Below are positions 1 through 47,162 of a stretch of 47,162 nt of DNA, piece by piece. Source of the stretch: a virus; IMG/VR virus record IMGVR_UViG_3300043427_002326, positions 1 through 47,162 of that record. One strand, written 5' to 3'. Within the stretch, counting starts at the first letter, position 1. Each line of letters starts with the position of its first letter. The position numbers and the translations under genes are program-made. The notes beneath the pieces were generated by a model that was given only the letters and a program-made list of their open reading frames with translations, was not told the DNA's origin and made no database searches.

Positions 1-17
1 CTTTGCACCTGGCTCAT
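1..17 (-). CDS. 5' end of a leftward gene cut by the window edge
   Basis: An ATG at 17-15 overlaps the TGA of the gene ending at 14 as ATGA, the junction style used through this leftward unit. Five codons (MSQVQ) are visible before the edge. If base 1 is joined to base 47162, the frame continues through 13 codons into the gene that otherwise appears to start at 47140. The two pieces are therefore probably one gene of about 109 codons. Function unknown. Confidence 0.5.
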
Positions 18-256
18 TTGACCTCCTCGGTAGTTTCGCTGGGAAGCAGGGACTCCATCCACTGATCCCACGACATTTTCAGGAATTGCTCCAGCTCGAC
101 CAAGCGCTCTAGCTGCTTTTCCTCGTAGTTGGTGTTTAGACCCATCCCTTGGTAACGGATGATCTGCAGCTGGAGCGAGTGCCTGGCGTGGCCAACGGCG
201 TAGTACCAAGGACTTAGGTCTGTGTTGGCGACCTTGGCTTGGAATGGTTCGTACAT
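14..256 (-). CDS. Hypothetical protein of the leftward early unit
   Basis: An 80-residue protein I do not recognise. It has aromatic residues near the N-terminus, an acidic and Leu-rich middle (about residues 44-60, likely helical), and no membrane segment or cysteine motif. It lies downstream of the primase/helicase gene and the 359-700 gene, after a terminator-like hairpin at 309-340. Its stop overlaps the next start as ATGA. The 102 bp upstream contain that hairpin and GC-rich inverted sequence but no clear promoter. Confidence 0.65.
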   Translation of the reverse strand: MYEPFQAKVANTDLSPWYYAVGHARHSLQLQIIRYQGMGLNTNYEEKQLERLVELEQFLKMSWDQWMESLLPSETTEEVK

Positions 257-308
257 TGTTAATCAGTAATGGAGGGCTCGCCGGGGCGGGCTTGCCCTTA
301 GTGTTGCA

Positions 309-340
309 CACAAACAGCCCGACCGCAAGGCCGAGCTGTT
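309..340 (-). terminator. Terminator-like hairpin after the 359-700 gene
   Basis: Read leftward, CAGCTCGGCC and GGTCGGGCTG form a 10-bp stem with two G-U pairs around a TTGC loop, extended by AA/TT and followed by TTTGTG. The U-tract is short, so it may be partial or Rho-assisted. It sits just after the stop of the 359-700 gene. Confidence 0.5.
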
Positions 341-358
341 GCGTTTCTTCACAATCGC

Positions 359-700
359 CTACTCTTGGACGCCAAGCGCGGCTGGTTCGTACTGGGTCAG
401 CACGCATACGTCAGCGCCTTGGCGGAGAGCCGTGCCAACGATGTAGGCGAACTGTTGCGGGGCGTCGTCGGACTCCTGGATCTGGTACTCCTCCACCTCG
501 TAGGTCATGCCCTTGCGGTACCAAGAAACCCGGACCACCGCAAGCAGCTCGTAGGGAATGTCACCAACGGTGTAGCCCAAGGTGGGCTTCCTAGGGCGTT
601 TCGGCTGGGGTGGTTCCGGTTTCACAGGATCTCTCCAAAACACCCACGCGACAACCCGCATGAGCCCTAGGAAAAAGTTAGGCGGGATGAACTGGCCCAT
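359..700 (-). CDS. Hypothetical protein with N-terminal membrane segment
   Basis: About 113 residues. Residues 7-22 are hydrophobic (Phe, Leu, Val, Trp), suggesting a membrane anchor. A Pro/Arg/Lys-rich linker (about 23-42) follows, then a soluble domain that is unassigned. ATG at 700 overlaps the TGA of the primase/helicase gene as TGATG, so I prefer it to the GTG at 709. The C-terminal part, with YTVGDIPYELLAVVRVSWYR and a later YIVGTALRQG, looks like a small beta-rich fold. It is co-transcribed with the primase/helicase. Confidence 0.65.
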   Translation of the reverse strand: MGQFIPPNFFLGLMRVVAWVFWRDPVKPEPPQPKRPRKPTLGYTVGDIPYELLAVVRVSWYRKGMTYEVEEYQIQESDDAPQQFAYIVGTALRQGADVCVLTQYEPAALGVQE

Positions 701-3117
701 CAGTCCCACATCCGTGCGGCTTCCTGCATGAGCTGGTCCAATTCAGCCGCAGATCGCTCATTCCCCTTTGGGGATACATCCAAAACCTGTCCCACTGGGG
801 CAGATTCATTGGTATCACTGGGACTAGCAGTGGGACAAGGCGAGGGGTTGTCCCACTGTGAGCTGGGTTCTGCTCCAGTTACGTCCGAGCAGTGGGACAC
901 GTCCAAGGGCTGTCCCACTGTACTTTCCAGTCCCTGACTGTGTTCTTCCCCAGTGGGACACACATTTATAGACTTTTCACGCGAGGTAATTGCTCGATAA
1001 AAAGCAGTAGGAGAACCACCCCCCTTACTGGGGCGATTTTCAGCAACTTCGATCAACCCCCGCGAGATCAAACGCTGGAGCGCCTTGCGGATGCCGGCGA
1101 CACTTCCACCGCACAAAGGGTCCGCAGCAAGGTCAGAGCGGCTCACAGAGCGCGGATAGACGGCTCTAACGCGCTGGAGCACCCGATCCACCACCGATGC
1201 AGGCCCGGCGCTGTCGGTATCGACCTCCATGTAGTCGGCCAGAGAGAAGGTGAGGTCGTTCTCCAGCTTCATAAGAAGCTTGGAGCCATCACGACCAGCC
1301 CTGGATTTTTCGACGGTGATGAGTCGAGCGTTGTAGCCGGTCTGCTCAACCTGATTTCGATCAGGCCGCCGAAGACCCCACACCTCGTCTACGGCATCCC
1401 TGATGGCGGTGCTGCCCCGGAATCCACCGGTCTTGTTGGCGTGGTGGATCAGCAGGATGGTGCAGGCCGGGAAAAGCCGCCCATTGTTGTTGGCCAGCCA
1501 GTAGATCGGGCTCGCAAACTCCTTTTTGTTTTCGTCGAATGCCGAACCCCTGCTGCAGCCAGTGATCGAATCGATGATCACGAGCTTCGGCTTGTGCTTC
1601 TCGATCAGCTTGACGAAGCGGTAGTACCAGTTCAGGTCCCACCCCATCACCACCGTCACGGGATCCGACGACTGGAACTCCAGATCACGAAGCTGCTGCT
1701 GAACCTGAACTTCGGACTGGTCGCCGTTAAGGATCAAAACCGGCCCGGCTTGCACTGGAACAAGATCACCCCGCACTGAGAACGGAATCCCACGCGCCAC
1801 GTGCTTGGCGATGGTCCAAGCGGACATGGATTTGCCATCACCACCAGCACCGTGAATCATCACGGTGCCTGGGCAAGGCAGCAGATCAGGGATCAGGTAC
1901 TCAAACTTCAGGTCTTTGTTGAGCAAGCTTTCCATCGCCATCTCGTCATCTTGCTGCTCGAACTGCATCTGAGCGATCAGCAACCGCTCCAGCGCCCCAG
2001 CATCTCGATAACCAGCTTCCAACGCCAAAACATTCATGGCGTGCGCCGCTTCGGCGGGGTTTTGAATCTGCTGAATCTCTTTCGCCCGCTTGATGACTTC
2101 GGCGTAGGTGATGACAACCTGCCGAATCCGCGTGACGTTATCCGCCTCAACAGTTTCAACAACCTTTCGCAAATCTTCCGAAAGCCACATGCGGCCCGGA
2201 AGCTGCTGGTCCGCCATCCAAAAGAGGGTTCCGAGGCTGACTGGCCCTTTGCGAAAGGACTTCCAAACCTCCTCGCATGGATTGCCGTCTGCCCAATCCT
2301 GTGAAAATTCAGGGTCTTCCGCCGACCAAGCGGACCAAAGCGTCAAACCAAGGTCAGTTGGCAACTCCGAGTGGATCGCCATCCCCACCTTGACCCAATG
2401 ATCCCGGCTGCCATTGCCCTGCCCCGGAATCACCTTCAGCGCCGACTGAATGATCTCAGCCACCTCAGCTGGATCCCGATCCGAAAAGTCCAGCGCCTTT
2501 CGGTTCTTAATGAAGCCGCCGTCCTGGATCTCCTTACCGGCGTGATCACGCATCTCAGCCAGCAACCACTCAGGGGCGTCAGGAATCGCCTCCAAGTCGC
2601 CTTCAAAGCCGTATTGCCCTTCTGGTGCCTTCCCATCACTGGAGCCCGGATAAGCCCCGTAGATGACGCCCTGACGGCCCCAGAGCACCTCGTAGCCCGC
2701 TCCGGTATCTGACAGGCCAAAACCCTTCACCGAGCCCCACAGGGCCTCTGGAACGCGGAACAGGTATTTCGCCGCATTGGCCTTGGTCGAGGTGATAACT
2801 GGAGCACCCTCCAGCGACTCACCCCACTTTTTCTTGAGACGACTGAGATTCCGATCCACATCGAGAATCACGAGTCCCATGCTGCGACCGCCGGTGAATA
2901 CACCGACTGCCTGGAACACCTCAGGCTTGCGCTCGATCTGTAGTGCCACATCCGACGGCGCCATCACCTGGTGGTGGCTGCGCTCTAGCGGCGTCTTGCC
3001 TTTCGAGATTTTCCCGGACTGGATCGCCTGATCCTTGGCGTAAATCGGTGCATACGCCATTCCCACAGGCAGCTGGCGTACAAAAGCCAGCAGGTCCTGC
3101 GTCTTACCTTGCGACAT
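700..3117 (-). CDS. Prim-pol / RepA-like helicase replication protein
   Basis: An 805-residue protein. The N-terminal part (about 30-195) resembles bifunctional primase-polymerase domains, with LVILDVDRN supplying a DxD metal motif near residue 82 and a GYEVLWGRQGVIYGAYP stretch. Around 225-305 there is a PriCT-2-like region (GNGSRDHWVKVGMAIHSE). From about 410 there is a RecA/RepA-type ATPase with Walker A GAGGDGKS near 420-428 and a Walker B-like KLVIIDS. A winged-helix-like segment lies near 650-715. The tail after about 715 is low complexity and carries the decamer array at 788-960. Its likely role is initiation, primer synthesis and unwinding at the phage origin. It is divergent from the SSB-like gene across a 142-bp regulatory gap. 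Confidence 0.9.
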   Translation of the reverse strand: MSQGKTQDLLAFVRQLPVGMAYAPIYAKDQAIQSGKISKGKTPLERSHHQVMAPSDVALQIERKPEVFQAVGVFTGGRSMGLVILDVDRNLSRLKKKWGESLEGAPVITSTKANAAKYLFRVPEALWGSVKGFGLSDTGAGYEVLWGRQGVIYGAYPGSSDGKAPEGQYGFEGDLEAIPDAPEWLLAEMRDHAGKEIQDGGFIKNRKALDFSDRDPAEVAEIIQSALKVIPGQGNGSRDHWVKVGMAIHSELPTDLGLTLWSAWSAEDPEFSQDWADGNPCEEVWKSFRKGPVSLGTLFWMADQQLPGRMWLSEDLRKVVETVEADNVTRIRQVVITYAEVIKRAKEIQQIQNPAEAAHAMNVLALEAGYRDAGALERLLIAQMQFEQQDDEMAMESLLNKDLKFEYLIPDLLPCPGTVMIHGAGGDGKSMSAWTIAKHVARGIPFSVRGDLVPVQAGPVLILNGDQSEVQVQQQLRDLEFQSSDPVTVVMGWDLNWYYRFVKLIEKHKPKLVIIDSITGCSRGSAFDENKKEFASPIYWLANNNGRLFPACTILLIHHANKTGGFRGSTAIRDAVDEVWGLRRPDRNQVEQTGYNARLITVEKSRAGRDGSKLLMKLENDLTFSLADYMEVDTDSAGPASVVDRVLQRVRAVYPRSVSRSDLAADPLCGGSVAGIRKALQRLISRGLIEVAENRPSKGGGSPTAFYRAITSREKSINVCPTGEEHSQGLESTVGQPLDVSHCSDVTGAEPSSQWDNPSPCPTASPSDTNESAPVGQVLDVSPKGNERSAAELDQLMQEAARMWD
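788..960. repeat. Six alternating copies of TGTCCCACTG (iteron-like array)
   Basis: TGTCCCACTG occurs exactly at 788-797, 849-858 and 911-920. Its reverse complement CAGTGGGACA occurs at 828-837, 890-899 and 951-960. Start-to-start distances are 40, 21, 41, 21 and 40 bp, close to 4 and 2 turns of B-DNA. Two complete inverted pairs (828-858 and 890-920) have 11-bp spacers, and the pattern repeats every 61-62 bp. The array lies inside the 3' end of the primase/helicase gene. Its copies are read in two different codon phases, so the conservation is at DNA level. Likely an origin or iteron array, or an operator; function not shown. Confidence 0.85.
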
Positions 3118-3145
3118 GTTAGACTCTCACATGAGAATGTTCATC

Positions 3146-3178
3146 ACGGCCCCGCAGCTCCCGCTGTAGGGCCGTTTT
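3146..3178 (+). terminator. Long hairpin with T-tract between divergent replication genes
   Basis: ACGGCCC (3146-3152) pairs with GGGCCGT (3169-3175), enclosing a second stem CAGC/GCTG with a TCCC loop, and TTTTCT follows. It has the form of a rightward intrinsic terminator, yet no rightward gene precedes it. A TAGACT box at 3120-3125 could start a short transcript ending here. It could instead be an attenuator, an insulator or an origin structure. Confidence 0.55.
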
Positions 3179-3185
3179 CTCATGG

Positions 3186-3217
3186 TAGCCACTGGGTCAA
3201 TACCGTGTTACTGTGTA
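3186..3217 (+). promoter_or_regulatory. Extended -10 promoter of the SSB-like gene with dyad
   Basis: TGTTACTGT at 3206-3214 is an extended -10 (TGn followed by TACTGT). A weak -35, TAGCCA, lies at 3186-3191 with a 17-bp spacer. The -10 is covered by a small dyad, TTAC-TGT-GTAA (3208-3218), matching the core of the dyad at 41804-41818. The expected transcript would start about 35-40 nt before the ATG at 3260. Confidence 0.6.
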
Positions 3218-3259
3218 AGACGTTGGCACCCCTGCCGACCACACAAAACACCTAAAAAC

Positions 3260-3841
3260 ATGGCTTTCCTTTCAAAATCCGCATCCGCAGCCGTTACCGG
3301 CAACAGCACCGGCGGTGGTTACCTCAGCCTGAGCAAGCTTCCCGATGGAGGATCCGTCCGCTTCGCTTTACTCACTGACGAACCTCTGGAGTTCTACGAA
3401 GCCTGGGGTGCCGCCAACGGAACCAACAAGCCCTTCCGCTTCGACTTCGAGCCCACCTATGAGGACGTGGTTGCCGAAATGGGCGAGTTCGAGCCCCGCG
3501 AAGGACGCGGCGGCCCCGGCACCGCAGACACCAAATTCGCCATCGCCTGCCCCGTCTACAACTACGAGTCCGGCAAAGTCCAAGTCCTGCAAATCACCCA
3601 AAAGTCCATCCTGAAAGAGATCGACCAGATCTCCCAGATGGAGGATTACTCCAACCTGCTGGAGTGGGACTTCACGATCAGCAAAAAAGGCAGCGGCCTG
3701 CTCACTGAGTACACCGTGCGCCCAGTACCCCGCAAGAAAGGCAGCCAAGAGCACATCGACGCCGCCTGGATCGAGGCCAAATCCGAAGGTTTCGACCTCA
3801 CCCGCCTGCTGAGCGGCGGAAACCCCTTTAAGGCCGCCTGA
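3260..3841 (+). CDS. Putative single-stranded DNA-binding protein
   Basis: A 193-residue protein starting at MAFLSK; upstream in-frame codons would extend into the promoter. It has a GSVRFALL beta strand near residue 30, an aromatic-rich centre, and LEWDFTISKKGSGLLTEYTV near 133-152, a pattern of small phage SSB-like proteins of OB-fold type. The C-terminus is not strongly acidic, unlike bacterial SSB. It lies opposite the prim-pol/helicase and upstream of a RecB-like nuclease, which supports a role in replication or recombination. The assignment rests on resemblance and context, not on a diagnostic motif. Confidence 0.6.
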   Translation: MAFLSKSASAAVTGNSTGGGYLSLSKLPDGGSVRFALLTDEPLEFYEAWGAANGTNKPFRFDFEPTYEDVVAEMGEFEPREGRGGPGTADTKFAIACPVYNYESGKVQVLQITQKSILKEIDQISQMEDYSNLLEWDFTISKKGSGLLTEYTVRPVPRKKGSQEHIDAAWIEAKSEGFDLTRLLSGGNPFKAA

Positions 3842-4041
3842 TGACTGAAACCATTAGGTGCTCAACATGCCGTTGGGGCTGGGGCTTCAAAGATGATGAT
3901 GGCGTGGTTGTCCGGGAATACGGGTATTGCCGCAGGTACGCTCCGAGACCTACTGGGTTTAATCCGCAATTAGAAGCTACCCAATGGCCAGTGGTTGCGG
4001 CTGTTGCGGGCTGCGGCGATTGGATGAGCTGCAAAATCTGA
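3841..4041 (+). CDS. Small Cys-rich protein
   Basis: A 66-residue protein starting in an ATGA-like overlap with the SSB-like gene (A at 3841). CSTCRWGWGF near residue 7 and later single cysteines (CRR, AGCGDW, SCKI) suggest a zinc-binding knuckle of the CxxC type seen in small phage proteins. No function can be assigned. It is translationally coupled to the SSB-like gene and followed immediately by an intrinsic terminator. Confidence 0.75.
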   Translation: MTETIRCSTCRWGWGFKDDDGVVVREYGYCRRYAPRPTGFNPQLEATQWPVVAAVAGCGDWMSCKI

Positions 4042-4048
4042 TTCACTT

Positions 4049-4072
4049 AGCCCCTTTAACCGGGGGCTTTTT
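4049..4072 (+). terminator. Intrinsic terminator after the SSB-like operon
   Basis: AGCCCC (4049-4054) pairs with GGGGCT (4063-4068) around a short loop, and the hairpin runs into TTTTT. It lies 7 bp after the stop of the Cys-rich gene. Confidence 0.85.
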
Positions 4073-4106
4073 ATTGTCAAACCGAGCTTGACAGGGTAAT
4101 GTAGCT

Positions 4107-4967
4107 ATGGGAAAAACTATTCAAATGGCCTCCAATACGCAAGACACACTGGCATCACTGCGTAAATGGAGACTGGAACAAGACAACTCTGGCCCCTTCC
4201 GGGTCTACCGAGACATTAACGGCAACATTTACCATAGTGTTACACACATCCTGAAGGAAACAAGCGACAAAACCGGACTGGAGCGCTGGGAAGCCCGCCT
4301 GGGACCGGTCGAAGCAAGCTGCCAACGGAATGTTGCAGCCACCAGGGGCAACATGGCCCATTCACAAGCTGAATACCTACTCAAAACCGCCCAACAGCTG
4401 GCACGCTCCACCGCCAACAAGCGCAACTCAATCCGCTGGGACGAACAAGGCCTGGCACGCATCCCGGTTCCCATCACGCAATGGGCACTAAAACGAGTCC
4501 GCCCGAATGTTCCCCGAGTCGGCTGGAGCGCCTCAGGTTACGCCCGCGGATTGTCCGACTGGATCGCCGAAAACGTCACCGAGATTTTTGCCAGCGAATT
4601 TTCCATTCACCACCCAGCAGGCTTTGCTGGAACCTGTGACGCCCTGATTGGGCTCAAAAATAACGAGCTGGTACTAGCGGACTGGAAAACCAGCGTGGGC
4701 CGCAAAACCAAGACTGATGATGACGGACTGGAACGCCTACCACCCGGACATTCCTACATCGACCAGTGCGGGGCCTATTCACTGGGCCTCACCCACCTCA
4801 CCGGCCTCAAACCAACTGGAGCAGCCATCGTGCTGGCACGCCGCTGCGGTGCCCCGAACATTCACTACATGACGCGAGCCGAACTAGACGAGGCTGAAAA
4901 CGCATTCATGGCCAGGGTGGAGCTTTACTTCGACCAACTCCAGTCCTCGCTTCAACGTGAAGCGTAA
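4107..4967 (+). CDS. PD-(D/E)XK nuclease, RecB/Cas4-like
   Basis: Up to 286 residues. The nuclease core is visible: an N-terminal YHSVTHILKETSD segment, ATRGNMAHSQAEYLL (the conserved RG-x2-H helix of RecB-like nucleases) near residue 80, GTCDALIG near 173 with the first acidic metal ligand, VLADWKTS near 190 (the D-x-K pair), and QCGAYSLGL near 221. This is a complete PD-(D/E)XK order, so it is probably a phage exonuclease for recombination or end processing. An internal ATG at 4125 is an alternative start: the promoter-like TTGTCA (4075-4080) with TAATGT (17-bp spacer) would place the transcript start near 4107. No ribosome site decides between them. Confidence 0.85.
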   Translation: MGKTIQMASNTQDTLASLRKWRLEQDNSGPFRVYRDINGNIYHSVTHILKETSDKTGLERWEARLGPVEASCQRNVAATRGNMAHSQAEYLLKTAQQLARSTANKRNSIRWDEQGLARIPVPITQWALKRVRPNVPRVGWSASGYARGLSDWIAENVTEIFASEFSIHHPAGFAGTCDALIGLKNNELVLADWKTSVGRKTKTDDDGLERLPPGHSYIDQCGAYSLGLTHLTGLKPTGAAIVLARRCGAPNIHYMTRAELDEAENAFMARVELYFDQLQSSLQREA

Positions 4968-4987
4968 TTATCCGTCATTCATAATCT

Positions 4988-5049
4988 CAATAAATCCCGT
5001 TTATTGACAATCCAAGTATTGCCTGGAACATCCATTCACCCAATACTTG
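4988..5049. promoter_or_regulatory. Regulatory gap with two perfect inverted repeats and a TTGACA box
   Basis: CAATAAA (4988-4994) and TTTATTG (5000-5006) form a 7-bp dyad with a 5-nt loop. CAAGTATTG (5013-5021) and CAATACTTG (5041-5049) form a 9-bp dyad with a 19-nt spacer. A perfect -35, TTGACA (5004-5009), overlaps the first dyad, with a weak -10 near 5026-5031 inside the second. This is operator-like geometry in an otherwise empty 126-bp gap. The first dyad might also end the nuclease transcript. Confidence 0.5.
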
Positions 5050-5082
5050 CGGATCTCAAGTGTGTCTCAGAGTGAGATCCGC

Positions 5083-5091
5083 TGGTACAAT
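5083..5091 (+). promoter_or_regulatory. Extended -10 promoter
   Basis: TGGTACAAT matches TGnTAnnnT and belongs to the extended -10 family seen at 3206, 6032(-), 6065, 6345, 7964 and 41818(-). No convincing -35 precedes it. It lies just before the AP2-domain reading frame; a start near 5098 would exclude the first TTG codon of that frame. Confidence 0.45.
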
Positions 5092-5093
5092 GG

Positions 5094-5342
5094 TTGCCTG
5101 AGCGTGGCTGGAACCACCTCAGGCCGGACAACCTCCTTACCAGGCCGTCATGTCACAGTAACCGGGGCAACTTTGGCGGTACCTGGGTGGAACGTAAGCA
5201 GCGATGGCAGGCTCAAATCCGCATCAATGGTAAGGTCAAGTGGCTGGGATACCACCGCACCCAAGCGGACGCGGTGGCAGCCTACTGGCAAGCGGTGGAA
5301 CGTTACGGGTTGGCTGATGTCCGCACCTTACGGGATGGCTGA
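5094..5342 (+). CDS. AP2-type DNA-binding domain, probably a remnant of an HNH-AP2 endonuclease
   Basis: Residues 29-72 fit the AP2 pattern found in phage HNH homing endonucleases: GTWVERKQRWQAQIRINGK, then a WLGY strand, then an Ala-rich helix (ADAVAAYWQAVERYG). The preceding LRPDNLLTR...NRG recalls the linker between HNH and AP2 domains, but the HNH core is missing. No ATG is available: the frame opens with TTG at 5094 and its only other candidates are internal. This suggests a decayed or truncated mobile gene, or a small regulator using TTG. Its 3' end overlaps the convergent gene 5303-5725 by 40 bp. Confidence 0.6.
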   Translation: MPERGWNHLRPDNLLTRPSCHSNRGNFGGTWVERKQRWQAQIRINGKVKWLGYHRTQADAVAAYWQAVERYGLADVRTLRDG

Positions 5343-5725
5343 GCTTTGCCGGCATCGCTTCGCGTCTTACGTGGGGCACCCGTTGTTGCCTTAGTCCTAG
5401 TGGCTGGCGCCTTAGGTGGTTCCGGTGTGCGCGGAAAAAGTCCCGCAGCTTGTGGAAAAAGCTCGGCGGGGATGTCAGCTCCGCCGTTGCAGCGCTGGCA
5501 CGCCCGCCAGTACGGCACAAGCTCCCGCCATAGCTGCAGCGGGCCTTCCTTGCCGTGGGCTGCCTGCAGAGCCAGCAAATCAGCCCAGTCCGTAGCCTCA
5601 ATGCTGGAACGTTCAACCGCCCAGCGCAGGTCGCGCAGGTGGCGCTTCTCAAGTCGCAACTGTTCGCGTTCCGCCTCTCGGCTCTCGCGCTGGCGCCCCT
5701 TGGTTGTCCACTCTCCTCCCGTCAT
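5303..5725 (-). CDS. Hypothetical basic protein
   Basis: A 140-residue protein. The N-terminal half (about 8-45) is rich in Arg, Glu and Leu and probably helical. There is a CQRC pair near residue 74 (YWRACQRCNGG). The C-terminal third is a Pro/Lys/Arg/Thr-rich disordered tail that may bind nucleic acid. The start overlaps the stop of the upstream gene (ATGA at 5725-5722), so the two are coupled and share the promoter at 6024-6052. Not recognised by family. Confidence 0.65.
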   Translation of the reverse strand: MTGGEWTTKGRQRESREAEREQLRLEKRHLRDLRWAVERSSIEATDWADLLALQAAHGKEGPLQLWRELVPYWRACQRCNGGADIPAELFPQAAGLFPRTPEPPKAPATRTKATTGAPRKTRSDAGKAQPSRKVRTSANP

Positions 5726-5994
5726 TCCTGGGGCTCCACGTAGGCCGACTCAATGCGAGCGCCGCAGCAGTCACAGAAAAGCTCCGGATCCTCCCAATTA
5801 GCCTCAACAGCCACCAGGCCCCAGCCATCGGTGCCGGTAGTGGTGGCGATGCTCTCGCGCTCAGCGCTGGCGCACTTGTGGCAGCAGGCGCCGCCATCGT
5901 GAAACACGCCGAATAGCGGATAACCGCCAGGCCAAGCGTAAGGACTGGCGCTGAGCTGATCAGCGAACCGGAGGCTGCGTGATTGTGTCGTCAT
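5722..5994 (-). CDS. Conserved phage-type zinc-knuckle protein
   Basis: A 90-residue protein with FHDGGACCHKCA near residue 31 and LFCDCCGARIESAY near 72-85, giving two CxxC pairs that probably bind one zinc. The order (GG-x-C-x2-C, then a WEDPELFC strand and a CCG-x-IESAY end) matches a widespread family of short phage and bacterial proteins of unknown function. It is first in a two-gene leftward unit transcribed from the back-to-back promoter at 6024-6073. Confidence 0.8.
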   Translation of the reverse strand: MTTQSRSLRFADQLSASPYAWPGGYPLFGVFHDGGACCHKCASAERESIATTTGTDGWGLVAVEANWEDPELFCDCCGARIESAYVEPQE

Positions 5995-6023
5995 GGTTCC
6001 CTATGGGTTGGGGATACCCTGCG

Positions 6024-6073
6024 ACAGTAGCACGGGTCGCAACCCTTGGCAGCTGGCGCTTATGTGGTACTGT
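6024..6073. promoter_or_regulatory. Back-to-back divergent extended -10 promoters with overlapping -35 boxes
   Basis: Rightward: TTGGCA (6046-6051), 16-bp spacer, TACTGT (6068-6073) preceded by TGG. Leftward: CTGCCA (6052-6047), 17-bp spacer, TACTGT (6029-6024) preceded by TGC. The two -35 boxes share 5 bp. Both -10 hexamers are identical. Expected leaders are about 20-25 nt to the starts at 6100 (+) and 5994 (-). Confidence 0.7.
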
Positions 6074-6099
6074 ATGGGAGCAAACCAGCAAGCCACACC

Positions 6100-6342
6100 A
6101 TGGCATACCAAAAGCCCCGCCTCCGTCCCGAGCGCTTCCTAGGTTTCGACTGGAATCAGGCAACCACGCAACTGCGCGGTCTGGAACGGCAGCAAGCCCT
6201 GGCATTGTTCCAATGGGCAGCCCCGCGTTACAGCAGCCTTGGCACTGATCAGGCTGCCTACTGGAAGCGTTACGGCACCGCAGCCACCTACGCCCGCATC
6301 AATCGCGTCCGCACCTGGCTAGGACTGGAACCCTACGCCTGA
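6100..6342 (+). CDS. Hypothetical small basic protein
   Basis: An 80-residue protein starting at MAYQKPRL. It is aromatic and basic (PERFLGFDW, YWKRYG, YARINRVRTWLGLEPYA) and probably helical, without cysteines or membrane segments. The start is fixed by the promoter at 6065-6073, which excludes earlier in-frame codons. Its stop region overlaps the next promoter at 6345. I do not recognise the family; it lies among small early genes likely to modify the host. Confidence 0.65.
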   Translation: MAYQKPRLRPERFLGFDWNQATTQLRGLERQQALALFQWAAPRYSSLGTDQAAYWKRYGTAATYARINRVRTWLGLEPYA

Positions 6343-6344
6343 TG

Positions 6345-6356
6345 TGGTACAGTACC
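6345..6356 (+). promoter_or_regulatory. Extended -10 promoter with embedded palindrome
   Basis: TGGTACAGT (6345-6353) is an extended -10. It overlaps a perfect palindrome GGTAC-A-GTACC (6346-6356). The next start codon is ATG at 6377. Confidence 0.55.
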
Positions 6357-6376
6357 AACAGCCAAACCTAGGCACC

Positions 6377-6820
6377 ATGAAGAACCGCACCACTCACCCC
6401 GCAGAATTTGCCGGCTGGCGTCCCTCTATGGTCGACGCCGCCCTATGGGAAACGATCCTGTGGGCCAGCACCGATAACGACGGCGAACCCTTGGAACGCC
6501 ACCACGACATGTCCGCAGCCTGGAGAGAGGACATGGAAGCGCTGAACACGCAGTTCTACAGCTGGTGCGATCTTGCCGATGACGTAATGATCAGTCACGG
6601 CTTAGGCGAACTGGCGCTAGAGGATCTGCTAGGCGCCGACCGTGTGGAACATTCCTACGTGTTGGCGCGTGACGGTCACGGTGTCAGCATGGCCGACCGC
6701 TGGAACGATGGCCCCGAGCGTGACTGCTGCCTAGCGCTGGAATCGCTAGCGGTGCAACAGGGCGAGATTGGCGCCTACGTTGGAGATGACGGCCGCGTTT
6801 ACCTAGCCTGCAACGCTTGA
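6377..6820 (+). CDS. Conserved phage hypothetical protein
   Basis: A 147-residue acidic protein starting at MKNRTTHPAEF after the promoter at 6345. The C-terminal half (EHSYVLARDGHGVSMADRW ... GAYVGDDGRVYL) resembles a family of small phage proteins that carry an R-[ND]-GHG-x(2-4)-D-R motif and end in a VYVGDDGRVY-like strand. The family function is unknown. It has no membrane segment. It lies in the early accessory block and is followed by a well-formed promoter for the next gene. Confidence 0.75.
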   Translation: MKNRTTHPAEFAGWRPSMVDAALWETILWASTDNDGEPLERHHDMSAAWREDMEALNTQFYSWCDLADDVMISHGLGELALEDLLGADRVEHSYVLARDGHGVSMADRWNDGPERDCCLALESLAVQQGEIGAYVGDDGRVYLACNA

Positions 6821-6846
6821 CGGCTGGCCGCTTCCGGCTCTACACT
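6817..6846 (+). promoter_or_regulatory. Sigma70-type promoter, TTGACG-18-TACACT
   Basis: TTGACG (6817-6822) overlaps the stop of the previous gene. TACACT (6841-6846) lies 18 bp further on and 32 bp before the ATG at 6879. It has the best -35 among the rightward accessory promoters, and its -10 also matches the TAnACT boxes of the late region. Confidence 0.65.
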
Positions 6847-6878
6847 CACACACGAGAACCCCAACCAAGGCTCACACC

Positions 6879-7121
6879 ATGACACGCACCACACGAGCAC
6901 AGCTTGACGAGCTGGCACTAGCACTATCCGAGCGCCACAGCGCCGAGATCTGGGTTCAGCACAGCGGCACTGGCTACGCGATCCGTCAGACCGTCGCCGG
7001 GAGCACAGCAGCATGGGAACATGCCTGCTGCCTGACTGCTAGCGAGGCTAAGCAATGGCTAGCTGGCGCACTGGCTGTGCACTCCATCACCCGTCGTGCT
7101 GCTGATCCCGCCGCTTTCTGA
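6879..7121 (+). CDS. Small conserved phage hypothetical protein
   Basis: An 80-residue protein. MTRTTRAQLDELALALSE is an N-terminal helix typical of short phage proteins that start T[RK]-x-QLD-x-L. A central beta part (EIWVQHSGTGYAIRQTV) precedes a C-terminal helix that begins with a T-A-x-E motif (LTASEAKQWLAGAL). The arrangement matches a known family of unknown function. It has its own promoter and is followed after 3 bp by the next gene, so the two are probably co-transcribed. Confidence 0.75.
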   Translation: MTRTTRAQLDELALALSERHSAEIWVQHSGTGYAIRQTVAGSTAAWEHACCLTASEAKQWLAGALAVHSITRRAADPAAF

Positions 7122-7124
7122 ATC

Positions 7125-7373
7125 ATGCTTTCTACTCTGACCGTTTGGGATGTGGAGCTGACCGATACGTTCGGCGGCGAGGCTAACTACAGCTGGGTGC
7201 GACGCGCTCAGCTGGCACTTCCACAGGATGCCAGCCGGCGCCAGATCGTAACGACTGCCAAGGCTGCACTGGGACTGACAGGTTGCCGCTGCCGAACGTT
7301 CGAGCACGGCGAGGGATTCGAGCTTCGCCCGGTCGGCTCGTGCACCGTTGCTTTTGTCTTGCCGTCTTACTGA
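7125..7373 (+). CDS. Small conserved phage protein (DTFGGEANYSWVRR family)
   Basis: An 82-residue protein with WDVELTDTFGGEANYSWVRR near residues 6-25, a highly characteristic signature of a widespread phage family of unknown function. The GGEANY motif is intact. The rest (AKAALGLTGCRCRTFEHGEGFELRP) follows the family's pattern of a helix and two strands. It ends before an intrinsic terminator at 7396, which closes the accessory block. Confidence 0.8.
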   Translation: MLSTLTVWDVELTDTFGGEANYSWVRRAQLALPQDASRRQIVTTAKAALGLTGCRCRTFEHGEGFELRPVGSCTVAFVLPSY

Positions 7374-7395
7374 CTGGCGCTCCCACCGATCAACG

Positions 7396-7420
7396 GCCCG
7401 GCCTTAGCGCCGGGCTTTTT
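7396..7420 (+). terminator. Intrinsic terminator closing the accessory block
   Basis: GCCCGGC (7396-7402) and GCCGGGC (7409-7415) form a perfect 7-bp stem with a CTTAGC loop, followed by TTTTT (7416-7420). Confidence 0.9.
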
Positions 7421-7488
7421 GCTGCGCGGTCTGCGGCCGCTTGCAAGGTTACAGCTTAAGATTGAACCAAATGGCTGCGATCTTAACA

Positions 7489-7947
7489 ATGTCCGACAAT
7501 CCGGAAGCTAACAACGAAGCGCCGGAAGTATCGGCGGAAGGTGAGAAGAAATACTCTCGGCCGTTCGGTAAGCGCAACCCCGACGCAGTTATAGAAGAAC
7601 GCCGCAAACGTTTGTACAAACGCCAGCTAACGGGTTTGACCGTTCGGCAGCTAGTTCTAGATCATGCTGATCGTGAAGGTATCGGCGAAGTTACAGCTTG
7701 GCGCGATTGGGACGCGGTTAAACAGTGGAACGAACAGGATTGGCAGAAGGATAGGGAGTCGATAGTTTCACGTCTTCAGGGAATGCGCCTACGTGCTATC
7801 GACGTAGCTATCCGGAAGGGCCAGATCGGAAGCGCTCAGCTGCTGATGCGCGACCTTGGCGCGGTCGTTGGTGAGGTCGCACCGGAAGCTCAGGCAGCCG
7901 CTGCACCTACGCTCAATATCACGGTCGAAGACAAGCGCCAGGGCTAG
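7489..7947 (+). CDS. terS: Terminase small subunit
   Basis: About 152 residues from ATG 7489 (MSDNPEANN); ATG 7471 would add 6 residues and no ribosome site decides. After an acidic N-terminus, the region RKRLYKRQLTGLTVRQLVLDHADREGIGEVTAWRDWDAV resembles a helix-turn-helix DNA-binding domain. It is followed by a long helix (KDRESIVSRLQGMRLRAIDVAIRKG) expected for oligomerisation. The tail is Ala-rich and disordered. Its position before the large subunit, separated by one small gene, supports a role in recognising the packaging site. No motif is diagnostic, so context matters. Confidence 0.7.
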   Translation: MSDNPEANNEAPEVSAEGEKKYSRPFGKRNPDAVIEERRKRLYKRQLTGLTVRQLVLDHADREGIGEVTAWRDWDAVKQWNEQDWQKDRESIVSRLQGMRLRAIDVAIRKGQIGSAQLLMRDLGAVVGEVAPEAQAAAAPTLNITVEDKRQG

Positions 7948-7963
7948 GCAGCCGGCGCTTTTG

Positions 7964-7972
7964 TGATACAAT
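7964..7972 (+). promoter_or_regulatory. Extended -10 promoter
   Basis: TGATACAAT is an extended -10 (TGn plus TACAAT), 25 bp before ATG 7998. No strong -35 is seen. The spacing excludes an earlier in-frame ATG at 7971. Confidence 0.55.
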
Positions 7973-7997
7973 GGGGGCTAGTCACACCAAGACTCCC

Positions 7998-8162
7998 ATG
8001 CTCAACCGCTTCTCTCTTTCTGACCTTGGCTACGGCTGCGCGATGCTGCTGACTGTGACTGGCATCCTGGCCATGGGCGCCGACAACAGCCAACGGCTGG
8101 AACGCTGCGAGGCTTCCGGCCGACCCGCCGCCGAGTGCCGCCTGGTCGTGCTAGGCCGCTGA
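7998..8162 (+). CDS. Small single-pass membrane protein
   Basis: A 54-residue protein with a short polar N-terminus (MLNRFSLSDLGYG), a hydrophobic segment of about 18 residues (CAMLLTVTGILAMGA), and a soluble tail with two cysteines (ERCEASGRPAAECRLVV) that could form a disulphide. It resembles small inner-membrane proteins of phage early regions. It has its own promoter and lies between the terminase genes. Function unknown. Confidence 0.65.
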   Translation: MLNRFSLSDLGYGCAMLLTVTGILAMGADNSQRLERCEASGRPAAECRLVVLGR

Positions 8163-8322
8163 GGGTTAGTACAAATGCACTACGGGGGTAGGGTTAAGCC
8201 TTGCCCCGCGTGGGTCGGGTCCCAGGGAACCTACTGACATATCCTCAATTTCTTCTTCTGTACTACACCGGGGCAGGGGTTCGATTCCTGTAATACCCTA
8301 GAAAGTACCCATCTACAAAAAT
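8163..8322 (+). other. Structured non-coding gap with a tRNA T-arm mimic
   Basis: There is no gene in these 160 bp. A 9-bp hairpin (8185-8193 with 8199-8207, two G-U pairs) is followed by a shorter TGGG/CCCA stem near 8211-8224. At 8274-8290 there is a textbook T-arm: 5-bp stem CAGGG/TCCTG and a GTTCGAT-type loop. Eight bases ending in ACCC follow. I could not pair a matching acceptor strand, D-arm or anticodon arm, so this is not a normal tRNA. It could be a tRNA-derived fragment, an attP-like core, part of a packaging site, or a structured leader of the terminase mRNA. Confidence 0.55.
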
Positions 8323-9573
8323 ATGCCCGATTCTGCTGGAGCACTCACCCTCCGCTACGCGCAAGGCGAAGTTTTCTCCAGCCGAAAACGCTTCAGAGTA
8401 TTGGTAGCTGGCCGGCGATTCGGCAAAAGTTACCTGTCATGTATCGAGTTATTGCGTGGGGCGATAGAAAGGCCGGGCGAAACCTTCTTTTATGCCGCCC
8501 CTACATACCGGATGGCGAAAGACATTGCCTGGAAGGTAATGAAACGCCTAGTCCCGAAAGCCTGGATCAAATCGAAGAACGAAACGGACTTGAAGATCGA
8601 GCTGGTGAACGGCTCAACCATCGAACTGAAGGGCACTGAAAACGCAATGGCCCTCCGAGGCCGCAGCTTGGCCGGCGTGGTGCTGGACGAAGCCGCGTTT
8701 ATGGACGCGGAAGTCTGGTTCGAGGTGATCCGCCCGGCGCTCGCCGACAAACAGGGCTGGGCACTATTCATTTCCACCCCGGATGGCACAGCCAGCTGGT
8801 TTTACGACCTCTGGTGCTATTGCGAGGAGGGCGACAAGGACTGGCAGCGGTGGCAATTTACGACGATTGACGGCGATAACGTCCCACCAGAAGAAATCGA
8901 AGCCGCCCGCAGCCAACTGGACCCTCGCACCTTCCGCCAAGAGTTCGAGGCCAGCTTCGAGAATCTCAGCGGTCTCGTTGCCGTCTCATTTTCGGACGAC
9001 AACATCGACAAGGGGGTGCAAGATCTCCCCGTTCTACCCCTACTGCTTGGGGTGGACTTCAACGTGGACCCAATGAGCGCGGTATGCGCGGTCAAAAAAG
9101 GCGATGTGCTCTGGGTATTCGACGAAATCATCATGACGGGTGGCGCCACCACCTGGGATTTATGCGAAGAAATCCAATCCCGCTACGGCGTGGAGCGCCG
9201 AATTATTGCCTGCCCAGACCCCACTGGTGGCGCCCGCAAAACCAGCGGCGTCGGCGCCACCGACCACAACATCCTCCGCAAGAGCGGCTTCACAGTTTCG
9301 AGCCCCCGCAACCCCTGGAAAATCCGCGACAAGATCACCTGCGTCAACACCGCCCTGCTCGACGCATCTGGAACCCGCCGCCTGTTCATCCACCCCAAGT
9401 GCAAAGAACTTATCAAGTCCTTACGCACCCTGACCTATTCCCCTGGAACGGGTCTCCCCAACAAAAACTTGGGCGTGGACCACGCATTTGACGCTTTGGG
9501 CTACCTCTGCCTGCAAACCTTTAACTTGGCCAAGCCAGAAAGCTTGGGCAAGACCAACTATCGTGTGTGGTAA
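8323..9573 (+). CDS. terL: Terminase large subunit
   Basis: A 416-residue packaging motor. Walker A AGRRFGKSY lies at residues 29-37 and the Walker B-type strand GVVLDEAAF at about 124-132, with the catalytic Glu after the Asp. The coupling motif region follows near LFISTPDG. The nuclease half begins with LLLGVDFNVDPMS (first metal-binding Asp, about residue 243), has a mid-domain Asp in IIACPDPTGG, and ends with LGVDHAFDALGY, whose Asp pair is the last ligand. All expected motifs are intact. It translocates DNA into the procapsid and cuts it at the end of packaging. Confidence 0.95.
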   Translation: MPDSAGALTLRYAQGEVFSSRKRFRVLVAGRRFGKSYLSCIELLRGAIERPGETFFYAAPTYRMAKDIAWKVMKRLVPKAWIKSKNETDLKIELVNGSTIELKGTENAMALRGRSLAGVVLDEAAFMDAEVWFEVIRPALADKQGWALFISTPDGTASWFYDLWCYCEEGDKDWQRWQFTTIDGDNVPPEEIEAARSQLDPRTFRQEFEASFENLSGLVAVSFSDDNIDKGVQDLPVLPLLLGVDFNVDPMSAVCAVKKGDVLWVFDEIIMTGGATTWDLCEEIQSRYGVERRIIACPDPTGGARKTSGVGATDHNILRKSGFTVSSPRNPWKIRDKITCVNTALLDASGTRRLFIHPKCKELIKSLRTLTYSPGTGLPNKNLGVDHAFDALGYLCLQTFNLAKPESLGKTNYRVW

Positions 9574-9590
9574 GTCCGGTTATTTAGCCA

Positions 9591-9761
9591 ATGGCCGCCA
9601 AAAAACCAACGAAAGGCCAAAAAAAGGTCGAAAAAGTGATGTCAGAGTATAAATCTGGCGCACTTAAGTCTGGCTCAGGCAAAAAAGTAACCAGCCGCAA
9701 GCAAGCCATCGCCATTGCGATGAGCGAGGCCGGCATGAAGCGCAAAAAAGGTAAGAAATAA
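9591..9761 (+). CDS. Small basic protein, DUF6496-like
   Basis: A 56-residue Lys-rich protein that fits a family of short phage and bacterial proteins: KKVEKVMSEYKSGALKSGSG, then KKVTSRKQAIAIAMSEAGM, then a Lys-rich end. The core VTSRKQAIAIAxSEA is its signature, and I recall it as DUF6496. Its role is unknown; the charge suggests nucleic-acid binding. The start follows the terminase stop by 18 bp, and its stop overlaps the next start as TAATG. Confidence 0.7.
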   Translation: MAAKKPTKGQKKVEKVMSEYKSGALKSGSGKKVTSRKQAIAIAMSEAGMKRKKGKK

Positions 9762-9922
9762 TGTCAAAACGCGGCCTTTACAGCAATATCGCTGCGAAAC
9801 GCAAGCGCATCGCAGCCGGCAGCGGCGAAAAGATGCGCAAGCCTGGCACTAAGGGTGCTCCAACCGCCGCTGCCTTCAAAGCAGCCGCCAAAACCGCCAA
9901 GCGACCTAAAGGTCGCAAATAA
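9761..9922 (+). CDS. Small basic protein with GSGEKMRK motif
   Basis: A 53-residue highly basic protein. RIAAGSGEKMRKPGTKGAP near residues 17-35 matches a short motif common in small basic proteins encoded next to terminase or portal genes, often following a DUF6496-like gene as here. The C-terminus is Ala/Lys-rich. It overlaps the upstream gene by one base and is therefore translationally coupled. Possibly DNA-associated in the virion; this is inference only. Confidence 0.7.
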   Translation: MSKRGLYSNIAAKRKRIAAGSGEKMRKPGTKGAPTAAAFKAAAKTAKRPKGRK

Positions 9923-9936
9923 CCAGGAAACAAATC

Positions 9937-10287
9937 ATGGCTGCCGTCGCTATCACTGCCAAAGACCATTTCACCAACATCGTGGAGTTCACTGGCGGCA
10001 ACATGACTGCCGTTGACGACTGGATGGAAGTGCCTGCCCAGTCTTCCAGCTACACCTTCGCAGCAACCGTCACCGGCGGCGCCAACTTCCAACTATCCCT
10101 GGAATGCAGCTTCAACGGCAACGGCAACTGGTTCACCATCGACAACGGCAAAACTATTAATTCCAACGGCCAATACGTCTACTTCTATGACGGCAAACCC
10201 GCCGCCAAAATTCGTATGCGTATCGCTTCCATCAGCTCTGGTACGCCCACCGTCGTACCCCACATCGCAGTCGCTTATCACGGCTAA
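9937..10287 (+). CDS. Putative virion protein between terminase and portal
   Basis: A 116-residue beta-rich protein (alternating hydrophobic strands with Gly, Ser and Thr) without cysteines. The pattern DWMEVPAQSSSYTFAATVTG ... GKPAAKIRMRIASISSG resembles small phage decoration or adaptor proteins but has no diagnostic motif. Its stop overlaps the next start (TAATG). The position before the portal suggests a head-associated role. Confidence 0.6.
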   Translation: MAAVAITAKDHFTNIVEFTGGNMTAVDDWMEVPAQSSSYTFAATVTGGANFQLSLECSFNGNGNWFTIDNGKTINSNGQYVYFYDGKPAAKIRMRIASISSGTPTVVPHIAVAYHG

Positions 10288-10484
10288 TGGCAATTCAAAC
10301 AGTAAACGGAGGCTGTGTTCACATCGAAATTGATGCTGAAGACGGCCTAACCCACGCCACATTTGTATTCAAAACACCTCAAAACCCAGAAATAATCGGT
10401 GGCTTCGTAACGATGCTGACGCAAGGCATCGAAGTGCTGGTGCCTATTGCGGACCCTGACGACGAGGAAGACGACGAAGATTAA
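10287..10484 (+). CDS. Hypothetical protein with acidic tail
   Basis: A 65-residue protein, coupled to the previous gene by a one-base overlap. A beta-rich body is followed by an extremely acidic end (DPDDEEDDED). Such tails occur in small phage head proteins and DNA mimics, but no function can be given. The 33-bp gap to the portal start contains the ribosome site TAGGAG. Confidence 0.6.
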   Translation: MAIQTVNGGCVHIEIDAEDGLTHATFVFKTPQNPEIIGGFVTMLTQGIEVLVPIADPDDEEDDED

Positions 10485-10517
10485 GTGCCAAAATAGGTAC
10501 AAAGTAGGAGCCTAGCC

Positions 10518-11987
10518 GTGGTCTACAGCGCCAATATCCCGCCGACTGGAGCTGTAGTCAGCGAATCGCCGTTTGTCCGCAGCTTGGAAGTCATCGGCAT
10601 GATGCCGGACTGGGGCGTGATGGCCGCTGTAACCCGCGGCACGAACTACATCCGCGACCTGTGCGAGACCTATCTGCCACAGGAACCCCGTGAAGACGAC
10701 GACGCTTACCAAACCCGCGTTGACCGCAGCGTCCTCAGCCCATACACAAGCCGCCTAATCGAAACCGCAGCTGGCGCAATCCTGCGCAAGCCGATCCACA
10801 TCGAAGGCGACCCCTATTGGCTGGAGCTTGCAAATAACATCGACGGCTTGGGCTCAAACATCAACGAATACGCCCGCCGCGCACTGGTAAGCAGTCTTAC
10901 CTACGGCCACAGCGCAATTTTGGTGGATTATCCGGCTGCCACCGAAGCGTTGAATTTGGCGGAGGAGCGTGCGATGGGCCGCCGCCCGTACTTCGTGCAC
11001 GTTGATGCCCCCCAGATCTGGGGCTGGCGCAAGGAATCTGGCACCAACCGTTTGCTGCAGGTGCGCATCCACGATTACGACGTGCGCCCAATGAACGAGT
11101 TTGGCGAAGAACAGGTCGAAGAAATGCGGGTGATCTACCCAGGCCGCTACGACCTTTACACGCTGGGCCAAGAACTGGTTGAGTTCACCGCCACCGGCGA
11201 CTACAGCTTGGAAGAAATCCCCTTGGTCCCGATCTATAGCAACCGCCGTGGCCTGCTGGTGTCTCAGCCCCCACTGCTGGACATTGCCAACCTGAATATC
11301 ACTCATTACCAACGCCAAGCCGACCTTATCCACGCCCTCCACATTGCGGCAATGCCCACCCTCGTCCTTGAGGGCTGGGACGACACGACTGGTTCGGCAA
11401 CGATGGGCGTGAACTACGCCATCGCCATGCAACCCGGCAATAAGGCGTATTACGTACAGGCGGACGCCACCAGCTTCGACGCGCAAATGCAAGAACTGCA
11501 ATCGCTGGAAGCGCAAATGTCCACGCTTGGCGTGACCAAACTATTTGGCCAGAAATTTGTTGCCGAGTCCGCCGAGGCCAAGCGCATCGACCAAGCCCAG
11601 AGCAACAGCGTGCTCTCGATCATCAGCCAAGAACTGGAAAGCGCCCTCAACCAAGCTTTTGCGTTTGCCGCCCAGTACGTGGGCATGGAACCCCCCGAAA
11701 TTACGATTGACCGCGATTTTGACTACTACCGCCTGATCGGCCAAGACGTATCGGTGCTGGCACAACTCAACCAGATGGGCAAGATCAGCGACGCCATGCT
11801 GCTGGAAATCCTGCAGCGCGGCGAAATTTTGCCCGACAACGTGAAGATAGAGGACGAGCTTGAGGCCATCTCAATGGAAACCCCCGACTTGGTTGAAGAG
11901 GCTGAAACACCAGAAGAAAACGGTGACTCCGAAACTGACATGACACCAGACCGCGTGGACCGCCTTATTGAGTTACTGTCCCGCTGA
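10518..11987 (+). CDS. Portal protein (DUF4055-like)
   Basis: A 489-residue protein using GTG at 10518 with TAGGAG 7 bp upstream. The N-terminal half has the DUF4055 portal pattern: [16 protein letters not shown] (about 78-93), then a QIWGWRK strand-turn region near 168-174. The central helix-rich part ([27 protein letters not shown], about 259-285) is the usual portal stem and wing. The C-terminus is acidic and probably disordered. It forms the dodecameric DNA channel at one capsid vertex. Confidence 0.85.
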
Positions 11988-12847
11988 TGGCCACCCAAAC
12001 CGAGCAACTAACACTTGCGCAGATCACCGCACTGGTGCGTCTAACGCAACGTGTTGACGGGCTTAACACAATCCACTCAGGCGATGGCGCCCCCCGCGCC
12101 ACACTCGGCACCGACGGCGACTGGTACATCAGTCTCGACCCATTAACGCTTTACGGCCCCAAAGCCGACGGCAACTGGGGCGAGGGCATCGAACTTGCCA
12201 CCAAAACCCAGCTAAGCGGCCTCACGGTTGGCGCGTCTTTGCCAGGAAGTGGCGGCGGTAGCGGCGAAGCAGCAACCATCGCTGTTGGCACCACAAGCAC
12301 CGGCGAACCTGGCACCGACGCAACAGTCACCAACGTCGGCACAGCATCCGACGCAGTTTTCAACTTTGTAATACCCCGTGGAGCAACTGGGGCCACCGGG
12401 GCTACGGGACCGCAAGGTGCCCAAGGCCCACAAGGCCAGCAGGGTATCCAAGGTTTAACGGGTTCACAGGGCGAAACCGGACCTGCCGGCCCGGAAGGGC
12501 CGCAAGGCATCCAAGGCGAGCAAGGAATCCAAGGTGAGCAGGGCATCCAAGGCGAAACCGGCCCCCAAGGTATTCAGGGCGAAACAGGACCGACTGGACC
12601 CCAAGGTCCCCAAGGCGTAGCCGGCAATTCCGCCAGCATCACAATCGGTGCCGTAACGACTGGCGCAGCCGGCAGCAATGTCGTCGTCACTAACACTGGT
12701 ACGAGCAGTGCCGCCATTTTCAACTTCACCATTCCGAAAGGCGATCCCGGTGATGACGCGGTAATGGTGGCCGGCACAAACATCGTGATCGAAGACAACG
12801 TTATTTCACTGTCTCCAACGGCAGTCATGGACGGAGGAACCTACTGA
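11987..12847 (+). CDS. Collagen-like phage protein with duplicated flanking module
   Basis: A 286-residue protein overlapping the portal stop (TGATG). Residues 132-215 are 28 uninterrupted Gly-X-Y triplets rich in GPQ, GIQ and GET. Two similar modules of about 38 residues flank the repeat: 95-132 (ending FNFVIPRG) and 216-254 (ending FNFTIPKG), both with a VTNxGTxS segment. This suggests trimerising beta modules around a collagen-type triple helix. The gene lies among head genes rather than tail fibres, so a head fibre or surface decoration is possible. The repetitive DNA makes it prone to length variation. Confidence 0.85.
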
Positions 12848-12858
12848 ATCTTCTGTTG

Positions 12859-12864
12859 TAAACT
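12859..12864 (+). promoter_or_regulatory. TAnACT late-type -10 box (TAAACT)
   Basis: TAAACT ends 25 bp before the GTG of the scaffold gene. It belongs to the family described for 15255, 18103, 18680, 29162 and 39033. No -35 is recognised. Confidence 0.4.
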
Positions 12865-12889
12865 AATAATGTCCATGTAATACACAACC

Positions 12890-13600
12890 GTGCCTGAAGA
12901 ACAGCAAGCAGCAGAAACTCCTGTGGAGTCTGTTGCCACTCAGCCTGTGGCTGAAAGCTTTGATCTGGCCGCACAACTCGAAGCGCTACGTGCGAAGAAC
13001 CAAGAACTGATTTCTGAGCGCCGCAAGGACCGCGAAAACCGCGAGACCCTACAAAAACAGGTTGAAGAACTGCGGTTAGCGCAGGAATCAGCCAAAACCG
13101 CAAAACTTGCCGAATCCGGAGAGTTCAAAACTCTCTGGGAGCAAGCGCAAGAAACAGTTGCGGAACTCAAGCAACAACTTGCGGCAAAAGAATCAGAAGT
13201 CGAACAAATCCGCCAAGGATTTACACAAGAGCAAGTGAAATCAGCTGCCATCGCCCAGCTATCCCAGGCCGGTGCACTGGCACCTGATCAGCTGTATCGT
13301 TTACTTCAGGAGAACTTACGTGCCAAAGATGGACAGCCTGTGGCTGTTGTTGGAGGTGTCGAAGTTCCAGTTGGTGAGTATATCGCCAACTTAAAAAATC
13401 CCGGCAGCGGTTACGAGCATCATTTTGCCGCCACAAACCGCGCCGGCATGGGTGTAACGGGTAGTGCCCGTACCACCTCCCTTCCCGGCCAAGCCAACCC
13501 CTGGTCTAAGGACAGCTGGAACATCACCCAACAGATGATGATGCTTGCCAGCGACCCCGACAAAGCCCGGTTGTTGAAAGCTGAAGCGGGAATCAACTAG
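12890..13600 (+). CDS. Putative scaffolding protein
   Basis: A 236-residue protein with a GTG start. It has an acidic N-terminus, then a long predicted coiled coil at about 25-115 (LEALRAKNQELISERRKDRE, LQKQVEELRLAQ, LKQQLAAKESEVEQI), then a compact region with a VAVVGGVEVPVGEYIANLK strand pair, and a C-terminal segment ending SDPDKARLLKAEAGIN. Coiled-coil content, acidic Gln/Glu richness and position directly before the major capsid gene are typical of phage scaffolds that shape the procapsid. A protease domain is not evident. Confidence 0.75.
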   Translation: MPEEQQAAETPVESVATQPVAESFDLAAQLEALRAKNQELISERRKDRENRETLQKQVEELRLAQESAKTAKLAESGEFKTLWEQAQETVAELKQQLAAKESEVEQIRQGFTQEQVKSAAIAQLSQAGALAPDQLYRLLQENLRAKDGQPVAVVGGVEVPVGEYIANLKNPGSGYEHHFAATNRAGMGVTGSARTTSLPGQANPWSKDSWNITQQMMMLASDPDKARLLKAEAGIN

Positions 13601-13646
13601 CCCCTGTGGGGCGCCACCCCAACCATGACTCCACTGGAGCTACCCA

Positions 13647-14753
13647 ATGTCTGCTTCTAATAGCAACTTCGGGGGAACTTTTCTCTCGAACCTTGTAACT
13701 CGTCCCGAGTTTCTTCAGTACACCGCTGAGGGCATCTTCGAGCAATCGAAGTGGATCCAGAGCGGCATTATCCAGCGCAACGCTGCGCTTGATGCCCGTG
13801 CTGGCGGCACCCGCGTGCGCGTGCCTTTCTTCGACCCCATCGCTCCTAGCGAGACCCAAATCCTGTCCACCTCCGGCTGGAACGGTGGCCTGGGTTATCT
13901 GACCGCCCAGAACGTCACTGCCGACGAGCAGATTATGACGATTCTGCATCGCGGTTTCGCATACGCCGCCGACGACCTCAGCAAGCTGGGTTCTGGCGCC
14001 GATCCCCTCAGCCATGTTCGCAACCAGCTGACCGCTGCCATCAACAAGCTGAAGACTGCAACCTTGGTTGCACATCTGACCGGCCTGTTCGGCGGCATCA
14101 GCGGCGCCGGCGTGCTTGGCGCTAACCAGACCAACAAAACGTTTGCTGGTGTGCCCGGTTCGATGACCGAGGCCAACTTCCTGAACGTCGCCAACGTGGT
14201 GGCCGCCAAGGCCAAGCTGGGCGAGCGAGGCGACAACCTCGACACCATCGCCATGCACTCCAACGTGGCGTACTACCTGCAGCAGGTCGGGATGCTGACT
14301 TTCAGCACCTCTGCTCTGGCCGCTGCTGGCGCTGTGGTGTGGGGCGGCGGTGGCGTGGGCGTGACCCAAGCCGAAGTGCCCTTCTTTGCTGGTATGCGCG
14401 TCGTCATCGACGACCAGCTGACCTACCTGACCGGCGGTACTTCCACCCACGTGGTGAAGTATCCGGTCTATCTGTTCCAGAGCGGCGTCGTTTCCGAAGG
14501 TATCCAGCAGGATCTTCGCCTTGCTGCAGACCGGAACATCCTGTCCATGCAGGACATCCTGGCCGTTGATTACCACTACGGTTATCACGTGACCGGCACC
14601 AAGTGGAACGTGGCTGGTGACAACCCCACCAACGCTGGCACCACCGGCAACCTGGCCGACACTGCTTCTTGGAGCCTGGTCTACAGCGCTGCCAAGCAAG
14701 TGCCCCTGTGCCGCCTGCTGGTCAACACCCCGTTCGATACCACCGCTTACTGA
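13647..14753 (+). CDS. Major capsid protein
   Basis: A 368-residue protein with strong GC-ending codon bias, as expected for an abundant virion protein. GGAGC lies about 7 bp before the ATG. The sequence (FEQSKWIQSGIIQRN near 34-48, GGTRVRVPFFDP near 55-66, VTADEQIMTILHRGFAYAADDL near 91-112) resembles HK97-fold coat proteins of siphoviruses, with an N-terminal arm, a spine-helix-type stretch and a P-domain core. Context agrees: scaffold upstream, a strong terminator 20 bp downstream. Confidence 0.9.
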   Translation: MSASNSNFGGTFLSNLVTRPEFLQYTAEGIFEQSKWIQSGIIQRNAALDARAGGTRVRVPFFDPIAPSETQILSTSGWNGGLGYLTAQNVTADEQIMTILHRGFAYAADDLSKLGSGADPLSHVRNQLTAAINKLKTATLVAHLTGLFGGISGAGVLGANQTNKTFAGVPGSMTEANFLNVANVVAAKAKLGERGDNLDTIAMHSNVAYYLQQVGMLTFSTSALAAAGAVVWGGGGVGVTQAEVPFFAGMRVVIDDQLTYLTGGTSTHVVKYPVYLFQSGVVSEGIQQDLRLAADRNILSMQDILAVDYHYGYHVTGTKWNVAGDNPTNAGTTGNLADTASWSLVYSAAKQVPLCRLLVNTPFDTTAY

Positions 14754-14773
14754 TCCATCAGTACAGCATCAAA

Positions 14774-14799
14774 AAGGCCCCCACTACCGGGGGCCTTTT
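14774..14799. terminator. Strong intrinsic terminator after the capsid gene, possibly bidirectional
   Basis: GGCCCCC (14776-14782) and GGGGGCC (14789-14795) form a perfect stem with an ACTACC loop, flanked by AA and TTTT so that both strands end in U. It separates the capsid gene from the convergent gene 14811-15086. Confidence 0.9.
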
Positions 14800-14810
14800 C
14801 TTATGGCTAA

Positions 14811-15086
14811 TCAGCCTTCAATCTCACCAATCCGAATCCGCTCCTGATACTCAAAAATCTCTGGAGCACGACCTACCAGTTTATAGGAGTGGCTGAGCAG
14901 TTCACGAAACACGTGCGGGCTAACCGCTAGCTCCTGCTGGATAGTTTCTGCGTCTTTACCAGCAGCGAACATCTCACGAATAGCCTCAGCAACTGGGGCA
15001 AGTGAGCGAACGGTGTTACCAGGCAGCGCCGACGGTGCTTCCTTCTCCTTTACTTCTAGGCTGTCAGCAGCTTTGCGAGCAGGCAT
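14811..15086 (-). CDS. Antisense-oriented small HTH-like protein in the late region
   Basis: A 91-residue protein, the only leftward gene between the terminase and the lysis region. AEAIREMFAAGKDAETIQQELAVSPHVF (about 33-60) reads like a helix-turn-helix with a phage regulator flavour. The C-terminal KLVGRAPEIFEYQERIRIGE is basic then acidic. Its ATG (15086-15084) shares three bases with the rightward ATG at 15085, so the two genes start from the same CATG. It may be a late regulator or a moron; function not shown. Confidence 0.6.
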   Translation of the reverse strand: MPARKAADSLEVKEKEAPSALPGNTVRSLAPVAEAIREMFAAGKDAETIQQELAVSPHVFRELLSHSYKLVGRAPEIFEYQERIRIGEIEG

Positions 15087-15279
15087 GAGTACAGTGCGTC
15101 TCTTCGTACTACAGGATAACTGTCGCAGTTTTGTTGACGTTCAGTACGGCCAACACCTAGAAGCCCAAGCCGAACTGGAAATGTTTGGCGCCAAGGTTTA
15201 CCACTCAATGGTGCTGCAAGAACCCGCCAAACAGAGGAAATCTCGCACTGGCGCTAGACTCAAACAAAGGATGTATTGA
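15085..15279 (+). CDS. Hypothetical small protein
   Basis: A 64-residue protein from ATG 15085 (MSTVRLFVLQDN). It has a beta-strand N-terminus and a basic C-terminal tail (AKQRKSRTGARLKQRMY). It overlaps the leftward gene's start codon. Its last codons and TGA overlap the spacer before the next gene, and a TAGACT box (15255-15260) lies inside its 3' end. Not recognised; moderate confidence that it is translated. Confidence 0.5.
   Translation: MSTVRLFVLQDNCRSFVDVQYGQHLEAQAELEMFGAKVYHSMVLQEPAKQRKSRTGARLKQRMY
15255..15260 (+). promoter_or_regulatory. TAnACT late-type -10 box (TAGACT)
   Basis: GCTAGACT ends 21 bp before the GTG at 15282. AAAGG at 15266-15270 could be its ribosome site. It would restart transcription after the capsid terminator. 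Confidence 0.45.
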
Positions 15280-15281
15280 CC

Positions 15282-15812
15282 GTGGCCGCTGTCATCGACG
15301 CCACTTTGGGTGGGGCTTCGGCCAACTCGTATGTGACGCTGGCAGACGCCGACGCCTATTTCGAGACCGTCCCAGACTCCACGGATTGGGTGGGCAAAAC
15401 CACCGACCAAAAGAACCGGGCCCTTATCAGCGCCACCCGCTGGATCGACGTACTGAGCTTTTACGGCAAACGCTGCAGCGAGACGCAAGCACTGAAATGG
15501 CCGCGTAAGGAATACGAGGTTGATGGCATCGAGCTTGCCTGCACGCTGATCCCATTCGGCATCGAAGTCGCCACCTACGAACTGGCACGAGCCCTCGCCA
15601 ACGACACCGACGCCATCACAGGTAGCACTGGCACCACCGGCATCTACGACCAAGTGGAGCTTGGCGAACTAAAGGTCCGCTATAAGTCCAGCTCCATGAC
15701 CCCAGGCGTAATCAACAACGTCTTCGACGTTTACCCCTGGCTCCAGAGCTACCTAGGCCCTTACTGCATCGGTGGCGCCACAAATTACGCCGTCCGCCTA
15801 TTCCGAGGCTGA
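15282..15812 (+). CDS. Head-tail connector / adaptor protein
   Basis: About 176 residues from GTG 15282 (an in-frame TTG at 15276 is possible). GGASANSYVTLADADAYFE near residues 8-26 is the opening typical of phage proteins annotated as DnaT-like or head-tail connector (NSYV-x-L-x-DAxAYF). It continues with KNRALISATRWIDVL and LKWPRKE, all conserved in that family. It is probably the adaptor that binds the portal. It is first in a tight head-completion cluster. Confidence 0.75.
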   Translation: MAAVIDATLGGASANSYVTLADADAYFETVPDSTDWVGKTTDQKNRALISATRWIDVLSFYGKRCSETQALKWPRKEYEVDGIELACTLIPFGIEVATYELARALANDTDAITGSTGTTGIYDQVELGELKVRYKSSSMTPGVINNVFDVYPWLQSYLGPYCIGGATNYAVRLFRG

Positions 15813-15813
15813 T

Positions 15814-16191
15814 ATGGGACGCATCGACACGACTTTCGCCCCAATCCCAACCTCCTTGATGAAGGAATGGGGCCAAAACATCACTTACATCAAAACCAGC
15901 ACCCCCCGCACCTACAACCCAACGACTGGAGCAGTCACTGGGACCGACACAAACGTCACGGTCAAAGCGGTGATAACCCGCGTCAATCCCCGCGAATCCG
16001 AAGGTCTGTATCAGACAACAGACCTCAAAATCATCATCGGCACCGACGAGCTTGGAACTTATTACCCAACTGAAGCCGACCGCGTGCAGTACCAACAGGC
16101 TGGAGCAACCCGCGAAGCCAAAATCATCTCCATTACCACCTATCGCGGCGACAATCCTGTCTACCACTCCCTAATCGTGAGGCCCCAGTGA
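15814..16191 (+). CDS. Head closure / stopper protein
   Basis: A 125-residue protein starting at MGRIDTTFAPIP. It is beta-rich, with YNPTTGAVTGTDTNVTVKAVITRVNPRE (about 31-58) and a terminal VYHSLIVRP strand, a pattern of small head-closure proteins that follow the connector. Its TGA overlaps the next ATG. The role is assigned mainly from gene order: connector, closure, tail completion, tail terminator, tube. Confidence 0.65.
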   Translation: MGRIDTTFAPIPTSLMKEWGQNITYIKTSTPRTYNPTTGAVTGTDTNVTVKAVITRVNPRESEGLYQTTDLKIIIGTDELGTYYPTEADRVQYQQAGATREAKIISITTYRGDNPVYHSLIVRPQ

Positions 16192-16754
16192 TGGCAAGAG
16201 ATTTCAAAAACCTGATTAATGACGTAAAGGAGCTAGTTAGCAATTCTGCTAGACAGTCTGCAGTGGAAATTATGAACACTCTGGCGCAAAAAGGGCCTGC
16301 GTATTCTGGTCAATTTTCTTCTGCTTGGTACGCAGTAGAACCAGGGCAAGAACCTGGAGGCCCTCGTTCAAACGGAAATAATGTATATAAGTACGACTTA
16401 CGCAACGTACCCAAGGTAAAGTTTCGCACCGGAACGTATTACGAAATAGTCAATGGCGCGAGCTATGCAGCCCAAGCTCTTGATTTAGAGGAGGGACGTT
16501 TTCGTACACAGTACGATTCAAGCGGAAACATTAAAGAGCCTGTAAAAGATCCAGTTTCCGTCGGTAAAAGGACAGGCTCTATTCGAGGTCAGGTATCCAG
16601 CGGCGAGGGCTTTTCAGTCAGTACAGCACCTCTTGACTGGTACGTTACTTACACAAGTGGCGGTGCAATGCGGCGCGATTTAGCCAACGGGGTAACAATA
16701 GGTTTCCGCCAAGGTCCTAAAGGCGGCAATGCCCCCGGCACAGGATTCGGCTAA
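16191..16754 (+). CDS. Tail completion / neck protein
   Basis: A 187-residue protein from ATG 16191 (TGATG overlap; a GTG at 16188 is the alternative). It has an N-terminal helix (DFKNLINDVKELVSN), then GPAYSGQFSSAWYA, as in HK97 gp10-like or minor neck proteins, and a loop-rich basic C-terminus with a GTGFG end. Base and codon use are visibly AT-richer than in flanking genes, suggesting a separate origin. Its stop overlaps the next start. Confidence 0.6.
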   Translation: MARDFKNLINDVKELVSNSARQSAVEIMNTLAQKGPAYSGQFSSAWYAVEPGQEPGGPRSNGNNVYKYDLRNVPKVKFRTGTYYEIVNGASYAAQALDLEEGRFRTQYDSSGNIKEPVKDPVSVGKRTGSIRGQVSSGEGFSVSTAPLDWYVTYTSGGAMRRDLANGVTIGFRQGPKGGNAPGTGFG

Positions 16755-17185
16755 TGAACTATCAAGCTATCCGCGCTGCAGTCGAAAATCCGCTTTTAAC
16801 GGCTTTTAACGGCCTTACACCGCCTGTCCCTGTTTATTTCGACAACATCACAGCCGTCCCACCAAACACCACAACTGAGTACGTTCGCGTCAATGTTACT
16901 TTCGGTATTACCAACGAACCCACGCTTACCAGCAGTGTGGACAACGCTCGTGGAGCGGTTGTCATCCGTGTTTTCACGGAAAAAGGACGCGGCCCCGCCC
17001 GCAACCAAACGCTTCTAACCACAGCAGTAAACGTACTGGAAACACTGAATAACACCGCCAAGACAAACAGTGGCGTATTTTTCCGCGTAGGCGAGATTAA
17101 CGGTCCGACATTTTCTTCTACCGAAGAGGCGCCCCATTTTGTGGGGCGGATTGATACGTCCTACGTTGCAACTGTGTTGTCGTAG
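16754..17185 (+). CDS. Tail terminator protein (DUF4128-like)
   Basis: A 143-residue protein. MNYQAIRAAVENPLLTAFN and then PPVPVYFDN with an EYVRVNVTFG strand match tail-terminator proteins of siphoviruses, which cap the tail tube before head joining. GAVVIRVFTEKGRG near 76-89 is the typical central strand-turn. It lies directly before the tail tube gene. The 77-bp gap after it holds a palindrome CGGGCA-G-TGCCCG and weak promoter-like sequence but no gene. Confidence 0.75.
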   Translation: MNYQAIRAAVENPLLTAFNGLTPPVPVYFDNITAVPPNTTTEYVRVNVTFGITNEPTLTSSVDNARGAVVIRVFTEKGRGPARNQTLLTTAVNVLETLNNTAKTNSGVFFRVGEINGPTFSSTEEAPHFVGRIDTSYVATVLS

Positions 17186-17262
17186 GTAATGCTTAGTTAC
17201 AGGCGCTAACCTGTATTAAGCCGGGCAGTGCCCGCCCAGAAAACCGCTACTTGGTACGCCCT

Positions 17263-18036
17263 ATGGCCACCACCGTTCTGTCCGGCACGTCCGGCGCGCT
17301 CTACTACAAACCCGCCGGCACGACCGGCAGCTTCGGCGAAAGCAACGTATCTGTTGCTAACAACGAAATCACCGTTGCCCCGCTGTTGAACTTCAAAGTC
17401 GGCGATCCCGTCAAGTTCAGCGTGATCAACAGCCAGACCGGCGGCACCGGCACCGGCACCCTACCTGCAGGTATCACTGCCGGCACCACCTACTACGTGA
17501 TTGCCTACACACCTTCAACCGGTGTGTTGAAAGTCTCCGCCACCCAAGGCGGCGTCAGCATTACCATCACCGATGATGGCACTGCTGCTTTCCCCAACGA
17601 GTTCCAGGTTGCTTACGCCGATTTTGCCGCCGTCGGCCAAGTCCGCGACTGGAGCTTCGAGATCACCCGTGCTGAGATCGACGTAACCACCATCGGTCAA
17701 AACCTCGGCCAGTACGTGCCTTTCCGCAGCTACATCAGCGGCTTCGGCGACGGCAACGGCACCGCCACGGTCTACATGACCAACGAGGAAGCCTCGCTGT
17801 CCAACCGGATGGTGCAGGACGTGCTGCAGCGCCAGCAAACCGGTGCCGCCTTCAAGCTGTACACCGACGCTGTGTTCACTGGTGGTGCACTTAGCGAAAG
17901 TCTGAGCCGCTCGATCTCGTTCGACGCTGTGCTGATCTCGGCCAGCATGAACGTCAACCCCGACGACGCCCAGTCCGTGACTGTGACCTTCCGTCCTTCC
18001 GGCACCCCCAGCTTCGACTTCGCTACTTCTGCCTGA
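17263..18036 (+). CDS. Major tail tube protein
   Basis: A 257-residue protein from ATG 17263. The segment VRDWSFEITRAEIDVTTIG (about 127-145) is the tail-tube core found also in two later genes (27698 and 28100). An inserted beta region (about 30-115) precedes it. Codon bias and the strong terminator after it fit an abundant product. The C-terminal strand SVTVTFRPSGTPSFDF completes the beta sandwich. It polymerises as stacked hexameric rings around the tape measure. Confidence 0.85.
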   Translation: MATTVLSGTSGALYYKPAGTTGSFGESNVSVANNEITVAPLLNFKVGDPVKFSVINSQTGGTGTGTLPAGITAGTTYYVIAYTPSTGVLKVSATQGGVSITITDDGTAAFPNEFQVAYADFAAVGQVRDWSFEITRAEIDVTTIGQNLGQYVPFRSYISGFGDGNGTATVYMTNEEASLSNRMVQDVLQRQQTGAAFKLYTDAVFTGGALSESLSRSISFDAVLISASMNVNPDDAQSVTVTFRPSGTPSFDFATSA

Positions 18037-18063
18037 TAGTCTGCTGGAGCAGTAGGTTCAGCA

Positions 18064-18088
18064 CCCCGGCCCACAAGCCGGGGTTTTT
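18064..18088 (+). terminator. Intrinsic terminator after the tail tube gene
   Basis: CCCCGGC (18064-18070) and GCCGGGG (18077-18083) form a perfect stem with a CCACAA loop, followed by TTTTT. Confidence 0.9.
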
Positions 18089-18102
18089 CATTTCTACTCC
18101 GC

Positions 18103-18108
18103 TACACT
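18103..18108 (+). promoter_or_regulatory. TAnACT late-type -10 box (TACACT)
   Basis: GCTACACT lies just after the terminator at 18064-18088 and ends 23 bp before the chaperone ATG at 18132. Terminator and promoter together reset expression between the abundant tube and the low-level chaperone. Confidence 0.5.
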
Positions 18109-18131
18109 AATCGCATACCCAAAGCATTTGT

Positions 18132-18473
18132 ATGCCGGTTCCTGTACGCGCAATCGACCGTCTCCGCAAGGCCGCCAACCTGGAGCCCGTCAAAAAAGTA
18201 GTAGAGCTGTCTGACGGCAGCACATTTGAAATGTGGGTGGCACCGCTGACGATGGCCGAGCGCGAACGCGCCCAGAAGCAAGCCAAATCCGACGACGCCA
18301 ACGCCTTCGCCCTCCAACTGCTTATCGCCAAAGCACTGGACGAGTCCGGCGCCAAGCTTTTTAGCGCTGGTGAAGTGGATGTGCTGAAGAACGAAGTCAA
18401 GGACAAGGATCTTCAAGCCTTGATGCTGGCAATTTTGACCGACGACGCCGAGCCCATCGACCCAAAAGCCTGA
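18132..18473 (+). CDS. Tail assembly chaperone, short form (gpG-like)
   Basis: A 113-residue helical protein (IDRLRKAANLEPVKK, MAERERAQKQAKSDDANAFALQLLIAKAL) in the usual place between the tube and tape-measure genes. Translation normally ends at TGA 18471-18473. The heptamer CCCAAAA at 18461-18467, in the phase C CCA AAA, lies two codons before the stop and allows a -1 shift into the downstream frame. The short and extended forms act together in coating the tape measure during tail assembly. Confidence 0.85.
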   Translation: MPVPVRAIDRLRKAANLEPVKKVVELSDGSTFEMWVAPLTMAERERAQKQAKSDDANAFALQLLIAKALDESGAKLFSAGEVDVLKNEVKDKDLQALMLAILTDDAEPIDPKA

Positions 18474-18658
18474 GCGCCGAACTCCGCAAAGACAACTGGC
18501 TCATGCTCCAGTTTGGCGTCGCCAAGGAGCTGGGTCTGACTCTTACCGAAGTTCGCACCACCATGACCGCCGAGGAATTACTCGGCTGGAGCGCCTATTT
18601 CCAGATCCTGAATGAGGACCAGGAAAAAGCAATGGAGAAGGCCAAACGCCGCCGCTAA
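18132..18658 (+). CDS. Tail assembly chaperone, -1 frameshift fusion (gpGT-like)
   Basis: A -1 slip at CCCAAAA (18461-18467) joins the gpG-like frame to an open frame ending at TAA 18656-18658. It adds about 64 residues, including NWLMLQFGVAKELGLTLTEV and MTAEELLGWSAYF. That second part has the phage T-protein pattern (helix, [ML]T-x-EELxGW-x-AYF), and it has no independent ribosome site. The nearest in-frame ATG (18503) lies inside the domain. A short TGAGC/GCTCA pairing (18471-18475 with 18499-18503) could stimulate slipping. Confidence 0.8.
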
Positions 18659-18673
18659 CCCGGCGGCTTTTTT
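18648..18673 (+). terminator. Intrinsic terminator overlapping the chaperone stop codon
   Basis: GCCGCCG (18648-18654) and CGGCGGC (18661-18667) form a perfect stem around CTAACC, which contains the TAA stop, followed by TTTTTT (18668-18673). Confidence 0.9.
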
Positions 18674-18679
18674 GTTGCG

Positions 18680-18685
18680 TAGACT
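18680..18685 (+). promoter_or_regulatory. TAnACT late-type -10 box (TAGACT)
   Basis: GCGTAGACT lies 7 bp after the terminator T-tract and ends 24 bp before the tape-measure GTG at 18710. It is the second terminator-then-TAnACT pair within 600 bp. Confidence 0.5.
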
Positions 18686-18709
18686 GGCTGTACGACAGGT
18701 AATGGTGCG

Positions 18710-21700
18710 GTGGCCGATTACGACGCCAAAATCAGAGTAAGTGCCGATACCAAGCAGGCTGAATCGGAGATATCGAAGCTGCAGCAGCGCTTAAATAAAT
18801 TAAGCGATGCAGCGTTCAAGTTAGATGCAACTAATTTTCAAAAAAGTGTAAAAGATATCGGCACAGCCGTACAAGGTATAGGACAACGAGGAGCCCTTGG
18901 CGCACTTACTTTAGCGGCGGGCAAAGCCACCACAGCTTTAGGCGGTTTAGGTGCAAAGTTTGGAATTTTAGGTGCAGCGGCAGCTAGCGCTGGAGCAACA
19001 GTAAATGGGGCTTTAGGCGGTATTCCAGCCGTAATAACAGACATACTTAATCAAGTAGGTCAGATACCTAACGCTTTCGGCATAGCAGCTGTAGCCGCGC
19101 TGGCTTTTGCGCCACAAGTCCTTAAAGCTTCTGCGGCTGTAACGGGCCTTGGCGCAGCTGTAGATAATGCTATAGGTAAACAAACCACAGAAAAAATTGC
19201 AGATGCAGTAAACAAATTTGGTCAGCTTAAGCTTGAAATAGATGCCACAAACGCCTCGTTCCAAGAGTTAATTTCAGGTAGTACATTAAATCAACTTAAT
19301 GCCCAGCTAAAAGATGCGGTAAAACAAAGCGGAGAGTTTCTTTCTTCTACAGATGAGGCTGTAACTGCTGCGCAACAATTAGTAGCCGTACAAAGAGAAC
19401 AACGTAAAGAACAGAAAGCAATTAACGATTTAATTCGTCAAGCACAGGGGCTACAACCTCAAGACGTAAGAGATACAGAAGTAGCTAGGCGCGTCGCATT
19501 ACTGAAGTCCCGTGAGGTGCAGCAGCGGAAAGATTTACAGCTGCAAAGTCAGATAAACGCTGAACTAGCCGAATATGCAAAAATTGCAGAGCAGGTAGCA
19601 GCCCAAACAAAACAATGGGCTTCAAACTTAGAACGTGTTTCACGCACAAGCAAAGCCGGGGCTTTAGGTACGCAGTCTCAACTGCGCACACGTCTGCAGG
19701 AGTTCCAAGAAAACCGCCGTAGCGCAGAAATTGCTCGACAAAGAAGTGCAGAAATTCTTGCTTTTGAAAGGGGAGGACAATACTCACTGGGTCAAGTTCC
19801 AGTAAGAGGTGAATTGTTCCCAGGTGGGCGGACTGAAACAGCAGCGCCTCAATTCAGAGAACGCCTTAATACACAAGCTCTTGCTCAGCAAGCTTTAGAA
19901 AAAGCAGGCCGTAGCAGGCTTCAAATTGAAGCATCTATATTTAAGCAGTCAAAACAAATTAGTGAGGTACAACAAGAGCAAAATAAACTAGATGAAAGGT
20001 CTATACAGCTTGCTAAAGAAAGAAACAAATTATTACTGGAACAGTTCCGTGCAGAACAGCGCGTAGCTTCTGGCGTACTTGATCCAGCCTCTCTACGCGC
20101 AGACCGCCAGCGCCGAGTTACAGAGGGTCGTGAGACAGCAGCACGCCGCAGAGAAGCACTAAGCAACGCTGTAATTGGCGGTGCTTTCCCCTTGCTATTT
20201 GGTCAGGGAGCCGGCGCAGCCTTGGGCGGCGGTCTTGGTGGCGCAGCTGGCGGTTTTGCCGGTGGTCAGTTCGGCTTTGGCTTGTCTTTGGTCGGCACTG
20301 CGTTAGGCACAGTGCTGGATCAATTTACAAAAGCCGCTATTGATTCCGGCAAAGCCCTCCAAGATCCAATCACTAATTTTCAAAAAATTGCTGATGCCGG
20401 TTTGTTAGCCAGCAGAAGCCAAAAGCAGTACATCGAACGTCTAATTGAGGCCGGTCGCGTTACAGAAGCCGCAACAGTAATCCAAGATGAGTTAATCAAA
20501 AAGATCGGCGTTCAAGGCGTCCAAGACCTACAAAACGCTGGAGCGGCCAGCGACAAACTTAACAAAGCTCTTGCAGAATTTTCTTTGCAGGCGCAAGCCG
20601 CAGTAGCAGGACCGCTTGCCGACATACTTACGTGGCTTTCTGGCGTAATTGCTGTAGGCAACCAAGTAAATAGGCAAGCCGCTCAGCAGGCCGACATACT
20701 TCAAGGTTTATCTCCTGAAGACAGAACAACGCTTCAACGTGAAGAGCAGCGTATCCTTCAAGGCGCAAATCTCTTTAATGAGGCACAAAAACGTCAACAG
20801 GTTTCGCAGCTGTACCAGAGTTTTGCTGGTAGAGCAAATATCCAGCGTCCGGGCACATCTATAGATCAAACACCCGAACTTCAAGCAAAAGCGCAAACAC
20901 AAGAACTTGCCGCCCAAGTTCAGCTGGAAGGGCAAAAGCTTACCCTTGCCGGCATGTCCTTGGAAATGGACGGCCAAAGCTACGTTGCCGCTGCTAAACG
21001 AGTAGCCCAACAGGAATACGAGAATAAGCTTTTAGAAATTAAAAATTCTTGGATCGGAAAAGCTTACGACGCAGAACGTAATCAACTACTCATCAAACAA
21101 GCGAATCTTCAATTAGCCGGTAAGATCCGGGAAATTGAGGCCCAAGCCGCCAAAGCTGCCGAAAAAGCTAACCAAGATGCTATTCGAGCTTACCAACAAC
21201 GCCTACAACTACAGAACCAGCTAGCACAAACAACATTAGACGAATACAGAATTTTTGAACAAGGAGTGGATCTGCTCAAAGGTCCAATCGCTGGCTACGA
21301 GAAGAGCCTAATTCTTTTGGAGCGCCGTACAGCAATCCAAGAAGGTATTATCCTGAACGAGCTCGAATCCGCAAGAGTCTCAGAAGATTATGCCGCCAAT
21401 CAGCAAGTTATCGAAGCTATTTATGCAAATAGACTAGGTAACTTAAAGCGAGAAGCAGATTATCTTAAGCAGCAGCTAGACGTACAAAAAGAACGCGCCC
21501 AACTGGAGCAGGCAATATCGCTGCGTCAACTGCAGTTCCAAAATAATCAGCGCCGTGTTGCTGGCCAGACAGAGATTGAGACACTGCAAACTCAATTACA
21601 GTTCCCGTTCGGTGGAGAGCAACTAGAACGTGAACTACAGCTGCTGGACCAGTACACGCGGCGAATAAACGAACTTAAACCGCTACAAGAAGAAATTCAA

Positions 21701-22720
21701 ACTACGCAGCAGACTATTACTGCGGCTGAAAAAACGCCCGGTCTTCTTACCGAGGACCAATTAAATGCAAGCAAACAAGCATTAGCAATTCAGCAGGATC
21801 AGTTGACGCAGCTTACAGCTGAACTACAAGTACGCGATCAACTGGAACAACAACTTTTGCGCCAGCAGCAAATTTACGCAAAGTACGGGTTTATTGCCGA
21901 CGAAGTATCTCGCGCATTTAGCGACTCTATTAGCGGCATTATTACTGGCACTACAACAGTCGCCGAAGCTTTTGGCCGCATGTTCGAGAACATCGGTAAA
22001 GCGTTTATCGATATGGCTACACAAGTTCTGGCTCAAAAGTTGTTCTTCACTATTGTTAGCTCTTTAACTAGCGGGCTTGGTGGGGGGTTCTCGTTTAGCG
22101 GCGCAGGCCCTGTATCCGGCGCTTCGGTGTTTGGTGCAGGCCAAGCCGGCTTTAATCCTGCAGCTTTTGGAGGCACAAGCTTCTTTGCCGAAGGCGGTTT
22201 TGTTACCGGACCCACCCGCGCACTAATCGGCGAAGGTGGCGAACCGGAGTACGTGATTCCAGCCAGCAAGATGGGCTCGGCCATGGCGCGGTACGCAACA
22301 GGCGCTCGCGGCGAAGGCGTGCTCGGTGGTGCTGTAGCCGAAAACCGCGCCTTCTTGGATTCGCTGACCACAAAAGTCGGCGGCTCCGTCGAATCCGCAG
22401 CCGACGAACCGTCTGATGGAACGGTGGCAACCCGCGCCGCCATCCGCGAAAGCGAGCGGTTCCAGGAAAACCGGATGCAGATCATGAGTCAGCAAACGGC
22501 ACTGGAACGCCGCTACGAACGCGAGCGCCTCGAAAAAATGACCAGCGAGCCCGGCTACCTGAATGTGAAATACGAATCCCAAGTGATCAATAATGTGGAG
22601 TATGTGACCCGCGATCAGGCTGAACGCTTGGCAACTCAATCCGCCCTGCGTGGCCGTGAGCTGGCAATCGGCGCCCTGCAGAACAGCGTCAAAACCCGCA
22701 AGCGTGTAGGAATGAGCTGA
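18710..22720 (+). CDS. Tail tape measure protein
   Basis: A 1336-residue protein with a GTG start. Long Gln/Ala/Glu/Leu-rich coiled coils fill residues 1-460 and 690-1090. A hydrophobic Gly/Ala-rich segment near 480-530 (GGAFPLLFGQGAGAALGGGLGG) is the usual membrane-active region. The C-terminal Gly-rich part (1110-1180) includes FAEGGFVTGPTRALIGEGG, a motif common at tape-measure C-termini, followed by a charged helix. At roughly 0.15 nm per residue the tail would be about 200 nm. The first 3.4 kb are AT-richer in codon use than the neighbouring genes, with a sharper GC-rich patch at the membrane segment. Confidence 0.95.
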   Translation: MADYDAKIRVSADTKQAESEISKLQQRLNKLSDAAFKLDATNFQKSVKDIGTAVQGIGQRGALGALTLAAGKATTALGGLGAKFGILGAAAASAGATVNGALGGIPAVITDILNQVGQIPNAFGIAAVAALAFAPQVLKASAAVTGLGAAVDNAIGKQTTEKIADAVNKFGQLKLEIDATNASFQELISGSTLNQLNAQLKDAVKQSGEFLSSTDEAVTAAQQLVAVQREQRKEQKAINDLIRQAQGLQPQDVRDTEVARRVALLKSREVQQRKDLQLQSQINAELAEYAKIAEQVAAQTKQWASNLERVSRTSKAGALGTQSQLRTRLQEFQENRRSAEIARQRSAEILAFERGGQYSLGQVPVRGELFPGGRTETAAPQFRERLNTQALAQQALEKAGRSRLQIEASIFKQSKQISEVQQEQNKLDERSIQLAKERNKLLLEQFRAEQRVASGVLDPASLRADRQRRVTEGRETAARRREALSNAVIGGAFPLLFGQGAGAALGGGLGGAAGGFAGGQFGFGLSLVGTALGTVLDQFTKAAIDSGKALQDPITNFQKIADAGLLASRSQKQYIERLIEAGRVTEAATVIQDELIKKIGVQGVQDLQNAGAASDKLNKALAEFSLQAQAAVAGPLADILTWLSGVIAVGNQVNRQAAQQADILQGLSPEDRTTLQREEQRILQGANLFNEAQKRQQVSQLYQSFAGRANIQRPGTSIDQTPELQAKAQTQELAAQVQLEGQKLTLAGMSLEMDGQSYVAAAKRVAQQEYENKLLEIKNSWIGKAYDAERNQLLIKQANLQLAGKIREIEAQAAKAAEKANQDAIRAYQQRLQLQNQLAQTTLDEYRIFEQGVDLLKGPIAGYEKSLILLERRTAIQEGIILNELESARVSEDYAANQQVIEAIYANRLGNLKREADYLKQQLDVQKERAQLEQAISLRQLQFQNNQRRVAGQTEIETLQTQLQFPFGGEQLERELQLLDQYTRRINELKPLQEEIQTTQQTITAAEKTPGLLTEDQLNASKQALAIQQDQLTQLTAELQVRDQLEQQLLRQQQIYAKYGFIADEVSRAFSDSISGIITGTTTVAEAFGRMFENIGKAFIDMATQVLAQKLFFTIVSSLTSGLGGGFSFSGAGPVSGASVFGAGQAGFNPAAFGGTSFFAEGGFVTGPTRALIGEGGEPEYVIPASKMGSAMARYATGARGEGVLGGAVAENRAFLDSLTTKVGGSVESAADEPSDGTVATRAAIRESERFQENRMQIMSQQTALERRYERERLEKMTSEPGYLNVKYESQVINNVEYVTRDQAERLATQSALRGRELAIGALQNSVKTRKRVGMS

Positions 22721-23169
22721 TGTCAGTCGCAACCGTCAATTACCTGCAGTTCCGCAACCGCGAGACCTTTGCCACGACTAGCCCGCTGTGGCAGAACTTT
22801 TTCGTGGATCGCCCCAGCGATTTCCTGCCGTTCGGCTACGGACAAGGCGCTGGCCAGACTGCAGGCGAACGCTCCCAAGGCAACTTGGTGGTGCCTTTGA
22901 ACACGATCTCGGTCAACTACGCCAAGGAAGCCGCCGACAACCGTTACTTAGCCGAAGTCACGACGCGGGAGATCAACATCAGCTCGCTGAGCGAGGCAGC
23001 AACGATTTCGCGTGAGCTCTGGGTCGTCGGCAGTTTTAGCCACGACCAAGAAATCCTGACCTTTGTGTTGCGTGGTCCAGGCGATGCGACTAGGCAGGGT
23101 CCAGGGCGTTTCTTATCCCGCAACCTTGTCGGTAGCGTCCCAAGCTCTGGAACACTCGTAATCTCATGA
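22720..23169 (+). CDS. Tail protein after the tape measure (distal tail, DUF1833-like)
   Basis: A 149-residue protein overlapping the tape-measure stop (TGATG). It is beta-rich, with VNYLQFRNRETFATTSPLWQ at the start and TREINISSLSEAATISRELWVVGSF centrally. Small proteins here in siphoviruses build the distal tail or the tail-tip base, and the pattern is loosely like DUF1833. Its last codon region overlaps the next gene (ATGA at 23166). Confidence 0.65.
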   Translation: MSVATVNYLQFRNRETFATTSPLWQNFFVDRPSDFLPFGYGQGAGQTAGERSQGNLVVPLNTISVNYAKEAADNRYLAEVTTREINISSLSEAATISRELWVVGSFSHDQEILTFVLRGPGDATRQGPGRFLSRNLVGSVPSSGTLVIS

Positions 23170-23543
23170 CCTGGCAGAAGTGGATCGGCAAAAAACACGT
23201 CACTGGTGACGACCCGACATGTGACGAGGGCTGCGATTGCCTGCTTATGGTCACGCGCATCCGCGAGTACCTCAACCTGCCGGCACCCAATGCCCTGGAC
23301 GTGGCGACGCTGATTTTGCTGTCAAAAGCCGAAGCATTTGAAGACATCCACAAGCTGATCTTGCCGCATTTAGTGCCAGTGCAGACTCCCCGCGATGGCG
23401 CGTTTACAGTGTTTGAGACGCCCGATCAGATTGGAACAGCAGTGATGATCGACGGCGGCTTACTGCACGTCAGCCACAAGCGCGGCGTCCGTTGGTTGCC
23501 TAGCAATATCCTCCGCAAGTTCGACTGGTACGACTGGAAATGA
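23166..23543 (+). CDS. NlpC/P60-like tail assembly protein
   Basis: A 125-residue protein. WQKWIGKKHVTGDDPTCDEG and then CDCLLMVTRI near residue 23 give the conserved Cys and helix of the NlpC/P60-type papain fold. GLLHVSHKRGVRWLPSN near 99-115 supplies the catalytic His strand. Phage tail proteins of this kind sit between the distal tail and J-like genes and may cut peptidoglycan or act in tail-tip assembly. The start overlaps the preceding gene by four bases and the stop overlaps the next. Confidence 0.75.
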   Translation: MTWQKWIGKKHVTGDDPTCDEGCDCLLMVTRIREYLNLPAPNALDVATLILLSKAEAFEDIHKLILPHLVPVQTPRDGAFTVFETPDQIGTAVMIDGGLLHVSHKRGVRWLPSNILRKFDWYDWK

Positions 23544-26500
23544 GCGCACCCCTTCTGCCCCAAGACCGCTACATCGCACAGCTACTGGGGCTGACCGAAG
23601 ATGAGATGCGCTGGTACAAGGCGGAAATCCAACGCCGCGCTGCAGAAGGACCACAACCTGCTGTTGTTGCAGGTATTGAAATTTCAGTGGCCACTTTGTT
23701 GGTCAATCTCGTAATTGGGATTGGTCTAACGATCCTTTCATCTTTACTTGTTCCCAAACCCCAAACCCAAGATCGAGGCCGTCTAACCACCCGCCAGCGT
23801 CAAGGCGACACACTCCAAGTCCCGTCATCCTTTGCACCAACTTACGGTTTTGAAGCCGTACAAGATGTCGCACCACTTGGTGACCCAATACCACTGGTTT
23901 ACACAAAGCGCGAATTTCTAAACGGGCAGTGGTACGGCGGCACCCGCGTCAACACCCCACTGCTCTGGAGCCAGATATGGTCACTTGGCGGCAACCAGAT
24001 GTTGCGTGCTGTCTTCCTTGTATCTGAAGGCGAAATCGGCAGAATCCAGCCCAAAAGCTTTGCCATCGGCAACAACACGCTTGGCGCCTACTCGTTCGAC
24101 GGCAACTTACAACGAATCGCTATTTACTCAGTAGCAAACGGTGGTCGCATGGCCATCGGCAACTATTTGTCTGGCTCCCAAAACGACATTGGTTCGCAAG
24201 GCATTTACTCGGCAGATATTTTTCAGGTTGACATTGGCACTGACAATGCCGTTCCTTATTTCTGTGGCGCGTACAAGCCAAGCACCTCAACATCGTTCGG
24301 CCTGTATTCCCCTATCGCTAACGGTCTTGGCTACAGAATCAACCCAAGGATTCGACCGCTACGCCAGCTGCAAGCAAATGACGATGAGTACGACGCTGTA
24401 GATGATGCGCAGGCTGTAGCAGAGGCTTGGAAATATAAGTATTGCTACAGCAGTAAATCCGGGATTATTTCTACCTCACGCGGAGGTGGCCAAGGCAGTT
24501 TGGTCGATTTACAGGTTGGCGACACCTTTGAATACATGCTCAGCTCCAAATCGGATGCTGTACGCAACCAACGCAAAAATCCTGTCATCCGCGTAAACCA
24601 ACGCAACAGCGATAACAGGCAGGGGTCGCAAGACGGTGAAGAAAGCCTAGTAAGTGTTGGACAGGCAGTAGCCGGTCGCCAAAAGCAATACGACGCTGCT
24701 CTGCAAGAAGGCGAGCTGTATAAAGTCGGCTCTTGTCTTGCGATTTTGGTATCGCGCAGCCCTGTATTTATTAGTGAGGCGGATTACAGCTTAGATGCAT
24801 TAGGAGATGAAGGGGCATTGTCTCCTGAAGACGTAGGCGCCCCAGGTGAAAGTTTATTCTGTACTTTCCGCGTTGTGCGTGAAGGCAGGGTTGGAGTTGC
24901 CGGTCAATTTTTAGTCGACACAAGATTTTTTGATGTACCAGCTACAAACAAACTGTATCCAGCAGAAGACGGCCCTAACCGTGCATCAAAACCTTGGCTG
25001 TACGACACCGTTGGCACTAATTACGCGGATGGAGATATTGGAGAACGGTATTACACCGCTTCGGCATTTCCGCAACTATTCCGCTGCGCCCTGGGAGGCA
25101 TAAGCCTTAACCGTCGCACACGATTTTTTGAAATTGGTATCCGCAGCACAGTCGCCATGCAAATCCAAGGCATGTGCAACTTCGCAGATGTACCAAGCGA
25201 GATTGTAACTTTTGTCTTCGGAGTTGTTACAGCTCTTTCGGGCGTAGGTGATTACGACCCCACGATTGTTAACGGCACTTACACGCGAACACTTACTGGC
25301 GGTACAGGTAGTGGACTGCAGCTTTCTTACACAATTTCCGGTGGTCTTATCACAGCATCATCAATTATCTCTGGAGGTACTGGCTACACAGAGGGCAACA
25401 CAGTTAGCACAACATTGCCGCTTTCTGGCGGTGGAACCACCACTCTCACTTATACAGTCACTGAAACAGAAAATGTTGAGCAGCCCCCTGATAGTGTTCC
25501 CGGCTATCGTGCCATCAATTTCAAGGCTGCTGACGCTTTAGATGGCGAAAGCATCGAAGACAACTTAACCAACGCAGTATTTACATCTGGAACCGTTACC
25601 TCACCAGAAAAGCGCTATAGCTTTTTCCGTGTATCCCTTAGGAGTGATCCCAGCGACTCCGTTGCTTTTGCGACAACAGGCAACACTGTTTTTGCAGTAG
25701 GCAGTGCAAAGGAAACACCAGTTTTCAATTTTCTTCGCTTTGCACTGAGTGGAGATGCGAGCTGGGAAGTACGACTTGAGCCCGTATCTAGTTGGGAGAT
25801 TCGCAACCAAACGCTAGATATTGTTCTGCTTGATGCAGACCGCGACAATAACTATGTGGCCATTCCCTTTGCTTTTGGAACTGTAATTACTAAGGGCAGC
25901 TTCATGTCCGGGTTCAGCAGCTCGGAAATGTTCGATATTCAGAATTTGCGTCCCAAGCGTGAGATCGGCATCAGCTGGACCGAGGGAACTTATGGCTCAA
26001 ATAACGATGGAACCTACATAGACGAATACGCCAGAGCAGCTGAATTTTTTGTGTATGACGAAATTACGACCAGCTGCTCATCTGGCCCGGAGCATGAGAT
26101 CACTTACGTCAACGTCATCCAACCTAACGATGCAGTTCCCCAGTACGACAATTTGTGCCTAGTAGGTATCAACGCTAAGGCAACCCAAGAGTGGTCCCAG
26201 TTTTCGCAGTTCTCGGCGTATATCACTGAAGGCATCAAGGTAAACACATTTAGCGGTGGTTTCCAAGCCAGCCATCTTTTCCCCGAAATCCTGTACGACT
26301 TCATGCTGAACACCCGGTATGGCGTCGGCAATGAAATCAGCCTCGAGCAAATCGATACCGCATCTTTTGCCGCTGCTGCTCAGTTCTGCTTCGACAACCA
26401 TTTCTTCTACGACGGTCCCAAACTCAACAACACCAATTGGCGCCAGTGGGCAGCGGACACCGCAGCAGCGCATTGCTTGTTGCTGATCGAGCGCGGCGGC

Positions 26501-27277
26501 GTCTTTTACTTGGAGCTAGCCATCCCAGAAAAGCCCGAAATTCGTGGCTTGTTTACAGCAGGCAACGCCATCAGCATGGAGCTCCGCACAGTCGAAGCCG
26601 AGCAACGCCAGCCGATTTCGATCTCGGTTAAGTATCGGACTGAACGCTACGGCGGTGATGCGCCTTCTGCCAGCTCCGATCCCGAATACGGTCTATTCCC
26701 AGAACCCCAAGAGCGGTTCACTTATCACAAGACTTGGGGTGAAGGCGAGATTGAAAGCGTCGATGTATCCGATTTTTGCACCAGTGAAAATCATGCACTG
26801 AAGGCAGCCCGTTACATCATTGCGGCACGGCGTCTCGCTGATCACACCGTCCGTATTACGACAACTTACGAAGCACTAACCAGCTCACTGGCACCTGGCG
26901 ACTTTATCAAGGTGGCGCTTGATTACACCTTCTACAACCAGTTCATCAACGGCGCCGTAACTGGCGACGGAAAGTTGGTTTCTTCCACCAACCTGTCCGA
27001 TGGCTCGTATTCCGTCGTGTATTGGACCGGCGAGCAAAACGCCGAAGTGGTGGATGGCACCTTGACTGTTAGCAACAACGGCACAACAGCATCACCAGCA
27101 GGCGTGGTGTTTACGGTCAAAACTTCCGAGATCGTTACCCGCACTTACCGGATCGACTCAATCCAGCCCAGCGATGACGGCTACGAAATTGAAGCCGTCC
27201 ATTCGCCGTTACTGTCCGACGGCACACTGGAGCTTTACTCTGAGTGGAGCACCGATTCCAACTGGGTAACGGAATAA
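23540..27277 (+). CDS. Tail tip / host-specificity protein (gpJ-like central hub)
   Basis: A 1245-residue protein. A hydrophobic stretch at about 45-73 (VATLLVNLVIGIGLTILSSLLV) is followed by a Pro/Gln/Arg linker and the J-type hub start (FEAVQDVAPLGDPIPLVYTKR). The hub and fibronectin-like parts extend to the end. Around 570-650 there is a Gly/Thr-rich insert (NGTYTRTLTGGTGSGLQ, then ISGGTGYTEGNTV) that looks like the repeat module of other phage tail proteins. The region near 900-1000 (LFPEILYDFMLNTRYGVGNE) is a conserved J signature. It forms the tail tip that contacts the host surface. Confidence 0.85.
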   Translation: MSAPLLPQDRYIAQLLGLTEDEMRWYKAEIQRRAAEGPQPAVVAGIEISVATLLVNLVIGIGLTILSSLLVPKPQTQDRGRLTTRQRQGDTLQVPSSFAPTYGFEAVQDVAPLGDPIPLVYTKREFLNGQWYGGTRVNTPLLWSQIWSLGGNQMLRAVFLVSEGEIGRIQPKSFAIGNNTLGAYSFDGNLQRIAIYSVANGGRMAIGNYLSGSQNDIGSQGIYSADIFQVDIGTDNAVPYFCGAYKPSTSTSFGLYSPIANGLGYRINPRIRPLRQLQANDDEYDAVDDAQAVAEAWKYKYCYSSKSGIISTSRGGGQGSLVDLQVGDTFEYMLSSKSDAVRNQRKNPVIRVNQRNSDNRQGSQDGEESLVSVGQAVAGRQKQYDAALQEGELYKVGSCLAILVSRSPVFISEADYSLDALGDEGALSPEDVGAPGESLFCTFRVVREGRVGVAGQFLVDTRFFDVPATNKLYPAEDGPNRASKPWLYDTVGTNYADGDIGERYYTASAFPQLFRCALGGISLNRRTRFFEIGIRSTVAMQIQGMCNFADVPSEIVTFVFGVVTALSGVGDYDPTIVNGTYTRTLTGGTGSGLQLSYTISGGLITASSIISGGTGYTEGNTVSTTLPLSGGGTTTLTYTVTETENVEQPPDSVPGYRAINFKAADALDGESIEDNLTNAVFTSGTVTSPEKRYSFFRVSLRSDPSDSVAFATTGNTVFAVGSAKETPVFNFLRFALSGDASWEVRLEPVSSWEIRNQTLDIVLLDADRDNNYVAIPFAFGTVITKGSFMSGFSSSEMFDIQNLRPKREIGISWTEGTYGSNNDGTYIDEYARAAEFFVYDEITTSCSSGPEHEITYVNVIQPNDAVPQYDNLCLVGINAKATQEWSQFSQFSAYITEGIKVNTFSGGFQASHLFPEILYDFMLNTRYGVGNEISLEQIDTASFAAAAQFCFDNHFFYDGPKLNNTNWRQWAADTAAAHCLLLIERGGVFYLELAIPEKPEIRGLFTAGNAISMELRTVEAEQRQPISISVKYRTERYGGDAPSASSDPEYGLFPEPQERFTYHKTWGEGEIESVDVSDFCTSENHALKAARYIIAARRLADHTVRITTTYEALTSSLAPGDFIKVALDYTFYNQFINGAVTGDGKLVSSTNLSDGSYSVVYWTGEQNAEVVDGTLTVSNNGTTASPAGVVFTVKTSEIVTRTYRIDSIQPSDDGYEIEAVHSPLLSDGTLELYSEWSTDSNWVTE

Positions 27278-27279
27278 CC

Positions 27280-27669
27280 ATGGCTACTTTCCCAGCAGTC
27301 ACACCAACTGGATTGGACTTCACCGCACCCGAATTTCCGGTGCGTGCCCAGACTTCACTGGGCGGTGTGGTTACACGTCGTTTATTCGGAAACCGCGGCT
27401 CGCGATCTGTGCTCAGTTTGAGCTTTGACAATCTGCTTGATTCTGTAGCAGTCCAGTTTTTCGATGCTTGGAACGATGCCCGTGGTCCGCTCGATAGCGT
27501 GACCGTCCCATCCGCTGTTTTCACTGGAGCCGATGCTGCCTTGACGGCTTACTTGTCTGACGGTGGGGATGGGTTGATTTGGCATTTTGCCGAACCACCT
27601 CAAGTCCAAAGAGTCAAGCCTGGCATTAGCAGCGTTCGAGTACGACTTGAGGCAACACGCGACGCCTAG
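27280..27669 (+). CDS. Minor tail protein
   Basis: A 129-residue beta-rich protein from ATG 27280 (MATFPAVTP), 2 bp after the J-like stop. VVTRRLFGNRGSRSVLSLSFDNLLDSVAVQFFDAW (about 29-63) and a terminal VQRVKPGISSVRVRLEATRDA are reminiscent of small distal-tail or tip proteins that repeat a tail-tube-like fold. Its exact role is unknown. A TAAGCT box just after it may start the next transcript. Confidence 0.65.
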   Translation: MATFPAVTPTGLDFTAPEFPVRAQTSLGGVVTRRLFGNRGSRSVLSLSFDNLLDSVAVQFFDAWNDARGPLDSVTVPSAVFTGADAALTAYLSDGGDGLIWHFAEPPQVQRVKPGISSVRVRLEATRDA

Positions 27670-27670
27670 C

Positions 27671-27676
27671 TAAGCT
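27671..27676 (+). promoter_or_regulatory. Weak late-type -10 box (TAAGCT)
   Basis: TAAGCT fits TAnnCT and ends 21 bp before GTG 27698, the same distance as the TAnACT boxes elsewhere. Low confidence on its own. Confidence 0.3.
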
Positions 27677-27697
27677 GGGCATAGCTTGGATCAATTC

Positions 27698-28096
27698 GTG
27701 GCTGTCCTTACAGGTAAAAACGGCTCGCTGCGCTGGAACGGGACAGCCGTCGGCAAAGTGCGGTCGTGGTCGTTGACGATTAATAAAGACGCATTGGAAA
27801 CTACAAACTTGGGCGTACATGATCGGACTTACGTGACCGGACTACGCGGGTCTACTGGTACTGCAGACCTCATGTATGACCCTAGTGAAACGCAAAGCAG
27901 GAATTTGCTGAACAGTATCTTTGGCAATGAAAATGAAGCCTCAACCTCTGTAAGTTTTGTGCTTGATACAGCCGGAGGCAAAAGCTTAAGTTGTACGGCA
28001 TTTTTAACAAGTGTGTCTCCAAGCGTCACCGTCGGTGATATTCAAGTTTGTTCAGTATCTTTTCAGGTAACTGGTGCAATCAGCGGCGGTTTCTAA
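27698..28096 (+). CDS. Tail-tube-like protein (second copy)
   Basis: A 132-residue protein. I place the start at GTG 27698 (MAVLTGKNGSLRW); a TTG at 27686 is possible. It is a compact tail-tube fold carrying VRSWSLTINKDALETTNLG at about 21-39, the same core as the major tube at 17263 and the next gene. It then shows the YVTGLRGSTGTADLMYD strand-turn. Its position after the J-like gene suggests it forms or extends the distal tip or a fibre collar rather than the main tube. Confidence 0.7.
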   Translation: MAVLTGKNGSLRWNGTAVGKVRSWSLTINKDALETTNLGVHDRTYVTGLRGSTGTADLMYDPSETQSRNLLNSIFGNENEASTSVSFVLDTAGGKSLSCTAFLTSVSPSVTVGDIQVCSVSFQVTGAISGGF

Positions 28097-28099
28097 GCC

Positions 28100-29164
28100 A
28101 TGGCTGTTCTCGGTTACGAAGGGTATGTCCGCTTTCGCCGGGAAGCACCGGAGCCCATTGTTGTCCCTGTATCAGGACTAAGGTCCGACATCGGTACATT
28201 ACAAGTAAGCAGCAGTGAATTTTGGAATGGCGATGAAGTTTACCTAATAACCCCAAGGGGTTTGCCGCTGTCAACCGACACGCTGCCTGATGGCGTCGGC
28301 TGTTACTTCGGTTCCGTTTGGGACTTAGGCCCTAATCGCACGCACGTAACTGACGATGACGACGAATACTACGTCAGTGCCGACGACACAGTGTTTTTCT
28401 ACAACAGGGGCACACCTGTAAATACAGCGACATATTTTATTTATCGAGATCAACTGGGGCGCATTAGCTTTTACCAAACACGCGCCGCAGCCCTCGCCGG
28501 GACACAAAGCGCCAAAATTGATCTCAAGCAGCTTGACTTCGGCTTCGTAGTTATTGCAGCAGCCGGCACGGAAGATTACAACAATGCTGTGGCTGAGTGT
28601 GTTGCAGCCGCTGGTGAATACAGGCTTAGCGATGTAACAGACGAAGTAACGCTGAAAAGCATTTGCGATTTCTTCCCGAAGTATCTCGAACCTGTCGCTG
28701 GCACTGCCGAATACGATGACGCAGAACTAGCGCCACGCCGTTTAATCGGCGGATTGCCTTGGTTTGTCCAAGGCGAAGTTAGGGAATGGAGCATTGAGTT
28801 GAACGGCGACAACATCGATACAACTGCTGTAGGCGCCAAGTTTGGGGAATCGGTAAAGTCTGTCGTCAGCGGCGGCGGCACGTTTGATTTCTTCGTGGAG
28901 CGCCGCACAGACGAAGACCTTTACGACTCGACGGCTTTGATGCAGCTACTGCTGCTGACCGAAAGGGGAGCGAAAGCCGAAGCCGCTTTCTTTATGATCA
29001 CAGACCGCAAAAATACTGTCGGCAAGCTGGCGCCAGGCGACCTGTACTACAAGTGTGATATTCTAGTCACCAACACGGCAATCAACACCCGTAATAACGA
29101 CGTCATTGTTGGGACAGCACAGTTTGTCACGACTGGTGCGATAGAACTGAGGCAGGGTCAGTAA
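28100..29164 (+). CDS. Minor tail protein with tail-tube-like domain (third copy)
   Basis: A 354-residue protein. The C-terminal half contains VREWSIELNGDNIDTTAVG at about 227-245, aligning with the tube cores at 17263 and 27698, followed by a GGGTFDFFVERRTDED strand-turn. The N-terminal half (about 30-150) is a distinct acidic beta region with a DDDDEYY stretch. It is therefore a fusion of a tube module with an adhesin-like part. It lies 3 bp after the preceding gene; its stop TAA forms part of the TAAACT box of the next gene. Confidence 0.7.
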   Translation: MAVLGYEGYVRFRREAPEPIVVPVSGLRSDIGTLQVSSSEFWNGDEVYLITPRGLPLSTDTLPDGVGCYFGSVWDLGPNRTHVTDDDDEYYVSADDTVFFYNRGTPVNTATYFIYRDQLGRISFYQTRAAALAGTQSAKIDLKQLDFGFVVIAAAGTEDYNNAVAECVAAAGEYRLSDVTDEVTLKSICDFFPKYLEPVAGTAEYDDAELAPRRLIGGLPWFVQGEVREWSIELNGDNIDTTAVGAKFGESVKSVVSGGGTFDFFVERRTDEDLYDSTALMQLLLLTERGAKAEAAFFMITDRKNTVGKLAPGDLYYKCDILVTNTAINTRNNDVIVGTAQFVTTGAIELRQGQ

Positions 29165-29167
29165 ACT
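29162..29167 (+). promoter_or_regulatory. TAnACT late-type -10 box (TAAACT)
   Basis: TAAACT starts with the stop codon of the preceding gene and ends 23 bp before GTG 29191, matching the spacing of the other late boxes. Confidence 0.45.
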
Positions 29168-29190
29168 AAGAGCAATTCCAAGGGCGTATC

Positions 29191-32100
29191 GTGGCGGAAA
29201 TTTTGCTTCCTGGCACATCGGGATCGATCAGCGACATAAATATCAGTCAGGCTGGTTTCCGCGAGCAGATCGCCGCTATCGCTACCGCTACCCGTCGCTT
29301 CGCTGGTGGTGCTAGCAACAGCATTACAACCACGACGCTTTACGTGGATCCCGAGATTGGTAGCGACCGCTGGGAAGCTGGAATTGCAGATAACACCGTA
29401 ACCCCCGCACTTACCAACCAGCAGATCACCGCTGGTTATTCCAAGAACTCGCCGTTCAAAACACTGCAGCGTGCCCTGATCGAAGCTGCCCGGCTGTCGA
29501 TTGTCGCTGGTGCATCGAACGATTTGTACGACCGTGTGGTGATCAATGTATCGCCAGGCGAACACATTATTGACAACGCTGTTGCCGGTGACGAAACGGT
29601 CAGCTCTTGGGGTAGCTCGTTTTCCCCAACAAGCGACAACCTTCGAGCATTTAACAGCAGCACCCTCGGTGTAATTCTGCCTCGTGGTGTTTCGATTATT
29701 GGCGAGGATCTGCGTAAGTCCGTAATCCGCCCCACGACTGTTCCAGCGGCAAACCTCAATCCATCCACTGGCCGTGGCGCCATCTTCAAGGCAACCGGCG
29801 GCTCATTCTTCTTTAACTTTACCTTCAAAGATGCAAACAACATTACAACTTCGCACCACTTGTTGTCTGCGTTTGAGTTCTGCTCCGAAGCTGAACTGAC
29901 AGCGTATTACGCAAAAGTTGCCACAGCATTTGGCCTTAACCCATCAAACATTGAAATTATCAATCCTGGGGAAACTCAGATCACCACGATTTATCCAGAC
30001 GCTGGCGCTGTTCCCGCCGTTGATTCCACCAAGGGCAGCTCACCTTACGTCTTCAACTGTTCGCTTCGTTCCGACTATGGAATGTGCGGCATGTTCCTTG
30101 ATGGCAGCAAGGTAACAGGTTTCAAATCCATGGTGGTGGCGCAGTTCACCAATGTGTCCCTTCAAAAGGACATGAACGCATGGGAGATCTACAACGGCAG
30201 CACCTGGAACATCCCTGCAAGTTATGAGGCTTATATCGCCTCAGATATTAACGACGTTCGTTATCGCATCGGTGGCGAGATCAACCAAAACACAGGTTGT
30301 TACCAAGTTGATTACCGCAGCTTCGGTTTTAAGTGCATCAATGACTCCATCATCCAAGAAGTTTCCTGCTTCGTTATTGGTGATGCCATCCACCACTGGA
30401 CTGCCAGCGGCGGCGAATGCACCATCACTAACTCCAACTCAAACTTCGGTCTGACCGCACTGCTGTCTTCAGGCTTCCGAGGGATTGGTACAGCAGGTGG
30501 AGCTTATCCGCAGGACACCGGCTTCCTTGGCAAGCTGATTCGTCGTGCGTTGAAAGTTCGTACCGACGGCAGCAACATCCGTCAAATTACGATTGGCACC
30601 GTTGCGAGCTACAACAGCTCAACTGGTGTAATCACTCTAAACAGTGCCTTCGATCCTCTTTCAACCTTCGGGCGTTTCGGCTACAGCCTTAAAGAGGATG
30701 ACTACATCTGGATTGAAAACCGCAGCCGCGACACCGGCCCCGGATTCGTACCTGGCGACAAAAACGCATCGGTTGCAATTAACGTCCGAGCAAAACTCGC
30801 TGCCAATCCCTTTGACGAAGATTCTCCGACGCTAATCAACGTAAACCCCAGTTCCGATCCCGCCATTAACAACATCACAACTGTTGACCCAGGGGTACTG
30901 GAAGGTAACCGCGTTTTCATTCGCCGTTTGGTCGATACACGCACTCCCGACGAGCGTAAATACTCTTTCATTATTGAAACTTCTAACAGCGGCGAGGCTC
31001 GTCGCCCGGTCGGTAACTTCATTATGCGACTGGGTAATCGCGCATCAACTGCTGCTCAGCTTGACCCGACCAACAACCCTGGCGAACTTTTCATTGTTTC
31101 CGAAGCGCGAGTACACAGCGACGGCACTGGAGTTTCTGGCAATCGATTTGAAGTTGTCGTAAGACCCGGCGATTCCGCTGGCGCTTTTGCAGCCAACAAG
31201 TATTACCGCGTTGGTACGCCTGTATTTAACGCCAACCGTATTTTCCGGTCTAAGCGCAACCAAGAGTTTCAGAGCTTTTCAAACGACCAGTGGGAAGAAA
31301 GTTTGCCGATGCTGACCAATCAGCGTGGTGTTGAATCGTTGCGTATTGCGATTGGTCCCGAGCTACTTATTGACAAGGATCTTTCAAACGATCCCGATAG
31401 CACTGATCTAGGCATCAATCAGACGACAGATCCTGATGTGTTGGCGCAAGTGCAAAGCGCAACGGATTATCAAGGTGTCAGCGAATTTATGGAGGCAGTT
31501 GGCTACAGCGCCAATGATGTGGCTGCAATTCTGCAGCTCCAAAACTCGACGACTACTCGCGACTGGGATCCCTCTGCTCTGACCAGCCCCACACCTAGCG
31601 GCAAATTTACTGCTCGCGGCTTCTGGCCACTGGAGTTCAACCGCCCAAGCTTGATTCGTGCTTTCGGTCAAGCCTACGAATGGGCTGGTCAGGGTAACTA
31701 CTCCAAGGCAATGCCGAAGTACCAAGTCACGGTACTTAGCGATCAGCACAAGGTCGATTACTTCGCCGTCAATTACTTCGGCGGTCGGGTGTATAACACC
31801 GGCTTCAACGAAGACGGCTTGATTGTCCAAGGCGACACCATCAACGACCTTGGCACAAACACCATCGTCACTACCGAGACAGCCGGCCTTGGTGCGTTAA
31901 ACGGCGACCCGGATTTCCCGGTGGTGCCAACCAGCTTCGACACGCTAACGGTTACAGACGAATTTAATGCGCTTCAGCAAGCCAACTTCAACAACATCAC
32001 AATCAATGGCACGCTTGATGGTTCTCCTGTATTTGCGCCAAACTTCCTGCCTATAGCTAGTGCCACTGAGCAGGGCATTATCGAACTCGCCACCACCTCT

Positions 32101-32841
32101 GAAGTGGCAGCCTTTAACGACATCGATAAAGCCGTCACACCGGCAACACTTGGTGATGTTCGTGGAGCAGCCAACGGTTTAGCTTCGCTGGATGGTACAG
32201 GCAAACTTCCAACTGCTCAACTTCCGAGTATCCCCAACGAAAATCTGCCTACTGCTTCTACGACGCAAAAGGGCATTATTGAGATCGCAACCAATACGGA
32301 AGCTGCAGCGTATAGCGACACAACCCGCGCACTGGTGCCAAGCAACCTTGCTGCACTGCGAGCAGCAGCGAACGGTTTAGCAACACTGGATGGCAGCGCG
32401 TTACTGCCTACAGCTCAGCTACCAACGATCCCGTTAGACAAGATCCCGACGCTAACCAACGCCAAATTGCCGGTGCTGGAGCTAGCGAAGATCCCAACGC
32501 TACCCGCCAATAAGCTGCTGACTAATCCAGTTGCTTGGGTCAGCGGCAACACTAATTTCGATCTAAGCGCCAACTTCACCTTTACCAAAAGCGGTACATC
32601 TACCACTTTGGCGCTGGGTGCTCCAACTACAACTGGTTATATCGGCACTTCTGGTTTTATCTTTGTGACCAACTCAACAGGAGTGGCACAAACCGGAATC
32701 GACAACGCCAACTGGAAGCCTGCAGTGAATACGTGGGTCGATCCAACCACAAACACTACTGGCCTTACTGGCAACTTGCTGATCGGCTACTACATCGCCG
32801 CAGCTAACACCGTCATCTACACCGCTACGAGGATCGCTTGA
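29191..32841 (+). CDS. Large virion structural protein with C-terminal tandem repeats
   Basis: A 1216-residue protein with a GTG start. The N-terminal 400 residues (TTTLYVDPEIGSDRWEAG, FKTLQRALIEAARLS, ISPGEH-like strands, ILPRGVSIIGEDLRKSVIRP) have a right-handed beta-helix look, as in large cyanophage structural proteins and baseplate or whisker components. From about 955 to 1090 a module of 68 residues is repeated twice (TEQGIIELAT... and TQKGIIEIAT..., each ending ANGLAxLDGxxxLPTAQLPxIP). Short IPTL/KLP repeats follow, then a C-terminal beta domain. Probably a tail fibre or tip adhesin. Confidence 0.8.
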   Translation: MAEILLPGTSGSISDINISQAGFREQIAAIATATRRFAGGASNSITTTTLYVDPEIGSDRWEAGIADNTVTPALTNQQITAGYSKNSPFKTLQRALIEAARLSIVAGASNDLYDRVVINVSPGEHIIDNAVAGDETVSSWGSSFSPTSDNLRAFNSSTLGVILPRGVSIIGEDLRKSVIRPTTVPAANLNPSTGRGAIFKATGGSFFFNFTFKDANNITTSHHLLSAFEFCSEAELTAYYAKVATAFGLNPSNIEIINPGETQITTIYPDAGAVPAVDSTKGSSPYVFNCSLRSDYGMCGMFLDGSKVTGFKSMVVAQFTNVSLQKDMNAWEIYNGSTWNIPASYEAYIASDINDVRYRIGGEINQNTGCYQVDYRSFGFKCINDSIIQEVSCFVIGDAIHHWTASGGECTITNSNSNFGLTALLSSGFRGIGTAGGAYPQDTGFLGKLIRRALKVRTDGSNIRQITIGTVASYNSSTGVITLNSAFDPLSTFGRFGYSLKEDDYIWIENRSRDTGPGFVPGDKNASVAINVRAKLAANPFDEDSPTLINVNPSSDPAINNITTVDPGVLEGNRVFIRRLVDTRTPDERKYSFIIETSNSGEARRPVGNFIMRLGNRASTAAQLDPTNNPGELFIVSEARVHSDGTGVSGNRFEVVVRPGDSAGAFAANKYYRVGTPVFNANRIFRSKRNQEFQSFSNDQWEESLPMLTNQRGVESLRIAIGPELLIDKDLSNDPDSTDLGINQTTDPDVLAQVQSATDYQGVSEFMEAVGYSANDVAAILQLQNSTTTRDWDPSALTSPTPSGKFTARGFWPLEFNRPSLIRAFGQAYEWAGQGNYSKAMPKYQVTVLSDQHKVDYFAVNYFGGRVYNTGFNEDGLIVQGDTINDLGTNTIVTTETAGLGALNGDPDFPVVPTSFDTLTVTDEFNALQQANFNNITINGTLDGSPVFAPNFLPIASATEQGIIELATTSEVAAFNDIDKAVTPATLGDVRGAANGLASLDGTGKLPTAQLPSIPNENLPTASTTQKGIIEIATNTEAAAYSDTTRALVPSNLAALRAAANGLATLDGSALLPTAQLPTIPLDKIPTLTNAKLPVLELAKIPTLPANKLLTNPVAWVSGNTNFDLSANFTFTKSGTSTTLALGAPTTTGYIGTSGFIFVTNSTGVAQTGIDNANWKPAVNTWVDPTTNTTGLTGNLLIGYYIAAANTVIYTATRIA

Positions 32842-32842
32842 T

Positions 32843-33724
32843 ATGGCTGGCAATTCAGTACCCGTATTTTTTGGCGCAAAAGCTCGCACTAAGCGTCCCC
32901 CAGGTCTTGACGTAACTTTTACGACTGACCTGTCTGGTTCCATGGTGCCGTTTGCCGCATTTGTTTCGTCTATTTCTACTTGCGTAGCACTTGAAAACGA
33001 ACTTATTAGTCAAGGCATTGGCATACTTTCTCCGAATAGATACAGCTTTGCAACAGGAGGCGGCATTCCACCTCAGTACGACAGTCTTCAGGAAATCGAG
33101 AGATTTGTAACCTCAAGTGGTGTTTCTAGGCGATGGGCGACTGGTTCCGAGGTGTTGGCGTCTGCAGTTAGTTTGCCGACACTTAATGCGAATCTGACTA
33201 ATAGTTTGACAGAAGACATGCGTTTATCAACAAACATACTAGCAAATTCAAACAGGGATTACTTGCCGGCAAACACGAAGATCATTATTTCAAGCTCGGA
33301 TGAACAAAGCAATGCGAGTGTGACTCCTTTTGATCTGACTCCTGTTTATCCTTATAGATACGTGGGCGTTCATTCTGTAACCATCGCTATTTCAGAGCCA
33401 GCGGGTCCAAATCCTGTGCCAGCCGGATTGCTTACAGGATTTGTTTACACGACAAACACTATAGGAACAGCGATATACATTAACGGGTCAACAATTAACT
33501 ACAGAACAGATGTACCCGTAGCAAATGTTACCGCTACTGCAGCTGCTTCTGGTGTGTTTCCAAATCTTGTCACGTTTCAAGAGCTAGTAGATCACGCAAA
33601 AACAACGAATGGAGCTATCTATAATTTGAATTTTTTCCAGGGTGTTCAAGCAAATTTAAGTTTTGTAAGTCTTGCAGAGTCTCTCGGCAACGTGCTGGGC
33701 AAATTCCTGTTTGAGACTAGCTAA
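32843..33724 (+). CDS. vWA-like domain protein in the tail-fibre cluster
   Basis: A 293-residue protein. LDVTFTTDLSGSMVPFAAF (residues 22-40) contains a complete DxSxS MIDAS motif (D29, S31, S33) at the end of a hydrophobic strand, as in von Willebrand factor A domains. The central WATGSEVLASAV (about 99-110) could supply the MIDAS Thr, and KIIISSSDEQ (about 147-156) the second Asp-bearing strand. The remainder is beta-rich and Thr/Val-rich. Codon use is more AT-ending than in adjacent genes. A metal-dependent adhesin on the tail is the natural reading, but binding is not shown. Confidence 0.75.
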   Translation: MAGNSVPVFFGAKARTKRPPGLDVTFTTDLSGSMVPFAAFVSSISTCVALENELISQGIGILSPNRYSFATGGGIPPQYDSLQEIERFVTSSGVSRRWATGSEVLASAVSLPTLNANLTNSLTEDMRLSTNILANSNRDYLPANTKIIISSSDEQSNASVTPFDLTPVYPYRYVGVHSVTIAISEPAGPNPVPAGLLTGFVYTTNTIGTAIYINGSTINYRTDVPVANVTATAAASGVFPNLVTFQELVDHAKTTNGAIYNLNFFQGVQANLSFVSLAESLGNVLGKFLFETS

Positions 33725-33729
33725 GTCGT

Positions 33730-33735
33730 TAGACT
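33730..33735 (+). promoter_or_regulatory. TAnACT late-type -10 box (TAGACT)
   Basis: TAGACT lies 42 bp before ATG 33778, a longer leader than the other members, in a 53-bp gap between tail genes. Confidence 0.35.
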
Positions 33736-33777
33736 TGGAACGCCGACCAATGTTCGGTATCCCTCGGCTCCATAGCC

Positions 33778-35730
33778 ATGTCTTTGCAGATCCAGCTCAA
33801 GAAGAGCTCCGTCAGCCAAAAACAACCCTTTGCCAGCGACTTGGCAGTAGGCGAGCTAGCGCTCAACTACAACGCTGACGGTCCATTCCTGACCTGCAAA
33901 GATACTGACGGCAATGTCCGCAAACTAAACAACGTCTGGGTCAGCACTACAGCTCCCAGCAACCCAAGCGCCGGTGATCTCTGGCTTAATACCAGTGCAG
34001 CCGTTGCGGTCCTAAAGGTTTACAAGGATTCGAGCGCGACTTGGGTTGATGCCGTTACCATCCCAGTCGCTACGACTACGGTCTTTGGCACAGTCCGATT
34101 AGCCTCTTCCGCCGATATCACCAACGGCACTGCAGGAAAAGTTGTTGATGCAGCTCAACTTCAAGGCAAGATCACTGATCTGCTATCAAACGATATTACA
34201 CTTAACGGTGACTTAGATATTTTCGGTAATTTATCTGTCACAGGAACTACTACAACTATAGATACTCAGACGCTTATTGTTGAAGATAAAAACATTGAAA
34301 TGGGCGCTGTATCCACGCCCTCTGATACAACAGCGGACGGTGGCGGTTTAACACTTAAGGGCGCAACCGATAAGACATTTAATTGGGTTAACGCCACTGA
34401 TAGCTGGACCAGCAGCGAAAACATTGACCTCGCTAGCGGCAAAAACTATAAGGTCAACGGCACCAAAGTAATCGACGGCACGAGCCTCGGCAGCACAGTT
34501 GTTTCTTCAAGCCTGACCAGTGTTGGCACCATCGGCACTGGCACTTGGAACGGCACAACGATTGCGACTGGCTTTGGTGGCACCGGGCAGACAATTTATA
34601 CCGATGGTCAGCTGCTAATCGGCAAGACTGACGGAACGCTGGCGAAGACGACTCTCACGCCTGGAAACGGCATTGACGTTACCAACGCTGATGGTTCGAT
34701 CACGGTAGATCTTGACCTAAAAGCCAACGGCGGCTTGGTCATTGAAAGCACCGAGCTTGCTGTTGACCTTGGCGCATCAAGCATCACTGGAACACTTGCT
34801 ACAGCAGACGGCGGCACTGGTCAAACCAGCTACACAAATGGCCAACTACTGATCGGCAAGACAGACGGCACGCTTGCAAAAAACACGCTTACTGCTGGCG
34901 CAAACGTCACTATTACCAATGCAGATGGTGCGATCACCGTCGCCTCTGATCCTGGTGTTACCAGCGTCACTGCTACAAGCCCGCTGGCCAGCACAGGTGG
35001 CGCGACTCCCGACATCAGCATCCAAGACGGCACCACCACACAGAAAGGCGCTGTTCAGCTTGAGGATTCCACCAGCAGCACCAGCACGACCAAAGCGGCA
35101 ACCCCGAACTCGGTCAAATCTGCCTACGACCTAGCCAACGCAGCGCTGCCGAAGTCTGGCGGCACCATGACTGGCGACATTACTTTTGCCGGCACCCAGA
35201 CCTTCCCTGGAGCGCTTACCAGCTCGGACATTGGCGTCACAGTTCAGGGCTATGACGCAGATACTGCCAAGTACGACGCCGCCACTGCCAATTTCACCGG
35301 GACTCTCCAGAACGGCGGCAGTAACGTCTTGGTAGACACTGATATTGGCTCAACAGTTCAGGCGTATGACGCCGACACCGCAAAACTAGATACCACGCAA
35401 TCATTTACAGCAGCCCAGCGTGGTGCGGTTACGGCCTTGACGCCTGGCGCGACTGTTACGCCTGACTTTGCAGTCAGCAATAACTTCAGCCTTGCCTTGA
35501 ATCAAAACACCACGTTGGCTAACCCGACCAACATTGTAGCCGGTCAGTCTGGTGCTATTACGATCACACAGGACAGCACCGCTCGAACACTGGCTTACGG
35601 CAACTACTGGTTTTTCCAAGATGGAGCACCTACGTTGGGCACAACCACTGGCGCCGTAAGCACACTGGTCTATTACGCCGACACGACGACTCGCATCACT
35701 GCTGTCCTGATCAACGAGCCCGCAAACTGA
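33778..35730 (+). CDS. Tail fibre protein with repeat modules
   Basis: A 650-residue Thr/Gly/Ser-rich fibre. The N-terminus (IQLKKSSVSQKQPFASDLAVGELALNY-type) is the virion attachment region seen in many phage fibres. The centre holds two copies of a module of about 75-80 residues with YTxGQLLIGKTDGTLAK followed by TNADGxITV (DNA near 34590 and 34830). A QKGAVQLEDSTSS ... SVKSAYDLANAALPKSG module and a C-terminal beta region with GNYWFFQDGAPTLG follow. The repeats suggest growth by duplication and length variation. The stop overlaps the next start. Confidence 0.8.
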   Translation: MSLQIQLKKSSVSQKQPFASDLAVGELALNYNADGPFLTCKDTDGNVRKLNNVWVSTTAPSNPSAGDLWLNTSAAVAVLKVYKDSSATWVDAVTIPVATTTVFGTVRLASSADITNGTAGKVVDAAQLQGKITDLLSNDITLNGDLDIFGNLSVTGTTTTIDTQTLIVEDKNIEMGAVSTPSDTTADGGGLTLKGATDKTFNWVNATDSWTSSENIDLASGKNYKVNGTKVIDGTSLGSTVVSSSLTSVGTIGTGTWNGTTIATGFGGTGQTIYTDGQLLIGKTDGTLAKTTLTPGNGIDVTNADGSITVDLDLKANGGLVIESTELAVDLGASSITGTLATADGGTGQTSYTNGQLLIGKTDGTLAKNTLTAGANVTITNADGAITVASDPGVTSVTATSPLASTGGATPDISIQDGTTTQKGAVQLEDSTSSTSTTKAATPNSVKSAYDLANAALPKSGGTMTGDITFAGTQTFPGALTSSDIGVTVQGYDADTAKYDAATANFTGTLQNGGSNVLVDTDIGSTVQAYDADTAKLDTTQSFTAAQRGAVTALTPGATVTPDFAVSNNFSLALNQNTTLANPTNIVAGQSGAITITQDSTARTLAYGNYWFFQDGAPTLGTTTGAVSTLVYYADTTTRITAVLINEPAN

Positions 35731-37277
35731 TGAGCATCCCAGGAAACGCTAATACGCTGCTACTAAACAGTGCAGCAGCGGGCGGCTATCAGATATCACG
35801 TTCCGTGCGATTTAATTCGGCAGACTCGGCGTATTTATCAAGAACCCCAGCATCTGCTGGCAATCGTAAGACTTGGACTTGGGCTGGGTGGGTAAAGCGG
35901 AGTGCGTTAGGTGAACAACATATTTTTGATACTAGAAAGGCCTCTGTCGGCGATAACAATGCCACTACTGTAGCATTTATCAGATTTACCAGCACTGATC
36001 AATTTGAGGTAGCAGGATTTAGCTTTATATGGTATTTAACATCAAGCAGTGTATATCGAGATCTTTCTGCTTGGTATCATATTGTTGTTGCTATTGACAC
36101 AGGGAACAGCACAGCAGCCGAAAGACTCAAGGTTTGGATCAATGGAGAAGAAGTTACTGGAACCCGCTTGAATCCTGCTTTAGACCAGATAACGGCCATC
36201 AACTCAACCCAACTGCATCAGATCAGTGGTCGAGCTTATGACAACGACCGCTTTATTAACGGCTATCTAGCCGATTGCTTCCTAATCGACGGCCAAGCAT
36301 TAGACCCCACCAGCTTCGGTGAGTTCGACGATAACGGCATCTGGCAACCCATCGCTTATACCGGCACCTACGGCACCAACGGTTTCCACCTGGACTTCAG
36401 CGATAACTCTGCCGCCACTGCTGCAACGCTTGGTGCTGATAGCTCCGGCAACGGCAACAACTGGACGCCTAACAATTTGAGCGTTACGGCTGGTGCTGGC
36501 AATGATTCGCTCATAGATAGTCCCACAAATTACGGCACTGACACTGGCGTAGGCGGTGAGGTCAGGGGAAATTACTGCACGCTCAATCCTCTCAGCACCG
36601 TTACGACTGCACCTTTGTCTAACGGTAATCTGGAGTACACCACTGCTACGACAGGTCAAAATGCCATTGGCACTATTGGCGTCACCAGCGGCAGTTGGTA
36701 TTGGGAAGCGGTATCAAGCGCAGGCACAACTCAAACAAGGGCTGGTGTATATGGAACCTCCGCATCGTCTCTTTACAGTTTTGCTACAAATAGTAATGTT
36801 TATGGATTTCGGTTTAATGCGGATACCGGCGCTCTTGATTACACCACTGATGGATCAACATTTACCTCGCTTGCAACAGGGCTTACCAGTGGTCCGTACT
36901 TCCCTTATTTTAACAACAACGGAACGACATCAAAAACGGTAAGAATCAATTTCGGCCAACGGCCCTTTGCCTACACCGCGCCCAGCGGCTTCAAGGCGCT
37001 CTGCACGGCAAACCTGCCCACGGGTACGATCACGACTAGCGGTGCCTTCACTGGCAATGCAAACACAGATGGCCCCTTCGTCTATCTAAATGGTGTGCCA
37101 ACAGCGATGACTATCAACGGCAATGCCGTCACGTTTGCGACGCACGCAGACAAGCTATCAAATGGCTTTAAGGTGCGCACAAGCAGCGGCAGTTACAACA
37201 CTGCTGGCAGCAATACCTATTCAGTCAGCACAACGGGCGCCAACTTCAAGAACGCCCGCGCCCAATCCAACCCCTGA
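35730..37277 (+). CDS. Tail fibre / adhesin with LamG-like and SPRY-like domains
   Basis: A 515-residue protein. Residues 20-200 form a concanavalin A/LamG-like fold (SVRFNSADSAYLSRTP, KTWTWAGWVKR, WYHIVVAIDTGN, LKVWINGEEV, INGYLADCFLIDGQALDP). Residues 290-420 resemble a SPRY-type beta sandwich (SGSWYWEAVSS, AGVYG, NTGALDYTTDGST-like, VRINFGQRPFAY). Both fold types bind sugars or proteins in other phages, so a receptor-binding role is likely. It overlaps the preceding fibre gene by one base. Confidence 0.8.
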   Translation: MSIPGNANTLLLNSAAAGGYQISRSVRFNSADSAYLSRTPASAGNRKTWTWAGWVKRSALGEQHIFDTRKASVGDNNATTVAFIRFTSTDQFEVAGFSFIWYLTSSSVYRDLSAWYHIVVAIDTGNSTAAERLKVWINGEEVTGTRLNPALDQITAINSTQLHQISGRAYDNDRFINGYLADCFLIDGQALDPTSFGEFDDNGIWQPIAYTGTYGTNGFHLDFSDNSAATAATLGADSSGNGNNWTPNNLSVTAGAGNDSLIDSPTNYGTDTGVGGEVRGNYCTLNPLSTVTTAPLSNGNLEYTTATTGQNAIGTIGVTSGSWYWEAVSSAGTTQTRAGVYGTSASSLYSFATNSNVYGFRFNADTGALDYTTDGSTFTSLATGLTSGPYFPYFNNNGTTSKTVRINFGQRPFAYTAPSGFKALCTANLPTGTITTSGAFTGNANTDGPFVYLNGVPTAMTINGNAVTFATHADKLSNGFKVRTSSGSYNTAGSNTYSVSTTGANFKNARAQSNP

Positions 37278-37283
37278 TCTGTT

Positions 37284-37760
37284 ATGGCTACCTACAAACT
37301 GCCCAACGGCAAACTCGTGAGCGACGACATGGCGTTCACTTGGGATGAAATCCAGTACCCAAACAACTGGATCAAATTCAGTACCCAAGAGGAACGCGAT
37401 GCCATTGGGTTGGAGGGACCACTACCAACGCCACCTTGGTATGACCAGCAGTTCTATTGGGGTTATGACGATCAAGGCAAGTTGATCCCTAAGGATCACG
37501 CAGAGCTTGTGGCCTTGTACTGCAATTATTGCCGGATGAATGCCAACGCGCTGCTGCGTGACACTGACTGGATGGTTATCCGCGAAGCCGATAACGGCGC
37601 TGAAGTCCCGCTTGAAGTCAAGGCATACCGCCAACTGGTGCGTGAAAAGTGCGGCATCAAAGTGGCTGCCATCGAAGCCACTACCGACACTGCTGAGCTG
37701 GCCGCCTACATCACCAGCGCTGACTACAACACATGGTTTGAACCCGAAGCAGAAGCATGA
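37284..37760 (+). CDS. Tail fibre assembly-like protein
   Basis: A 158-residue protein. The opening MATYKLPNGKLVSDDMAF with a following hydrophilic WDEIQYPNNWIKFSTQEER resembles tail-fibre assembly or Tfa-like proteins, in which a short N-terminal beta part precedes a helical C-terminus (LVREKCGIKVAAIEATTDTAEL). It lies immediately after the receptor-binding gene, as such chaperones usually do. It overlaps the next gene by four bases. Confidence 0.65.
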   Translation: MATYKLPNGKLVSDDMAFTWDEIQYPNNWIKFSTQEERDAIGLEGPLPTPPWYDQQFYWGYDDQGKLIPKDHAELVALYCNYCRMNANALLRDTDWMVIREADNGAEVPLEVKAYRQLVREKCGIKVAAIEATTDTAELAAYITSADYNTWFEPEAEA

Positions 37761-38074
37761 CAATCACTTTTACTTGGGCAGTAAACAGCCTGGATCGCAA
37801 ACTTGCGGACGGGTACGTTTTTACTGCCCATTACAACGTCATGGCTGAAACAGAAGACCTGCAATACAAAACAAGTACTTCGGGCAGTATCAGTTTTCAA
37901 CGCCCTGACACGCTGATCCCGTATGAAGAACTAACCCAATCTCTTGTGCTGTCTTGGATCAAACAAACCGCACCAGTTGCAGATATTGAAGCTGACCTAG
38001 AAGCTGAAATAGAACTGCAGCAAACAACAGCATCTGGCTTACCGTGGGCGCAGCCAATACCGAGCCCTAACTGA
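37757..38074 (+). CDS. Conserved cyanophage-type hypothetical protein
   Basis: A 105-residue protein. TITFTWAVNSLDRKLADGYVFTAHYNV at the start is a beta hairpin typical of short proteins near tail and lysis genes in marine phages. The C-terminal part is acidic (PVADIEADLEAEIELQQ). No enzymatic motif. Start and stop both overlap neighbours by one to four bases, so it is part of a coupled run. Confidence 0.65.
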   Translation: MTITFTWAVNSLDRKLADGYVFTAHYNVMAETEDLQYKTSTSGSISFQRPDTLIPYEELTQSLVLSWIKQTAPVADIEADLEAEIELQQTTASGLPWAQPIPSPN

Positions 38075-38211
38075 TGGCCGTCAAAAGCAAAACTGCACTG
38101 GGACGTGTCGAACACAAAGCCGGACGCCCCAAGACCACTAGCCAGGGTTATGGCCAGCACAGCCGCCCCGCTCGTCGTGGGAAGAAAAAACTGCGCGGTC
38201 AGGGTCGCTAA
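38074..38211 (+). CDS. Very small basic protein
   Basis: A 45-residue protein (about 30 percent Lys and Arg). TALGRVEHKAGRPKTTSQGYG and a C-terminal SRPARRGKKKLRGQGR pattern recall small basic proteins of T4-like and other cyanophages. It overlaps the preceding stop as TGATG. Its own stop overlaps a TAACCT late-type box. Possibly nucleic-acid binding or virion associated; not shown. Confidence 0.65.
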   Translation: MAVKSKTALGRVEHKAGRPKTTSQGYGQHSRPARRGKKKLRGQGR

Positions 38212-38214
38212 CCT
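38209..38214 (+). promoter_or_regulatory. Weak late-type -10 box (TAACCT)
   Basis: TAACCT fits TAnnCT, begins in the stop codon of the preceding gene and ends 21 bp before ATG 38236. Confidence 0.3.
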
Positions 38215-38235
38215 TATTAGGTAGCTGTTGCCGCC

Positions 38236-38478
38236 ATGATTGAAGTTGTAGCCGCCATTGCTGGCGCATCAATTTCCGTGGCGGCAATGGGCGCTATGGG
38301 CTTTAGCCGGCGTAGCGATGAGGCCCGCGATGCTGTAATCCGGCTTACAAGTGCAGTGGAACACATCGCCACGCAACTTGAGGTACTGCACACGGACATT
38401 AAGGAAGACCGAAAAGAGACCTTCACACGTTTAAATGTAGTCGAGCAACGTGTAACAAAATTGGAAGCCAAAAGCTAA
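38236..38478 (+). CDS. Small membrane-anchored coiled-coil protein, possible holin or spanin
   Basis: An 80-residue protein with an N-terminal hydrophobic segment (about 3-22, VVAAIAGASISVAAMGAMGF) followed by a charged amphipathic helix with heptad character to the C-terminus (VIRLTSAVEHIATQLEVL, TRLNVVEQRVTKLEAK). This one-span plus coiled-coil layout occurs in class III-type holins, inner spanins and small tail-associated membrane proteins. The lysis cassette lies immediately downstream, which favours a lysis role. Confidence 0.65.
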   Translation: MIEVVAAIAGASISVAAMGAMGFSRRSDEARDAVIRLTSAVEHIATQLEVLHTDIKEDRKETFTRLNVVEQRVTKLEAKS

Positions 38479-38663
38479 TGAGCGTCGTACACACCACCGA
38501 CTACGGCAACGGCTACAGACTGGACCAGCTGGAAAACGAACGCGGCGAGCTGTACTACCGCGCCTGCAAAGACAGCATCTGCCGCTACGCCGAAGACCAC
38601 TACATCGCAGTGATGTATCTCGAAGGCATGGGTTGGGACCCTAAGCAACAAGACCCCCAGTAA
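38478..38663 (+). CDS. Hypothetical small protein
   Basis: A 61-residue protein coupled by a one-base overlap (TAATG). It has alternating Tyr/Asp/Glu strands (GYRLDQLENERGELYYR), two cysteines (ACKDSICRYA) and a C-terminal helix. Its last 23 bp overlap the end of the convergent HNH gene. No family recognised. Confidence 0.65.
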   Translation: MSVVHTTDYGNGYRLDQLENERGELYYRACKDSICRYAEDHYIAVMYLEGMGWDPKQQDPQ

Positions 38664-38961
38664 TCCACGCGATGATCGCATCTTCCCGATGCGGCTCCCA
38701 AAACGGCTGGTCCCTGTACCACTCCAGCCAATCCTCCGCCGACTTCGAGATATTGCAGGCAAAGCAGCAAGCCACCAAATTCTGCTGGTGCGTATGGCCC
38801 CCACGAAACTTTGGGTGCACATGATCCAGCGTTGCAGAACGCCCCAGATCTTCACCGCAATAAGCGCAGGAATTATTCCAGTGGTTAAGGATTGATTGCC
38901 TAAACCTTGCCTTTGCTTCCTTCTTATTTAAGTATTCGCCATCTTCAATGCGATGGTCCAT
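38641..38961 (-). CDS. HNH homing endonuclease in the lysis region
   Basis: A 106-residue protein with a full HNH core: CAYCGEDLGRSATLDHVHPKFRGG (about 33-56) with the first CxxC and the catalytic DH, then NLVACCFACNISK (about 61-73) with the central Asn, the second CxxC and the final Asn. It is transcribed against the surrounding late genes, typical of a free-standing mobile endonuclease inserted between two genes. Its target is probably the homologous site in related phages. Confidence 0.9.
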   Translation of the reverse strand: MDHRIEDGEYLNKKEAKARFRQSILNHWNNSCAYCGEDLGRSATLDHVHPKFRGGHTHQQNLVACCFACNISKSAEDWLEWYRDQPFWEPHREDAIIAWITGGLVA

Positions 38962-39032
38962 ACCGAGCAGTGGCTACCTGGAATGTAGCCGTAGAAACTA
39001 TTACGTGGGGCGGAACTCTTGTCTAGTACAGC

Positions 39033-39038
39033 TAAACT
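39033..39038 (+). promoter_or_regulatory. TAnACT late-type -10 box (TAAACT)
   Basis: TAAACT ends 22 bp before ATG 39061, downstream of the leftward HNH gene, and would restore rightward transcription into the lysis genes. Confidence 0.45.
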
Positions 39039-39060
39039 TCCTGCAGGGTTCCTATTTCAC

Positions 39061-39201
39061 ATGGACTTTATCCAGCATCCAGCTTTCTGGATTTGCGTAG
39101 CGGCAGCTTCCGAGCTGATCGCCCTATCTCCTCTTAAGGACAACAGCATCATCCAGCTGGTGTTCCACGCCCTTCGCGCCATCAAGGGAAAAAAGCTCTA
39201 G
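39061..39201 (+). CDS. Small membrane protein, holin candidate
   Basis: A 46-residue protein from ATG 39061. FWICVAAASELIALSPL (about 9-25) is a short hydrophobic helix, followed by a second amphipathic helix and a basic end (RAIKGKKL). It lies directly upstream of the endolysin. The sequence just before the stop is GGGAAAAAAGC, and AAAAAAG (39189-39195) in the phase A AAA AAG is a classic -1 slip site. Slipping would extend the protein into the open frame of 39246-39434. Confidence 0.6.
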   Translation: MDFIQHPAFWICVAAASELIALSPLKDNSIIQLVFHALRAIKGKKL

Positions 39202-39434
39202 GCAAAACTTGGGAGCAAGCCGCACGGGAGTGGTGGTTTGAGACCATGCTCCCCGGCAAGCTCGACAAAGCAGAAGCGGAGTGGCACGCCACACAACCGA
39301 CCGATCCAGAACCTGTGATCGTTCACCACGAAATTGATGAACAGCTACAAACCGGCGACAGCCGCCTTCTGGGTGGCGCCATGAGCATCCACGCCCCCTG
39401 GTCCAATGCCCACAAACAAGATCCGCCTGATTGA
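39189..39434 (+). CDS. Reading frame reached by a possible -1 shift from the holin-like gene
   Basis: In the -1 frame relative to the holin-like gene, coding-looking sequence begins immediately after AAAAAAG (39189-39195): LGKTWEQAAREWWFETMLP, then a charged linker and an acidic HHEID segment, ending QDPPD at 39434. The first ATG in this frame is 39246, but the 17 codons before it already look protein-like. Either the product is a frameshift fusion with the upstream TM segment, or a separate 62-residue protein starts at 39246, or an A has been lost in the run of six. It overlaps the endolysin start by 29 bp. Confidence 0.5.
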   Translation, partial: KKALGKTWEQAAREWWFETMLPGKLDKAEAEWHATQPTDPEPVIVHHEIDEQLQTGDSRLLGGAMSIHAPWSNAHKQDPPD

Positions 39435-40533
39435 CCTGTTCCGCTACTACAAAGGGTTGCCCCATCAAATGGCGGCAATCACCGAGCTGGAGCAAGCAAT
39501 CAACAAAGCCAACCCCCACATCCTTGGCCGCGATCAGGGCTGGTTCAAAACGTGGAGTGTCGCCGGCAAACAAACCCAGTTTCCCAACAGCTGGGAAGGG
39601 ATACTTGAAGCCGCCCGAGTTGCTGGCGCTAAATTCCCAGAACTTGTAGCTGCTCAATGGGCACTCGAATCAAATTACGGCAAATTAGTATCTGGCAGAA
39701 ACAATTTTTTCGGCTTAAAAGGTGAAGGTAGCGACAAAAAAACCCAAGAATTTATCAACGGCCAATGGGTAACAATCACCGACAGCTTCATTGATTTCCC
39801 GGATTTATTGTCCTGCGTTATCTACCTTGTAGATCACTGGTACAAAGACTACAAAAACTACAAAGGTTGCAACAACGCGGCTACCCGCGAAGAGGCAGCT
39901 AAGTGGCTGTACAAAGAAAAATATGCAACGGATCCAAATTATCCAGGCAAATTAATCCAGCTGATGGAGCAACACGCAGGCAGCAAACCTATCATTCCAC
40001 CAAATCAAAAAGTACTAAAAGTTCCTTACGAATACCAGCTTGGATCTGATGACGGCCCTACCGGGTATCGCCAGTGCTTCAGCTCCAGCTGCGCAATGGT
40101 GGCAAGGTATTACGGCAAGATCTCTGGCGACTACGAGTACAACAAAATCCGCGCCCGCTTTGGAGATACCACCGACCCCAAAGCACAAATCGCAGCACTG
40201 AAAGCACTGGGACTAACCGCCACCTTTGAAATGGATGGCACGGTCGAAGACTTGGAAAACGAAATCGCCAACGGCCATCCGGTTCCAGTTGGTTGGCTAC
40301 ATAAAGGACCTGTTTCTAATCCGAGTGGTACAGGCCATTGGACCGTCGTGGTGGGATATACACCAACGCACTTCATCCACAACGACCCATTCGGCGAGGC
40401 GAATTTAGTCAGCGGCGGTTACGTCAGCAACAAAGGTGGAGCGGGTACTCCCTACTCCAGAAAGAACTGGCTGCCTCGCTGGCTTATCGAAGGCAACGAC
40501 ACCGGCTGGTTCATGCGAATCCGCAAAGGTTAG
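39406..40533 (+). CDS. Two-domain endolysin: glucosaminidase plus C39-like peptidase
   Basis: A 375-residue protein. Residues about 60-190 are a glucosaminidase/LysM-free muramidase-type domain, with VAAQWALESNYGKLVSGRNN placing the catalytic Glu at about 88 and NNFFGLKG after it. Residues 203-375 form a papain-like C39-type peptidase: Cys224 in YRQCFSSSCAM, His311 in GTGHWTVVVGY and Asp327 in FIHNDPFG. One enzyme would thus cut both glycan strands and peptide cross-links of peptidoglycan. No signal peptide is seen, so release depends on the holin. ATG 39406 lies inside the preceding frame. Confidence 0.85.
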   Translation: MPTNKIRLIDLFRYYKGLPHQMAAITELEQAINKANPHILGRDQGWFKTWSVAGKQTQFPNSWEGILEAARVAGAKFPELVAAQWALESNYGKLVSGRNNFFGLKGEGSDKKTQEFINGQWVTITDSFIDFPDLLSCVIYLVDHWYKDYKNYKGCNNAATREEAAKWLYKEKYATDPNYPGKLIQLMEQHAGSKPIIPPNQKVLKVPYEYQLGSDDGPTGYRQCFSSSCAMVARYYGKISGDYEYNKIRARFGDTTDPKAQIAALKALGLTATFEMDGTVEDLENEIANGHPVPVGWLHKGPVSNPSGTGHWTVVVGYTPTHFIHNDPFGEANLVSGGYVSNKGGAGTPYSRKNWLPRWLIEGNDTGWFMRIRKG

Positions 40534-40535
40534 CC

Positions 40536-40757
40536 ATGCGCCCCATCGAACACACCACCGAGTCTTGCTTCCACAAGGCCGCCCAAGACAAGTGGCTCGT
40601 TGACCTGTTCAACAAGCAGGATTATCGCGGCCTACTAGAAGCCGCCTTGGTACTGAACACGCTCCACCAGCTGGAACGCACAAAAGCGGCCTGGGCTATC
40701 CGCGAAGCAGCGGATAACCTGGCCGAACAATTTGGGATGGACCGAGACTCCGCCTAG
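40536..40757 (+). CDS. Hypothetical protein at the end of the late unit
   Basis: A 73-residue helical protein from ATG 40536, 2 bp after the endolysin stop. It has a charged amphipathic body (FHKAAQDKWLVDLFNKQ, LEAALVLNTLHQLER) and an acidic end. It is the last rightward gene. Its TAG shares the four bases CTAG with the stop of the convergent gene 40754-40924. No terminator is visible between the two units here. Confidence 0.65.
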   Translation: MRPIEHTTESCFHKAAQDKWLVDLFNKQDYRGLLEAALVLNTLHQLERTKAAWAIREAADNLAEQFGMDRDSA

Positions 40758-40924
40758 TTGGCGGTGTACTTCTCGTACAGCCCGGTGTAGGTGCTGTGCA
40801 TAGGGTGGTCTTTTTTGTCCCGCCCATCCCAGAAGTAGAGCTTATCGAGGAGGTCAACGCGATTTTGATCGACGATGACCTCACCCCACGATTGACGTGC
40901 CCAATCAGCGATCTGCTGGCTCAT
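40754..40924 (-). CDS. Hypothetical small protein, end of the leftward unit
   Basis: A 56-residue protein starting at MSQQIADWARQSW. It is Trp/Tyr-rich with IVDQNRVDLLDKLYFWDG centrally and a Tyr-rich end. It overlaps the preceding leftward gene by 20 bp. Family unknown. It would be the last gene of the leftward unit, converging on the late unit. Confidence 0.6.
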   Translation of the reverse strand: MSQQIADWARQSWGEVIVDQNRVDLLDKLYFWDGRDKKDHPMHSTYTGLYEKYTAN

Positions 40925-41228
40925 TCCTTTTCTCCACGAGTTTGAGACGCCTACGGGCCGTTTCACGCGGCCCATTTTTGGCACGAGCCAGCTTAGGTTT
41001 TTTCGCCGCCGTATTCGGCACCTCAACCTTGCAATTCGGGTAACGGTTTTGGGCAAACTCAATCGCCTGCTGGAGCGACTCAGCCCGCACCAAATCCCGC
41101 ATAGCACCCTGCCCTGGCAACCAGATCTTCAGCTCGAACAGCTGAGCTTTTTCCGAACTGGTGCGCGAACGACCCTCACCGAGCCGCAGCTCCGGGTCCT
41201 GCTGTTCCTGGAACGGTACTACTTCCAT
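40905..41228 (-). CDS. Hypothetical protein with helical core and basic tail
   Basis: A 107-residue protein. The middle (FELKIWLPGQGAMRDLVRAESLQQAIEFAQNRYPNC-type) is a strand-helix-strand unit seen in small cyanophage proteins. The C-terminal third is rich in Lys, Arg and Pro (AKKPKLARAKNG). The start overlaps the preceding gene by 10 bp. Possibly nucleic-acid binding; not shown. Confidence 0.6.
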   Translation of the reverse strand: MEVVPFQEQQDPELRLGEGRSRTSSEKAQLFELKIWLPGQGAMRDLVRAESLQQAIEFAQNRYPNCKVEVPNTAAKKPKLARAKNGPRETARRRLKLVEKRNEPADR

Positions 41229-41434
41229 GACCGGGGATAGGCGGGTTCATCGACGCTATGAACAGCAACAGGGCTGTTAGTGCACTGAGCAACAGTTCGC
41301 GCCGCAGCGACAGCGCGTTCATACGTGACCCACGAGGATGCATCCTCCTTGGATGCGGTGAAGCCAATTCCTTTACCAGGGCCGTAAACCGCCGTAACCC
41401 AGCGATCCTCGACCATGACGACATAGCGGGTCAT
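41219..41434 (-). CDS. Hypothetical small protein
   Basis: A 71-residue protein beginning MTRYVVMVEDRWVTAVYG, a beta hairpin, then a WVTYERAVAAARTV helix and a short C-terminal strand. Compact alpha/beta fold without cysteine pairs, of unknown family. The 77-bp gap upstream contains TACTGTGT on the other strand (41449-41456) and a TACACG box in its own orientation. Confidence 0.6.
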   Translation of the reverse strand: MTRYVVMVEDRWVTAVYGPGKGIGFTASKEDASSWVTYERAVAAARTVAQCTNSPVAVHSVDEPAYPRSWK

Positions 41435-41511
41435 TGCCCCTTTGCGTGTACTGTGTGACTCTAGTGCACTTTCCTAGCAACGGACAGACTGTAACGACAA
41501 TCGGCTGAGTC

Positions 41512-41787
41512 TCATGTGTCGCTTTTTGATACTGACCCTTCTTGCTTGGAGCGCATCCTTCCCTCAACCCGCCGCTTCACCGACTCTCGCCACGCAGCTT
41601 CATCAGCAGCCTGAGCAGCCTTGTATTCCGAAGCCGGCAATGCCTTCTCAAGCGCCGCATAAACCATTTCCCGCAACAGCGCAGTCACCTTCTTGTTTTC
41701 CGCCAGGGCAAGCTGCTCGGCCAACTTGTACCGGTGTGGGTCAAGCAGCAGCTGGCAGTAGTACTTGTTCCCGTGGTTCAGCGGCAT
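41512..41787 (-). CDS. Ribbon-helix-helix-like regulator
   Basis: A 91-residue protein. YYCQLLLDPHRYKLAEQLALAE (about 8-29) gives a beta strand followed by helix 1, and KKVTALLREMVYAALEKAL (about 32-50) gives helix 2, the RHH (Arc/CopG) pattern for a dimeric DNA-binding protein. The C-terminal part is charged and helical. Its own promoter is overlain by the dyad TGCTAC-TGT-GTAGCA (41818-41804), so autoregulation is plausible. The SSB-like gene's promoter carries the same dyad core. Confidence 0.65.
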   Translation of the reverse strand: MPLNHGNKYYCQLLLDPHRYKLAEQLALAENKKVTALLREMVYAALEKALPASEYKAAQAADEAAWRESVKRRVEGRMRSKQEGSVSKSDT

Positions 41788-41803
41788 GTGCTGCGGTCTA
41801 ATC

Positions 41804-41833
41804 TGCTACACAGTAGCACAATGAGACACAGTA
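41804..41833 (-). promoter_or_regulatory. Extended -10 promoter with dyad operator and repeated half-site
   Basis: Leftward TGCTACTGT (41818-41810) is an extended -10. It lies inside a perfect dyad, TGCTAC-TGT-GTAGCA. CTACTGTGT occurs again 18 bp upstream (41834-41826), making a direct repeat. The start codon at 41787 is about 18 nt after the expected transcript start. Confidence 0.65.
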
Positions 41834-41836
41834 GTC

Positions 41837-42046
41837 CTACCAGCGCACATCCTCATCCACTTTTTTCCGCCAAGCATTGGCCTGCGCCACCCGCGCCCCA
41901 CCCCTCTGCTTGGAACAGCCTTTCCTAATAGCCCGCGCCCATTCCAAAAAAGCGGCAGCCCGCTGCAGATCTGCCGTTCGTGCCGCACGAATTTCCCGAT
42001 TTAACCAGTCGAGCACCAGTTCACGACCAGTCTTGGGCCGACTCAT
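41837..42046 (-). CDS. Hypothetical small basic helical protein
   Basis: A 69-residue protein. RELVLDWLNREIRAARTADLQRAAAFLEWARAI is a long amphipathic helix, followed by a basic segment (RKGCSKQRGGARVAQANAWRKK). It overlaps the preceding gene by ATGA and so belongs to the PolA operon. It may bind DNA; family not recognised. Confidence 0.65.
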   Translation of the reverse strand: MSRPKTGRELVLDWLNREIRAARTADLQRAAAFLEWARAIRKGCSKQRGGARVAQANAWRKKVDEDVRW

Positions 42047-42222
42047 GCCAGCCCGTCTTTCTTGAGATCCTCAATCCGCCGAATACCGATCACCTTCTGG
42101 TCCGGGCACATCCGCAGCGCATACTCCCGAGCCGTGTAGGCATCTGGAGCTTCTAGGTAGATGTTGTGCGTCGGACCATGAAGGGGCCACATAGTGACCC
42201 GGTATTCGACTAAGGGACTCAC
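42043..42222 (-). CDS. Short gene between PolA and 41837-42046
   Basis: A 59-residue protein with a GTG start overlapping the PolA stop (GTGA at 42222-42219) and an ATGA overlap with the next gene. MSPLVEYRVTMWPLHGPTHN, then NIYLEAPDAYTAREYALRM, look like a strand-helix unit similar to the 40905-41228 protein's middle. The double overlaps are the main evidence that it is translated. Function unknown. Confidence 0.65.
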   Translation of the reverse strand: MSPLVEYRVTMWPLHGPTHNIYLEAPDAYTAREYALRMCPDQKVIGIRRIEDLKKDGLA

Positions 42223-44045
42223 TTCGCTTCCTGCCAGCTATCTCCGACCTTAGCTTCGGCAAGCGGCGGAATCTCACCTAACCAACGAGCTTCAGCTTCC
42301 TCCATCACGGTCTGCAACTGGAGCGCCCATGTTTCGGCATGTTCTTCCTTTACGAGCAGGATGATTTCGTCATGCACCACGCCGGCCAAACGCACCACGT
42401 CCTCCCCGTCGGCGTGGAGTAGCGGCCACAGTTTGCCGAGCGTAAGTTTGAGGACTGCGGCACCAGCTCCTTGGATGGGGGTATTGCAGCGGGTTGTGAG
42501 CTTGTTGTTCTCACCCGGTAAAAACCTCCGCAGGCCCGATTCGCGTATGCGGATAGATGGATTGTCCTTAGCCGCATCAGCAGCTGCAGCATTTTTGCGC
42601 TGCCATGCGGAGATGCCTTCATAAGCAGCGTGGAACTTTTTCCTGACTTCCGCCGCTTCATCAATATCCATCTGGATTCCCATCGCTGCTGCATAGTTTC
42701 TGAGTCCTTTTGCACCGCTTCCATATAACAAACCGAAGTTGGCTGATTTACTAACTTGACGTTGCTCCTTTGTAACATCTTCCTCTCTGACCCCGTAAAT
42801 TTGCGTCGCTGTAATCGTATGCAGATCTTTGCCCTGCTGGAACACCTCAGTCATTAAAGGATCCTGTGCTTCTGCCGCCGCAAGCCGCAGCTCCATCTGC
42901 CCATAATCCGCTACAACCAATTTCCAACCTGCTGGCGCCTGCACACAGCAACGAAAACGCGGATCCCTAGGTACTTGTTGCAGATTGGGACTCATGCAAC
43001 TCATGCGTCCAGTATCAGCACCAAGCTGCAAATAACTGGCACGAATAAAACCATCCGGGTGAATATTTTTCAGCAGAGTTTCAGCCATTTGCCGCCTTTT
43101 CTCTACTCTTTTCCACCGCAAATACTCCGCCACAACCTTATGATCACCCACATATTCTTGAAGTGCAGATTTACTAGCGCTGGGTTCACCGCGCTTCATA
43201 TCCATCGGAGGCTCACCAAGCAAAGCAGTGAACTTTTTAAGCAGCTGTAAGGGACTGTTCAAATTAAAAACATTAGGATCGGGTTTTTTACCTTTTGGTC
43301 CTGGCTTTGTCTGGTACAACAACTTTCCATCAAGCCCCCGGCACAGCCTGTGTTCTGGCGGAAGCGCTGCATCGAAATTCTCGATGAACTTCTCACCAAC
43401 CTCTACATTTTCAATATCAAGGTCTTCAATTAGCTGCTTTAGCATTTTCTTATTGAATGGCAACCCGGTACGCCACAGCTGCGCCATTGCCGGAAGCGCC
43501 TTGCACTCAAGTTCCCACGCGGGCATTAACGCGCCGGTCGCCATCCTCTTGGTTATTTGTTCCCACAACAGCGTCAGCACCAGTACGTCTTGGGCTGCGT
43601 AGGCAATCTGTTCAAAACGCAAATCGCCCGACCAATCACTGTTTTGCTCTTCCTTTGAGATAGCCACTTTCAAATACCGATGCGCAACCTGCTGGAGCCC
43701 ATGCTTCATATTTGGCAGCCCGTTGGTAAGGATTCGGCTGGCCAGCATCGAACAGTAAACACGACCTTTCGGATAAATTTCGTGCTCCTGCAACCACCCA
43801 AGATCAAACACCGCGTTGTGTGCCAACCACTGCCTTGGGACGTCACAGAACTCCTCAAGCGTGATCCAATCCTCATCACTGAAGTTCCAGCAGTCAAGCA
43901 CTACAGGAATCTTGCCAAAGGTGGCTAACTGCAAAAGGCGAAGACCACCGAACTTCGGCTGAAGCCCAGTGGTCTCAACATCAAACGCAACGAAACTTGC
44001 GCCATCAAGCGTGTGAAGATGCTCGATGCCTTGGAGGATTTCCAT
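42219..44045 (-). CDS. polA: DNA polymerase I family A with 3'-5' exonuclease
   Basis: A 608-residue protein. The exonuclease domain (about 1-190) has FDVETTGL (D22, E24), AHNAVFDLGWL and YAAQDVLVLTLLW, so Exo I, II and III are intact. The polymerase domain has TGRMSCMSPNLQQVPRDP, motif A VVADYGQMELRLAA (Gly where Ser is usual), motif B RQVSKSANFGLLYGSG with the catalytic Lys, Phe at the position equivalent to E. coli residue 762, and Tyr, and motif C VVHDEIILL. It lacks the bacterial 5' nuclease. It replicates the phage genome together with the prim-pol/helicase. Confidence 0.95.
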   Translation of the reverse strand: MEILQGIEHLHTLDGASFVAFDVETTGLQPKFGGLRLLQLATFGKIPVVLDCWNFSDEDWITLEEFCDVPRQWLAHNAVFDLGWLQEHEIYPKGRVYCSMLASRILTNGLPNMKHGLQQVAHRYLKVAISKEEQNSDWSGDLRFEQIAYAAQDVLVLTLLWEQITKRMATGALMPAWELECKALPAMAQLWRTGLPFNKKMLKQLIEDLDIENVEVGEKFIENFDAALPPEHRLCRGLDGKLLYQTKPGPKGKKPDPNVFNLNSPLQLLKKFTALLGEPPMDMKRGEPSASKSALQEYVGDHKVVAEYLRWKRVEKRRQMAETLLKNIHPDGFIRASYLQLGADTGRMSCMSPNLQQVPRDPRFRCCVQAPAGWKLVVADYGQMELRLAAAEAQDPLMTEVFQQGKDLHTITATQIYGVREEDVTKEQRQVSKSANFGLLYGSGAKGLRNYAAAMGIQMDIDEAAEVRKKFHAAYEGISAWQRKNAAAADAAKDNPSIRIRESGLRRFLPGENNKLTTRCNTPIQGAGAAVLKLTLGKLWPLLHADGEDVVRLAGVVHDEIILLVKEEHAETWALQLQTVMEEAEARWLGEIPPLAEAKVGDSWQEAK

Positions 44046-44056
44046 GCCTGGTAGGG

Positions 44057-44087
44057 CGTGTACCCTACTACTCTAGCACGCTGTCAA
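44057..44087 (-). promoter_or_regulatory. Possible internal promoter before PolA
   Basis: A perfect -35, TTGACA (44087-44082 leftward), is followed after 19 bp by TACACG (44062-44057). The ATG of PolA is at 44045, leaving a leader of only a few bases. The long spacer lowers confidence. The -35 lies inside the end of the upstream gene. Confidence 0.35.
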
Positions 44088-44343
44088 CCTCCCTAGCGGA
44101 GCAAAGCACAGCCGCCGCGAGTGTCCCACCCTCGGGAAACCCGATCAGACACCGCCGTTTCCAATGTATGCAATTTCTGCATGGCCCCCCATCTTCTTGG
44201 GGCTTGTAGTTGCGGCGCATCCGCTCCAGCTTTTCCTCCTGCCGCCCTGCAGGACTGGTGCGATAACACTTCATGCACAGCAGTGGATTTGTTGTCGGCA
44301 CACCACAGCTCTGGCACAACCGACTGTTAATTGAAACAGCCAT
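44068..44343 (-). CDS. Cys-rich zinc-binding protein
   Basis: A 91-residue protein from ATG 44343 (TGATG overlap; GTG 44346 is the alternative). LCQSCGVPTTNPLLCMKC near the N-terminus gives a CxxC...CxxC zinc ribbon. GGPCRNCIHWKRRCLIGFPEGG near 53-74 gives a second CxxC...C cluster. It probably binds two zincs. The second half resembles small phage proteins with a C-R-N-C-x-H/W pattern. Unknown function. Confidence 0.75.
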   Translation of the reverse strand: MAVSINSRLCQSCGVPTTNPLLCMKCYRTSPAGRQEEKLERMRRNYKPQEDGGPCRNCIHWKRRCLIGFPEGGTLAAAVLCSAREVDSVLE

Positions 44344-44552
44344 CACGAGAAATGAACACGTAAAAATCCAGGTAAGCGCCGAAGCAGGTGTTTACGCGAG
44401 TGCATTGCAGCACCCTGCGGCAGCTCTACTTCAACGGTAAAAACGGCGTGCCCACACTTGGAGCACTTTCTTTTGCGGAGAATCGACTCAGCCGTGTCGT
44501 GGCAAGTGCGCTCCACATCAATCTTTTCGTAATCACAGTTGGCGCAACGCAT
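44343..44552 (-). CDS. NrdR-like zinc-ribbon protein
   Basis: A 69-residue protein starting MRCANCDYEKIDVERTCHD. The CxxC...ESILRKRKCSKCGHAVFTVE layout matches the zinc ribbon of NrdR, the repressor of bacterial ribonucleotide reductase genes, but its ATP-cone is absent. The ATG overlaps the stop of the HTH gene by one base. It may bind DNA at NrdR boxes or act as a ribbon adaptor; no ribonucleotide reductase is encoded here. Confidence 0.7.
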   Translation of the reverse strand: MRCANCDYEKIDVERTCHDTAESILRKRKCSKCGHAVFTVEVELPQGAAMHSRKHLLRRLPGFLRVHFS

Positions 44553-44743
44553 CAGTCCACCCAGCTCCAAGCAATCTTTTTACAGATGCGCCAAGCATGT
44601 TTTGGATCAACATCAAACTCATCAGCAAGTTTCCGATAGGACCAGCCTTCGGCCTGTAGTTTGCGCATTTTTTGTACAAGTTCAGGTGTCAGGATTGCGG
44701 CGATGTTTTCTTCGCCGCGTTTGAAAGCGTTTGGTGCGATCAC
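44552..44743 (-). CDS. HTH protein, HNH-associated type (copy C)
   Basis: A 63-residue protein with a GTG start overlapping DUF3310 by GTGA. AAILTPELVQKMRKLQAEGW (about 15-34) plus SYRKLADEFDVDPKHAWRI is the same helix-turn-helix module as in the C-terminus of the HNH gene at 44970 and in the protein at 45964. It probably binds DNA. Confidence 0.7.
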   Translation of the reverse strand: MIAPNAFKRGEENIAAILTPELVQKMRKLQAEGWSYRKLADEFDVDPKHAWRICKKIAWSWVD

Positions 44744-44988
44744 TTATAAGGTTCAGTAGCCAGTGTGTTGATCAGGCGGTTCAGATACCAGCGACATTTC
44801 ATCGCATCTTCCAGCGGATCCTTTTTCAGCCACATACGACTGAGGTATTTGAGGCACTGCCACTGGAGTGACCCAACGCGAGCATCAGGTGCATGAGACA
44901 CCCAATCCTCCAGCACCTCAATTACCTCAATCTTCCCCGCCGTGTAATGCGGCGGGGAGCAGACCATGTTCACAGAATGTGTTTCCAT
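44740..44988 (-). CDS. DUF3310-like (SaV-type) protein
   Basis: An 82-residue protein. SPPHYTAGKIEVIEVLEDWV (about 11-30), then LQWQCLKYLSRMWLKKDPLEDAMKCRWYLNRLI, give the diagnostic PPHYxxGKIEVI, LKYLxR and DxxKxxWYLxxL pattern of DUF3310, a small helical family common in phages and of unknown biochemical role. It overlaps the HNH gene upstream and the HTH gene downstream. Confidence 0.85.
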   Translation of the reverse strand: METHSVNMVCSPPHYTAGKIEVIEVLEDWVSHAPDARVGSLQWQCLKYLSRMWLKKDPLEDAMKCRWYLNRLINTLATEPYK

Positions 44989-45455
44989 GCTTTACCTAAA
45001 CGGACTCTAGAGATAAGAGACTTTGTAACGTTAAAGCGCTTTGCTAGATCGACGCCACGCATATCCGACTGACGGATAAAGCGCACATCATCCTCAGTTA
45101 AAATAGCTTGACAATTGCGTTCTCCTGGACGCGCTTCCGGCACGTACATACGGTTGGCTTTTTGCATATCTAAATGATTGTCTTTTATTGTGCCAGGTAG
45201 TAAATGACTGGGATTACAGCATTTAGGGTTATGGCACATATGTCTAATCAGCAGATCATCTGGAATCACTCCAAAATGTAACTCCCAAGATAATCTGTGC
45301 GCTTTAAGTAAGCGCCCTTTGTCGTTTAACTGGCCGTAACCACCTCTAACCATCAGTGATCCGGTCCAAGGCCAGCACTGATGGTCTTGGCGTCTGTATG
45401 TGTAGCGCCAAAAACGCTCCCGCACAGAATCGGAGCGAAAAACTTTTGTGGTCAT
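44970..45455 (-). CDS. HNH endonuclease with C-terminal HTH (copy A)
   Basis: A 161-residue protein. CWPWTGSLMVRGGYGQLN, then KAHRLSWELHFG, then IRHMCHNPKCCNPSHLLPGT form the HNH_3-type core (catalytic His, CxN-x-x-CCNPSHL metal region). ILTEDDVRFIRQSDMRGVDLAKRF near 117-140 is an HTH, followed by a GKAWKHIL end. This is a homing endonuclease architecture. Unusually it is fully in line with the operon, overlapping both neighbours. Confidence 0.85.
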   Translation of the reverse strand: MTTKVFRSDSVRERFWRYTYRRQDHQCWPWTGSLMVRGGYGQLNDKGRLLKAHRLSWELHFGVIPDDLLIRHMCHNPKCCNPSHLLPGTIKDNHLDMQKANRMYVPEARPGERNCQAILTEDDVRFIRQSDMRGVDLAKRFNVTKSLISRVRLGKAWKHIL

Positions 45456-45964
45456 CCTTTAGAAGCCTGAACAGCAGTGTCGTTTTGGTAGCGCCCCGTC
45501 AGTGCATAACTTTTGCCCGGAAGCATCGACATCTTGTGGAACACAATCTGTGCGATACGCATACCAGGCCAGAGTGCAACGGGGTGCATTGCTCTAGCGT
45601 TTTGTAGTTCGAGAGTTAAACGACCCTCATAACCGGGATCGATATACCCGGCAAGAAGATGCTCAATCCCCTCCCTAGCACGAGACGATTTGAGAGCGAG
45701 CTGCCCGGCAACACAGTCAGGCAGCTTGAACTCCTCCATCGTTTCCGCGAGCACGAACTCATGCGGCTGGAGCATGAACGGATTTTCCTGCGAGTACCCA
45801 GCAATGCTGTAAGGAAGTAAGGCAGGAACCTTTGGCTCCTCTACTAGAAGGTTCTCGCCGAGTCTCACATCGAGACTCGCTGGATTCACCAGCTCCTGAT
45901 GGAACGGTGTTACCAGTCCACGCTTAGCCAGGTTGAAGATCTCGTGATCACAGAGGATCGCCAT
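45452..45964 (-). CDS. dcd: dCTP deaminase / dUTPase family enzyme
   Basis: A 170-residue protein from ATG 45964 (TTG 45967 is possible). VNPASLDVRLGENLLVEE (about 26-43), then LALKSSRAREGIEHLLAGYIDPG with the SSxAR-x-G motif, then GRLTLELQN with the catalytic Glu, then GMRIAQIVF and a C-terminal YALTGRYQND, form the complete Dcd fold with trimer-type active-site elements. It converts dCTP to dUTP, or dCTP directly to dUMP in bifunctional relatives, and so feeds dTTP synthesis. It is embedded in the leftward operon. Confidence 0.9.
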   Translation of the reverse strand: MAILCDHEIFNLAKRGLVTPFHQELVNPASLDVRLGENLLVEEPKVPALLPYSIAGYSQENPFMLQPHEFVLAETMEEFKLPDCVAGQLALKSSRAREGIEHLLAGYIDPGYEGRLTLELQNARAMHPVALWPGMRIAQIVFHKMSMLPGKSYALTGRYQNDTAVQASKG

Positions 45965-46359
45965 CAATCAGCCACCACAACAGGTGCGGGCTGCTGAAGC
46001 GTGACATTTTTCCAGGTCTTGCCCCACTTAATGCAGTTAATGGTGGTGATGTGAACGCCGAACTCACGAGCAATAGCGGCCACAGACTTACCACCAGCAG
46101 CCAACTGGCGCTTAATCTCCAGCACCTTGGGCTCAGTCAACACCGCCACACCACGCCTGCCCTTGCGGCTGGACTTACGAGTCTTACTTTGAGACTTGGG
46201 CGCTTTGCTTACTTTGTTGGTAGCGGGCAGCGCGATGGTCTTCTTTGGATCAGTGATATCCAGCTCAACGTGCTGGCACGTATCCAGGGCAAAGCGTGCG
46301 TCGTCCAGAGCTTTGATGATCTGATCGAACTGCGCTGCAGAGAGGATGTACATGTTCAT
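45964..46359 (-). CDS. Protein with HTH module (copy B)
   Basis: A 131-residue protein. After an N-terminal helical part and a Lys/Ser/Arg-rich linker (about 50-72), residues 73-120 carry VLTEPKVLEIKRQLAAGG and KSVAAIAREFGVHITTINCI, then GKTWKNV, matching the HTH of the HNH gene next to it. The N-terminal half is unrelated to HNH, so the module has been fused to another domain or a nuclease has been lost. It probably binds DNA. Confidence 0.7.
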   Translation of the reverse strand: MNMYILSAAQFDQIIKALDDARFALDTCQHVELDITDPKKTIALPATNKVSKAPKSQSKTRKSSRKGRRGVAVLTEPKVLEIKRQLAAGGKSVAAIAREFGVHITTINCIKWGKTWKNVTLQQPAPVVVAD

Positions 46360-46375
46360 AGGTAAGAACGGGTGC

Positions 46376-46381
46376 AGTGTA
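46376..46381 (-). promoter_or_regulatory. Possible -10 box (TACACT)
   Basis: Leftward TACACT lies 16 bp before the ATG at 46359. It fits TAnACT but no -35 is seen. Confidence 0.3.
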
Positions 46382-46392
46382 GTAGAGGAGCC

Positions 46393-46650
46393 TCAGGTTT
46401 GGAGCTCCAGCTTGATGGCAGCTTGGAAATAACCAGCCACCTTCAAGCGGCGATAGACAGAACCAGCCTCTTCGGACTGCTTGTTTTCCAGGCCGTCGTA
46501 GTCCCGACGAGCTTCCTCCAGTGAGGCCATCGTTTCGATGTTGAGGAGGTTGAGCTCGTTGTCGGGCAACTCGGACAGCTTGTCGAGGTAAATCGTTTTA
46601 CCGCCCAGCAAGTAGGAGCGGTAAAACGGCACCATTGAATTTTCAGTCAT
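46393..46650 (-). CDS. Hypothetical protein
   Basis: An 85-residue protein starting MTENSMVPFYRSYLLGGKT. It has a beta-rich N-terminus, an acidic helical centre (LNLLNIETMASLEEARRDYDGLE) and an amphipathic C-terminus. No motif is recognised. The gap to the next leftward gene contains a TACACT box. Confidence 0.6.
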   Translation of the reverse strand: MTENSMVPFYRSYLLGGKTIYLDKLSELPDNELNLLNIETMASLEEARRDYDGLENKQSEEAGSVYRRLKVAGYFQAAIKLELQT

Positions 46651-46667
46651 TCGGGATTGGATCAATT

Positions 46668-46853
46668 TCAGCCGAAGTAGAGACGACGGCGCTCTTCGAC
46701 CCAAGCATCGTACTCAGCTGGGTCAGCAAACCTGTGCTTGAACACGTCCGGCACTTCAGTGGATGGCTTGCGTTTGAAGCTGCGCAGCTCGCGCATATCG
46801 TTGTCGTTGTACCCCCTGGATTGGCGGTAGTAGTCGGCGTACCAGTCAGTCAT
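46668..46853 (-). CDS. Hypothetical small protein
   Basis: A 61-residue protein rich in Tyr, Arg and Asp (DWYADYYRQSRGYNDNDMREL). It is likely helical with a C-terminal YDAWVEERRRLYFG helix. The start overlaps the preceding gene as ATGA. Family unknown. Confidence 0.6.
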   Translation of the reverse strand: MTDWYADYYRQSRGYNDNDMRELRSFKRKPSTEVPDVFKHRFADPAEYDAWVEERRRLYFG

Positions 46854-47140
46854 GCGAAGTAGTTGGGATCTTGCTGGCGTATCCGGGTGAGATCCGTGAG
46901 TCTCAACTTGAGAATCTCGTGGATCGCCAGCTGGGCTAAACGGGTTGAGTTGATGGTGTCGCTGGTAGCGAACACGTAGATGAGGTGGCGGTAAAGCTGG
47001 GTCAAAGTGCGGACCCTGACCCAGTGCGTATCCCCCGGTATGGGCTCTAGGCCAACTTCCCAGTCGTCATAGTCATCTTGGTTACGCAGGTCACGAGCTT
47101 CAGACGTAGGAATCAGACGTATCGAGTGGAGCCCAGTCAT
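46850..47140 (-). CDS. Hypothetical protein, probably continuing across the ends
   Basis: The 96 codons seen here begin MTGLHSIRLIPTSEARDL. The protein is helical and acidic with HLIYVFATSDTINSTRLAQLA in the middle. The upstream bases at the window edge are in frame with the ATG at 17, so the true start is probably there if the genome is circular. Its stop overlaps the next gene as ATGA. No family recognised. Confidence 0.6.
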   Translation of the reverse strand: MTGLHSIRLIPTSEARDLRNQDDYDDWEVGLEPIPGDTHWVRVRTLTQLYRHLIYVFATSDTINSTRLAQLAIHEILKLRLTDLTRIRQQDPNYFA

Positions 47141-47162
47141 CGACCCGTTCGCTGAGCATGGC

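Follow-up and report, generated by a model that had tools for sequence, protein, structure and literature searches.

Does the palindrome over the promoter of a small RHH-like gene in an uncultured virus act as an operator for the product of that gene, and is the same operator shared with the distant promoter of an SSB-like gene, as a first-pass annotation had proposed? The window analyzed here is the whole virus record IMGVR_UViG_3300043427_002326 (47,162 bases), a member of a freshwater/aquatic, widespread, uncultured phage group with little functional annotation. The gene order is common to the relatives, in circularly permuted form. One unit reads leftward, from the primase/helicase-type gene via genes for dCTP deaminase, HNH endonuclease and a DNA polymerase of family A to the RHH-like gene and its downstream neighbor, and a rightward unit begins with the SSB-like gene and an exonuclease. 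The genes of immediate concern are as follows.

700-3117, minus strand: primase/helicase-type gene
3260..3841, plus strand: SSB-like gene, with a corrected start (MAFLSK)
41219..41434, minus strand: gene next downstream of the RHH-like gene, hypothetical, 71 aa, with its own promoter
41512..41787, minus strand: RHH-like gene, 91 aa
45964-46359: HTH-like protein gene, within the leftward unit

The start of the SSB-like gene was placed at 3260 rather than 3182 because relatives align from 3260, which puts the site discussed below in front of the gene rather than within it. The RHH-like gene was found in every related record of at least 34 kb examined except G018, which is broken at this locus. 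Its product is encoded in more than 100 IMG/VR contigs, and no annotated phage record in the collection searched contains a relative. The bacterial genomes searched yielded two stray MAG contigs only, labelled Verrucomicrobiota and Microbacteriaceae; these are probably phage contigs binned with their host, and the labels were therefore not used for host inference. Terminase matches are spread over many phages, cyanophage S-2L included.

At the promoter of the RHH-like gene, three elements can be discerned.

41804..41818, minus strand: dyad TGCTAC-TGT-GTAGCA (TGCTACTGTGTAGCA), conserved in the form TGCTA-N5-TAGCA
41810..41815, minus strand: -10 box TACTGT of the RHH-like gene, with TG one base upstream, that is, an extended -10 (TGCTACTGT)
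41825..41833, minus strand: second copy of TACTGTGT (TACTGTGTC), 18 bp upstream of the dyad

Thus, the originally described anatomy holds: a perfect dyad overlaps the extended -10, and the repeat is present 18 bp upstream. The first nine bases of the dyad are themselves the extended -10 (TGnTAnnnT), and the dyad reaches to about -1, with GTAGCA placed between the -10 and the start, a sequence that is required by no generic promoter rule known to us. Conservation was assessed in 119 distinct RHH upstream regions out of 218 sequences; the site TGNTA-N4-(G/T)TA occurs in 118 of these, as does the extended -10 at a suitable distance. When 89 distinct 49-mers are aligned with TG-N-TA and T(10) as the anchors, whose columns are accordingly imposed, the unanchored T(8), A(14), A(16) and A(19) are each present in all 89 sequences and G(12) in 80, and, with two letters allowed in each, G(9) is found in 89 and A(11) in 88. 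Because these non-imposed columns are fixed or nearly so, the half of the dyad outside the -10 is kept as well. The bases immediately upstream of the dyad vary freely, and the four usable fourfold sites in the RHH coding sequence, which served as a control (mean IC 0.63), are far more variable than the dyad columns. In distant clades, where the RHH proteins are 60-70% identical, the dyad is retained and the flanks have diverged. The upstream copy is kept in several clades and gone in others, its 18-bp distance being held in close clades and in L252-L264; in the clades around L231-L251 and L320-L342, the dyad persists after loss of this copy, which identifies the dyad as the essential part.

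The symmetry of the dyad is mostly TGCTA/TAGCA. In one clade, both halves are altered in a matched double change (TGATAC-TAT-GTATCA), but imperfect symmetry is frequent, with a left half TGCTAT or a right half TAGGA or TATGA. Given unmatched changes in several clades and a matched one in a single clade, covariation is suggestive only. Furthermore, the conserved block runs beyond the dyad, as AGAnTAGA, to +21, which counts against a simple 15-bp operator, since that would leave this block unexplained. With these qualifications, a conserved inverted repeat over the gene's own promoter, the feature expected of an autoregulatory phage repressor, is found at the RHH-like gene, and the comparison gives good support to an operator over its -10, very probably an autoregulatory one.

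The first-pass annotation called for a genome-wide scan and considered that a dyad at chance frequency would undermine the proposal. Allowing at most one mismatch, TACTGTGTA occurs 8 times in the window versus 5.6 expected, an ordinary number, whereas exact copies number 3 versus 0.1 (Markov simulations); one of the three, at 16505, lies inside an ORF, agrees with chance expectation and was rejected as an operator. Perfect 6-3-6 dyads are not rare either (17 versus 13.3 expected), and about 1.3 matches to the RHH dyad at 12 or more of its 15 positions are expected by chance. Counting TACTGTGTA alone is uninformative and, with the window counts near expectation, the case rests on conservation instead. 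Across 25 related records, TACTGTGTA is found 43 times, about 35 of these at three promoters, those of the RHH-like, SSB-like and next downstream genes; TA[CGT]TGTG is present at the three upstream regions in 73-100% of records, the median for the remaining 30 regions being 0%. The exact TACTGT is one of ten 6-mers conserved in at least three regions and, hence, is not decisive by itself. A Sigma-70 consensus scan lists none of the three promoters, all of them being without good -35 matches. The suggested comparison with related phages, which extended to more than 100 contigs, bears out the full dyad at the RHH-like gene and adds a conserved ACAGTA element at 41449, but retains only the left part of the motif at the SSB-like gene.

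For the protein itself, an AF2 single-chain model, of the monomer only, is of low confidence overall (pLDDT 65.9), with helices at residues 17-29 and 34-49; segment 9-13, where the RHH strand would lie, is modelled as a helix, again at low confidence. Within Foldseek's own shortlist, to which the structural comparison was confined, the best matches among solved structures are mostly RHH domains (PutA, Arc, CopASO and TacA2, Z 3.9-4.5), with YiiF and ParG further down; the scores of the RHH matches overall are modest (Z about 3-4.5, Foldseek E 3-9). Histone-like structures appear as well, which we take to reflect a common helical arrangement. There is no match to a Pfam, PHROGs or NCBIfam profile, and short divergent RHH proteins often escape curated profiles; a PDB sequence search gave no meaningful match. 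Across 29 distinct N-termini, K8, Y10, Q12 and L14 are invariant and alternate along the putative strand, C11 is invariant too, and positions 9, 13 and 15 vary, mostly among hydrophobic residues. Such alternation of conserved residues is the pattern expected of the DNA-facing side of an RHH strand, here a putative one, and the invariance of these residues parallels that of the TGCTA/TAGCA half-sites. With low confidence, then, the protein would resemble Arc/PutA-type RHH domains.

The SSB-like gene presents a different picture. The relevant features lie in the interval between it and the divergent primase/helicase-type gene.

3147..3177, minus strand: conserved stem-loop close to where the primase mRNA is expected to begin
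3182..3187, minus strand: proposed -10 box TACCAT of the primase/helicase-type gene
3206..3218, plus strand: SSB promoter core TGTTACTGTGTAA, with the extended -10 TGTTACTGT
3208-3218, plus strand: SSB dyad core TTACTGTGTAA, with the longer form TGTTACTGTGTAAGA at 3206-3220
3222..3239, plus strand: stem-loop GTTGGC..GCCGAC, where the SSB mRNA is expected to begin

The core that had been reported over the SSB -10 at 3206-3218 is indeed there, but the dyad proper spans 3208-3218, and its form TTAC-TGT-GTAA is shared by some relatives only. All 69 distinct SSB upstream regions contain TGNTANTGT and an extended -10 TGnTAnnnT at a suitable distance; additional SSB loci are mostly concordant, with TGTTAGAGT in three more distant ones. 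Thus, the left part, TGYTANTGT, is conserved, whereas the right half, GTAA in the window and some relatives, is elsewhere GTTA, GTCA, CATA, GCAA, TACA or others, so that a palindrome with both halves conserved at this gene was not found. In each of 24 records, a matrix built from the RHH sites places the RHH site first among about 90,000 positions, which is partly expected because that site trained the matrix; in the window, the second rank is the RHH site reversed and the third, the best non-self site, is that at SSB. Masking of the five promoter positions (TGnTAnnnT) takes the SSB site down to rank 533 in the window and to a median of 498 in relatives. Nevertheless, hexamer positions 4-5 (TG) at SSB are invariant save in the three more distant loci, whereas the inner bases of the primase -10 in the same alignment vary (IC 0.63-1.39), which hints at an extra constraint. 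The constraint together with the free right half makes a half-operator possible and leaves a shared palindrome unsupported; the resemblance appears to be mostly that of an extended -10, perhaps with a half-site.

The two divergent -10 boxes are separated by 23 bp in 55 of 55 distinct upstream regions; in the distant relative L346, the distance, counted manually, is 34 bp, about one helical turn longer. Judging by this spacing, and given an 18-bp spacer, the SSB core reversed (GTAACA) likely falls at the primase -35. GTCAA in the same interval was rejected as a -35, its distance to the SSB -10 shifting by one base while the 23-bp inter-box distance is fixed. The SSB stem-loop begins about 7 nt past the SSB -10 and is paired in all cells in 11 hand-picked sequences, with compensatory changes (GTTGGC/GCCGAC versus GTTGCC/GGCGAC), which speaks for both the -10 assignment and the start site. 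The stem-loop at 3147-3177 is less likely to be a plus-strand terminator, no rightward gene terminating there, than a 5' stem of the primase mRNA; each of the divergent mRNAs would then begin with a hairpin.

A near match noted earlier at 41449 proved to be more than that.

41449..41457, plus strand: TACTGTGTG, reading CACAGTA on the gene strand, directly downstream of the -10
41458..41463, minus strand: -10 box TAGAGT (TAnnnT) of the gene at 41219-41434

This element, placed immediately past the -10 of the next gene, is nearly invariant: of 118 distinct upstream regions, 102 contain ACAGTA (TACTGT on the opposite strand). Among the 16 exceptions, manual reading shows 12 to be without intergenic sequence, RHH codons reaching the ATG; of the others, L255-L257 retain ACACAG and L251 differs. 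When 82 distinct 30-mers are aligned on ACAGTA, every one of them has TAnnnT, itself unanchored, at an invariable distance. Phages of the L243 and L252 types have TACTGT as the -10 itself, which gives the inverted repeat CTACTGT-TGC-ACAGTAG. The matrix trained on the RHH sites does not single out the 41449 site. The ACAGTA element is distinct from the -10 of the next gene and so offers the strongest indication that a factor besides sigma reads the core; control of 41219-41434 by the RHH protein is likely. In L320-L342, L247-L248, L264 and L267, the next gene abuts the RHH-like gene, and its own promoter and the ACAGTA element are lost.

Further likely promoters came to light in the same comparison. 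Upstream of 18132-18473 (plus strand), a conserved terminator is followed by TCCGCTACA[C/G]TA, with TACACT/TACAGT as the likely -10; upstream of 14-256 (minus strand), a conserved TGTGTGCAACACTAAGGGC followed by a G+C-rich repeat likely marks another promoter of the leftward unit. TACTGTG is scattered about 150-600 bp upstream of TerL in G003, G005, G006, G010, G011, G013, G024 and G025, but was dismissed as a shared site, its position varying among relatives and the motif being absent there from the window.

What could these observations amount to? Considered as a whole, autorepression by the RHH protein through 41804-41818 appears to us the best explanation, and a reasonably probable one. 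From the positions and conservation of the elements and the weak fold resemblance, we infer the identity of the binder, repression and its timing. An RHH oligomer on the dyad would overlap the extended -10, block RNA polymerase and lower expression of its own gene, with the second core 18 bp upstream perhaps adding cooperative binding. The reversed core just past the -10 of the next gene would probably bring 41219-41434 under the same control. At SSB, TGYTACTGT would be a promoter element and perhaps also a weaker half-operator, and, as the core also covers the likely primase -35, its occupancy could lower both early units. Of the original proposal that the RHH protein could repress both its own gene and the SSB-like gene, the first part seems likely, with the dyad on the -10 and the RHH-like protein adjoining it; the palindrome invoked for the second part is not borne out, in view of the variable right half and the masked rank, and the chances of RHH control of SSB stand about even. 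The broadest reading, in which the RHH protein is a master switch of the early programme, governing its own gene, the next gene and both divergent replication units through a single half-site, the SSB -10 and primase -35 sharing bases, strikes us as rather unlikely.

The most serious competitor is that TGnTAYTGT is simply the extended -10 that the host sigma favors, and that the RHH-like and SSB-like genes share no operator, a quite possible account that falls short of probable. TG-TA---T is present throughout at both promoters, TAC-type -10s recur at other likely phage promoters, and the free right half and drop in rank on masking at SSB are what it predicts; yet, it leaves unexplained the TAGCA conserved beyond the RHH -10, the ACAGTA at 41449, which follows a separate -10, and the fixed SSB positions 4-5 compared with the varying inner bases of the primase -10. 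Alternatively, another factor might use the dyad and the 41449 element as operators, either the HTH-like protein, whose gene belongs to the same leftward unit, or a host regulator. We consider this improbable: the dyad is fullest at the RHH-like gene and accompanies it throughout, the 45964 protein matches HTH segments weakly and, to our knowledge, the cyanobacterial LexA box, which may not be that of the host, differs from the core. That the repeats are accidental and conserved through recent common descent only might be argued from the near-expected counts of one-mismatch 9-mers and 6-3-6 dyads in the window, but is highly implausible: in clades whose RHH proteins are 60-70% identical, invariant columns adjoin others that vary freely, and fourfold sites vary much more.

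Autorepression by a viral RHH protein would be of an ordinary kind. Autogenous regulation of arc is known in phage P22 (Youderian et al. 1982, as listed in PMC2629481). Arc (and Mnt) of P22 is a small phage RHH-type protein, as the protein here is predicted to be, and the best fold matches include Arc structures, but it governs the antirepressor region of a temperate phage; the present protein has no sequence match to Arc, a different operator, and a gene at the end of a replication-gene unit. SvtR of SIRV1 and AvtR are viral RHH proteins that repress their own promoters and bind further viral sites via imperfect inverted repeats (PMC5569661). The likeness is a viral RHH protein, here a predicted one, with an inverted repeat at its own promoter; the archaeal systems differ in their TATA/BRE promoters and operator, and no sequence relation is established. 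The RHH antitoxins and plasmid regulators CopASO, TacA2 and ParG represent the fold class of the best structural matches, but no toxin partner was identified beside the present gene, and the context is phage replication. Thus, the protein family and the operator would be new members of a familiar type.

Confusing promoter with operator bases is the usual pitfall of findings of this sort, and the comparison keeps the two apart. It also contributes a family of RHH-like proteins for which there is no curated profile, along with a conserved candidate site. This phage group thereby gains a testable regulatory circuit, consisting of a candidate regulator, an operator with half-sites, and two further candidate targets.
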